IMG/VR virus record: IMGVR_UViG_3300035680_000027
Coordinates: 1-40,929 of that record
Direction: 5' to 3' (one strand)
Length of the DNA stretch: 40,929 nucleotides
DNA from: a virus
Position numbers and translations under genes: made by a program. The stretch's first letter is position 1, and each line of letters opens with the position of its first letter. Shown here piece after piece: positions 1 to 40,929 of this stretch. The notes beneath the pieces are model-generated. The model searched no databases, was not told the DNA's origin, and was given only the letters and a program-made list of their open reading frames with translations.

Positions 1-91
1 CTCGACGCCTCGACCTCGACCGGGGGCGCCCTCGACCTCGACCCGGGGCGACCTCGACGCCTCGACCGATCCCCCAGCCCTCGACCTCGAC
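1..91. repeat. CTCGAC hexamer array
   Basis: The hexamer CTCGAC occurs nine times in 91 bases, starting at 1, 9, 15, 31, 37, 53, 61, 80 and 86. Three pairs are directly abutted (9/15, 31/37, 80/86), and a 15-base unit combining two copies is repeated at 1-15 and 53-67. The tract is far more GC-rich than the rest of the window and lies immediately left of the DnaA-box cluster. No convincing gene runs through it. It could be a protein-binding array belonging to an origin, a partition or packaging site, or a poorly assembled contig end. The repeats are seen directly; any function is inference. Confidence 0.8.
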
Positions 92-132
92 GGGGCACAG
101 CGGGCTGCACAGCGGCCGCCCTCGGCGCCTTG

Positions 133-230
133 TTATCCACAGGGTTATCCACCGAACAGGTGTTCTGTGGATAAGTCTGTGGATAAGTTATCCACAGGTT
201 ATCCACAGGTTATCCACAGCCTGTGGATAA
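133..230. other. DnaA-box cluster, candidate replication origin
   Basis: Seven perfect copies of the DnaA box TTATCCACA are present: plus strand at 133-141, 188-196, 199-207 and 210-218, minus strand at 166-174, 178-186 and 222-230. An eighth site at 145-153 differs only in its last base. The three plus-strand boxes at 188, 199 and 210 are spaced exactly 11 bp, one helical turn, so they lie on one DNA face. A T-rich tract begins about 60 bp to the right, as expected for an unwinding region. No dnaA gene is visible, so the phage would recruit, or titrate, host DnaA. The boxes are certain; origin activity is inferred from the arrangement. Confidence 0.75.
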
Positions 231-284
231 CTCGCGAGCGGGCGGACGCCCAAGGCCGGTCAAACCCAATGGGATTGGAATTCT

Positions 285-470
285 TGGGCCTTTGATTTAT
301 TTTACCGCCGAAATTTTTTTTTGAAATTTGAAAAAGTTTTTTGGGGTGTTGAAGTTTTTTGTGTGAGGTTGCGATTTTTTTGTGTTGAGTTGTTGTGTGG
401 TTGTTTGTGTTGTGGTTTGTTTTGTTTGTGTTGGTTGTGCTTCTTGTGTATGGTGACCGTTGTTAGGTTC
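285..470. other. T- and G-rich, A/C-poor tract beside the DnaA boxes
   Basis: This non-coding stretch has long T runs (around 309-317, 336-341, 354-359 and 375-381), and from about 352 onward the plus strand is almost entirely T and G. Easily melted DNA next to clustered DnaA boxes is the usual layout of a bacterial DNA unwinding element. The strong strand asymmetry could also favour single-stranded or RNA-DNA hybrid structures. A long reading frame on the minus strand crosses it, but it is Thr/Lys/Asn/Pro-rich low-complexity sequence and is taken as a by-product of composition. Confidence 0.45.
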
Positions 471-498
471 TTTGTTGGGTTTGTATGGGAGGTTTGGC

Positions 499-960
499 AT
501 GGAAGATTTGAGCGTTTCTGATTTGGGTGTTGTTGTTGCCGATGATTGGCGACCGGAGTTGGGGTGTGCGAACACGGTGGCGTTGGTGGCTGGCGTTGTC
601 CAGTTTGAGTTGTGGACTTGGTTGTTGCCGGACACTTTGGAATCGGGTGGTGCGGTCACATTGCATGATGCTGGTTTTGGTGTTGACGATGTTCGTTCTC
701 AGTCTTTGCGTTGGTTTTGGGATCGTGGTGTTGAACTGGTTGAGCGTTGGGGTTTTGTGTTGGCTGATGTGTGCCGGAGTGGTGTGTCGCCTTGTCAGTT
801 GGGTTGGTTGGTGGTTGTGTTGCGTAATGGTGGGCGGGTTTCTGATTGGGGTTTTGGGGAGCCTTGTTGGGAAGGAATGTTGGCTGATGCTGTGACGGAC
901 GTTTTTGATGCGTCGTCGTGGAGTGTTGACGGGTCAGGTTTTTTGATGGTTGTGGTGTGA
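499..960 (+). CDS. hypothetical protein (153 aa)
   Basis: No family was recognised. ATG 499 is preferred over an earlier in-frame ATG at 460 because a good ribosome-binding site (GGGAGG, about 487-492) sits just upstream. The protein is acidic with many Trp and Val residues and reads as a soluble globular protein; no signal peptide or clear membrane segment is seen. The coding strand is extremely rich in G and T (codons such as GTT, TTG, GGT), continuing the skew of the preceding non-coding tract. It is the first gene right of the candidate origin and is separated by 119 bp from the gamma-glutamylcyclotransferase-like gene. Confidence 0.6.
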   Translation: MEDLSVSDLGVVVADDWRPELGCANTVALVAGVVQFELWTWLLPDTLESGGAVTLHDAGFGVDDVRSQSLRWFWDRGVELVERWGFVLADVCRSGVSPCQLGWLVVVLRNGGRVSDWGFGEPCWEGMLADAVTDVFDASSWSVDGSGFLMVVV

Positions 961-1079
961 CCTTTTTGGGGACCCCCCCTAATCTTTTTTTGGGTTTGGT
1001 ACCCCCCCCCTCCCCTTTGGGGAAGCGAACTTTGGGGGTGTTTTTTAGGAAGCGAACTGTCGGAAAGGACGGTGTTTTT
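961..1079. promoter_or_regulatory. intergenic region with homopolymer runs and an 11-bp direct repeat
   Basis: The gap holds a seven-T run (985-991), a nine-C run (1002-1010), a small perfect stem TCCCC-TTT-GGGGA (1011-1023) and the direct repeat GGAAGCGAACT at 1021-1031 and 1048-1058. The repeat lies 20-60 bp before the next start codon and could be an operator. No clear sigma-70 promoter was found. The GAAAGGAC sequence just before 1080 serves as ribosome-binding site for the next gene. Confidence 0.35.
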
Positions 1080-1481
1080 ATGGGTGAAGATTTTTGTGTG
1101 CCTTATGCGGTGTATGGGTCGTTGAGGCCGAACTGTGGGAATGATGGTTTGTGGCGCGGACGTGCGGAGGTTTGTGGTCGTTCCTTGAACTTGCCGGGGT
1201 TCAGGTTGGTTACCCGTCACGGGCTGGGGTTTCCGTTTGCGTTGCGGTCCGACGAAACCGATTCGATTTGGGTGGATTTGATTTACCCAAAGCCGGAGTT
1301 CGCGTTTGAGTTGCGGCGAGACTTGGACGTTTTGGAGGGCTACCCCGATTTTTATGACCGGACGATTGTACGGACAAAAGACTTTTCGGCGTGGTTGTAC
1401 CTGCCTTCGCAGCCTTGGCGTTACAGAGATTTGCTGCGGGTGCCTGATGGGGATTGGCGTCAATGGATAATTTCTTTTTGA
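1080..1481 (+). CDS. gamma-glutamylcyclotransferase-like protein (GGCT/AIG2 fold)
   Basis: The 133-residue product begins with a V-P-Y-A-V-Y-G-S-L-R segment (about residues 7-16), matching the YGSLR substrate-binding loop of the GGCT/AIG2 superfamily. It later has the family's LEGYP (about 91-95) and Y-D-R-T-I-V (about 98-103) elements. Enzymes of this fold cyclise gamma-glutamyl groups to release 5-oxoproline, from glutathione-like peptides or from gamma-glutamyl-amine adducts, in the cytoplasm. The catalytic acidic residue cannot be placed with certainty without alignment. ATG 1080 follows a GGAAAGGAC ribosome-binding site. Length is typical for the fold. The substrate in the phage is unknown; the family assignment rests on motifs read by eye. 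Confidence 0.72.
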   Translation: MGEDFCVPYAVYGSLRPNCGNDGLWRGRAEVCGRSLNLPGFRLVTRHGLGFPFALRSDETDSIWVDLIYPKPEFAFELRRDLDVLEGYPDFYDRTIVRTKDFSAWLYLPSQPWRYRDLLRVPDGDWRQWIISF

Positions 1482-1514
1482 AAGAGTTGCATTTGTTTAT
1501 AGGTATGGTAGGGT
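1478..1514 (+). promoter_or_regulatory. weak sigma-70-like promoter candidate
   Basis: TTGCAT (1487-1492) and TAGGGT (1509-1514) are separated by 16 bp, 44 bp before ATG 1558. The -10 match is poor and alternative alignments exist, so this is only a candidate for transcription of the small genes that follow. Confidence 0.22.
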
Positions 1515-1557
1515 GGTGGTCGTGGAAGAAACAGCAAGCAACCGAAAGGACAATCTC

Positions 1558-1752
1558 ATGGACGCTTACATCGTCGTAGGTCACAACATCAAGACCGACG
1601 AACCCGACTGGCAGGTTTTTACGGGGCGCAACGCTTTAGAGGGCGCAACCGTGATTGCGAAGCGATGGGCAGAACGCAAGGATTGGGTGGCGTTCGTTCG
1701 TCCGGTCGGGAACCCGGTAGTCATTGCTGACGCAGAAGGCGTCCGGGGCTAG
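1558..1752 (+). CDS. hypothetical small protein (64 aa)
   Basis: ATG 1558 follows a GAAAGGAC ribosome-binding site; the reading frame is open further upstream but without a comparable signal. No family was recognised. The product has a short beta-rich start (AYIVVGHN), a helix containing several Trp and Arg residues, and a C-terminal valine-rich segment. Its last eight codons and stop fall inside the first copy of an 88-bp direct repeat (1727-1814), so the same gene end is duplicated at 2091-2116 just before the ribbon-helix-helix gene. This suggests that this gene and the gene at 2159 were originally adjacent. Confidence 0.6.
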   Translation: MDAYIVVGHNIKTDEPDWQVFTGRNALEGATVIAKRWAERKDWVAFVRPVGNPVVIADAEGVRG

Positions 1753-1814
1753 TTGTCACAGCAAGCAAGTACCATCAAAACAGGAGGAAGAAAAGTGGAT
1801 ACAAAGCAAAAGGC
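1727..1814. repeat. 88-bp perfect direct repeat, copy 1
   Basis: Bases 1727-1814 are identical to 2091-2178 (offset 364 bp). The unit spans the last codons and stop of one gene, a leader with an AGGAGG ribosome-binding site, a GTG start and the first seven codons of the ribbon-helix-helix gene. The two copies bracket 276 bp of unique sequence carrying one small gene. Confidence 0.97.
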
Positions 1815-1854
1815 GGCGCTTCCGGCCAGTTGCCCGCCGCAAGGAGAAGCGATA

Positions 1855-2094
1855 GTGATCACAGAGATGCTTTCTGCCGAGGCCCAAGCAGCACGGCAGC
1901 GAGGCCAACAGGAAGCCAAGCGACAGTTGACGATGCTGACCTCCTACCTCCCACCCCCAAATGCAATCCGACAACTGCGCGATGAGGCGGCAGAGATGAT
2001 GCGCTACTGCTGGGAGACTGACCGGGGTTGGATCAAACTTTCCTACTACGAAGCAATGAAGCGTACCTACGACAAAGAACTGGCGTCGCTCTGA
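1855..2094 (+). CDS. hypothetical protein inside a repeat-bracketed cassette (79 aa)
   Basis: No family was recognised. GTG 1855 is chosen because it has its own AAGGAG ribosome-binding site at 1841-1846. An alternative GTG at 1795 within the upstream repeat has a stronger AGGAGG site and would add 20 residues, the first seven copied from the neighbouring ribbon-helix-helix gene. The product is mostly helical, with an Ala/Gln/Arg-rich first third and a Trp/Tyr-containing C-terminal half. Its stop codon lies within the second copy of the 88-bp repeat. Gene plus repeat looks like an insertion between two formerly adjacent genes. Confidence 0.55.
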   Translation: MITEMLSAEAQAARQRGQQEAKRQLTMLTSYLPPPNAIRQLRDEAAEMMRYCWETDRGWIKLSYYEAMKRTYDKELASL

Positions 2095-2178
2095 CGCAGA
2101 AGGCGTCCGGGGCTAGTTGTCACAGCAAGCAAGTACCATCAAAACAGGAGGAAGAAAAGTGGATACAAAGCAAAAGGC
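2091..2178. repeat. 88-bp perfect direct repeat, copy 2
   Basis: This is identical to 1727-1814. It supplies the stop codon of the bracketed gene, an untranslated remnant of the upstream gene's end, the AGGAGG ribosome-binding site (2146-2151) and the GTG start (2159) of the ribbon-helix-helix gene. Confidence 0.97.
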
Positions 2179-2389
2179 AGCAATGCACGCCTACCTAGAT
2201 GCAGATGCACATGAGGCGTGGCATGACTTCGCAGCGACTAACGGGGTTTCCGTTTCCGGTCTGCTGCAAGCAATCGGTTCCCATTTGGACGGGAAGCCGA
2301 AGTCAATCAATCTGAACACGGTGGTTGTTGATGCCCGCATCGTTGATGCGAAGCGTCGTCGTCGTGATTCGCTGCGGAAGGAGGGCTGA
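2159..2389 (+). CDS. small ribbon-helix-helix-like DNA-binding protein (76 aa)
   Basis: GTG 2159 lies seven bases after a perfect AGGAGG site. The N-terminal half reads as a short strand (about residues 9-13) followed by two helices containing D-A-H-E-A-W-H and G-V-S-V-S-G-L-L, the pattern of Arc/MetJ/CopG-type ribbon-helix-helix proteins, which bind DNA as dimers. The C-terminus is very basic, with a four-arginine run near the end. A role as a transcriptional repressor or accessory factor is inferred. Its start region is duplicated upstream by the 88-bp repeat. The next gene begins 3 bp after its stop, so the two are probably co-translated. Confidence 0.6.
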   Translation: MDTKQKAAMHAYLDADAHEAWHDFAATNGVSVSGLLQAIGSHLDGKPKSINLNTVVVDARIVDAKRRRRDSLRKEG

Positions 2390-2391
2390 TA

Positions 2392-3408
2392 ATGCCGCAC
2401 AATCTTGAACAGTACGGAGATGGAACATCTTTCGCTTACAACGGGGCCGAGAATCCTTGGCATCGGTTGGGTGTCAAGATGGATGGTTTGGCGACAGCGG
2501 AAGATATGTTGATTGCTTCTCGCGCCGACTACACGGTCACTTCTGAACCGTTGTATGTGATGACTGAAAGTGGGGCTGTTGAAGTTCCGGGTCGTCGGGC
2601 AACTGTCCGTAGCGTCGAAGCAGACGATGATCGTGATCCGTCGAGTTGTGTCCTTGGTGTTGTGGGCGAGTCCTACGGCATTGTTCAGAACCGTGACGTT
2701 TTGAATCGTGCGTTGGCGGTGGTTAGTGCAGACGGCAAAGCGGTCGTGGACACTTGTGGTGTTCTTGGTCATGGCGAACGGTTCTTTGCTTACATTGATT
2801 TGGGGCATTTGACTATTGACCCGAACGGCATTGACGACAAGGTGACCCGAGGGCTTGGTGTTCTTACTTCGCATGACGGCACCGCTGCGGTGACTTACGC
2901 CATGAGCAACATTCGGTGGGTTTGTCAGAACACCGTGACCGCAGGTTTGAACGCCGCTACACGCACATTCCGTGCCCGCCACACCACCAATGTTGAAACG
3001 ATGTTGGTGGACGCCCAGCGGGTACTCGGCTTGGCAGACAGTTGGGAGCAGCAGTTCGCTGATTTGGCTAATCGTTTGCTGCGAGTGAACGATGGTGCTT
3101 CACAGGGGCAGGGCCATGACCTGCTTAGTCGTGTTGAGTCGAAGTTGTGGCCGATGAACGACGAACCTTCTCGTCACGCCGAAACGATTGCTGAGACTCG
3201 CCGCATGGAACTTCATGCGCTGCTTGATTCAGATACTTGTGGCAAGAACTTCGGTTACAGCGGTTGGTCTGTTTACAACGCTCTTGTGGAGTATTCGGAT
3301 CATCTTCGTCCACGGCTTTCTGATGATCGCCGTGCCGAGGCAACGATTCTTGGTTTGACTGACGATTGGAAGAATAAGGCCGCCGATCTTGTTCTATCTG
3401 TTGGTTGA
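2392..3408 (+). CDS. DUF932 family phage/plasmid-like protein
   Basis: This 338-residue protein matches the DUF932 (TIGR03299-type) family of phage and plasmid proteins. It has an early A-E-N-P-W-H-R-L-G segment (about residues 20-28), a central V-V-G-E-S-Y-G-I-V-Q-N-R-D segment, a D-K-V-T-R-G-L-G-V-L-T-S-H-D-G segment and N-I-R-W-V-C-Q-N-T, all familiar from that family. Length is typical. The biochemical role is unknown; members lie in early or accessory regions of phages and plasmids. ATG 2392 has a strong GGAAGGAGGG ribosome-binding site overlapping the previous gene's end. A stable hairpin follows about 50 bp after the stop. Confidence 0.85.
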   Translation: MPHNLEQYGDGTSFAYNGAENPWHRLGVKMDGLATAEDMLIASRADYTVTSEPLYVMTESGAVEVPGRRATVRSVEADDDRDPSSCVLGVVGESYGIVQNRDVLNRALAVVSADGKAVVDTCGVLGHGERFFAYIDLGHLTIDPNGIDDKVTRGLGVLTSHDGTAAVTYAMSNIRWVCQNTVTAGLNAATRTFRARHTTNVETMLVDAQRVLGLADSWEQQFADLANRLLRVNDGASQGQGHDLLSRVESKLWPMNDEPSRHAETIAETRRMELHALLDSDTCGKNFGYSGWSVYNALVEYSDHLRPRLSDDRRAEATILGLTDDWKNKAADLVLSVG

Positions 3409-3428
3409 ACTTGGTCGCAACGGTGACG

Positions 3429-3481
3429 GGTTTGTCGTGGACCCAAGCCGTTGAAGTGGGTGGCCCGGTTTGTCGTGGACC
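3429..3481. repeat. 15-bp direct repeat pair
   Basis: GGTTTGTCGTGGACC occurs at 3429-3443 and 3467-3481, 38 bp apart. The second copy forms the loop and part of the stem of the hairpin at 3459-3489. It may reflect duplication of a terminator element or a binding site. Confidence 0.9.
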
Positions 3482-3489
3482 GGGCCACC
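3459..3489 (+). terminator. intrinsic terminator-like hairpin after the DUF932 gene
   Basis: GGTGGCCCGG (3459-3468) pairs perfectly with CCGGGCCACC (3480-3489) across an 11-base loop, giving a GC-rich 10-bp stem. A short T run (3497-3500) follows after a few bases. It sits in the 115-bp gap between 3408 and 3524, so it probably ends the upstream transcript, or attenuates it, since the next gene is on the same strand. Confidence 0.65.
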
Positions 3490-3523
3490 TGCGCCCTTTT
3501 GTTGGAAGAAAGAGAGGAACGAA

Positions 3524-3811
3524 ATGGTTGAGAACGAATTCACTTGGTTGTTGGATGCTCTGCAAGATTTGATGATCGAACTGGAAGAAAGTATTGCCTC
3601 GCTGTTCACGCCGATTGAATCTGATGGTGTCCATGCACAGTTCATTCTGTTTACCCCGGACGAGCGCGGCGACAGCATTGTTGTTATCGCTGACGAAAAC
3701 GGAATTTCTTTTCTGTACCTGAACAGCGAGGCGCAGATGCAGTACCGGGGCAGAAACCTTGTAATCGGTTTGGATTTGATCGCTGAAATGATTGTGGCGG
3801 TGTGGCGATGA
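3524..3811 (+). CDS. hypothetical acidic protein (95 aa)
   Basis: ATG 3524 follows a GAGAGGAAC ribosome-binding site just after the hairpin at 3459-3489. The product is strongly acidic, with an N-terminal amphipathic helical region rich in Leu and Glu and a beta-strand segment around residues 50-65. No family was recognised. It overlaps the next gene by 4 bp (ATGA), implying translational coupling. Confidence 0.6.
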   Translation: MVENEFTWLLDALQDLMIELEESIASLFTPIESDGVHAQFILFTPDERGDSIVVIADENGISFLYLNSEAQMQYRGRNLVIGLDLIAEMIVAVWR

Positions 3812-4248
3812 TTGACGCAGATGGTTGGGCTGAACAGCATTTGGACAAGAAGTATTGGGAATCGGACGAAGGAAACTATTGGCGCTGGGCTGAGCGTGAG
3901 GCCGTAGCGGAAAGAGAGACAGAGATGGACCTAGACGTTTTGACGGAAAGTGCAGAGTTTTTAGGGAACATTCTTGAAACGTTCCACCCTGATTCTTGGG
4001 GGAAGCAAAGCCCGATTTTTGCTGATCGGGCCGATGCGGTGTTGGGATTTGAGTTTCACGGTCCGCAAAAAACTTTGTCGGTTTGGACCGACTATCAGAA
4101 CTTGGTTCCAGTTTTCAAGTTTGGTGAAACAAACGATTCAGGCGAACTTGTTGTGCATACCGTGATTATGAACGCCAACAAGTTTGATGCGGTTGTGGTT
4201 GCTGCTTCGATGATTTCAAACATTTTGAAAGGTCAGACAAATGCCTAG
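3808..4248 (+). CDS. hypothetical protein (146 aa)
   Basis: ATG 3808 overlaps the previous stop by 4 bp; an in-frame GTG at 3802 is an alternative start. The first 40 residues are Trp-, Glu- and Arg-rich and probably helical. The remainder has alternating strands and ends in a hydrophobic helix (about residues 125-140). No recognised family. The downstream gene begins 8 bp before its end, so genes 3524-4534 form one operon. Confidence 0.6.
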   Translation: MIDADGWAEQHLDKKYWESDEGNYWRWAEREAVAERETEMDLDVLTESAEFLGNILETFHPDSWGKQSPIFADRADAVLGFEFHGPQKTLSVWTDYQNLVPVFKFGETNDSGELVVHTVIMNANKFDAVVVAASMISNILKGQTNA

Positions 4249-4534
4249 TTTTTGGGACGCTACGGTTCGTCGTGAAGTTGTGATGCCACACAACAAAGGG
4301 GTGCGGATTCTTCCTCCGGGTTCAGAGTCTTTGCCGACCGATGCAACCCTTTGGTCGTCGGGTCCAGTCACCGGTCACGCTCATTTCGCCCGAAATGGTT
4401 CGTTGACGTTGTGTGTTTTGACAAGTGAAGATTTTATGGTTGGTGGAACTTACGAAGATTTGCAGGCTTTTTTGTCTGTTCTGTCTGAAACTTTGACGGA
4501 GTTGCGTGTCGCTGAGTTGCAGCAAACCGATTAG
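4241..4534 (+). CDS. hypothetical protein (97 aa)
   Basis: ATG 4241 is preceded by GAAAGG at a good distance and overlaps the preceding gene by 8 bp. The middle of the protein (about residues 35-70) reads as several beta strands and the C-terminal 25 residues as an amphipathic Leu/Glu-rich helix. No family was recognised. It is the last member of the three-gene operon starting at 3524; a separate promoter for the next gene overlaps its 3' end. Confidence 0.6.
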   Translation: MPSFWDATVRREVVMPHNKGVRILPPGSESLPTDATLWSSGPVTGHAHFARNGSLTLCVLTSEDFMVGGTYEDLQAFLSVLSETLTELRVAELQQTD

Positions 4535-4543
4535 TTATACAAT
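4517..4543 (+). promoter_or_regulatory. sigma-70-like promoter, probably leaderless start
   Basis: TTGCAG (4517-4522) and TACAAT (4538-4543) are separated by 15 bp. The -10 element is only five bases from ATG 4549, which would put the transcript start at or next to the A of the start codon. No Shine-Dalgarno sequence precedes this gene, which supports leaderless translation, common in Actinobacteria. Confidence 0.5.
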
Positions 4544-4548
4544 CCGGT

Positions 4549-4794
4549 ATGGCTTGTAATGACTGTTCTTTGTGTGAGTGCGGCAATAAGGAATCTTTGA
4601 CAGGTGGTTTCGGTGCGGGAGTTCAGGCTTTTCTGTCTGAGAATCCTGTGTCATTAGGTGATCCCGACGATTTGTTGTGGGAGTTGGCTGCCGGTCAAGT
4701 GGCGATGGACCCGACTGAACCTTTAGAGATTTGGGAGGATCGGGTGCGTCAACGGTTCGCCGTGTTGAAGGATGGGGTAAGTCGGGGCGGGTAA
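4549..4794 (+). CDS. small cysteine-motif protein (81 aa)
   Basis: The protein opens with C-N-D-C-S-L-C-E-C-G (residues 3-12), a dense cysteine cluster that could bind zinc or an Fe-S cluster. The rest is acidic, with a Trp-containing helix (D-D-L-L-W-E-L) and a C-terminal basic/acidic helix. No family was recognised. There is no ribosome-binding site, and a good -10 element lies five bases upstream, so expression is probably from a leaderless mRNA. It stands just before the fibre genes but need not belong to them. Confidence 0.6.
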   Translation: MACNDCSLCECGNKESLTGGFGAGVQAFLSENPVSLGDPDDLLWELAAGQVAMDPTEPLEIWEDRVRQRFAVLKDGVSRGG

Positions 4795-4801
4795 CTGTGT
4801 G

Positions 4802-4838
4802 TAGAATGTTGGGTTGAACCAGTCCCCAACTTTTGAGG
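4802..4838 (+). promoter_or_regulatory. -10 element, leader hairpin and ribosome-binding site upstream of the fibre operon
   Basis: TAGAAT (4802-4807) resembles a -10 element, though no convincing -35 is seen. It is followed by an imperfect leader hairpin in which GTTGGG (4808-4813) can pair with CCCAAC (4825-4830), and then by GAGG (4835-4838), seven bases before GTG 4846. The arrangement suggests transcription of the fibre genes starts here. Confidence 0.35.
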
Positions 4839-4845
4839 TTTTGCG

Positions 4846-5174
4846 GTGGCAGCCCGACGCGATTTAGAGATTTATCAGGGCGATACGTTCACGCATGAGA
4901 TTCGTATCGTTGATGCTGACGGCGATCCCATCAATGTGAGTGGGAAAACCTTTGAATCACAGGTTCGTCGTCGTAGTTCTTACGACACGATTGAAGCCAC
5001 TTTTTCTGTTGATATGACAAATGCGGCTACTGGTGTCGTGGTTTTTACAATTGATGCTGCGACTTGCGCTGATTTGGAAACGGGTGTTCATCGCTATGAC
5101 GTTCATCAGATTGTCGGCGGGGTTGTTCTAACCCTTGTGTTTGGACGGGTTGATGTTCGTGGTGAGGTAACCCG

Positions 5175-5178
<4 letters not shown>
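4846..5178 (+). CDS. fibre adaptor / BppU-like N-terminal domain protein (110 aa)
   Basis: The sequence begins with a [10 protein letters not shown] signature (about residues 6-15), followed by [13 protein letters not shown]. This pattern is common in small beta-sandwich phage proteins related to the BppU N-terminal domain, which connect fibres to the tail or decorate virions. The whole protein is predominantly beta. It overlaps the collagen-like fibre gene by 4 bp, supporting a role in the same structure. GTG 4846 is selected by GAGG seven bases upstream. Structural assignment is by motif and context; the exact attachment point is unknown. Confidence 0.6.
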
Positions 5179-8377
<3,199 letters not shown>

Positions 8378-8381
<4 letters not shown>

Positions 8382-8611
8382 AACGCTTGGACATTGACGA
8401 AACGTGGGACGCCGACGGCAACCTTGTGTCTAGCGTTGAGGTGTGGCGTGACCCGTCACCGCTAGACCCGATCGGGGCGCTCGCCACCCTGCTCGCCGTT
8501 ACCGAAGTGGTGACTGTGCAGGACGCCGCTAACGCTGTTGGGTTGGAACCGCAAGCACTCATCGACGAGGCCGAAGCATGGGCCGAGTTCACTACCGACC
8601 CGGTGCCCTAG
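8378..8611 (+). CDS. hypothetical acidic protein downstream of the fibre (77 aa)
   Basis: ATG 8378 overlaps the fibre stop by 4 bp. The product is acidic and largely helical: an N-terminal segment with D-I-D-E-T-W-D, then an Ala/Leu/Val-rich helix and a possible helix-turn-helix-like pattern (about residues 45-65: [10 protein letters not shown]). No firm family assignment. Position suggests a fibre chaperone or accessory protein, but that is inference from coupling alone. A 71-bp gap with a -10-like element separates it from the portal gene. Confidence 0.55.
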
Positions 8612-8668
8612 TGTTTCCCGTGACCCTCCACGTTGAAACAACTTCCGTTTTTCTAAACACAAATACTC

Positions 8669-8678
8669 TAAAATGAGG
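8669..8678 (+). promoter_or_regulatory. -10-like TAAAAT and GAGG before the portal gene
   Basis: TAAAAT (8669-8674) is followed at once by GAGG (8675-8678) and, after four bases, ATG 8683. The -10 element would give a transcript with almost no leader. No clear -35 element is seen. The GAGG alone would suffice as ribosome-binding site for readthrough transcripts. Confidence 0.35.
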
Positions 8679-8682
8679 ACTT

Positions 8683-11142
8683 ATGCCTCCCGCTTTTCGT
8701 AACAAGCCGACACAAACGGCAAAAACATTCACGCCACGCGCTCTAGTCGCCGCCTCGCAACGAGTGATGCACCCCAATGGGGGGGTTGCGTACCGCCCCG
8801 AAGATCACCGTATTGTCGAATGGCAGCAGCAGGCATGGAACTTCTATGACCTCATCGGTGAGTTGCGTTATGGGGCACGCTATTACGGCAACGCCCTTTC
8901 GCAACTCCGCCTTGAAATCGGTTGGAAACCATCTTCGGGCAGTTCCCCTCAACCAATTGATTTAGAAAATCCGCCCGAAGGTTTCAATCGGGCACAGTAC
9001 GAAATCGCTGTTTCCACATTGGACCGTTTGCATTCCTCGGAAGGAAGCATCAACGAAATCCTGCGTGCCTACGGTGTGAACCTGTTTGTTGCTGGCGAAG
9101 GATATTTGGTTGGCCGCACAGACAGAGAAACGGGTGTTGAGCGCTGGGATTTTTACTCAACGGAACAATTGGTTTGGTTGAACAGCCGTTGGTATTTGAA
9201 AGAAAACGTTCTTTGGAAAACGGATCAACTTATTGAGTTGTCCGGCGACGATTACGTCATTCGTGTTTGGCAAGCGCACCCCCGCTATTCCGACGAGCCG
9301 GATTCGCCGCTACGTTCCGTGCTTTCTCTCTGCGAAGAACTTTTGTTGCTGTCCGCAAACGTGCGCGCTACAGCACTTTCGCGGATTCCGGCAGGGATTT
9401 TGTTGATGCCCGACACGATGCTTGACGCAGGCCCCGATTACGAACCTGAAAACTTGAACAATGATGCGGCGCGAGAACAACAGTCGCAATCAACGCTTGA
9501 AGATATTTATAACCACTTCATCACCCCGATTGCCGACCCGAACTCTGCTGCGGCTGTAGCGCCTTTTATTTTGACGGGCGACCCCGAAGATTTGGAACAG
9601 GTGCGGCTTATCGAATTTGATCGGGAAGTTGATCAGATCGCCGCTGAGCAGCGTCACGAACTCATTACTCGTATTGCTCATGGGATTGATCTTCCAAGCG
9701 AAATTCTTTCCGGCATCGGGCAGATGAACCATTGGTCTGCGTGGGCCGTTGAAGAAATGGCTTACAAGGCTCACATCGCGCCAGCAGCAGCGTTGTTCTG
9801 CGGGGCGATTACCGCCAACTTGATTTGGCCTGCGATTCAGGTTGCTACTGGTCAAGATGTTGATCAGCGCCTTGTCGTTATGTCCGATCCCATTGATTTG
9901 ATTTCTCACATTGACCGGCGCATGAACGCGAAAGATGGTCATTCGTCGCTGGTTATTTCTGATTCCACTTACCGGCGTGCGCTTGGTTTTTCTGATGATG
10001 ACGCACCTGACGATTTGGAATATAAGCGTCGTATGGCGTTGCAGCAGGCGGCGCTTTCGTTGACGCCAGTTGCGGCGGGCGAAATTGATTCTGTGACGCA
10101 AGCGCTTGACGATTCGGTCGCTCGGGTCCGTCCGGGTGTTCCGACGCCGGAGTCCATTACCGCTGATCCTGATCCTCGGGGTCGGGCACCTGATGTTGAG
10201 CGTCCGATTGAACCAAATAATCCTGCCGACATTGAGCGTAGTGAACCTGACACTTTGGTTGCTGCGGCAACTCGCATTGATCTTGGTGCCCGACTTGTCA
10301 CGATTGATGCACGCCTGTTGGACCGTTTGGAAATTCTTGCCAGCGCTGCAATGAAGCGTGCTTTAGAGAAGGCGGGGGCAAGAGTGCGGTCACGGGTTTC
10401 GCGTGACCCCGAAAAGAAAGCGTTGGTTGCTTCTGCCCCGGCGCACGAAGTTGCTTTTGTTTTGGGTCGCGAAACTGTTGAAACACTATTCGACAATGTT
10501 TCCCTTCTTACCGGCGAAGAATTTGAAGATTTTGGTGAACAGTTTGATTCTTTGACTCGTCGTGCCCAAAAACAGGTACGTCAACTCGCCAAAGAATACG
10601 GACTCAGCGAGGCCGAAATTGTGCTTATGGAACAGCAGCAGAATGTAGAAAGGGACGCCGCTTGGCTTCTTCTTTCCGGCGCTTTGGTTGCTGTCGCAGC
10701 GTCTTTGCTATACCGCCCCAAAATCAGCCCCATTGATTTGAATGGGGAGGACCGTGGCGAATTCGACGAGATTTCTCTTGTCCCAACTTATGTAATTCGT
10801 GCCGCTCTTTCTGCTGCCGGGGGCAATATGGGAGTTGGCACTTCCGGTGGAGCCATTATTGATATCGAAGATCGTCCGTTGGGGCTTTTGGCTACGGGGG
10901 AAACCGCAGACTTGTATTTCCAAGCGGCGGGGCTGTCTGTCGGCGGTTACCGTTGGGTTTATGGTGAGGACGACCGAGTTACGTTTGAACCCCACTTGGA
11001 CCTAGATGGAACTGAATTTGTTTCATTTGAGGATGAGATTCTTTCAAATACAGAAACTTTCCCTGACACAGCGTTTTTCTTCCCCGGCGACCACAACGGG
11101 TGCCGTTGCCTCATCGAATACATTTATGAGATGGGTACATAA
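8683..11142 (+). CDS. portal protein fused to a MuF-like domain (819 aa)
   Basis: The first about 480 residues read as a phage portal: an N-terminal W-N-F-Y-D-L-I-G-E-L-R-Y-G-A-R-Y-Y-G-N-A-L-S segment, central mixed alpha/beta domain, and an I-D-L-P-S-E-I-L-S-G-I-G-Q-M-N-H-W-S-A-W region typical of portal stems. An acidic/Pro linker (about 490-525) follows. The C-terminal part resembles MuF minor head proteins, ending with F-F-P-G-D-H-N-G-C-R-C about 15 residues from the end, the usual H..C-x-C close. Fusions of portal and MuF occur in several actinophages. The portal forms the dodecameric packaging and tail-attachment ring; MuF domains are head-interior proteins. The gene stands alone between fibre and replication modules, far from the capsid gene. 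Confidence 0.85.
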   Translation: MPPAFRNKPTQTAKTFTPRALVAASQRVMHPNGGVAYRPEDHRIVEWQQQAWNFYDLIGELRYGARYYGNALSQLRLEIGWKPSSGSSPQPIDLENPPEGFNRAQYEIAVSTLDRLHSSEGSINEILRAYGVNLFVAGEGYLVGRTDRETGVERWDFYSTEQLVWLNSRWYLKENVLWKTDQLIELSGDDYVIRVWQAHPRYSDEPDSPLRSVLSLCEELLLLSANVRATALSRIPAGILLMPDTMLDAGPDYEPENLNNDAAREQQSQSTLEDIYNHFITPIADPNSAAAVAPFILTGDPEDLEQVRLIEFDREVDQIAAEQRHELITRIAHGIDLPSEILSGIGQMNHWSAWAVEEMAYKAHIAPAAALFCGAITANLIWPAIQVATGQDVDQRLVVMSDPIDLISHIDRRMNAKDGHSSLVISDSTYRRALGFSDDDAPDDLEYKRRMALQQAALSLTPVAAGEIDSVTQALDDSVARVRPGVPTPESITADPDPRGRAPDVERPIEPNNPADIERSEPDTLVAAATRIDLGARLVTIDARLLDRLEILASAAMKRALEKAGARVRSRVSRDPEKKALVASAPAHEVAFVLGRETVETLFDNVSLLTGEEFEDFGEQFDSLTRRAQKQVRQLAKEYGLSEAEIVLMEQQQNVERDAAWLLLSGALVAVAASLLYRPKISPIDLNGEDRGEFDEISLVPTYVIRAALSAAGGNMGVGTSGGAIIDIEDRPLGLLATGETADLYFQAAGLSVGGYRWVYGEDDRVTFEPHLDLDGTEFVSFEDEILSNTETFPDTAFFFPGDHNGCRCLIEYIYEMGT

Positions 11143-11172
11143 ATACATAAGTTGCTGTGGTAACCTTTTTAC

Positions 11173-11205
11173 GCCGATAGGAATTTGCTCCTTTCGCCTA
11201 TCGGC
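11173..11205 (+). terminator. hairpin after the portal gene, first of two
   Basis: GCCGATAGG (11173-11181) pairs perfectly with CCTATCGGC (11197-11205) over a 15-base loop and is followed by a pyrimidine-rich CTTCTT. With the second hairpin at 11228-11259 it forms a tandem stop signal for the fibre-portal transcript. Confidence 0.7.
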
Positions 11206-11227
11206 CTTCTTCCACACCCACGGTAGG

Positions 11228-11259
11228 CCCCCCTCGGTTTCTTGTTTGCCCGAGGGGGG
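11228..11259 (+). terminator. strong GC-rich hairpin, second of two
   Basis: CCCCCCTCGG (11228-11237) pairs with CCGAGGGGGG (11250-11259), a perfect 10-bp stem with a 12-base loop, followed by TTT. This is the strongest terminator-like structure noticed in the window and marks the border between the structural block and the replication block. Confidence 0.8.
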
Positions 11260-11260
11260 T

Positions 11261-11289
11261 TTGCCGTTTGTGAGGTTGTGCGCTAAAGT
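11261..11289 (+). promoter_or_regulatory. weak promoter candidate for the replication operon
   Basis: TTGCCG (11261-11266) and TAAAGT (11284-11289) are 17 bp apart, each matching four of six consensus bases. They lie directly after the tandem terminators and 30 bp before the first replication-block gene, which needs a promoter here. The sequence match alone is weak. Confidence 0.35.
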
Positions 11290-11319
11290 GTGAGGAATGG
11301 TTGTGTGGAAGGAGAACAA

Positions 11320-11616
11320 ATGAAGAAAAGTGCTGTGCCATTGCCGGTACCGCCGCACATCGTCTACCACGAAAAAGTGGAGACAGAGAACGGCGAGTTC
11401 GTGATCGGGGAATCCGTTTGGGTGGACGGTTGGCGCAAGTCGCCCTCGTCAGAAAATCGGATTCTGCGTATCATCACCAATTTGCAGGCCGGTGAAAACC
11501 CCGAAGTATTTGTCAATATTTTTTGCTTGCATCGCGGTCGGGGGCAGACCCATTCGGTTTTGGCTTCTCGCCTTGTGAAGCGGAAGGAACCCAAAAGGAG
11601 AAAAAAGAATGTCTGA
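11320..11616 (+). CDS. hypothetical protein, first gene of the replication operon (98 aa)
   Basis: ATG 11320 follows a strong GGAAGGAG site. The product is a mixed beta protein with a G-E-S-V-W-V-D-G-W segment near residues 39-47 and a very basic C-terminus (K-R-K-E-P-K-R-R-K-K), which could contact nucleic acid. No family was recognised. It overlaps the next gene by 8 bp and is the first gene after the tandem terminators, so it begins the operon that runs through ERF and the replication proteins. Confidence 0.6.
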   Translation: MKKSAVPLPVPPHIVYHEKVETENGEFVIGESVWVDGWRKSPSSENRILRIITNLQAGENPEVFVNIFCLHRGRGQTHSVLASRLVKRKEPKRRKKNV

Positions 11617-12163
11617 TCAATCGTTACCGGCAGTACCGGAAAACAAACTTCAAGAGGCCCCTACAACCTCTGTCATGGCAACCCGTTTGGGCATCGCTCA
11701 AATGGTTGACGACGCAAAAGCGTTGGCAGAGGCGGGAGATTACGAAGCGCTAATTCGTGGCCTTGAACCCTTGCAGCAGATTCTTAGCGATCTGCGAATT
11801 TTGGAACATGCAGTCAAGAACTACATCGCTGACACAATGCCGGAACGCAAGGTGGTTGTTTCCGGTGTCGGCATCGTGGAACGCAAAGCAAAAATAACGC
11901 GCAGAAATTGGGACAGCGAAGAACTTTTGCGGAAGATTGTGGTCAATGCACTTGTTGATCAAGAAACCGGAGAAATTCCGTCCTCTCCGGTAGAGGCCGT
12001 GCATCAGGTCGTTGCCGAGATTCGTGCATGTGTTCCGTTTACCGGGTCAACTGCTTGGCGTGTCGGTGCCCTCAAAGAACGTGGCTACGACCCTGACGAG
12101 TGGTGCGAGGAAAACAAAGACGGTTACTCAATCCAGTTCACGAGAGATAGGAGTAACGGGTGA
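11609..12163 (+). CDS. hypothetical helical protein upstream of ERF (184 aa)
   Basis: ATG 11609 is preceded by AAAGGAG. After a polar N-terminus (about 1-20) comes a long Ala/Leu-rich helical region (about 25-75), then a short beta segment (K-V-V-V-S-G-V-G-I-V) and an acidic C-terminal half. The helix-rich first half followed by a beta piece loosely recalls Gp157-like and other recombination-associated phage proteins, but the similarity is too vague to name. Its place just ahead of ERF suggests a role in DNA metabolism. The next gene starts at or just before its stop. Confidence 0.55.
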   Translation: MSDQSLPAVPENKLQEAPTTSVMATRLGIAQMVDDAKALAEAGDYEALIRGLEPLQQILSDLRILEHAVKNYIADTMPERKVVVSGVGIVERKAKITRRNWDSEELLRKIVVNALVDQETGEIPSSPVEAVHQVVAEIRACVPFTGSTAWRVGALKERGYDPDEWCEENKDGYSIQFTRDRSNG

Positions 12164-12456
12164 TGAGGGAAACAATGGAAGAAGAATTTGTGCCGGTGTT
12201 CAGAAAAATCCCTAAGAGATTTGTTGGCGCGCACAAAGACAAATACGACAGGATTGAAATGAAAATCAAAAGCAATCCTGATGAGCCTTTGATGGTTGAT
12301 CGTGTCAACACTTGGAAGGATAGGAATCGGTGGGCGTCTGCTGCCCGATACCGCAAATGGGGTTTTGCACAACGTCTTACCCGTGATGAAAATGGGTTGA
12401 AGTGCTGGGATATTTGGGTTTGGTGGACTCCACGGTTCCATGAAGAAGAAACCTGA
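12163..12456 (+). CDS. hypothetical basic protein (97 aa)
   Basis: ATG 12163 (or GTG 12160) follows an AGGAG site at 12149-12153. The sequence alternates basic and aromatic residues and ends in a Trp-rich segment (W-D-I-W-V-W-W). Such composition suggests a small compact nucleic-acid-binding or protein-interaction module, but no family was recognised. It overlaps the following gene by 17 bp. Confidence 0.5.
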   Translation: MRETMEEEFVPVFRKIPKRFVGAHKDKYDRIEMKIKSNPDEPLMVDRVNTWKDRNRWASAARYRKWGFAQRLTRDENGLKCWDIWVWWTPRFHEEET

Positions 12457-12679
12457 TAAGAGGCGTCGCGGCAATACGCTTGATTACGAAAAAGTTGTCG
12501 AACGCTTGAAACAAGAACCCGGAAGATACAAAGGTGTGTACCGGGGCACCTATCCTGCTATCCATAGTTGCTACATGGCGCTACAGCGCCGTGGGTGTCT
12601 AGTCCATGAGAGAACACATAACGGCAGAATCACGCTGTATGCGTGCTGGCCCGAAAGGAAAACAAATGAAGGTACATGA
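12440..12679 (+). CDS. hypothetical small basic protein, possible winged helix (79 aa)
   Basis: The product starts with a Lys/Arg-rich tail (about residues 1-11), then two helices (Y-E-K-V-V-E-R-L and Y-P-A-I-H-S-C-Y-M-A-L-Q-R-R-G-C-L) and a hairpin-like strand pair (V-H-E-R-T-H-N-G-R-I-T-L-Y-A). That order is consistent with a winged-helix DNA-binding fold. The start overlaps the preceding gene by 17 bp and the end overlaps ERF by 14 bp, as in the rest of this operon. Function is unproven. Confidence 0.5.
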   Translation: MKKKPDKRRRGNTLDYEKVVERLKQEPGRYKGVYRGTYPAIHSCYMALQRRGCLVHERTHNGRITLYACWPERKTNEGT

Positions 12680-13331
12680 AGCATTGGCAAAAGTGATGGA
12701 AGATGTGCGCGCCGTTGGCAAAACGGAACGCAACACTCATCAGAATTACAACTTCCGCGGGATTGACGCAGTAGTCAATGCTGTCGGCCCTGCGCTACGA
12801 CAGCATCATGTGGTTGTCGTTCCGAGGGTCCTGTCATATGAGGCTGAGAACATCACGGTTGGTCGTAACAGCACACAGATGCGTGCAGTTACGGTCATGG
12901 TCGAATACACATTTGTAGGGCCGGAAGGCGACACTCTGATCGCTGTGTCCATCGGTGAAAGCATGGACAGCGGAGACAAGGCTGTCGCTAAGGCTATGAG
13001 CGTTGCATTGCGAACCTGCCTCCTCCAATCTCTTATGCTGCCAACAGACGAACCCGACCCCGACTCGTTTTCCTACGAACGTGAATCGGCAATGGTCGCA
13101 GAGCCAGCAGTATCGTTTGACCCCGGCGTCCCTGAGACTTGGGGCGATTCCGTGACTGTTGCTCAGGCCAAGAAGATCGTGCTTGCTGCGACGGGCAACG
13201 ATAAAGAAGCCGCTCAGATTGCTTGGGAGGCTTGCGGATTGAAGAAGGGTCCTATTGATTCGCACACCATTTTGGAAATTATGTTTGCTGTAGCCGACAC
13301 AATGCAAAAAGATGAAGGGCGACCGTTCTGA
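12666..13331 (+). CDS. erf: ERF-family single-strand annealing recombinase
   Basis: The N-terminal 150 residues match the ERF superfamily of single-strand annealing proteins: an initial helix (V-H-E-A-L-A-K-V-M), the Y-N-F-R-G-I-D segment (about 27-33) and the downstream G-E-S-M-D-S-G-D-K-A-V-A-K-A-M-S-V-A-L-R core near residues 98-117. ERF proteins bind single-stranded DNA and anneal complementary strands during phage recombination and genome circularisation. ATG 12666 is chosen over an earlier in-frame start because GAAAGGAAAAC lies directly upstream. At 221 residues it is of normal length. The C-terminal third carries a small helical domain ending in a basic/acidic tail. An SSB partner is encoded at 35699-36103. 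Confidence 0.85.
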   Translation: MKVHEALAKVMEDVRAVGKTERNTHQNYNFRGIDAVVNAVGPALRQHHVVVVPRVLSYEAENITVGRNSTQMRAVTVMVEYTFVGPEGDTLIAVSIGESMDSGDKAVAKAMSVALRTCLLQSLMLPTDEPDPDSFSYERESAMVAEPAVSFDPGVPETWGDSVTVAQAKKIVLAATGNDKEAAQIAWEACGLKKGPIDSHTILEIMFAVADTMQKDEGRPF

Positions 13332-13579
13332 TGGAAGATTGGGCTGTGGAAGCAATCAAAAACGCATTGCTTGATTCAACAATTGAACGTGCAGGATTAG
13401 GTAAAGGCACAACCGTTGTTGATAATGATTTGATTGCAAATGCGTTTGAAGTAGGTGCAGGTTTGGCGGCTGGATTTGTTGGCGGTGCAGCAGAATTCGA
13501 TGAGGAACAACTCGTTTCTGTCGCCGCACAATTGAAGGCTTTCCTTGATGCCTGCATTCAACGGGCAGAAATCCAATGA
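13331..13579 (+). CDS. hypothetical small helical protein (82 aa)
   Basis: ATG 13331 uses the last base of the ERF stop codon. The protein is acidic, helical and Ala/Gly-rich in the middle (G-A-G-L-A-A-G-F-V-G-G-A-A), which might be a short hydrophobic hairpin but is weak as a membrane segment. No family was recognised. It lies between ERF and the replication-organiser gene with 4-bp overlaps at the latter, so it is expressed with them. Confidence 0.55.
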   Translation: MEDWAVEAIKNALLDSTIERAGLGKGTTVVDNDLIANAFEVGAGLAAGFVGGAAEFDEEQLVSVAAQLKAFLDACIQRAEIQ

Positions 13580-14376
13580 GCGTTCAGGCGATTGCTTGGG
13601 TGTTGGCAAACTCTCGTTCGACAGGTGCGACTAGGTGCGTGCTTATCTCTGTTGCCAACCATGTGAATCCTGATGGAACTGGTTGGGTTTATGTGGAGCG
13701 GGTTTGCAAGGAAGCCAACTGTTCTATCAATTCGTACCATCGGGCTATCTCTTGGGCTGAAGAGAACGGTGAATTGACTCGGAACCAGTACGAGGGCGGA
13801 TTTGAGAGAACCCATTCTCGCCACCGCCCAAATTTGTATAGTTTCCCGGCATTGTGTCCTCCCCAAGATGGGGGGGAGGGTGGTACCCAAATTGGGGAGG
13901 AGGGTGGTACCCAAATTGGGGACCACAATAGTAAAGCCGTAAGTAAAGCCGTAAGTAAGCCAAACAAGAATGTCGTTGAGTTGGGTCAAATTGACGAACG
14001 TGAATCTGCCGAACGCATTTTGGCCGCTTGGGTTATCGCCACCGGTCGTGATGCTTTGCGAACTCGTTTGACGAAAGACAGGTTGGCTAAAATTCGTGCC
14101 CGGTTCGCAGAAGGTTTCAGCGAATTGGATTTGATTCATGCTGTGCAGGGTATTGCGCTTTCCGATTTCCATATGGGGAAAAACCCAAAAGGGCAGCGTT
14201 ACGATGATTTGACCATTGCTTTGCGGGACGGTTCTCAGGTGGAGAAGTTCAGGGATTTGTACGTTGACGGTCCCATCAAATCTCAACCAAAGGGGTTTGA
14301 TTCGATTGTGTCTGCGTTGAACAGGGTCGAAAGTGGCTCCTTGCCTTTGAAAGCGCTGGGCGATGGACGCCCGTGA
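13576..14376 (+). CDS. phage replication organiser (winged-helix N-terminus, DnaD-like C-terminus)
   Basis: The first about 90 residues form a winged-helix domain of the kind found in phage replication initiators (A-I-A-W-V-L-A-N-S..., then V-C-K-E-A-N-C-S-I-N-S-Y-H-R-A-I recognition region). A low-complexity linker follows (about 97-133), made of an eight-residue repeat (E-G-G-T-Q-I-G-E/D) and a short K-A-V-S repeat. The C-terminal half (about 140-266) is helical and resembles DnaD-like replisome organisers. Such proteins bind the phage origin and recruit the helicase loader, encoded next door at 14363. The linker DNA carries iterons (13876-13961), so the origin may lie inside the gene as in lambda O. 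ATG 13576 overlaps the prior gene by 4 bp. Confidence 0.68.
   Translation: MSVQAIAWVLANSRSTGATRCVLISVANHVNPDGTGWVYVERVCKEANCSINSYHRAISWAEENGELTRNQYEGGFERTHSRHRPNLYSFPALCPPQDGGEGGTQIGEEGGTQIGDHNSKAVSKAVSKPNKNVVELGQIDERESAERILAAWVIATGRDALRTRLTKDRLAKIRARFAEGFSELDLIHAVQGIALSDFHMGKNPKGQRYDDLTIALRDGSQVEKFRDLYVDGPIKSQPKGFDSIVSALNRVESGSLPLKALGDGRP
13876..13961. repeat. iteron-like repeats inside the replication gene, candidate origin
   Basis: A 23-bp unit is perfectly repeated at 13876-13898 and 13900-13922 (period 24 bp); each contains the palindrome GGTACC and the near-palindrome CCCAAATTGGG. Directly after, the 12-base unit AGTAAAGCCGTA occurs at 13930-13941 and 13942-13953, with a partial third copy at 13954-13961. 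Repeats of this type within the linker-coding part of an initiator gene are the hallmark of lambda-O-like origins. The repeats are seen; origin function is inferred. Confidence 0.7.
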
Positions 14377-14776
14377 AACAGCGGAAGTGCTGGCTTATTT
14401 GTCAGCCGCTTATCCAAGGACTGATTTACATGAAGAAACTGTTTTGGTTTGGATTGATCAGTTTGGTAACGCCGATTATGAGTTGGCGGTACGAGTTGCT
14501 AAACGAATCGTTGCGTCGGACGAATGGTTCCCTACGGTTGCCCGGTTCAGAGAAGTCTTAGGAATCGAGTTGAGGCGGTCGTCGGTTTCTAGGGAATGCG
14601 GCGATTGCGAGAATGGTTTCATTGTTATGGCAAACGGCGACGTTACTTTCTGTCGTGTTTGCCGACCGGACGCCCCACAAGAGGCTTTAGGGCCTTCTGC
14701 GGCGGCGATGCGATCTGCTGACTGGCGGCGATGGGTTGACCAGTCACGGAAAGAGTTGGACAAACCGTTCAACTGA
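14363..14776 (+). CDS. G39P-like helicase loader with C-terminal zinc-finger motif
   Basis: The N-terminal about 70 residues (E-T-A-E-V-L-A-Y-L-S-A-A-Y-P, then V-W-I-D-Q-F-G-N-A-D-Y-E-L-A and D-E-W-F-P-T-V-A-R-F) match the pattern of the loader/inhibitor of G40P family, small helical proteins that deliver the replicative helicase to an initiator-bound origin. The second half has C-G-D-C (about 79-82) and C-R-V-C (about 98-101), a likely zinc ribbon not found in the short classical loaders. The gene overlaps the replication organiser by 14 bp, reinforcing the pairing. No helicase gene is visible here, so it may load the host DnaB. Assignment is by motif and context. Confidence 0.65.
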   Translation: MDARETAEVLAYLSAAYPRTDLHEETVLVWIDQFGNADYELAVRVAKRIVASDEWFPTVARFREVLGIELRRSSVSRECGDCENGFIVMANGDVTFCRVCRPDAPQEALGPSAAAMRSADWRRWVDQSRKELDKPFN

Positions 14777-14828
14777 TGTATGGTTAGAAGCAGGACAAGG
14801 CGATGTACGTCTTGCCGGAAGGAGAAAA

Positions 14829-15023
14829 ATGGACACAGAACAACTTTCAATCAATGATGTTATGGAACTCATGGCCGACAGCATGGCTTACGCGGCATAT
14901 CTTTTCCGCGAAAAGCGTGCAGGCAATGAAGTCACCGCAGAGCAATGGGAGGGTTCCGCTATCGCCCTTGAAAATGCTCTCAACACTTACTTCCAATTTT
15001 GTGGAATCTCTTTGAATGACTGA
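14829..15023 (+). CDS. hypothetical small acidic protein (64 aa)
   Basis: ATG 14829 is chosen because a GGAAGGAG site lies directly upstream; an in-frame start at 14736 would overlap the loader gene and has no such site. The product is helical and acidic, with an M-E-L-M-A-D-S-M-A-Y-A-A-Y-L-F segment (about 13-27) and an aromatic C-terminus. No family was recognised. It overlaps the next gene by 8 bp. Confidence 0.55.
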   Translation: MDTEQLSINDVMELMADSMAYAAYLFREKRAGNEVTAEQWEGSAIALENALNTYFQFCGISLND

Positions 15024-15489
15024 ACAACTCCCGCATCAGGGACCCGAAAAGGGCAGTTGTGAAGGCAACACCGACAAGTGTGGCCGACACGACTGCCCGC
15101 TTTTCGGGACGCTGCTAAAGCCGAACAAAGACGGCAAACGACGAATCCGTGGTTGCGGCGATCCTGTTGCTAGGGGCAAGCGTGCCCGAACCAAAGGCAA
15201 ACGCGCTCAACGCAAAGTGGCGAACAAACTCGGTATCCCCACCGGCATAGATGGGGGAAACGAAGAAACTTGGCGCTCGTCTTTGCGTATCGAAGTGAAA
15301 CAAGGCAAACAGGTTCAGGCCGCTGTAACGGCGTTCCGTAGAACACGGGATCAATCAGAATTGGCTCGTCCGATTGGCGACAACCGACCATTCATGGGAG
15401 TTGTCGTTCACGACAATTTGGAGGTTTGTTTAGTGGCGCTTGATGATATTGAAGATGTGGCAGCAGCAGTTTTGGGGTTGGACAAGTGA
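15016..15489 (+). CDS. putative PD-(D/E)XK-type nuclease with N-terminal cysteine cluster (157 aa)
   Basis: The N-terminus has C-E-G-N-T-D-K-C-G-R-H-D-C (about residues 15-27) and a further C-G-D, a likely zinc site. A basic stretch (about 55-70) leads into a region with a conserved-looking E-E-T-W-R-S-S-L-R-I-E-V-K-Q-G-K (about 82-97), in which the E-x-K pair fits the catalytic core of PD-(D/E)XK nucleases such as phage Holliday-junction resolvases. Location next to replication and recombination genes fits a resolvase or repair nuclease. The upstream catalytic acidic residue cannot be fixed by eye. It overlaps the following gene by 4 bp. Confidence 0.5.
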   Translation: MTEQLPHQGPEKGSCEGNTDKCGRHDCPLFGTLLKPNKDGKRRIRGCGDPVARGKRARTKGKRAQRKVANKLGIPTGIDGGNEETWRSSLRIEVKQGKQVQAAVTAFRRTRDQSELARPIGDNRPFMGVVVHDNLEVCLVALDDIEDVAAAVLGLDK

Positions 15490-15866
15490 GTTTGTTTGAG
15501 GAATACGAACCAAAGTTGCAGGTTCGCAAAACCGATCCCGAAACTTCCGCTAAAGCAGCCATGAGGTTGAAGCCCCACAGCGCAAAGGCGGCTTTGTTGG
15601 GCCGCTATTACCTTTTTGATTTGAGCGACGAACAGGCAGCAGAGCAAGTCGGCATGACGATTTACGAAGCGTCAAAACGTTGCTCCGATCTGCGGCGTGA
15701 CGGTTTTATCGAACCGGTAAAAATCGGTGTTGGTTCATCAGGGCACGAACGCATGATTTGTCGCATCACCGAAAACGGTCGCGCCGCTGTATTTCATTTG
15801 CGGGCAAAGAATTATGGCCGGTCAGAGGTTGAACGCCCAAGACGAAGCATTGACGGGGAACTTTGA
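15486..15866 (+). CDS. winged-helix DNA-binding protein (126 aa)
   Basis: GTG 15486 overlaps the previous stop by 4 bp. After a short polar start, residues about 33-75 form a helix-turn-helix (L-S-D-E-Q-A-A-E-Q-V-G-M-T-I-Y-E-A-S-K-R-C-S-D-L-R-R-D-G-F-I). A wing-like strand segment follows (I-C-R-I-T-E-N-G-R-A-A), as in MarR-like or phage winged-helix regulators. The C-terminus is basic. It could regulate this operon or act as a replication accessory; nothing in the sequence decides between these. Confidence 0.65.
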   Translation: MSLFEEYEPKLQVRKTDPETSAKAAMRLKPHSAKAALLGRYYLFDLSDEQAAEQVGMTIYEASKRCSDLRRDGFIEPVKIGVGSSGHERMICRITENGRAAVFHLRAKNYGRSEVERPRRSIDGEL

Positions 15867-15868
15867 TT

Positions 15869-16363
15869 ATGTGGCTCAGATTCAAGGAATGGCGACGAAG
15901 GTCGGAATTGGCGAAAATAAAACGCCTTCAAAACGAAATTGTTGAAACACGCAGAAAGAATTCTGTTCTAAACGAACTTGTTGAGTCTTTGAGCATGGAT
16001 TTGGAACTGCTTGAAGAAATGTGCGGGGAAATTATTGTTCAAGATGCCGAGAACATTCTTCTTATTGGAGACAGCCCCGAACGGACACAAGAAGGAGAGG
16101 CGCAAGCCGAACGCGATTTGACGGACGCGTTTTCAGCAATCTTGTTTTGTTCCGATGAAGTAAAAGAGCAAGAACTTCGTTCAGCGGGAATTGTGCTAGG
16201 CGGGCATTGCGCCGATAGTTACCTTTGTCCTATGGCGACAAGCATCGCCCTTTTTCGTCTTGCGTCAATTGATTCCGACCTTGCCCCGGAATTAGCCACC
16301 GAAATAATTGTTTTTGCGATGCGAGAAGGGATCGCTCAGCGGTTTCAGGAGCGCACCCAATAA
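15869..16363 (+). CDS. hypothetical protein with N-terminal coiled coil (164 aa)
   Basis: ATG 15869 is preferred; a TTG two codons earlier overlaps the prior stop. Residues about 10-50 are strongly helical and charged with regular Leu/Ile spacing, a likely coiled coil. The C-terminal half has an Ala/Leu-rich region with three cysteines. No family was recognised. It ends 1 bp into the WhiB start codon, so the two are co-translated. Confidence 0.55.
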   Translation: MWLRFKEWRRRSELAKIKRLQNEIVETRRKNSVLNELVESLSMDLELLEEMCGEIIVQDAENILLIGDSPERTQEGEAQAERDLTDAFSAILFCSDEVKEQELRSAGIVLGGHCADSYLCPMATSIALFRLASIDSDLAPELATEIIVFAMREGIAQRFQERTQ

Positions 16364-16692
16364 TGATGGGTGATTGGCGGGAAGAAGCGGCTTGCAGGGG
16401 CATGGACCCTGAGTTGTGGTTCCCGATGGAGTATTCGCAAGATCACGATACCGAGATGACAAGAATTTGTATAGAAGTCTGTCCAGTCCAAGAACAATGT
16501 TTGGAAGCAGCATTGGAAAACGTGGAGAAGCGTGGCATTTGGGGTGGTTTTACCCAAGCAGAATTGAAAGGCATTCGCACGAAACGTTTTTCTCGTTGCA
16601 AGAAATGTGGTCGCCGGTGGCCGAAAGCACGGTTGACCAGCCATACCACTTGCCGACCTTGCAGAATTGAGGAATACGATGCACGAAACTGA
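16363..16692 (+). CDS. WhiB-family Fe-S transcription factor with unusual cysteine spacing
   Basis: WhiB proteins bind a [4Fe-4S] cluster through four cysteines and regulate transcription with the principal sigma factor in Actinobacteria. Here the first cysteine is C11 (A-A-C-R-G), followed by C36, C40 and C46, and the signature G-I-W-G-G turn lies at 58-62. The usual spacing is C-x2-C-x5-C; this copy has C-x3-C-x5-C, one residue too many. Two further C-x2-C pairs near the C-terminus (C-K-K-C, C-R-P-C) suggest an added zinc ribbon instead of the usual basic tail. Such phage copies can displace host WhiB proteins. ATG 16363 overlaps the preceding stop; a second ATG follows at 16366. Confidence 0.88.
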   Translation: MMGDWREEAACRGMDPELWFPMEYSQDHDTEMTRICIEVCPVQEQCLEAALENVEKRGIWGGFTQAELKGIRTKRFSRCKKCGRRWPKARLTSHTTCRPCRIEEYDARN

Positions 16693-16837
16693 GGAAAAAG
16701 AACAACTTGTTTTAGATTTGTTGCGGATAATCAAGAAAAACCTTGAAAAAGAATCAAAGTTTCAACCGATTAGAGAAAAGTCCATCGGGCACCCTGATTA
16801 CCCTTCAATCATGCCGGACCTTACGGGGTTGGCATGA
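16679..16837 (+). CDS. small hypothetical protein (52 aa)
   Basis: This short reading frame starts at ATG 16679, overlapping the WhiB end by 14 bp, and stops at 16837, overlapping the start of the membrane-protein gene by 4 bp (ATGA). That perfect fit into the overlapping gene chain is the main evidence that it is real; GAATTGAGGAAT upstream can serve as ribosome-binding site. The N-terminal half is an acidic then basic helix, and the C-terminal half is Pro-rich. No family was recognised. Confidence 0.55.
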   Translation: MHETEEKEQLVLDLLRIIKKNLEKESKFQPIREKSIGHPDYPSIMPDLTGLA

Positions 16838-17037
16838 ACTTGGTTTTTTCATCGTTGGCTGCTCTTGCCGCCATTTTGTGCGTCTTTGTTGCTTGCGTAG
16901 CATTTTCGACCTACCGGCTAGAAACCTCTTGGTCTAAAATGGCGTGGACAGCGGCATCAACAATTGTTGTTGCAAGTTTGTTCTCTTGGGTTTTTATAAT
17001 CGTGGCCCTCAAATACGCAGCAATATTCATGGGATAG
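16834..17037 (+). CDS. small two-span membrane protein (67 aa)
   Basis: The protein has two hydrophobic stretches, about residues 3-25 (L-V-F-S-S-L-A-A-L-A-A-I-L-C-V-F-V-A) and 39-63 (A-A-S-T-I-V-V-A-S-L-F-S-W-V-F-I-I-V-A), joined by a short polar loop with R and K residues. It therefore inserts into the cytoplasmic membrane as a hairpin. It could be a holin-like protein, but it is far from the endolysin and in the early operon, so superinfection exclusion or another membrane role is equally possible. ATG 16834 overlaps the 52-residue gene by 4 bp; it ends nine bases before the terminase small-subunit gene. Confidence 0.65.
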   Translation: MNLVFSSLAALAAILCVFVACVAFSTYRLETSWSKMAWTAASTIVVASLFSWVFIIVALKYAAIFMG

Positions 17038-17040
17038 AAT
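17035..17040 (+). promoter_or_regulatory. -10-like TAGAAT immediately before the terminase genes
   Basis: TAGAAT lies six bases before ATG 17047. No clear ribosome-binding site is present between them, so a leaderless transcript for the terminase genes is possible. No -35 element was recognised at the normal distance. Confidence 0.35.
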
Positions 17041-17046
17041 AGAAAA

Positions 17047-17517
17047 ATGGAAAAAAAGACTTCGGGCGGCAAGTTGGACGAGCAGATGCACGAAAAAATT
17101 GTGCGTGATTTGCGTCGTGGTTCTTATCAGAAAGTCGCTGCTCAAAAGGCCGGAATCGGCTGGTCAACGTTTACTGCTTGGATCAGCCGTGGAGAAATGG
17201 AAGAAGCCCGCATTGCCGAAGGCTTCGATCCCATTGAGTCCGAACAAAAGTATTTGCTTTTCAAGCGTGACGTTGACATTGCTCGCGCAGCAGCCGAAAT
17301 CGAAGCAGTTGGCGAGGTCCGTGACGCTGGAAAGAATGGAAGTTGGCAGGCGTCCGCTTGGTTTTTGGAGCGCAGTTTCCCGCAGCGTTGGGCACGCCAT
17401 CGCGACATTGAGGAAATCCCCGAGAATGACGACGCGGCAAATCCTGATGACGCTCTCCAAAAGTTGCTGACCAAGATGGATATGTTGGCCGAACGTCAAA
17501 ATGACCGGCAGCAGTAA
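17047..17517 (+). CDS. terS: terminase small subunit
   Basis: The 156-residue product has an N-terminal helix-turn-helix (about 14-48: I-V-R-D-L-R-R-G-S-Y-Q-K-V-A-A-Q-K-A-G-I-G-W-S-T-F-T-A-W) followed by a helical region and the W-Q-A-S-A-W-F-L-E-R-S-F-P-Q-R-W element (about 99-114) typical of small terminases of this kind. The small subunit recognises the packaging site and stimulates the large subunit. The acidic C-terminal tail probably contacts its partner. It overlaps the large-subunit gene by 17 bp. ATG 17047 lacks a good Shine-Dalgarno sequence but has a -10-like element just upstream. Confidence 0.8.
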   Translation: MEKKTSGGKLDEQMHEKIVRDLRRGSYQKVAAQKAGIGWSTFTAWISRGEMEEARIAEGFDPIESEQKYLLFKRDVDIARAAAEIEAVGEVRDAGKNGSWQASAWFLERSFPQRWARHRDIEEIPENDDAANPDDALQKLLTKMDMLAERQNDRQQ

Positions 17518-18955
17518 AAGTTTGGCGCAACGCGTTGCTGGGCTTAGCCCTGAGCAGCGCACAGAGATTTTTCAAAGTCTCAGCAAAGCCGAACAAGAAT
17601 CCTTGCAAGAGTATTGGCCGTTTTGGGCACGACCTGAACAGTTGGAACCTGATGGTCAATGGTCGGTTTGGCTTTTCATGGCTGGTCGTGGTGCCGGAAA
17701 AACTCGGGCCGGTGCCGAATGGGTCAAGCACCGCTGCGAAACTCTTGACGTTCCGGGCGGCGTTCCCCGAGGGGCGCTGGTAGCGCCGACACTAGAAAAC
17801 GTTCGTTTGGTTATGGTGGAAGGCGAATCGGGCCTTCTGCGGGTTTTGCCGCCTTCAATGTTGGTGAATGGTTCTGTTGAAAACTCATGGAACCGTGTTG
17901 CCTGCGAATTGACTTTGGCGAACGGTGCAAAAATGAAGGGGTTCAGCGCAGAGAAGGCCGCTCGGCTTCGTGGGCCACAGCATCACTTTGTTTGGTGCGA
18001 CGAACCCGCAGAATTCCGTGATGCCCTTTTAGGTATGAAAGAGGACACGACAATGGCTATGGCGCTGATTGGTTGCCGTCTGCCGCCTGATCCACGAATC
18101 ATGGTCACGGGTACACCCAAAAATGTGCGCCTTATTCACGATCTTATGAACGATGATGGAACCGTTGTCACGCGTGGAACGACTTACGACAACCTTATGA
18201 ACCTTGGTGCCGAATACCGTGATCGGATTCTTTCTCGTTATGAAGGAACACGACTTGGGCGTCAGGAACTTATGGCGGAATTGCTGACGGATTCCGGTTC
18301 GGTTTTTTCTCGGCAATGGTTTCCGATTACAGAAAAACCTCTTGATGGGCCAAACGTGAAACGGATTCGTGCATGGGACTTGGCGGCTACGGAACCATCA
18401 GACGGCAACCCTGATCCCGACTGGACGGTTGGTGCGCTTTTGGCTTGGGACGGCACCCGCCCCGTTGAAGGGTCGGACGTTCCCGGCGTTTTGCAAATTC
18501 AACATATTGTTCGTTGGCGATTGGGGCCGGGAGCAACGCAAGACAAAGTTATGCGTCAAACCCGTGTAGATGCCTTGCCTCGCGTGTTGATTGAAAAAGA
18601 ACCGGGTTCGGCAGGTAAGGCAATGATCGCCGCATACTCTCGGGCGTTGTCAGGCTTCGCTCGCGTCGAAGGAGTAGCGCCTTCGGGGGATAAGCAGACG
18701 CGCGCAGAGATTTGGTCATTGCTTGCCGAACAGGGTCGCGTCACCGTTTTGGACGGAGACTGGATTCCTGACTTCTTGGAAGAACTTGAAGAATTCCCGA
18801 TGGGCAACCATGACGACCAAGTGGACGCTGTTTCTTTGGCGGCTGGTTGGCTGACGGGCAGACGAGTTTCTCGGCGTCGGAAAAGCATTCCAACTTCTCG
18901 CCCAGCATTACCTTCAAGCAGAGTTTCTAGCCGACCTTTGGCGCGATTGAGATAG
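17501..18955 (+). CDS. terL: terminase large subunit
   Basis: This 484-residue protein is the packaging motor. The Walker A loop is A-G-R-G-A-G-K-T-R (61-69) and the Walker B region is F-V-W-C-D-E (about 163-168), with the catalytic glutamate last. The C-terminal RNase H-like nuclease domain shows an initial acidic residue in R-A-W-D-L-A (about 290-295), an I-E-K-E-P-G-S segment and a final acidic pair in N-H-D-D-Q-V-D-A (about 435-442). All needed residues appear intact and the length is normal. ATG 17501 overlaps the small subunit. In many phages terminase directly precedes the portal; here the portal is 6 kb upstream and glycan genes follow instead. Confidence 0.93.
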   Translation: MTGSSKSLAQRVAGLSPEQRTEIFQSLSKAEQESLQEYWPFWARPEQLEPDGQWSVWLFMAGRGAGKTRAGAEWVKHRCETLDVPGGVPRGALVAPTLENVRLVMVEGESGLLRVLPPSMLVNGSVENSWNRVACELTLANGAKMKGFSAEKAARLRGPQHHFVWCDEPAEFRDALLGMKEDTTMAMALIGCRLPPDPRIMVTGTPKNVRLIHDLMNDDGTVVTRGTTYDNLMNLGAEYRDRILSRYEGTRLGRQELMAELLTDSGSVFSRQWFPITEKPLDGPNVKRIRAWDLAATEPSDGNPDPDWTVGALLAWDGTRPVEGSDVPGVLQIQHIVRWRLGPGATQDKVMRQTRVDALPRVLIEKEPGSAGKAMIAAYSRALSGFARVEGVAPSGDKQTRAEIWSLLAEQGRVTVLDGDWIPDFLEELEEFPMGNHDDQVDAVSLAAGWLTGRRVSRRRKSIPTSRPALPSSRVSSRPLARLR

Positions 18956-18964
18956 GATTTGTTC

Positions 18965-19198
18965 ATGTTTGTTGTAAACGGTTGCATGGTGACGTTGCCT
19001 TCCGGTGAAATTCTTCGCCGTCAACGTGCCGTCATGGATGAATCGGGCACATTTCGGGCGTTCGATAAGCGCACCGCTAAAGTCAAGTACGAAGTTGTTC
19101 CGTTGGGTGTGGAGCAAGTGGGTCGCAACAAGTGGCTTCTTGAAACTTCTGACGGCCAAGTGAAAGTTGCTAAATCGGGCTGTGGCTGCGGACGATAA
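18965..19198 (+). CDS. hypothetical small protein with C-terminal Cys-Gly motif (77 aa)
   Basis: ATG 18965 lies 9 bp after the terminase stop; a TTG two codons earlier is an alternative. The product is beta-rich, basic, and ends in S-G-C-G-C-G-R, a small cysteine knuckle near the terminus. The text T-L-P-S-G-E-I-L-R-R-Q suggests a small barrel. No family was recognised. It overlaps the start of the first glycosyltransferase gene and so links terminase and glycan genes in one transcript. Confidence 0.55.
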   Translation: MFVVNGCMVTLPSGEILRRQRAVMDESGTFRAFDKRTAKVKYEVVPLGVEQVGRNKWLLETSDGQVKVAKSGCGCGR

Positions 19199-20138
19199 AC
19201 CCAACATCACAATTGTCGGCTATACGGGTTGGCTGTGGAACGCTGAGGCGGATTGGAAGGACGCATTTGAAGCGGAAGGCTTCAACGTTATTTTCCTTGA
19301 CGAATTGGCGACCGAAGCACAGATTCGGCAAGCGGCAAAGCGTTCAGAATTGTTGCTGTGGATTTCTTCTCGCCTGAATCACAGCAAAAGATTTATGTCG
19401 TCGCTGTCACGGTATTGCGTAACGGCTGGTTGGCACGCCGACCTTTTTTGGGGTTTGAGCCGTCCGAATTGGAAACGTTCTGCGATGTGGGCAGCAGATT
19501 TTGTCTTTACTGCCGATGGTGGGCACGCTGAAGATTGGGAAAAAATGGGCGTAAACCACAAGTGGTTGTTGCCGGGGGTTCGACGGCGCTGGACACAAGA
19601 TGTGGGTCGTTTGCGTGCAAGCGATAAATGTGATGTTGCTTTCATTGGCAGCAATGGCGGCCATTATCACAAGCAATGGACGTACCGTGCCGATTTGATT
19701 GCTGCTTTGCGGGAAATGTGCGAAAGAAATGGTTGGAAGTTCAAGAATCCCGGCGGGGATACTCGGCGTTTGGAACGCAACCGAAGAATGAACGATTTTT
19801 ATCGGTCGGCAAAAGTGACCGTTGGTGACAGCCTTTGTTTGGACAGAGAAAAGTCCTTGTATTGGTCTGATCGGGTGTATGAGGCCACCGGTCGTGGCGG
19901 GCTGCTGATCATGCCGAAAATAGAGGCCCTGAGCGTTCAATCCGAAAATCAGGTCCCGATGTACGGCTGGGGGGACTGGACGGCCTTAGAACGCAAAATA
20001 GGGGCCTTTCTGAGCGATTCGGGGGCCAATGCCGACACGCGATCCGTGTGTCGTGACTGGACAGCGCGTAACCATACCTATAATAATAGGGTGAGAACAC
20101 TTTTGGAAGAAACAGGTGTGGGGAATGACTTCATTTAG
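19182..20138 (+). CDS. glycosyltransferase, CgeB/GT4-like
   Basis: The protein reads as a GT-B glycosyltransferase. Its N-terminal Rossmann-like half begins I-T-I-V-G-Y-T-G-W and includes a D-V-A-F-I-G-S-N-G-G segment (about 150-160). The C-terminal half has the nucleotide-sugar-binding signature S-D-R-V-Y-E-A-T-G-R-G-G-L-L-I-M-P (about 242-258), like CgeB and group 1 transferases. It should transfer a sugar from a nucleotide donor; the acceptor is unknown. GTG 19182 is chosen to give a compact N-terminus; TTG 19167 would add five residues, and both overlap the previous gene. It is the first of a transferase/methyltransferase cassette reaching to 23345. Confidence 0.72.
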   Translation: MAADDKPNITIVGYTGWLWNAEADWKDAFEAEGFNVIFLDELATEAQIRQAAKRSELLLWISSRLNHSKRFMSSLSRYCVTAGWHADLFWGLSRPNWKRSAMWAADFVFTADGGHAEDWEKMGVNHKWLLPGVRRRWTQDVGRLRASDKCDVAFIGSNGGHYHKQWTYRADLIAALREMCERNGWKFKNPGGDTRRLERNRRMNDFYRSAKVTVGDSLCLDREKSLYWSDRVYEATGRGGLLIMPKIEALSVQSENQVPMYGWGDWTALERKIGAFLSDSGANADTRSVCRDWTARNHTYNNRVRTLLEETGVGNDFI

Positions 20139-20304
20139 TTTCCGCAAGGCAGAATCGCTTTCTGACGCTTATTACTCATCAGACGGCTTCCTCCACGACG
20201 ACCACTACGACGATTGCGACCCGGAAGAACTTTGTTACTGCGAAGAATTGCGCCGAGAACGTGACGCGATACGGCAAGCATCGAATCTTGACATTGACTA
20301 TTGA
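20116..20304 (+). CDS. small acidic protein with HD/DD-rich centre (62 aa)
   Basis: GTG 20116 has GGAAG six bases upstream; ATG 20125 three codons later is an alternative without a well-spaced site. The centre of the protein is rich in His, Asp and Tyr (H-D-D-H-Y-D-D-C-D-P-E-E-L-C-Y-C), a likely metal-binding patch, followed by a charged helix. No family was recognised. It overlaps the preceding glycosyltransferase by 23 bp and ends 12 bp before the next glycosyltransferase gene. Confidence 0.5.
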   Translation: MWGMTSFSFRKAESLSDAYYSSDGFLHDDHYDDCDPEELCYCEELRRERDAIRQASNLDIDY

Positions 20305-20316
20305 GCGGGGACTCAA

Positions 20317-21327
20317 ATGAAACTCGGGATTGTGGTTCGTGACGACAACGGCGGGTTGGGCAATCTGACCTATGACGCATTTAGAAACTTGAAACCAGCG
20401 ACAACCGTTGTTGTCCAATCACGACCCTGCCGTGGCGAACCAAGGCCCATAGTTTTTGAAGAAGCGTGGACTTCTACATTTCTTGTCAGCAACCCAATTA
20501 GCGACGACATATGGGAATTCCTTGCTCCGCAAGCAGACATTTGGTGGACCGCTGAGACTTGGTACAACAACCACGCAGAAAAAATCATTGAGGACGCCGG
20601 TAAGAAATCCGTTTTGTATGCCATGCCGGAACTGTTCTCCGGTTCAACGGCAACGCAAGTTTGGAACCCGACCGATTACTTGCAATCCCGAATGCCTAAA
20701 GGATCAAAAGTGGTTCATTGGCCCACCGATCCGCCGATCAAATGGAATGCAAGAACTTCTATCAAGCGCGTGCTTCACATTTCGGGTGGCGCTCAATACG
20801 ACAGAAACGGAACCGAACTTTTTCTTCAAGCGTTGCAGCACGTTTCGTCATCGCTGGAAGTAATGGTTCACCAGCCCGACGAAAGCAATCAAACAAACGA
20901 CTTGCTTCACCGCAAAATGCCGTCAAACATCAAAATGCGGCAAAACACCGAATACATGGATTCGATGAAAGTTCTTTTCCAATGGGCCGATCTAGTTGTT
21001 CTGCCGCGCCGCTACGCAGGACTTTGCCTCCCCGCTTTTGAAGCGTTCGGTCATGGCTGCCTTGTGATGATGCCGGAAGTTGACCCGCAGGCCGCATGGC
21101 CCATTATTGGGGTACCGGCGTTTCGAGAAAGGCCACGTTTGATGAAGGGCGGCAAAATCCCAATGTGGGGCGTCGAACCCCAAATGCTTGCCAGTCGCAT
21201 TGACGCCATTGCCGGATCAACAATTCACCCGATTGTGCGTGCTTCCGAAGAAGGTCGGGCATGGGCAGAGACACGATCTTGGGAACGTTTATTGCCGGTT
21301 TGGGAAACGGGTTTGCAAAGTGTTTAG
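20317..21327 (+). CDS. glycosyltransferase, GT4-like
   Basis: The 336-residue protein begins M-K-L-G-I-V-V-R-D-D-N-G-G-L-G-N, a classic first strand and glycine loop of GT-B enzymes. Near residues 228-245 it has L-P-R-R-Y-A-G-L-C-L-P-A-F-E-A-F-G-H-G, the conserved GT4 donor-binding region with its glutamate. A retaining sugar transfer from a nucleotide donor is expected, in the cytoplasm. No membrane segment was seen. ATG 20317 follows GAGCGGGGACTCAA. It overlaps the following methyltransferase gene by 8 bp. Confidence 0.75.
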   Translation: MKLGIVVRDDNGGLGNLTYDAFRNLKPATTVVVQSRPCRGEPRPIVFEEAWTSTFLVSNPISDDIWEFLAPQADIWWTAETWYNNHAEKIIEDAGKKSVLYAMPELFSGSTATQVWNPTDYLQSRMPKGSKVVHWPTDPPIKWNARTSIKRVLHISGGAQYDRNGTELFLQALQHVSSSLEVMVHQPDESNQTNDLLHRKMPSNIKMRQNTEYMDSMKVLFQWADLVVLPRRYAGLCLPAFEAFGHGCLVMMPEVDPQAAWPIIGVPAFRERPRLMKGGKIPMWGVEPQMLASRIDAIAGSTIHPIVRASEEGRAWAETRSWERLLPVWETGLQSV

Positions 21328-21868
21328 ATACCGGGACAAAACTTTGCGCCCGTTTTGGCACTCCTACAACTGGACTCACACCAACGAACGGCAGATAGAA
21401 CTCCCTGTCGTTTTTGATTGGCTCGGACGCAGAAGCGGCAAAGGTTTGGAGGTCGGCAACGTAACCGGCCATTACATCAAGCCACATCACAAAGTTATTG
21501 ACCTTATGGAAACCGACGAATGGGTAAGCAACACAAACCTGTTTGAAGTTGGAGAACAATTTGATTGGGTTTTAGCAATTTCCACTATTGAGCATGTGGG
21601 CTGGGACAACGAGCCGGGTAGACGTAACCCGGCAGAAGCAATACAACATTTGTTGTCGCTTCTATCGGCAAACGGATCAATGCTTGTTACGGTCCCGCTC
21701 GGATACAACTGGACGCTAGACGCAGAATTGGTTGACGGATTCGGTGCTGACCGATGGGGCTGCGTTTATCGTGGCGAAGGCGTTTGGGAATACAAAAACG
21801 GTTTCAAATGGGAGCCGTACACAATTGGTGCAGGATCAGTTTGGTTCGGAGAATGGGGGCCGGAATGA
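21320..21868 (+). CDS. SAM-dependent methyltransferase-like protein
   Basis: From GTG 21320 (8-bp overlap with the transferase) the product has 182 residues. A glycine-containing L-E-V-G-N-V-T-G-H-Y segment (about 36-45) resembles motif I of class I methyltransferases, with an aspartate-containing K-V-I-D-L-M-E strand (about 51-57) next. F-D-W-V-L-A-I-S-T-I-E-H-V-G (about 76-89) matches the motif IV/post-IV region of the Methyltransf_11 type. Motif I is somewhat degenerate (V-G-N instead of G-x-G), so substrate or activity may be unusual. It probably methylates a sugar or small acceptor given the flanking transferases. Confidence 0.65.
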   Translation: MFRYRDKTLRPFWHSYNWTHTNERQIELPVVFDWLGRRSGKGLEVGNVTGHYIKPHHKVIDLMETDEWVSNTNLFEVGEQFDWVLAISTIEHVGWDNEPGRRNPAEAIQHLLSLLSANGSMLVTVPLGYNWTLDAELVDGFGADRWGCVYRGEGVWEYKNGFKWEPYTIGAGSVWFGEWGPE

Positions 21869-22308
21869 AAATCAATTTGGGTTGTGGCAAAGATGTGAAA
21901 GGCGGCTGGACCAACTGTGATCATCATCCGCTTCCCGGCGTGGACGTTGTTATGGACTTGGATACTTTTCCGTGGCCGTTCGACAACGATTCCGCATCAG
22001 ACATTTTTGCTTCACACATTTACGAGCATGTAGGCAAGCCAATTGATTTCGTATTGGAATGTTGGCGTGTGTTGAAGCCGGGTGGCCGACTGACCATCAT
22101 TTGCCCACATTGGACTTCCGAAAACGCGTTTACTGATCCCACTCACGTTCGGTTTGTGACCGACCGGACTTTCGATTACTGGTGCAAGGGCGAAACCTTG
22201 AATGGGCCGCTTGGCGCACAATTCTTAGGGGACATTTATCAATTCAAAAAGGTCCGAATGAAAAGGAACGGTGGGGACATTCAGTTTTTCCTCCAAAAAT
22301 TGCCATGA
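21865..22308 (+). CDS. SAM-dependent methyltransferase (class I)
   Basis: ATG 21865 overlaps the previous stop by 4 bp. Motif I is clear at the very start (I-N-L-G-C-G-K-D, about residues 3-10), then a D-V-V-M-D-L-D strand (about 27-33), S-H-I-Y-E-H-V (motif IV region, about 50-56) and the W-R-V-L-K-P-G-G-R-L-T-I helix-strand (about 67-78). This is the normal order of a compact Methyltransf_11 enzyme. The protein (147 aa) is short, so it lacks a large substrate-recognition domain. Together with the preceding protein it forms a pair within the glycan cassette. Confidence 0.78.
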   Translation: MKINLGCGKDVKGGWTNCDHHPLPGVDVVMDLDTFPWPFDNDSASDIFASHIYEHVGKPIDFVLECWRVLKPGGRLTIICPHWTSENAFTDPTHVRFVTDRTFDYWCKGETLNGPLGAQFLGDIYQFKKVRMKRNGGDIQFFLQKLP

Positions 22309-23345
22309 CCAAAATCAACGCATACGCAGCGTGGTCGCATTACGCCGATCACATCGCTCCTATTTGGGATCGGTTGGACAATGAACACAAAGGCCAGTTT
22401 GTTGTCCCGTCCCAAACCATCAAAAACCATTTAGCGAATTGGGGCATCGAAGCAACACTAAGTCGCTCAAACGGTCAGACCGCACTCGCCTTACGCAATA
22501 ACGAACCGATGATCGTTGCCGGGTATTCGGACCTAGTAAAAATGAGCAAAAGGCCAATCATTTTTGTTGAACACGGGGCAGGACAAACTTACGTTCGTGA
22601 GGACGGATCTATTCATGGCGGCTATTCCGGTGGCAGGAACCGAAACAAAGTTGGTTTGTTTATCTGCCCTAACAACGAAGTGGCTAAAAGAAACCTTGAC
22701 GCCTATCCGTCTAGTTCTGTGGCGGTTGTTGGCTCACCGCGCTTAGATGATCTTTTTGTGAATCGCAGAGTCAAAAAGGGGTTCAAGACACCGACTATTG
22801 GCGTGTCTTTCCATTGGGACTGCCAAATAACGCCGGAAAGCGGTTCGGCCTTTGGGGAATTCTCTGATCAAATGAAAGATTTTCTGCACTACTCGCGAGT
22901 GTGCGGTTATGACGTTGTTGGGCACGGCCATCCGAAGGCTTGGAACTATCTGTTTCCATACTGGCTGGACCAAAAAGTTGACGTTGTAAAAGAATGGGAT
23001 CAGGTCGTCAAACGAATTGACGTTTTGTTTATAGATAACAGTTCAATCATTTTTGAAGCAGCGGCTCTAGACATTCCCGTTGTCTTGATGGAGTCAGCAA
23101 AATGGCGCAAAGGGGTTTCACACGGTTTGCGCTTTTGGGATTACGCAGATGTTGGGCCGGTTGTGCGACCAAACGAATCTTTGGCAGAAGGGTTGGCGAA
23201 AGCGTTTGATCCAATTTATGCGGAGCGGCGCAGAGAGGTTGCCCGGTCCGTGTATGCTATCCAACCGGACTCGGGGCATCTCTCTAGTCGAAGTGCAGCA
23301 TTAGCGATATTGGAATGGGTGAAGGAGCAAGGAATTGACGGATGA
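22305..23345 (+). CDS. CDP-glycerol glycerophosphotransferase-like GT-B protein
   Basis: The 346-residue protein has an early V-E-H-G-A-G-Q-T (about 88-95) and a later V-V-G-S-P-R-L-D-D-L (about 143-152). These are followed by V-V-G-H-G-H-P (about 205-211) and D-V-L-F-I-D-N-S-S-I-I-F-E-A-A-A-L-D-I-P-V-V-L-M (about 241-264), the arrangement seen in the TagB/TagF-like CDP-glycerol glycerophosphotransferases that build wall teichoic acid. It may add glycerol phosphate or another activated group to a polymer or glycan. ATG 22305 overlaps the methyltransferase stop by 4 bp. No membrane segment is evident. Exact donor and acceptor cannot be read from sequence. Confidence 0.68.
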   Translation: MTKINAYAAWSHYADHIAPIWDRLDNEHKGQFVVPSQTIKNHLANWGIEATLSRSNGQTALALRNNEPMIVAGYSDLVKMSKRPIIFVEHGAGQTYVREDGSIHGGYSGGRNRNKVGLFICPNNEVAKRNLDAYPSSSVAVVGSPRLDDLFVNRRVKKGFKTPTIGVSFHWDCQITPESGSAFGEFSDQMKDFLHYSRVCGYDVVGHGHPKAWNYLFPYWLDQKVDVVKEWDQVVKRIDVLFIDNSSIIFEAAALDIPVVLMESAKWRKGVSHGLRFWDYADVGPVVRPNESLAEGLAKAFDPIYAERRREVARSVYAIQPDSGHLSSRSAALAILEWVKEQGIDG

Positions 23346-23730
23346 TTGTGGAACGATGCGCGGCTACCGAACGGGTTGTCGGTGCGCCCGTTGCAAAAGA
23401 GCAAACGCAGACAATGTGAAGGAATACCGGGAACGCCAGCGTTCTGCGCTGACAACCGTGGCTCACAACCTTCTTGGATACAGGGAGGGTGACACTTCTT
23501 GGGTGTCTAAAGCGGCTTGCCGGGACAAAGACACATCAATGTTTTTTCCGGGCAGAGGCGACTCCCAAAGCATGAACAGGGCGCGCAAAATCTGCGCTGA
23601 ATGTCCCGTAACCGACGACTGTTTGGCTTACGCCCTAAGAACAGATCAAGAGTTCGGTGTATGGGGCGGCAAGTCAATCAGGGAGCGGGAAGCGATGCGG
23701 GCCGTGTGGAGGCGAAGCAGTTATGTCTAG
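23335..23730 (+). CDS. WhiB-family regulator fused to an N-terminal cysteine module
   Basis: Residues about 59-131 form a WhiB domain: A-A-C-R-D, then I-C-A-E-C-P-V-T-D-D-C with the standard C-x2-C-x5-C spacing, and G-V-W-G-G. Residues about 1-37 carry G-Y-R-T-G-C-R-C-A-R-C-K-R-A-N, a small zinc-binding-type motif that occurs as a stand-alone protein in other actinophages. TTG 23335 is chosen because AAGGAG lies eight bases upstream; an in-frame ATG at 23356 would remove the first seven residues. Expected role: Fe-S-dependent transcription control of phage or host genes. It overlaps both neighbours and is thus transcribed with the glycan cassette. Confidence 0.87.
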   Translation: MTDDCGTMRGYRTGCRCARCKRANADNVKEYRERQRSALTTVAHNLLGYREGDTSWVSKAACRDKDTSMFFPGRGDSQSMNRARKICAECPVTDDCLAYALRTDQEFGVWGGKSIREREAMRAVWRRSSYV

Positions 23731-24070
23731 CGAGAATCAGAAAGAAATGATCCGCCTGTCTCGCAACATTGATCGCGGCCTAGACGTTTTACGGGAAGCA
23801 GCACAAGAACTTGCCGAAGCAGAACACGATTATCGGTTAGCGCGTGGGCGGGCATGGGTTCAAACAGCAGGTCAGGGGTATGTGGTTGCCGAACGAGAGG
23901 CCATAGTTGATTCGGCCACCGCCGCAGAACGCCGAAACAGAGATTTGGCAGAAGGCAAACGTCAGTCTGCTCTAGAGGCCGTCAGATCAAATCGGCAACA
24001 ATTGTCTGCTTGGCAATCGTGGGTCGCCGCAGAACGCGCAGAAGCAGAGTTCGCAAGGACAATGCCGTGA
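23723..24070 (+). CDS. hypothetical helical protein (115 aa)
   Basis: ATG 23723 overlaps the WhiB stop by 8 bp. The sequence is almost wholly helical with high Ala, Glu, Arg and Gln content and heptad-like spacing, so a coiled coil is likely over residues 10-110. No family was recognised. The next gene starts within its stop codon (GTGA overlap), so it may pair with the DNA methyltransferase. Confidence 0.55.
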   Translation: MSSENQKEMIRLSRNIDRGLDVLREAAQELAEAEHDYRLARGRAWVQTAGQGYVVAEREAIVDSATAAERRNRDLAEGKRQSALEAVRSNRQQLSAWQSWVAAERAEAEFARTMP

Positions 24071-24762
24071 CCAACCACCCGGCCCAATACACGAACCGCA
24101 TTCTTGAACTTATGCAAGAACTGGCGACTGGCATCACCGGTATCGCCTTAGACCCGTTTGCGGGCGTTGGGAACATACATAAAATCGCCCACGACAAATT
24201 GCGGACTGTTGGCGTCGAACTGGAAGAAGAATGGGCCGGTCAGCACCCCGACACTATTCGTGGCGATGCCACACGCCTTCCATTTCCTCAGCACGCCTTT
24301 GACGCCGTGTTCACTAGCCCGGTGTACGGAAACCGAATGTCGGACTGTCACAACGCAACAGAACGCTGTAAAAGGTGCTTAGGTAATGGGTGCGACAACT
24401 GCGACCAAAAAGGGCGCAACGAATACAAGCGCCTTACCTACACGCACCGTTTAGGAAGGAAACTAACCGAAGGGAACGCTGGCGCTATGCAATGGGGCAA
24501 GCAATACCGTGATCTTCATGGCAAAGCGTGGCAAGAAGCGGTTCGTGTTCTGAAACCTAAAGGCATTTTTGTTCTAAACATTTCTGATCACATCAGAAAA
24601 GGGTTGGTCATGCCAGTAACGGCTTTCCACACCGCCACACTCACCCAACTAGGGATAGAGTGGAAGTACCGCATTCCGGTAGAAACCCCAAGAATGCGGT
24701 ACGGGCAAAATCACGAACTTCGGGTTGGACACGAAGATATTTATGTGGGAGTCAAAACATGA
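24067..24762 (+). CDS. DNA methyltransferase (N4/N6 amino type) with zinc-knuckle insertion
   Basis: The 231-residue product has the SAM site L-D-P-F-A-G-V-G (about 27-34), then G-D-A-T-R-L-P-F (about 64-71) and the catalytic motif as F-T-S-P-V-Y-G-N-R (about 81-89) in place of the usual S-P-P-Y. The later Y-T-H-R-L-G-R, G-A-M-Q-W-G, H-G-K-A-W-Q-E-A-V-R-V-L-K-P-K-G and L-N-I-S-D-H-I-R elements are familiar from phage amino-methylases. Between them is a C-x2-C-x4-C-x2-C knuckle (C-K-R-C-L-G-N-G-C-D-N-C, about 101-112). It presumably protects phage DNA from restriction or marks it. GTG 24067 overlaps the prior stop. The target site cannot be inferred. Confidence 0.78.
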   Translation: MTNHPAQYTNRILELMQELATGITGIALDPFAGVGNIHKIAHDKLRTVGVELEEEWAGQHPDTIRGDATRLPFPQHAFDAVFTSPVYGNRMSDCHNATERCKRCLGNGCDNCDQKGRNEYKRLTYTHRLGRKLTEGNAGAMQWGKQYRDLHGKAWQEAVRVLKPKGIFVLNISDHIRKGLVMPVTAFHTATLTQLGIEWKYRIPVETPRMRYGQNHELRVGHEDIYVGVKT

Positions 24763-25061
24763 ACCTGCTTTTAGATTTACTTGCCGTACACAGGCTGACC
24801 CGACTAATCACACGCGACGAAATCACGAACCCCTTGCGTGAAACCATCGAAAAAGAAATCGGTACAGCCGTAACCGCTAAAATCATTTCTCAAAGCACCG
24901 CCGACAAACTTATTTACCTGATGGGTTGCGACTGGTGCGCCTCAATTTGGGCAGCCTCATTTGCCTTGGCGATGCGCCGCTACATGCCCGATTTTTGGAA
25001 CAATCTCAAATACGTCTTGGCAGCATCAACTGTCACAGGCTTCATCGCAAGTTACGAGTAG
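24759..25061 (+). CDS. DUF1360-family protein
   Basis: The 100-residue product starts L-L-L-D-L-L-A-V-H-R-L-T-R-L-I-T-R-D and has the C-D-W-C-A-S-I-W-A-A-S-F-A-L-A segment (about 57-71) characteristic of DUF1360, a small family frequent in actinophages. The region around the C-D-W-C motif and the C-terminal V-L-A-A-S-T-V-T-G-F are hydrophobic, so membrane association is likely. Role unknown. ATG 24759 overlaps the methyltransferase stop by 4 bp. Confidence 0.75.
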   Translation: MNLLLDLLAVHRLTRLITRDEITNPLRETIEKEIGTAVTAKIISQSTADKLIYLMGCDWCASIWAASFALAMRRYMPDFWNNLKYVLAASTVTGFIASYE

Positions 25062-25065
25062 GAAA

Positions 25066-25254
25066 ATGCCGGGACCGAAACCAACAGCACCATTAGGCAC
25101 AGTCAGCAGTTACAAGAGGGCGATCCGCAACGGCCAAACCCCTAGCCGGGAATGCAAAGCGGCATGGGCCGCTTACCATCGTGTGCTGTACCGCAAACGC
25201 AAACAGCGCAAAGCAGCAGAAGCCGCCGAACGACGCCAAACTCCAAACGACTAA
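25066..25254 (+). CDS. small basic protein, last rightward gene (62 aa)
   Basis: ATG 25066 comes four bases after the DUF1360 stop with an AGGA just upstream. The product has a Pro/Gly-rich start (M-P-G-P-K-P-T-A-P) and then a strongly basic helical region with many Arg, Lys and Ala residues, suggesting nucleic-acid binding. No family was recognised. Its stop codon abuts the stop of the leftward gene at 25255 with no spacer. Confidence 0.55.
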   Translation: MPGPKPTAPLGTVSSYKRAIRNGQTPSRECKAAWAAYHRVLYRKRKQRKAAEAAERRQTPND

Positions 25255-25530
25255 TTACTCGGAACGCAAACCGATTTGTGGGCGACCCATAGAAGCCGCC
25301 AAATTGTTGATAGTCGTTTCTAACTGCTGAACATTGCGGGACTCATCAGCCATGTGCGCCCGCAACTCTGTTGACAAAGTATCCAAATCTTTATGAAGTT
25401 CAGCCAACGATTTTTCAAGATCGGTAACCCGATCAAACAGTTTTATAACAGCGCGAATACCACCAACCACCATTGAAAACATCGCAGCGTATGTCGCCAC
25501 GACAAGCGGGTGTGACCACAAATCTTCCAT
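25255..25530 (-). CDS. membrane-anchored coiled-coil protein, candidate holin or lysis accessory (91 aa)
   Basis: ATG at 25530 starts 3 bp after the endolysin stop. Residues about 8-28 (P-L-V-V-A-T-Y-A-A-M-F-S-M-V-V-G-G-I-R) form one hydrophobic segment, followed by a long charged helix with heptad spacing (about 33-80), probably a coiled coil. Size, single membrane span and position directly downstream of the amidase fit a class III-like holin or a spanin/holin accessory. Other phage membrane proteins look similar, so the role is inferred. It is the last gene of the leftward late operon. Confidence 0.6.
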   Translation of the reverse strand: MEDLWSHPLVVATYAAMFSMVVGGIRAVIKLFDRVTDLEKSLAELHKDLDTLSTELRAHMADESRNVQQLETTINNLAASMGRPQIGLRSE

Positions 25531-25532
25531 GA

Positions 25533-26324
25533 TCAGCCAGTTTTCAACCAATGCGTGTTGCGAATCTTCATCGCTCCGAACTCGGCGTTCGGGAAATCGC
25601 CACGAAACGGGACACCAAGCGACTGATACGCCTTCACATCTTCTTGCGTTTTGAGGCCAGTACGGTACGGCCCGGTCCAAAACAGCCAAATAGAGCCGTC
25701 TTTGGGGTCACGCCACATTTCTACAGGCTTCATCTCGTCGTCCTCAGGATCAGGTGGATTTACGTTTTCTAGGATACCGCGAATCAGCATGGCTTGAAGT
25801 TGCCCTCGTTGCGGGTGCTTCGTCCAAGCGTCGCTGCGGTTGTATGGCTGGGCGTCACCGTGCGTTGTCAATCCGGCGGCAAAAAGTGTTTGATCCGCAG
25901 GAATGAAGTTGGCTGATGTTATCGGATCGAAATTGTTGCGAATCCAAAACGCATAGATTTCATTGGCGGCACGCTTTACTGCCGCTTGGGTCCAAGCATT
26001 ACTAACGTCAAGATCGGTGCTGCGGCAAGCAAAAGAAATTCCCCAAGTGCGGCTATTGAAGTTCTTGACCTCACAATGAAAAGCCGTGTACGAGTCCGGC
26101 ATCAAAAATACCGTCGAATCCGAATCAACGATCACATGATAAGAACCGTATTCGGTTCTGCGAGCGATATAGGCTGCAACGTTTTCAGCCCCGGTGTCCG
26201 GCCCCACGTTGTCCATAATTGATTCTGTGGTGTGGACAAGAACGCCGCCCGTCATTGGGTTGGCGCGTGTCGTGTGAAACTGTTGGATCGCCGGAGGGTG
26301 ATCAAGAAGATAATACGAAGTCAT
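25533..26324 (-). CDS. N-acetylmuramoyl-L-alanine amidase endolysin (Amidase_2 type)
   Basis: The 263-residue protein cleaves the amide bond between N-acetylmuramic acid and the peptide stem during lysis. The first zinc histidine is H31 (G-V-L-V-H-T-T-E-S). The second is probably H155 in T-T-H-G-D-A-Q-P, with D165 in R-S-D-A-W as third ligand. H63 (G-S-Y-H-V-I-V-D) fits the usual Y-H core. After an acidic linker (about 186-198) comes a Trp/Tyr-rich C-terminal domain (about 200-263), likely for cell-wall binding. No signal peptide is seen, consistent with holin-dependent export. It lies 9 bp downstream of the last minor tail gene. Confidence 0.85.
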   Translation of the reverse strand: MTSYYLLDHPPAIQQFHTTRANPMTGGVLVHTTESIMDNVGPDTGAENVAAYIARRTEYGSYHVIVDSDSTVFLMPDSYTAFHCEVKNFNSRTWGISFACRSTDLDVSNAWTQAAVKRAANEIYAFWIRNNFDPITSANFIPADQTLFAAGLTTHGDAQPYNRSDAWTKHPQRGQLQAMLIRGILENVNPPDPEDDEMKPVEMWRDPKDGSIWLFWTGPYRTGLKTQEDVKAYQSLGVPFRGDFPNAEFGAMKIRNTHWLKTG

Positions 26325-26333
26325 TCAATAATT

Positions 26334-27053
26334 CTATCTAATGAATTGTGCGGCGTTGATTGGGCCGCTGTCCGTCACCAAAACATGAATAAATGTATAG
26401 CAACCGACACTTGAAGGATCATCTATTTTCAAATAAGTAAATACATCAACCGTTTGAAGTGTGGCTTCCGGGTAAGAGGTCGTACCAAAAACTGTTCCCG
26501 TAATTCGAGACTGCTGGCTGTCGTAAGCACAGGTTTGGTAATCAAGATAAAAACTGGTAGATCCGTTTGGGCCGGGAAAGTACCAAGGGGACAAATCAAT
26601 CTGTGGTTGAAAATCAAAACAGCCGTTCCAACCTCCGGCCTGCACATATAAAGAAGCAGTCAAATCAAATCTATACATCCTGTTGGGTTCTGCATAAAAC
26701 GTAAAACTTGGAAACTCTATAAGTTGAGTTTCGTCTGTTTCGATCAAAATGTCGTCTACGTCCTGTGCATAATCAACAACAATTTGTCCGGCTTCGGTTC
26801 TTCTGCCGATAGTGCCAACGACATACACGCCTCTAGGCGGATCAAACATCACCATCGCCCGGTCGCCCTCACCCAAATCGGCAAACAACATGCGGGCCTG
26901 AACAGTAATCCCATCAGGATCGCTGTCCATCACAAGAATCGCCGTAGAACCATCTTCCGAAACCTCAGAAATAGTTCCCGGCAATAATGACGGGATATCA
27001 GAAGGGCGTGCCTCCATCGCTTGCACAACAAGCCGAATGTCCTGAACGTCCAT
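26334..27053 (-). CDS. tail tip / minor tail protein with OB-fold N-terminus (239 aa)
   Basis: Residues about 25-82 (G-T-I-S-E-V-S-E-D-G-S-T-A-I-L-V, then G-D-R-A-M-V-M-F-D-P-P-R-G-V-Y-V-V-G-T-I) read as a five-stranded OB-fold like that of tail-tip and gp5/VgrG-type proteins. The rest (about 110-239) is beta-rich with aromatic residues and four cysteines, consistent with a receptor- or surface-binding domain. Its start codon shares one base with the preceding stop. Position at the 3' end of the tail genes fits a distal tail component. Confidence 0.55.
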   Translation of the reverse strand: MDVQDIRLVVQAMEARPSDIPSLLPGTISEVSEDGSTAILVMDSDPDGITVQARMLFADLGEGDRAMVMFDPPRGVYVVGTIGRRTEAGQIVVDYAQDVDDILIETDETQLIEFPSFTFYAEPNRMYRFDLTASLYVQAGGWNGCFDFQPQIDLSPWYFPGPNGSTSFYLDYQTCAYDSQQSRITGTVFGTTSYPEATLQTVDVFTYLKIDDPSSVGCYTFIHVLVTDSGPINAAQFIR

Positions 27054-28069
27054 TACGTCAACCTCAATTCAGAAACAACCGTGTGCGACATAAGACCACC
27101 AACCGACATATCAAAATCCCAAGACAACTCGCGATAAATCGTATTGTTCACTTCGACAAGAGCGAAACAATCATGCGCCGGATTTGGAACAGCACCAAAA
27201 TTGATTGTTCGGTAACTCGCCACCGAAGTTGACGCCACCAATTCCGCCAACTGCTGAGCCTGATAAACATTATCAATGCCTTGCTCGCGAATCACCTGAG
27301 CGATTCGTCGCCCATTGCGGCGCACAACACTATTCGGTGCATTCGACGGCACTTCGGCAGTTGCCACAACCGCCCCGTCCTGAGCGCCCGAACCGACAAC
27401 TATAAAAACGTTGGGTGCGTCCAAATAATCCGAACCCTCAACTCTTGTATCAAACACAATTGAAGAACCGTCATAGGTGGCGGCAGGTTCAGCGTTGTTC
27501 GGGGAAAGTGGCCTCAACCGCAACACACCATCACGGTCAAAATGCGGAGGCAGAAACCCGGCGAGGACACACAAACCATTCAACGCGTTTTCAAAAGTGC
27601 TGCCAACCGGATACGCAACCGGTTCACCAAGCACTTCGCCCGAAGGTTCAATAATGCGACGTTCAATCCCGGCAATATCGCAAATGCGGATCAAAGCGTC
27701 CGAAATGGACTCTCCGACCCTGCCCGACAAATTGTAAGGAGAAGCAGTCGCCAAAAAAGAACCGTGATCCACCAAATACGGTTCGGCAGGGGCCAGCAAA
27801 CCATCGCCCAAAAACCTTTGCTGATCAGAAGCAACAGCCAACATTCCAAGTCGAACAGCGGAACCATCTGACCTTTTGAAAACCGGAACAAGCCAGTCAT
27901 TCAATTTGTCTATCTGCGCCCATTCAGAAGTTTCAAAAGTTACGCCACGCGCCACCCTTTGAACGGTGGCGCTACCGTCCCAAGACAGCGTTCCCCCGCT
28001 CCCAGCGATAACACCGGTCAAAGCGCCGGTGCTGTCCGCTACAGCCCATTCAACAGCGAACGCAGTCAC
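27053..28069 (-). CDS. minor tail protein, probable tail hub (338 aa)
   Basis: The protein is mostly beta, with segments typical of siphovirus hub proteins. The N-terminal region reads W-D-G-S-A-T-V-Q-R-V-A-R-G-V-T-F-E (about 29-46), a middle domain has S-A-L-I-R-I-C-D-I-A-G-I-like helices (about 124-136), and Y-D-G-S-S-I-V-F-D-T lies further on. It follows the large minor tail gene with a 4-bp overlap and precedes the OB-fold gene, the usual place of the hub in actinophage tail modules. The assignment is mostly contextual. Confidence 0.55.
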   Translation of the reverse strand: MTAFAVEWAVADSTGALTGVIAGSGGTLSWDGSATVQRVARGVTFETSEWAQIDKLNDWLVPVFKRSDGSAVRLGMLAVASDQQRFLGDGLLAPAEPYLVDHGSFLATASPYNLSGRVGESISDALIRICDIAGIERRIIEPSGEVLGEPVAYPVGSTFENALNGLCVLAGFLPPHFDRDGVLRLRPLSPNNAEPAATYDGSSIVFDTRVEGSDYLDAPNVFIVVGSGAQDGAVVATAEVPSNAPNSVVRRNGRRIAQVIREQGIDNVYQAQQLAELVASTSVASYRTINFGAVPNPAHDCFALVEVNNTIYRELSWDFDMSVGGLMSHTVVSELRLT

Positions 28070-30834
28070 GATGAGGGCACAAACGGTGCCGGAGGGGTCG
28101 GCGGCTCCAAGGCCGGGGCAAGAATGGCAAGAAGTTGCAAGGAGATAAGCACACCATCGCCCGAATCAACAACCGTGACCGGTGAAGGTGTCCGAGTCAA
28201 CTCGCGGATAGTTGTCTGCATCCGATACTGGCTTCCCGGTTCAGTATCAACACCGGTAGGTGTTTGAATGCTGCTGAACCAACGGTTGCCGTTATTGTCC
28301 GTCACGCAAACATAAGGCAGACGCACCAGTTGTGTAAAGGGTTCGCTGAGCGGACGTTTGTTTCCGGCGAGAAAAAGCAGTCTGTCGAAAATGCGTCGGC
28401 CTTGGTTATCGAAAGTTGAAATGTCGGGTGTGAAATTCGCTGCCCCCGCCGCCGTCAAAAGGAAATCAACGGCGAACTGGTCCAAACGGTCAGTCAGTCC
28501 ACGGGCCTCTACAGCGCCGTCACGCCCCTCAAACTCATAGTAGGAAACAGTTTCTAGGAATTCGTAGGAACGGGTACCAACATCGTTGAACCACAGATTC
28601 AACGGCGGCACTTCGTTTGTAGACAAAAAGTATCCGCAACGTTCGTCATCGGGGATAACGATTTCGATTTCTTCGCTCCACTCGGAAGTGAAACCGATAT
28701 CGCTTACCAATCTGATTCGGTAATGGTTTTCGGACACCCCCAACGAACTGCGGTTTGCTTCATAATCTGACACCGAATACGTTTCTTCTGTTCCGTCAAC
28801 GTCAGCGTAAAAAATGGTTTGCCAACCGGTATCAAAATTGTTGCCGCTGACCACAAGAGTTTTGCGCTGAATCTCGTAATACCCGAGCAGCGAACAGTCG
28901 TCAGGGTCGTCTTGACCGTCCCATTCCAATGTGACCGAAGGCCCATAAACGCCCGTATCGAAATCAACGTAAGTTGCGGAAAAGCCTGTCGGCATTTCAG
29001 GTGTCGCCCCCACAACCACCGAAACATCGGCATCTTCACGAAGAACCCACGGATCGCCACCGGGGTTGCCTTCCACATCGCCGCCAGCGGCGTAATACGC
29101 GTCACCGCCATAGGTGACAACATCAACATCTTCGCTAGCGATAGTTGCGTTGGGGCGGGTAATGCCGGTATTCAAGGTCAGCACTTGCCAGCCTTCTGAA
29201 CCGCCCCCGTATACAACGAACATGACGATGTGATCGCTATCGGAAGTATTCCAAGCGTCCTCAACCAATTCCAATTCAAACTTCTGCCACTTGCCGGGAA
29301 ATTGCAAATCCGAAGGTCGGATAATAGGAGAAGTCGCTTCAAGAACATAGTTTGAATCCACCACATAAACGACCATGAAACTGTCAGGCTGCGCCTCAGT
29401 TATTGAACGTGCCCAAAACCTGACTTTGTAATCAACGCCGACCTGAGGCGTGAACGTCACGCCTTGCCAAAGTTGAGGGCGGTCAGGATCACGCACCAAA
29501 CCCAACTCGCCGTCGCCGTCCGTGATATACGCATACGGCTGCCCATCATCTGACAAAGCATTCGCATCATCGTCATACAAAACCACCGCGGGCGCATAAT
29601 CTGTTTGATTCCCAACCGTGCGAGGAATCCCATAAAGAAACTCGGGTTGTGTTTCATACACCCCGTTTTGAGGGCCTGAACCGTCGCCCAAAGCCCTAAT
29701 AGACAAACCTTGTGTGGAAAGAGCAGGACGCCAATCAACTGATTGCTGCTGAAAAATGCGAGCATTGAACAAATAGGAGTTGCCTGAACCCTTCACCCAA
29801 TCCGTGCCACCAATCGTTTCAACGTCCCATTCGTTCCAACCAAAGAACTGCTGATCGTCAACACGGATCGCTTGCGCGGCACGAGTTTCCGTCACAACTT
29901 CAACATCAGCCCAAGCCTCATAAATCACACCAGCGGTAACCTGACGAACCTCAGGATCATTAGGACGCGACATAAGCCACATCACCGAATTGTCTTGCTC
30001 GGTTGTGTTGAAATCCTCCAACTCGGCTTCTGTCCAAGCACGGCCAGTATTCGGGTTTTGATACCAAGTGTAAGAAACTACGGACGGGGAGGACGGCATG
30101 ATTTGTGCCTGACCCCACCGGATAATGCCGTCCACCGAAATAGCGGGTCGAATCCGGTAAGGCTGATCGTATTCGCCCGATCTTGCCCTCGGCTCAACAA
30201 TGCGCTGGCACAAACAGGCAACCGTCAAACCAATAATGCGTTGCCCACCAACACCCGATTCCAAATCATCAACATAAAAAGCCCATTGAGAAAACGAAGA
30301 AGTGTAATCGCCGGCAACCGGAGTGAGTGGCGTAGGAACCAAGCCAAGAAACTGACGGTTGATAACAGGCACCGGATCATCAAATACCGGTCCAATCAAA
30401 TTCAAATAGCCTGCGTACAAACCTTCGACCGAAGGATCACCCAACAAATTCACCCATTTGTCAGGGGTGGGAGAAACATCGTCCATTCGTGTCTGATCAA
30501 CCGATTCGACACGCGAATTGGCGGAATACCAACGGCCACCGGTCGGACGAATAAACAGAGAAGAATCTGCGTCGTCCGTGTACGAATACCGGTCAACCGT
30601 TCGATTTACCGGCTGAACCGTGGCCGCATCATAAATATCAATAACGTCATACGCGTTCGGAACAGCAACAGAAGAAAAAGTCCACATCTTCGTGACAGTT
30701 TCCGTAGCCGTAGATTCCATAACCCACGAATAAGAAGTTTCACCAGTCCCACCAACAGGACGATCAACTTCGCGCAGCGGTGCCCACTCCAAACCAAAAG
30801 CGCAATCAGTATCAGCGTTAGGATTCCAACTCAT
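28066..30834 (-). CDS. large minor tail protein with jelly-roll and fibronectin III-like domains (922 aa)
   Basis: The gene follows the tape measure with an ATGA overlap, the standard position of the distal tail/baseplate protein. The first about 400 residues are beta-rich with many Trp and Tyr. Residues about 455-560 (Y-K-V-R-F-W-A-R-S, G-K-W-Q-K-F-E-L-E) resemble CBM4/9-type jelly-roll carbohydrate-binding modules. Residues about 605-720 (P-T-G-F-S-A-T-Y, L-G-Y-Y-E-I-Q-R, Y-R-I-R-L-V-S-D-I-G) look like a fibronectin III domain. A C-terminal part (about 740-922) is probably the tail-binding region. Surface glycan binding is a reasonable inference. Confidence 0.7.
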   Translation of the reverse strand: MSWNPNADTDCAFGLEWAPLREVDRPVGGTGETSYSWVMESTATETVTKMWTFSSVAVPNAYDVIDIYDAATVQPVNRTVDRYSYTDDADSSLFIRPTGGRWYSANSRVESVDQTRMDDVSPTPDKWVNLLGDPSVEGLYAGYLNLIGPVFDDPVPVINRQFLGLVPTPLTPVAGDYTSSFSQWAFYVDDLESGVGGQRIIGLTVACLCQRIVEPRARSGEYDQPYRIRPAISVDGIIRWGQAQIMPSSPSVVSYTWYQNPNTGRAWTEAELEDFNTTEQDNSVMWLMSRPNDPEVRQVTAGVIYEAWADVEVVTETRAAQAIRVDDQQFFGWNEWDVETIGGTDWVKGSGNSYLFNARIFQQQSVDWRPALSTQGLSIRALGDGSGPQNGVYETQPEFLYGIPRTVGNQTDYAPAVVLYDDDANALSDDGQPYAYITDGDGELGLVRDPDRPQLWQGVTFTPQVGVDYKVRFWARSITEAQPDSFMVVYVVDSNYVLEATSPIIRPSDLQFPGKWQKFELELVEDAWNTSDSDHIVMFVVYGGGSEGWQVLTLNTGITRPNATIASEDVDVVTYGGDAYYAAGGDVEGNPGGDPWVLREDADVSVVVGATPEMPTGFSATYVDFDTGVYGPSVTLEWDGQDDPDDCSLLGYYEIQRKTLVVSGNNFDTGWQTIFYADVDGTEETYSVSDYEANRSSLGVSENHYRIRLVSDIGFTSEWSEEIEIVIPDDERCGYFLSTNEVPPLNLWFNDVGTRSYEFLETVSYYEFEGRDGAVEARGLTDRLDQFAVDFLLTAAGAANFTPDISTFDNQGRRIFDRLLFLAGNKRPLSEPFTQLVRLPYVCVTDNNGNRWFSSIQTPTGVDTEPGSQYRMQTTIRELTRTPSPVTVVDSGDGVLISLQLLAILAPALEPPTPPAPFVPSS

Positions 30835-33800
30835 GCCATTCTCGCTTCCAACTGCAACACACGACGCAACTCCGTCGCCGCCGCACGACCAATCTGAGAA
30901 CCCATAGCCGGATCAGCATTACCGTTGATCGTCACAGGAACCGTCACCGAAATATTACTAACCCCGCCACCACCGCCGCCAACATTGCCAGCAGAACCAA
31001 TCACGTTCGCAGCCGCCCGATCAGACACCGGAGAAGTCCGTTCCAAACCTCGGGCCAAACCATTCACAAGATCACGACCGATCCCTTCCCAAACCTTAGA
31101 AGGAGATTCGGTTTCGGCCTCCGCTTTTGCCGCTTCTTCCGCATCACGAATAATTTGAGCGGCCACCTGAGCAACAGACGAAGCATTGTCACGCAAACCG
31201 CGCTTCAAACCTTCCGCCAAAGCAGAACCCAAATACCAACCGGTCATATCCGCTTCGTCGCTGTAATTCTCAACAACGTAAGTGAAACCACGAACCAGTT
31301 CGTCACCAATAAAAGCACGATTATCGTAAGCGCCCCTACCGATACCGCTCGCAATAACAAACCCGGTGTATAGCGACGCAAAAGACGTATCGGCAGATAC
31401 CCGCAACAAAACATCGTTCACGGTTTGCGTCAAAGACGGCACACCATTTTGAAGTGTTTCTTCCAAACCATCTATGATTCGCGCCCCAGCAAAAATGCCT
31501 ACAAGACGGGCAAAGAATTCTGATCGGCTTGAAGCGTTGGCGAGAATGACCGCAAAGTTGGTGGCGAGAACCCCGCCGTTGTTCGCAACAGTTTCACTTG
31601 CGCTTTCCACATAAGCAGTACCAGCAGCAGCGCCCTGTTCCTCTGCCGTGGCGACAGCAGCCTCACCCTGTTCTTGCACACGGTCCGCAAGAGGGTTCGC
31701 AGGGTCAAATGCGTCCAAACCTCGGAATCCGCGATCCCAACCGGCACGACTGCCCTGCGCCAAAACCTCTGTTTCGATTTCAAATTCAGGTTGTTTATCT
31801 TTGACATACCCAAGCGCAGCGTCAATATCTTCTTGGGTAATGGGAAGCCACGGGGCTTTCAAACGCAGCAGATTAGCCAATTCGTCTAATTGCTCGCCTT
31901 CCAAACCAAAACGGCTTGCATAAGCAATCGCAGCAGCAATACGGGCTTCGTTACGAGCATTTTCCTCAATGGCAAACATGCGCTGCAAATGGGCGTCCAA
32001 CTCTGCCTCATCGCCACCGTACGCCTCTAGCAAAATCGCTGTCCGTTCAGCACCGACCTGTGCCGCAACTTGCAAAATACCAAGACGGTTTTCTTCCGAA
32101 AGACGAATCAAGGTGTCCGACCAGTTCAACGTATCTTGAAGATTTTTATCAAGATTCGCTGAAATCTCAGCAAAAGAACCGCCTTCCTCGCGACTCAGTT
32201 CGCTAAACGCGTCAATGACGGAAGGGACGTTACCGACAACCGTGTCGGTAAACTCTTGGACTTCTTTTGTAAAATCGTCAACAAACTTTTGTGCAGCCTC
32301 AGCATCGCCGCCAAAAGCGAGTGTCGCCTCACTCAAAATCCTTGTCGAATCAGCACCCAACGCCAATTGCTGCCGGTAAGAATCGAGTTGCGTGCCCAAA
32401 GTCTGCAAATCGGCAGCGGCCTGACCGGAAGCAAGATTCGCTTCATCTTGAGAACGTTTCTGCCTCACTATTTCATCATTGGTTCTTTGGATCGCAGCCT
32501 TGTAATCAATTTGTCCCGTTTCGGCGTTCGTGACGGCTTGGATCGTGTCCCTTCTGAATTGATCGCTAAGTTGATTTTGGGTGACAAGCAAATTGAATGC
32601 TGCTTCGTTAGTCGCCCCATAACTTCCGGTCAAACGATTGTATTCGTCAGCAATAGTATTTCTTGCGCCGGTTGTATCACGAGTAAGGAATAACGCTTCG
32701 CGTTCAGCGTCCGTCAACTTGGCAATTTGTTCAGCGGTGTATTCCACGCCACCGGCATAACTTCTCAAAACCCCGCCGTCGCTAATAGAGGCGAGGGCTT
32801 GCAAGAACTCATTCAAACCTTGCGAGCCACCCTCAACAAAACCTTGAAATTGCTCAATCGAAATTCCCGTTTCAGCAAGTGCTTCTACCAACTTCTCATT
32901 TTTCAAAATTTCCGATTCGGTCACATAATCGCTTAGGGCAGTCGTATACGCAAGAACCGCTGCCTCAACATCAGTAATCGCAGAAGCGGTAGCCAACGTA
33001 GACTGAATAACATCATCAAAAACGGGGGGAGTTTCACGACTTTTGGCGATCAAAAAACCAATAGCAGCCGCCAAAGCAGCCGCAGCAGCGATATATGGTG
33101 CGGTGACAATCACCGCAGTTTGAACCGTAGCGATGTATTGGTAAATGTTTTGAATGATTCCAAATAGGGCGGGAGCCAAAGTTTTGAATGCTCGTGCAGA
33201 ACCTAGAGTTTCAATGGTTTGATAAAGCAAGAAAACAACTGGTATCGCTGCGCCAGTTGCTTCTGTCAAGGCTGCAAATGCTTCAATGACCGGCGTGACA
33301 AGAAACGCAAATCCTTCGATCAAGCCTGCAAAAGCGCCACCGAAAATATCAAAGAGCGGCTCAAAAGCGGTCACGAGATTTCCGACCGCATCAGCCAAAG
33401 CATCAAAAGTTGGTTGCAGCCGGTCAATCAAGTTGTTGAAAGTATCAACCAATTGTGTCGTGATCGGAACCAACGCTTCAAAAAGACGATCCGCAATCGG
33501 CAGCAACGCCAAAGCCAAATCGCCAATCACGCCAACTACGCTTGTGGCAACAGGAACCAAATCTGTAAGGATCGCAAGAATCGGAACAACAAGCGGCTTA
33601 CCGAATTCTTCCAATGTGTCAGCAAAAAGGACTTTTAGGTTGCTGAGCGCAATAATCGGGTTTTGCGCCGCCAAAGCAACGTTGCGTTCAATCGCAGAAC
33701 CAAATTGTTCAGACGCGAGCGAAGCGCCAGCAGCAAACAATTCAAACTGCGTGAATGCGGAGTTCAGTTCTTTGCCTGTTTGCTCTGCGGCACGCGCCCG

Positions 33801-34928
33801 GATTTCTTGACTTGTCAAACTCAAACCCAAAGCGGTAGCGGCACGGCCACCACGGATAAAAGCAGTACCGGCACGAGAAGCGATTTGGTCCAACTCTCCC
33901 AACGCCGGATTTGTGGCGCGAAGATTTGCTGCCACCGCAAACAACTGATTATTCGCAGTAGAAATGTCGTCTGCGGCGGCACCGGCAGTAATGCCAAGCA
34001 ACCCAAAGCGTTGAGCAACCCCGAGGGCCGCTTCGTCATCAGAACCAAGTTGAATAGCCAAATCACCCAAATCGGTGTTTAGACCATTTACGTCAACGTT
34101 TCTGATCGCTGGTGCAAGTTCTCCAAGCGTTTGATTGAAAGAAATAACTGCGCCTTCTGCTTCCACCGCAGAAACAAACAAACCGGTGGCGGTGGCGGCA
34201 GTCAAAGCAAGCGCAGACACACCAATCTTTGCCCCAACCGCTAAAGCGCCAACAGCGGCGGCAGCACCGTCAAAACTTTCTTCCGTTTTTTTGACCGCTT
34301 CCGTGGTTTTATCTGCTTGCTCTGCCGCCCCTTCATCAACGGCTACAGGAATCTCTACCGGGTTGTTCAACTGGTCAACAAAAGCATCGTAATCAGCAAG
34401 AGCGCCGGACAAATCCGCTTCGGGTTCGATGGGCGGTGGCTCAGCAAAAACTTGAGTGATGCTGTCTTGAATTCCTTCTAAGTTGATTTCGGGTTGCAGT
34501 TCAGCGTTGAATTCTAAGGTTTCGCCGCCGCCCGATGCCGCTTCGAAGAAATCGAAAGAAAGTTGCTCTGCGTTTACCAAATTCCCTTCAATGTTCGCAG
34601 GAGCCAAATCCAAAGGTTGAGCAGCGGCGTTTCGTAACGAATCCTCAAAAGATTCTTGGACGGACGAAGTATCACCAGTAATATTGGTATTGATAGTTTC
34701 GCCATCGTTTTCGCTCAAACCTTGATTTACAACTTGCCCAAGATCACTACTTGCGACAATAACTTCAACAGGAATTTGAAAAGCGGGAATACCCTGAGCC
34801 AAAGCATCAACCGCTTGGAAAATTGACTGCCGGAACTGGTCGGCAACAGCAGTAAGCGCAGCACCGACTTCTTCGATGCTCGCGAGAGCAGAACTAATAT
34901 CAAGTTCAAGTTCTTCTCTAATTGCCAC
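30831..34928 (-). CDS. tape measure protein (1365 aa)
   Basis: The largest gene in the window encodes a long, mainly helical protein: charged coiled-coil N-terminal part, hydrophobic stretches near residues 225-260 and a cluster of hydrophobic segments around 520-630, and an Ala/Glu-rich C-terminal half with a Gly-rich patch near 1330. This is the typical composition of siphovirus tape measure proteins, which fill the tail tube, fix tail length and are ejected into the host. At about 0.15 nm per residue a tail near 200 nm would be expected. GTG 34928 overlaps the chaperone gene by 11 bp. Confidence 0.9.
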   Translation of the reverse strand: MAIREELELDISSALASIEEVGAALTAVADQFRQSIFQAVDALAQGIPAFQIPVEVIVASSDLGQVVNQGLSENDGETINTNITGDTSSVQESFEDSLRNAAAQPLDLAPANIEGNLVNAEQLSFDFFEAASGGGETLEFNAELQPEINLEGIQDSITQVFAEPPPIEPEADLSGALADYDAFVDQLNNPVEIPVAVDEGAAEQADKTTEAVKKTEESFDGAAAAVGALAVGAKIGVSALALTAATATGLFVSAVEAEGAVISFNQTLGELAPAIRNVDVNGLNTDLGDLAIQLGSDDEAALGVAQRFGLLGITAGAAADDISTANNQLFAVAANLRATNPALGELDQIASRAGTAFIRGGRAATALGLSLTSQEIRARAAEQTGKELNSAFTQFELFAAGASLASEQFGSAIERNVALAAQNPIIALSNLKVLFADTLEEFGKPLVVPILAILTDLVPVATSVVGVIGDLALALLPIADRLFEALVPITTQLVDTFNNLIDRLQPTFDALADAVGNLVTAFEPLFDIFGGAFAGLIEGFAFLVTPVIEAFAALTEATGAAIPVVFLLYQTIETLGSARAFKTLAPALFGIIQNIYQYIATVQTAVIVTAPYIAAAAALAAAIGFLIAKSRETPPVFDDVIQSTLATASAITDVEAAVLAYTTALSDYVTESEILKNEKLVEALAETGISIEQFQGFVEGGSQGLNEFLQALASISDGGVLRSYAGGVEYTAEQIAKLTDAEREALFLTRDTTGARNTIADEYNRLTGSYGATNEAAFNLLVTQNQLSDQFRRDTIQAVTNAETGQIDYKAAIQRTNDEIVRQKRSQDEANLASGQAAADLQTLGTQLDSYRQQLALGADSTRILSEATLAFGGDAEAAQKFVDDFTKEVQEFTDTVVGNVPSVIDAFSELSREEGGSFAEISANLDKNLQDTLNWSDTLIRLSEENRLGILQVAAQVGAERTAILLEAYGGDEAELDAHLQRMFAIEENARNEARIAAAIAYASRFGLEGEQLDELANLLRLKAPWLPITQEDIDAALGYVKDKQPEFEIETEVLAQGSRAGWDRGFRGLDAFDPANPLADRVQEQGEAAVATAEEQGAAAGTAYVESASETVANNGGVLATNFAVILANASSRSEFFARLVGIFAGARIIDGLEETLQNGVPSLTQTVNDVLLRVSADTSFASLYTGFVIASGIGRGAYDNRAFIGDELVRGFTYVVENYSDEADMTGWYLGSALAEGLKRGLRDNASSVAQVAAQIIRDAEEAAKAEAETESPSKVWEGIGRDLVNGLARGLERTSPVSDRAAANVIGSAGNVGGGGGGVSNISVTVPVTINGNADPAMGSQIGRAAATELRRVLQLEARMA

Positions 34929-35352
34929 CGAGAGTCCTCATAATGCTCGCCATTTGTAACTGGTGCATTACAGGCGCTTCCGGGTCAGGTGCCTCGCCAC
35001 GCGAAGCAGCAACCCTCTGCGCCAAAATGTCCCTACCGGATTTTACTCTCTGTGGCATAGCACCCGGAGTGTCGGATTCCCGCTCCAACTCAGCCTCTAA
35101 ACGGGCGCGATCCTCTTGCCAATCTTCCAAATCGCCGGTCGCCGCACCCAAAGCGGCACCGACCTCCCAAACCTCCATAGCGTCTACCTGAGCGGGAGTC
35201 CACCCAAAATTGACGGCGCATTGCCTATAAATCAAGGCGAACCATTCAAAAGGTGTTCCAGCGAGGGCAGTAGGGGGCGGCTCCCCCAACTCAGGAAACT
35301 CTGACCGGTTCCGCCCTACTTCCCGCCAGAGATGTAAGGGACTTCCCGCCAA
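34918..35352 (-). CDS. tail assembly chaperone, downstream reading frame
   Basis: This frame lies between the first chaperone gene and the tape measure and is in the -1 frame relative to the former, overlapping it over 35316-35352. In most siphoviruses such a pair makes a short protein and a frameshifted long form that coat the tape measure during tail assembly. The W-F-A-L-I-Y-R-Q-C-A-V-N-F-G-W-T-P segment (about 36-52) fits this family. TTG 35352 is only a nominal start. No textbook slippery heptamer was found in the overlap, so either an atypical shift or separate initiation is used. Confidence 0.7.
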   Translation of the reverse strand: MAGSPLHLWREVGRNRSEFPELGEPPPTALAGTPFEWFALIYRQCAVNFGWTPAQVDAMEVWEVGAALGAATGDLEDWQEDRARLEAELERESDTPGAMPQRVKSGRDILAQRVAASRGEAPDPEAPVMHQLQMASIMRTLGGN

Positions 35353-35687
35353 TGAGCCTGAACCTTCACAATGAGGTCAGAGTTCATAAGCCACATCGGG
35401 AACTCGTCAGGATCGGACGGGCAAGGCAGTTCGTCCTCGCCCTTCAACTCGTCAATAACCTGCGTCCACCATTCCAACGTCCCCTGAATAACATCATCAA
35501 GGTTCATATCGGCACCCGATTCACGGGCATCGTTCTGATGCTTGGCGAGGTCCATAAGATCGGCGTTGTAACGCTTCATCTGCCCGATCTTCGGGCGTTC
35601 AAGGGTGCGGGAAGCACCACCAAACGTCACACGCACCTTGCCGTCATCAAGCAGTTCGCAGGCGTCATTCTTGATCTTTGTAGCCAT
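35316..35687 (-). CDS. tail assembly chaperone, upstream reading frame
   Basis: The 123-residue product starts at ATG 35687 after an AAGGAGAACG ribosome-binding site. It combines a beta-rich start (D-G-K-V-R-V-T-F-G-G-A-S-R-T-L), a helical core (M-K-R-Y-N-A-D-L-M-D-L-A-K-H) and a Trp-rich C-terminal half, as expected for the short tail-assembly chaperone upstream of the tape measure. It ends at 35316, inside the overlap with the -1 frame gene. It follows the SSB gene with a 12-bp gap. Confidence 0.72.
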   Translation of the reverse strand: MATKIKNDACELLDDGKVRVTFGGASRTLERPKIGQMKRYNADLMDLAKHQNDARESGADMNLDDVIQGTLEWWTQVIDELKGEDELPCPSDPDEFPMWLMNSDLIVKVQAHWREVPYISGGK

Positions 35688-35698
35688 TTTCGTTCTCC

Positions 35699-36103
35699 TT
35701 AGAACGGTTCGTCATCATTGGCGATAGCGGCGGCACGAACCTTGGGTGTTGCCCCACCATCATTTGCATAACTGTCCCACTTCATTGAGAGCGCCACATC
35801 GTCAGCGACAATCTCAACCTTTGTTCGCCGCCCGCCGTCACTTTCCCACGACGACTGCTTCAAAACGCCTGCGACGACAACACGCTTGCCCTTCTGAACG
35901 GACTCAGAAACGTTTTCAGCCAAACGACCGAAACACGACACATCAAAAAACGATGTTTCGCCGTCCTCCCATTCACCGGAAGCGTTCTTCTTGCGTGACG
36001 AAACCGCCACACCAAACGAAGCAACCGCCATACCTGACTGCGTGTACCGCTGTTCAGGCGCATTAGTCGCGTTGCCACAAATAGTGACCGAAGTGTCTGC
36101 CAT
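35699..36103 (-). CDS. ssb: single-stranded DNA-binding protein
   Basis: The 134-residue protein has the SSB OB-fold pattern: V-T-I-C-G-N (about 6-11), a strand ending in F-G-V-A-V-S-S-R, S-F-F-D-V-S-C-F-G-R-L-A-E-N-V (about 51-65), K-G-K-R-V-V-V-A-G-V-L (about 71-81) and a final strand. The linker is short, and the protein ends in D-D-E-P-F, the acidic tip that in bacterial SSBs recruits replication and repair proteins. ATG 36103 has AAAGGAG at a good distance. It sits within the late tail operon, between a tail-completion gene and the tail-assembly chaperones, away from ERF and replication genes, which is unusual. Confidence 0.9.
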   Translation of the reverse strand: MADTSVTICGNATNAPEQRYTQSGMAVASFGVAVSSRKKNASGEWEDGETSFFDVSCFGRLAENVSESVQKGKRVVVAGVLKQSSWESDGGRRTKVEIVADDVALSMKWDSYANDGGATPKVRAAAIANDDEPF

Positions 36104-36115
36104 TATTGGCTCCTT

Positions 36116-36601
36116 TTACAATGAAGGTGTCTTGCCTGAAAGACCAATGGTGACAGGCATACGCCAACCGGCCATACCCCCCAAAGGTCCCAACGCCCGA
36201 ATTTCTTGATATTGGACCAATTCGCAAGCGGCCAAAGGAGCCAGCCCGGATTGCATTCCTTCAATCAAGCACCAAGCGTCTATCTGCAAGAGTCTAACCG
36301 CATCTTCGATGCGTTCAAGCGATGGTGGAATATTATTTCCAACAGGCCAACACCGCCACAAATCAACGTTGAAAGTTGTAACAGTCTGAATTTGAGGGGC
36401 GTCGTAACGCCCGACTTGCCGAAACTCAATGGGGGTGTGCCACAGGGCCATAGTGCCGCCGTCGCAAAACTCAACCACCGGTTGCCCATGATGAATGAAC
36501 CGGTGATCAGGAACGTCCTGACCTGTCCGTGATGGATCAATCGCCGCAACAGCAATATCAAAAAGTTCTTGGGACAATTCCCAAATGTAAGTCGGGTTCA
36601 C
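36116..36601 (-). CDS. putative tail terminator / head-tail completion protein (161 aa)
   Basis: GTG 36601 is preceded by AGGATAGG. The protein mixes helices (L-S-Q-E-L-F-D-I-A-V-A-A-I near the N-terminus, I-E-D-A-V-R-L-L-Q-I near residue 102) and beta strands with several Trp residues. No strong family signature was seen. Size and position between the gp10-like gene and the tail genes match tail terminator proteins that cap the tube below the head. Assignment is by position only. Confidence 0.45.
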   Translation of the reverse strand: MNPTYIWELSQELFDIAVAAIDPSRTGQDVPDHRFIHHGQPVVEFCDGGTMALWHTPIEFRQVGRYDAPQIQTVTTFNVDLWRCWPVGNNIPPSLERIEDAVRLLQIDAWCLIEGMQSGLAPLAACELVQYQEIRALGPLGGMAGWRMPVTIGLSGKTPSL

Positions 36602-36623
36602 GCACCTATCCTAACCCACGGTT

Positions 36624-37031
36624 TTAGCGACCCGAAGGCCAAATATCTTCTTTCATTGTGTCAGTAAACCACCGGGTTCCACGCTGGGGTGGATGAAAAA
36701 CCGCACTTGTATAAATGATTTTTCCAGCCCAATCGTTTGTACCTTCAAAAACCAAGCGTTCTGCTTCGACCGGAAAAATCCAGTAGTAATCGCTGCCGCC
36801 CTGATCGGTGGTTTCCGCATACTCAGCCGTATAAGCGATTTCAACGCTGAACAAAGTTCCCTGCTGGCGAACCTCAGAAATTTCCTGCGTTTCAGCAAGA
36901 GTTTCACCGATGTTGTCCCCCGAACGAGGGGCAATACGATCTAAACGACCGCCAGCGTTTTGAGCCGCTTCTTCAACAATTTCTTGGGCGCGACTTTCAA
37001 TCGCAGCCGCAAGAGAACTTAGGTCTGCCAC
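36624..37031 (-). CDS. HK97 gp10-like head-tail protein (135 aa)
   Basis: An N-terminal helix (about 5-25) is followed by beta segments (T-L-F-S-V-E-I-A-Y-T-A-E-Y-A-E-T-T-D-Q-G) and a C-terminal R-G-T-R-W-F-T-D-T-M-K stretch. This is the general layout of HK97 gp10-type proteins, where a tyrosine-containing A-E-Y-A-E-T-T segment precedes a small beta domain. These act in head closure or tail joining. GTG 37031 overlaps the connector gene by 35 bp, the longest overlap in the late operon. Confidence 0.55.
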   Translation of the reverse strand: MADLSSLAAAIESRAQEIVEEAAQNAGGRLDRIAPRSGDNIGETLAETQEISEVRQQGTLFSVEIAYTAEYAETTDQGGSDYYWIFPVEAERLVFEGTNDWAGKIIYTSAVFHPPQRGTRWFTDTMKEDIWPSGR

Positions 37032-37863
37032 AGAAACAATTCACTTCCCGATACGGATAAGCGTAATAATCCACCCCAAGACGAGAAACGGATAGCGGGG
37101 GACGGCAATACGGGTCCTCAACATTGCGACCCGAAACCATCATTGCCCGCTTACGGCGCCTGTGTGGGTTCACAGCCTTGATCCATGCGTCCACGGTAGG
37201 AAGCCCGATCATTCCCCGCTCAATAACGTTGAGGGGGTCCATAAGGATCGTTGAGATGCCCTGACGGGTCATGTATTGGGTGCGTTGCGGCAAAGCGCAA
37301 TCCAAATTGCAGAAAGACTTCGCCAGTTCTGCCGCATACACGGCACAAGCCAATTTGCCCGCTTCGGGCGGCTCAATGCCATGTGTGATGGTCACAGCAA
37401 AAGTGTTCGGATCAGTCGCAGGCAAAAGCCAGTTTTGCGTGCAAGGCCAATCATTCCCGTCTGTTCTCACCAAATACCGTTGTTCCTGCAACTGGTAAGT
37501 AGAAGCAGAAACTACAGCGCCGTTGATACGCACAGAATCAACAGAAATGACAGGGAAATAACCCAAATCCAACTTGTGTGTAGGCGTGCAAGATTCCGTA
37601 GAACCATCAAACTTGCCCCAACCTTCGACCCAACCGGGGACAATAATGTCCGTCGAAGTGTCCTCAGCAGAAGGACGAACAATTGAGACAGCGGTACCGG
37701 ACCACCGCCGCCCTGTCATTTCATACAGAACGGCGGTGGCAATATCAATACCTGCCTGTGCCGCAACGTCATTGACGCTTTCCGGCAACGGACACAAAAC
37801 GTCCGAATAATCTTCGTCCGTTAGGTCAGCAAGAGTGATCCACGGTCGCGGTTGAACAGTCAC
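36997..37863 (-). CDS. head-tail connector/adaptor protein (288 aa)
   Basis: The N-terminal region (about 30-60: V-N-D-V-A-A-Q-A-G-I-D-I-A-T-A-V-L-Y-E-M-T-G-R-R-W) is a helical bundle similar to phage head-tail connector proteins of the gp6/gp15 kind. The middle is beta, and residues about 150-200 return to helix with P-P-E-A-G-K-L-A-C-A-V-Y-A-A-E-L-A-K-S-F. The C-terminus has a compact cysteine cluster (C-F-C-G-R-P-K-F-S-C-G-C-D) that may bind metal. The adaptor joins the portal to the tail. Position right after the tail tube gene and ahead of closure genes fits. Confidence 0.6.
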   Translation of the reverse strand: MTVQPRPWITLADLTDEDYSDVLCPLPESVNDVAAQAGIDIATAVLYEMTGRRWSGTAVSIVRPSAEDTSTDIIVPGWVEGWGKFDGSTESCTPTHKLDLGYFPVISVDSVRINGAVVSASTYQLQEQRYLVRTDGNDWPCTQNWLLPATDPNTFAVTITHGIEPPEAGKLACAVYAAELAKSFCNLDCALPQRTQYMTRQGISTILMDPLNVIERGMIGLPTVDAWIKAVNPHRRRKRAMMVSGRNVEDPYCRPPLSVSRLGVDYYAYPYREVNCFCGRPKFSCGCD

Positions 37864-37881
37864 CGGACCTCCCCCGGATTA

Positions 37882-38580
37882 TCAGGAAGCCGGAGTGGGA
37901 ACCTCAATGTAGCCACAGTTGGCCTCGGGAATCTCGTCATCAAGGAACCAGCCGCCTGCGGTGGTGATGCCACCGGCATCCACAACAGCGGTCGGGAAAT
38001 CCTGATACGGGCCATCTGCGGGCATCTCGGCGTTTTCCTGACCGTAACCGGTCACCGGGATACGAAGAATGTCGTTCTGCAAGGTCAACTGACCCAACTG
38101 GAACTGAACCTTCGGGAAGAACCAACGGAAGTAAAGAACATCGTTGGCGTCGCCACCGATAAGGCTTGCGTTGGCGTGCTGGTTGCTGTCCCACGCCTTC
38201 GTCCACAGTTCAAGAGCGACACCGTTCGGGGCCGTAGCCGTCGAAGAAGGCAGCGCAGCACCGATGGTAACAGCCTCGGCCTGATCGTAGAACGTTTCAG
38301 CGCCGACAAGCAGACCAACGAGTTCTGAATCCAACTGGCAGAACTCCATATCAAGGTTGACGCGCTTCACACGGTCAACGTCCTTGAACGTCTGACAAAG
38401 GTTGCCACAACCGTTCTTCAACACGAAGTCGTCGCCAGCCTCCAACTCAACGTTCACGTTGGCCTGAATGATGGCGTCAGACGAGTAGCCGGTGTCCTCA
38501 CCGGCGTCGGGAAGTCCACCAGCCGTGAGGCCAGCCACACGGATTCGGCAAACTTGGAGAGAACCTACACAAACGGACAT
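37882..38580 (-). CDS. major tail tube protein
   Basis: The 232-residue beta-rich product has an acidic start, a V-K-R-V-N-L-D-M-E-F-C-Q-L-D-S-E-L-V-G-L segment (about 71-90) and Y-F-R-W-F-F-P-K-V-Q-F-Q-L-G-Q-L-T-L (about 149-166). These strand patterns are recurrent in actinophage major tail proteins. Hexamers stack to form the tail tube. ATG 38580 follows GAGGTAATGAAC. It precedes the connector genes in transcription order, the reverse of the usual connector-then-tube order. Identification is by strand pattern, size and location. Confidence 0.65.
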   Translation of the reverse strand: MSVCVGSLQVCRIRVAGLTAGGLPDAGEDTGYSSDAIIQANVNVELEAGDDFVLKNGCGNLCQTFKDVDRVKRVNLDMEFCQLDSELVGLLVGAETFYDQAEAVTIGAALPSSTATAPNGVALELWTKAWDSNQHANASLIGGDANDVLYFRWFFPKVQFQLGQLTLQNDILRIPVTGYGQENAEMPADGPYQDFPTAVVDAGGITTAGGWFLDDEIPEANCGYIEVPTPAS

Positions 38581-38621
38581 TTGTTCATTACCTCAAATCG
38601 TTCAAAGCGAATAATAGCAGA

Positions 38622-39500
38622 TCAGGAACCGGTGGAACATTCTGTTTCACACAAATCAATTTCAATAGCAAGGTGAGCGCAGCCCTTCCAGTAGGCCGCA
38701 ACGATTCGCTCCGCACGCCACTCAATGAGGTTCGTGTTGCGCTGCATCGCAGCCGCGTAATCATCAGGGTTAGGAAGAATGCTGATGCGGCTATCCCGAC
38801 GAATCTGAACCGGGTCAGTCGCATAAACAAACGCTGTCGTATCGGTGCGAGCATCGCCGTTGGGACCCGATCCGCTGTACCCGTTATCGGCAACAATGAG
38901 GTTGTCGAAAGCGTCCAACAGAAGCGGGCCTTCTTTGCGAATGATGCCAGCCTGATACCACAACGAAGCAATGTCCCTCGGAGCGTGAATCATCGCACGA
39001 CCCGGAAGAACCTCTGCCAGTTCTCGTTGCAAAGCAACAAGACCATAAGACGGGGCAAAAACGCCTGAAATCAGATCGGCATCGGGACTAGCCAAATACG
39101 CATTCGGCAAACCGGCAACCTGAGCGACGTTTCCTTCCCAAAGTTCCTTTGCCATACCCGCAGACTCAGCAATTTCGTAAGCCGCAGTAGCACGACCAAC
39201 GAAATCCCGACTACGGAAAGTAGCCGGTGAGCATCTATCGCCAGCGTAAAGCGTGTAAGGCTGGTACTCAATAACCCAACTGTCGGGGAACTCATCTTTT
39301 GCGTCCTGCTCAGGAGTTTCCTCCGAAGCAGGAGGGCAATAAAACTGTGCCCCACCGTAATCAACGCAACCCATCGCATCAAAAGCGATACCTGCGATCC
39401 AACGGTCATTATCAGTCACTTCCTCAGCGGAAGCAACCAAACTATGACGAGGCGGGGTGGACCGTGGCCCCTCAACCGTAATGTACGACAGATCAGCCAC
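38622..39500 (-). CDS. HK97-fold-like capsid companion protein, possible capsid pentamer or minor capsid protein (292 aa)
   Basis: The gene lies just downstream of the major capsid gene with GTG 39500 preceded by AGGAAGGTGG. Its C-terminal half contains P-G-R-A-M-I-H-A-P-R-D-I-A (about 167-179), L-L-L-D-A-F-D-N-L-I-V-A-D-N-G-Y-S-G-S-G-P (about 193-213) and F-V-Y-A-T-D-P-V-Q-I-R-R-D-S. This resembles the P-domain pattern of HK97-fold shell proteins. Some actinophages are annotated with distinct hexamer and pentamer capsid proteins, which would suit this pair. A capsid-decoration role is an alternative. The cysteine near the C-terminus may be coincidental. Inference rests on motif pattern and position. 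Confidence 0.5.
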   Translation of the reverse strand: MADLSYITVEGPRSTPPRHSLVASAEEVTDNDRWIAGIAFDAMGCVDYGGAQFYCPPASEETPEQDAKDEFPDSWVIEYQPYTLYAGDRCSPATFRSRDFVGRATAAYEIAESAGMAKELWEGNVAQVAGLPNAYLASPDADLISGVFAPSYGLVALQRELAEVLPGRAMIHAPRDIASLWYQAGIIRKEGPLLLDAFDNLIVADNGYSGSGPNGDARTDTTAFVYATDPVQIRRDSRISILPNPDDYAAAMQRNTNLIEWRAERIVAAYWKGCAHLAIEIDLCETECSTGS

Positions 39501-39531
39501 GATCCACCACCTTCCTACGTCTTAGTGAATA

Positions 39532-40929
39532 TCAGGAGGCGCAAAGGCCCTCGGCGTCAATGCCCGCCGACGAAGTTCCGTCCGGGCAAACCGTGGAAGT
39601 GATCCACAGCGACTCAACGCCACGATGAGCGAGGCCCTCGAAAGTCTCAACGAAAGTCTCGTAATCGTTGGTGCTGTTGAGGCTCGCGTCACGCACGATG
39701 CCGAGGTCAAGGGTGCCGCCGTCAAGGAACAGGTGGTGTCCCTCGTCGTACAGGCCCCATTGCACGGTGCTGGGGAACGGGTTCAGAGCGCCAGCGCCCT
39801 GTGCGCCGAACACCTGCGAAACGCCGGTGGTGGGGGTGTCGTCGTAGAACGTGATGTTCACGCCCGCAACAGCAACCGCACTACGGAAGATTGACTCGCC
39901 CTCAGCCACGAAAGCGGCCTCGCTCTGCAGACCACGCATGAGGTCAACATCGCCAAGGGTGGTGATCCACCGGGGAACCATCGCACGAAGCACCACGCCG
40001 GGGGCACGGTGACGGCTGCGGTAAGCAACCGCCGCACGCTTGATCGCCTCGGCAAGATCGCGGGCCGCACCGAACGACTGCGAAACAGTCACAGCGGTAG
40101 AAGCGCCCTTGATCCCGTCAAGAAGAATGGTTTCCGCAACGCGAGCATGAGCGGCAAACGCCAGTTCGTTGAACTGAGCCACGTTCTCGGGGAACGCCCG
40201 TGAACCCATGTTGCCGAACCGTAGACGCTTCACGATTGCTTGCGTCAGGTACTCGGTGAACTCGGGGCAATCAATGGACTGAACGCCCTTGGTCGCACCA
40301 TCGGGGTCCTCGTCAGTTGCGTTGTCCCAAACCGAAATGGCGGCATCGGCATCAGACGCATCGTATGAGGTCACAATGTCCGCAAGGGTCGGGGAGGTCG
40401 CAACCCGAAGCCCGCCGCGAGTTGCAGCGAAAGCGGGAAGCGAGTCACGCACCGGACGACCAGCCTCGCTGATCTGCACAAGGCCGTAATCCACATCGGT
40501 CGGGGCGCACCAGCCGCCTGAGGCAACGATGCTCTCCGTCCACGAAGCGGGGTTCTGCCCAGCGGCGACAACAGCCTGAATCTTGTCCTCGGTTGCGGAC
40601 CCGTCCATCTCGGACAGGACACGATCCTCGGAGTAAGAAGCGGCGATGCGGGCCACACGGACACGGTTTCCGTACACGCCTGCGGTACCCGAGTTCCAAG
40701 TCTCAGCCATTTCCTTAGCAAGACCCTTGAACCCATCAATCTCACCATTCTGACCCATGATCCGGTAGTTCTTGGCCGGAGCAGCGGGACGGGGGCGGGA
40801 CTTCACGGGGGCAGCCTTAGCGATTTCGCCAAGAGCGGGGGCCGAAGCAACGACCGGCTCAGCGATTTCCGCCTCAACGACAGCCTCAGCCTCAGCGATA
40901 ACCTCAGCGACCTCTGCCTCAGTCGGCTC
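39532..40929 (-). CDS. major capsid protein, 5' end outside the window
   Basis: From about window position 40795 leftward the frame reads as an HK97-fold major capsid protein: a long N-terminal helix, then W-C-A-P-T-D-V-D-Y (about 120 residues into the visible core), a central helix F-N-E-L-A-F-A-A-H-A-R-V-A-E-T-I-L-L-D-G and a P-domain with P-G-V-V-L-R-A-M-V-P-R-W. The frame stays open upstream to 40929 with no plausible start codon within the window apart from a GTG at 40806 inside coding-like sequence. The upstream part is rich in Ala, Glu, Pro and Val, like a linker, delta domain or fusion joint to a protease. The gene is therefore partial. Confidence 0.8.
   Translation of the reverse strand, partial: EPTEAEVAEVIAEAEAVVEAEIAEPVVASAPALGEIAKAAPVKSRPRPAAPAKNYRIMGQNGEIDGFKGLAKEMAETWNSGTAGVYGNRVRVARIAASYSEDRVLSEMDGSATEDKIQAVVAAGQNPASWTESIVASGGWCAPTDVDYGLVQISEAGRPVRDSLPAFAATRGGLRVATSPTLADIVTSYDASDADAAISVWDNATDEDPDGATKGVQSIDCPEFTEYLTQAIVKRLRFGNMGSRAFPENVAQFNELAFAAHARVAETILLDGIKGASTAVTVSQSFGAARDLAEAIKRAAVAYRSRHRAPGVVLRAMVPRWITTLGDVDLMRGLQSEAAFVAEGESIFRSAVAVAGVNITFYDDTPTTGVSQVFGAQGAGALNPFPSTVQWGLYDEGHHLFLDGGTLDLGIVRDASLNSTNDYETFVETFEGLAHRGVESLWITSTVCPDGTSSAGIDAEGLCAS

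Follow-up and report, generated by a model that had tools for sequence, protein, structure and literature searches.

Is a dense, bacterial-type array of DnaA boxes on a phage genome an origin at which host DnaA starts phage replication, or does it act on the host by drawing DnaA away? The question is raised by positions 133 to 230 of a 40,929-bp stretch of viral DNA (the window), which is the entire IMG/VR record IMGVR_UViG_3300035680_000027. A sequence-only reading had proposed both functions and had regarded such arrays as seldom found in phages. Here, the array and its surroundings were compared with related contigs, other phages and cellular genomes.

The DnaA-box array and its control region

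The array comprises seven exact copies of the DnaA box TTATCCACA and one near match (TTATCCACC) within 98 bp (Table 1). The box count given by the sequence-only reading was therefore reproduced and exact positions were located, and the three boxes that it had placed at 11-bp spacing are boxes 5, 6 and 7, which are direct repeats starting at 188, 199 and 210. The remainder of the 40,929-bp window contains no exact TTATCCACA, and about 0.26 exact copies would be expected by chance in the whole of it, against the 7 observed. With up to one mismatch allowed, the window holds 14 boxes; shuffled sequences averaged 6.8, and 14 was reached in none of 100. A further element, which had been missed, is the large palindrome formed by boxes 1 to 4 (133-186), centred on GAACAGGTGTTC (154-165).

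Table 1. Coordinates of the array, its control region and other features of the window
Position	Feature	Strand	Remarks
1..131	GC-rich low-complexity flank		CCTCGACCTCGACC repeats; unanchored to other phage sequence
133..141	DnaA box 1	+	TTATCCACA, exact
133..186	26-nt inverted repeat (88%)		Boxes 1-4 flanking LexA-type core; predicted hairpin when single-stranded
145..153	DnaA box 2	+	TTATCCACC, one mismatch
154..165	LexA-type palindrome core GAACAGGTGTTC		GAAC-N4-GTTC; abuts boxes 2 and 3; single copy in window
166..174	DnaA box 3	-	Exact
178..186	DnaA box 4	-	Exact
188..196	DnaA box 5	+	Exact
199..207	DnaA box 6	+	Exact; 11 bp from box 5
210..218	DnaA box 7	+	Exact; 11 bp from box 6
222..230	DnaA box 8	-	Exact; inverted
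266..290	CCAATGGG block	+	Common to two G002 control regions
310..470	T-rich tract	+	Found in both G002 control regions too
499..960	First rightward gene past array	+	ATG at 499 after GGGAGG; no family assigned
1080..1481	Gamma-glutamyl-cyclotransferase-like gene	+	49% identity to G002 counterpart
2392..3408	DUF932 gene	+	83% identity to G002 counterpart; synteny anchor
13576..14376	O-like replication initiator gene	+	Points to separate phage origin
13862..13958	24-bp and 12-bp tandem repeats	+	Within O-like initiator gene
14363..14776	G39P-type helicase loader gene (PF11417)	+	
16363..16692	WhiB-like gene	+	Host clue: actinobacteria
23335..23730	WhiB-like gene, second copy	+	

Two gene blocks diverge from the non-coding control region that houses the array, and the minimum of the window's cumulative GC skew falls within the array. 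The T-rich tract, which had been described as adjoining the boxes, begins near 310, about 80 bp beyond box 8, with a GC-rich stretch between. Both ends of the array are flanked by GC-rich sequence and no DnaA-trio was seen there by eye; nor was a sigma-70-like promoter recognised in window 1-1700. Further to the right, at 963-1031, the window has one copy of an intergenic repeat element (ACCCCCCCTAATNTTTTTT ... GGGGAAGCGAAC), of which the related contig G002 has two (42,566 and 47,960), with 82-84% identity. Two small neighbouring genes share a near-identical leader and start (GTTGTCACAGCAAGCAAGTACCATCAAAACAGGAGG...; 1753-1810 and 2117-2180), resembling a recent duplication.

The window is tailed-phage DNA, carrying genes for portal, terminase, major capsid, tape measure and amidase, and its genome is incomplete, as the capsid gene is cut by the right contig end. 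The two WhiB genes indicate an actinobacterial host, so that the phage is probably an actinophage. As the sequence-only reading had noted, no DnaA homologue is visible in this incomplete genome, and no integrase or lysogeny genes were found in the window.

Related contigs

Contig G001 is the same phage, with 100% identity over the parts compared (window 6373-8600 and the portal protein), and stops short of the array region. Contig G002 (52,135 bp) has about 70-88% DNA identity to the window in matching blocks and is the only relative that spans the syntenic site. Conservation of the boxes in relatives had been named as a check on the sequence-only reading, their absence counting against it; the syntenic site of G002 has neither DnaA boxes nor GAACN4GTTC. 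The GC-skew minimum of G002 is at this syntenic gap, and its homologue of the O-like initiator gene carries a similar 12-bp repeat.

A second control region of G002 (41,760-42,000; L126 8262-8500) contains one GAACATATGTTC and three perfect LexA-type CGAACACCCGTTCG boxes. These are located about 50 bp upstream of the CCAATGGG block and the T-rich tract, which is the slot taken by the DnaA boxes in the window.

Searches for other relatives returned none through the first rightward gene, only G002 through the DUF932 gene and no close relative besides G002 through the cyclotransferase gene. Named phages gave no DNA match to the left end of the window, and comparison of the window proteins with all array loci gave just distant portal relatives (L053 and L023). 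Tandem repeats are numerous in the collagen-like tail fibre gene at window 5175-8381, and the contigs of all four relatives start or stop in or near this gene, so that assembly is fragile there.

DnaA-box arrays in other phages

The view that phages seldom carry such arrays proved to be wrong. The exact 31-bp triple TTATCCACAGGTTATCCACAGGTTATCCACA was found in 105 viral stretches and in 44 stretches of cellular genomes (257 billion bases searched). These are raw counts and give no fold enrichment, as no total size in bases is stated for the viral collection. Two of the viral families are large, with 33 and 22 contigs, and there are many smaller families besides. A dnaA gene was detected near the triple at 20 of the 44 bacterial loci and at none of the 105 viral loci, and a profile search found dnaA in none of 44 whole viral records. 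The genes neighbouring the viral arrays include terminase, portal and primase.

The array is inside a non-coding gap in 14 of 15 long contigs, and inside the largest gap in 6 of them. There is a weak trend towards an AT-rich flank in these gaps (mean percentile 0.72). Box number, order and orientation differ among the phages, most of which have mainly direct repeats, while the box itself stays perfect.

Clusters are also present in isolated phages. The T7-like Escherichia phage P483 has 5 exact and 3 near boxes (L288 1942-2067), the Streptomyces phages Faust and BillNye have 3-4 exact boxes, and Lactococcus phiL47 has 4. Microvirus mar31, a 5.2-kb single-stranded DNA phage, has 11 consecutive TTTTCCACA in 11-bp steps (L289 2505-2623). 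The boxes of P483 sit in its early region, in a 1.5-kb gap beside a SAM hydrolase gene.

LexA-type elements beside DnaA boxes

The palindrome core in the array resembles LexA boxes, which are tCGAAC-N4-GNNCGa in Streptomyces venezuelae (PMC9380542) and CGAACN4GTTCG in Bacillus (PMC4551915). The full CGAAC-N4-GTTCG is present in G002 and L064, and the window has CGAAC-AGGT-GTTCT, with an imperfect right flank. By chance, 0.6 copies of GAACN4GTTC would be expected in the window and about 0.0015 in the array. Since any such palindrome centre yields some word of the form ABCD-N4-complement, a fairer probability for GAAC at this place is about 1/256.

GAACN4GTTC followed within 0-30 bp by two DnaA boxes at 11-bp spacing was found in 18 other viral contigs from six unrelated families, and in none of 397 actinobacterial genomes. 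Extra copies of GAACN4GTTC, beyond those in the search pattern, lie no more than 300 bp away in four of the six families. The evidence for enrichment of these composites comes from the extra copies and from two contigs first picked by DnaA boxes alone, the window and L064. In L064/L026, the DnaA triple comes after three perfect LexA-type boxes and is itself followed by an inverted box and a T-rich tract.

WhiB genes are found in two of the six composite families and in G002, and in none of the 44 triple-array records, a distribution that agrees with the type of LexA box used by actinobacteria; DnaA and LexA-type boxes occur together in actinophage-like contigs. For most triple arrays there is no indication of an actinobacterial host, as WhiB is missing from all 44 records. 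The LexA-type core was rejected as a general feature of DnaA arrays, being near the triple in only one family (L026/L064) among the 105 loci. No tyrosine integrase was found in 17 records, the window among them, so prophage induction is not an obvious reason for the LexA sites.

Discussion

The explanation that we tentatively favour, at somewhat less than even confidence, is that the array captures host DnaA, and possibly LexA, with possible local regulation in addition. Host DnaA is predicted to bind the mostly perfect, high-affinity boxes in the main non-coding control region. As phage copies multiply, DnaA, and perhaps LexA, would be drawn from oriC and from host promoters, which would delay host initiation and relieve genes repressed by DnaA or LexA, to the possible benefit of the phage; adjacent phage promoters may also be affected locally. 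In E. coli, DnaA boxes carried on plasmids titrate DnaA and increase the initiation mass (PMC5835720).

Capture is supported by the density of the array, with seven of eight boxes perfect, by the viral triples, beside which no dnaA was detected, by the LexA-type core within the array and by the composites in 18 viral contigs. The free variation in number, order and orientation of an otherwise perfect box fits binding capacity better than the fixed geometry of an orisome or a promoter. That the phage encodes an O-like initiator, with repeats in the gene, and a helicase loader is a further reason to prefer the capture of host DnaA to an essential origin of the oriC type. Against capture, eight boxes per genome matter only at many copies, a pure sink has no need of a control region or a skew minimum, and the G002 syntenic site has no boxes. 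For LexA in particular, the window has just one core, its right flank is imperfect and it could have arisen at the palindrome centre by the chance estimated above.

Another, somewhat unlikely possibility is that the array acts as an operator, where bound host DnaA and LexA time the flanking phage promoters and tie early genes to the replication or DNA-damage state of the host. Two control regions of G002 repeat the layout of slot, CCAATGGG block, T-rich tract and rightward gene, and one of them has four GAACN4GTTC in the place of the array. There are precedents in phage GIL01, which LexA represses via such a box (PMC4551915), and in E. coli uvrB, which is regulated by both DnaA and LexA (PMC6015884). 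However, no promoter of the sigma-70 type was recognised in window 1-1700, about 270 bp separate the last box from the gene start at 499, and no integrase or lysogeny genes were found.

It is unlikely that host DnaA fires a phage origin, main or auxiliary, at the array, with unwinding in the T-rich tract. The position of the array at the skew minimum and gene divergence of the window, and of the minimum at the syntenic gap of G002, would fit an origin. In 15 other contigs, too, the arrays are close to the skew minimum (KS p = 0.0004), mostly in large non-coding gaps. This pooled signal was at first taken as support for an origin and was lost once gene orientation had been modelled (mean percentile 0.50), although the window itself stays high (0.97). 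As to the hallmarks of an oriC, there is a DnaA-box cluster; dnaA and dnaN are not beside it in this incomplete contig, a DnaA-trio was not seen, and the putative AT-rich unwinding region, the T-rich tract from about 310, is 80 bp distant. An O-like initiator with repeats in its gene and a helicase loader are encoded by the phage itself, and arrays are present in a T7-like phage and in microviruses; to our knowledge, T7-like phages and microviruses do not initiate replication at oriC-type sites. The sequence-only reading was right that a dense array, most likely phage-borne, is present without a phage dnaA. Of its two proposals, origin and decoy, we lean to the decoy because of the null corrected skew, the phage's own initiator and loader, the G002 site without boxes and the arrays in a T7-like phage and in microviruses, and we add to it a LexA-type element that this reading had not noticed.

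An assembly chimera, in which the first 230-260 bp of the contig derive from the oriC of a host or from a different element, could account for an array just 132 bp from the contig end, for the lack of a phage match in window 1-131 and for the box-less syntenic site in G002. However, sequence homologous to both G002 control regions begins again about 35 bp past the array, and the phage skew minimum is within the array. The arrangement of boxes 5-8 is absent from the genomes of 84,980 species of bacteria and archaea, and a single actinobacterium has the exact triple; actinobacterial oriCs are packed otherwise, none of those fetched having the packing of the window. In addition, a comparable module, made up of LexA-type core, DnaA triple, inverted box and T-rich tract, is located deep inside the unrelated phage contig L064. 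Contamination by host oriC, the outcome that the sequence-only reading had said would overturn it, was therefore judged improbable, and the array is most likely phage-borne.

Least probable of all is a single-strand initiation signal, with hairpins of the inverted boxes on single-stranded phage DNA at which DnaA would start a primosome. The predicted fold of 130-233 has two hairpins with paired boxes (z = -9.4), and the box hairpin of a microvirus is stronger still, but such a fold is an automatic outcome of inverted boxes, and direct repeats predominate in most array phages.

Clusters of DnaA boxes on phages and the titration of DnaA are known kinds of system, and the array shares features with several of them. 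Like an actinobacterial oriC, it has many clustered TTATCCACA copies in both orientations; unlike it, the array has 8 boxes in 98 bp and no dnaA, where the oriC has about 15-20 boxes over a few hundred bp with dnaA adjacent, and it contains a central LexA-type core in an arrangement absent from cellular genomes. Iteron origins of the P1 oriR type, on phages and plasmids, have DnaA boxes on a replicon without its own dnaA. The window has this in common with them, whereas its initiator gene and repeats (13.6-14.4 kb) are away from the boxes, at a distance of 13.6 kb.

The several DnaA boxes at 133-230 are shared with datA and other DnaA-titrating loci of E. coli, which are not the origin and would lower free DnaA, as the array may (PMC5835720). 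However, datA has two consensus boxes and IHF-dependent hydrolysis of DnaA-ATP, and the array is on a phage and has more perfect boxes. The LexA-controlled promoter of GIL01 shares GAACN4GTTC in a phage control region, although in the window the site is embedded in a DnaA array, its right flank is imperfect and there is no sign of lysogeny genes (PMC4551915). The regulatory region of uvrB combines DnaA and LexA sites, as does the window, but belongs to a chromosomal gene and is not a dense phage array (PMC6015884). In the literature searched, which left most subscription journals outside, we found no survey of DnaA-box arrays in phages, and no description of a dense array recurring in many phages or of its combination with LexA-type sites in actinophages.

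A wider form of the preferred explanation, capture, is possible, if doubtful in its full extent. Actinophages may carry composite cis-elements, with DnaA and LexA boxes in a control region, that capture the master regulators of replication and of the SOS response and so act as a DNA-encoded anti-host device, DnaA-only versions of which would be spread across unrelated phages, including T7-like ones.

If phages absorb or read host DnaA and LexA with plain DNA, host replication would be influenced without any protein, and this strategy, if true, is one that gene-centred annotation overlooks. The 105 triple stretches and the 18 contigs with DnaA and LexA-type boxes provide specific sequences on which this can be tested, including those of the isolated phages P483, Faust and BillNye.
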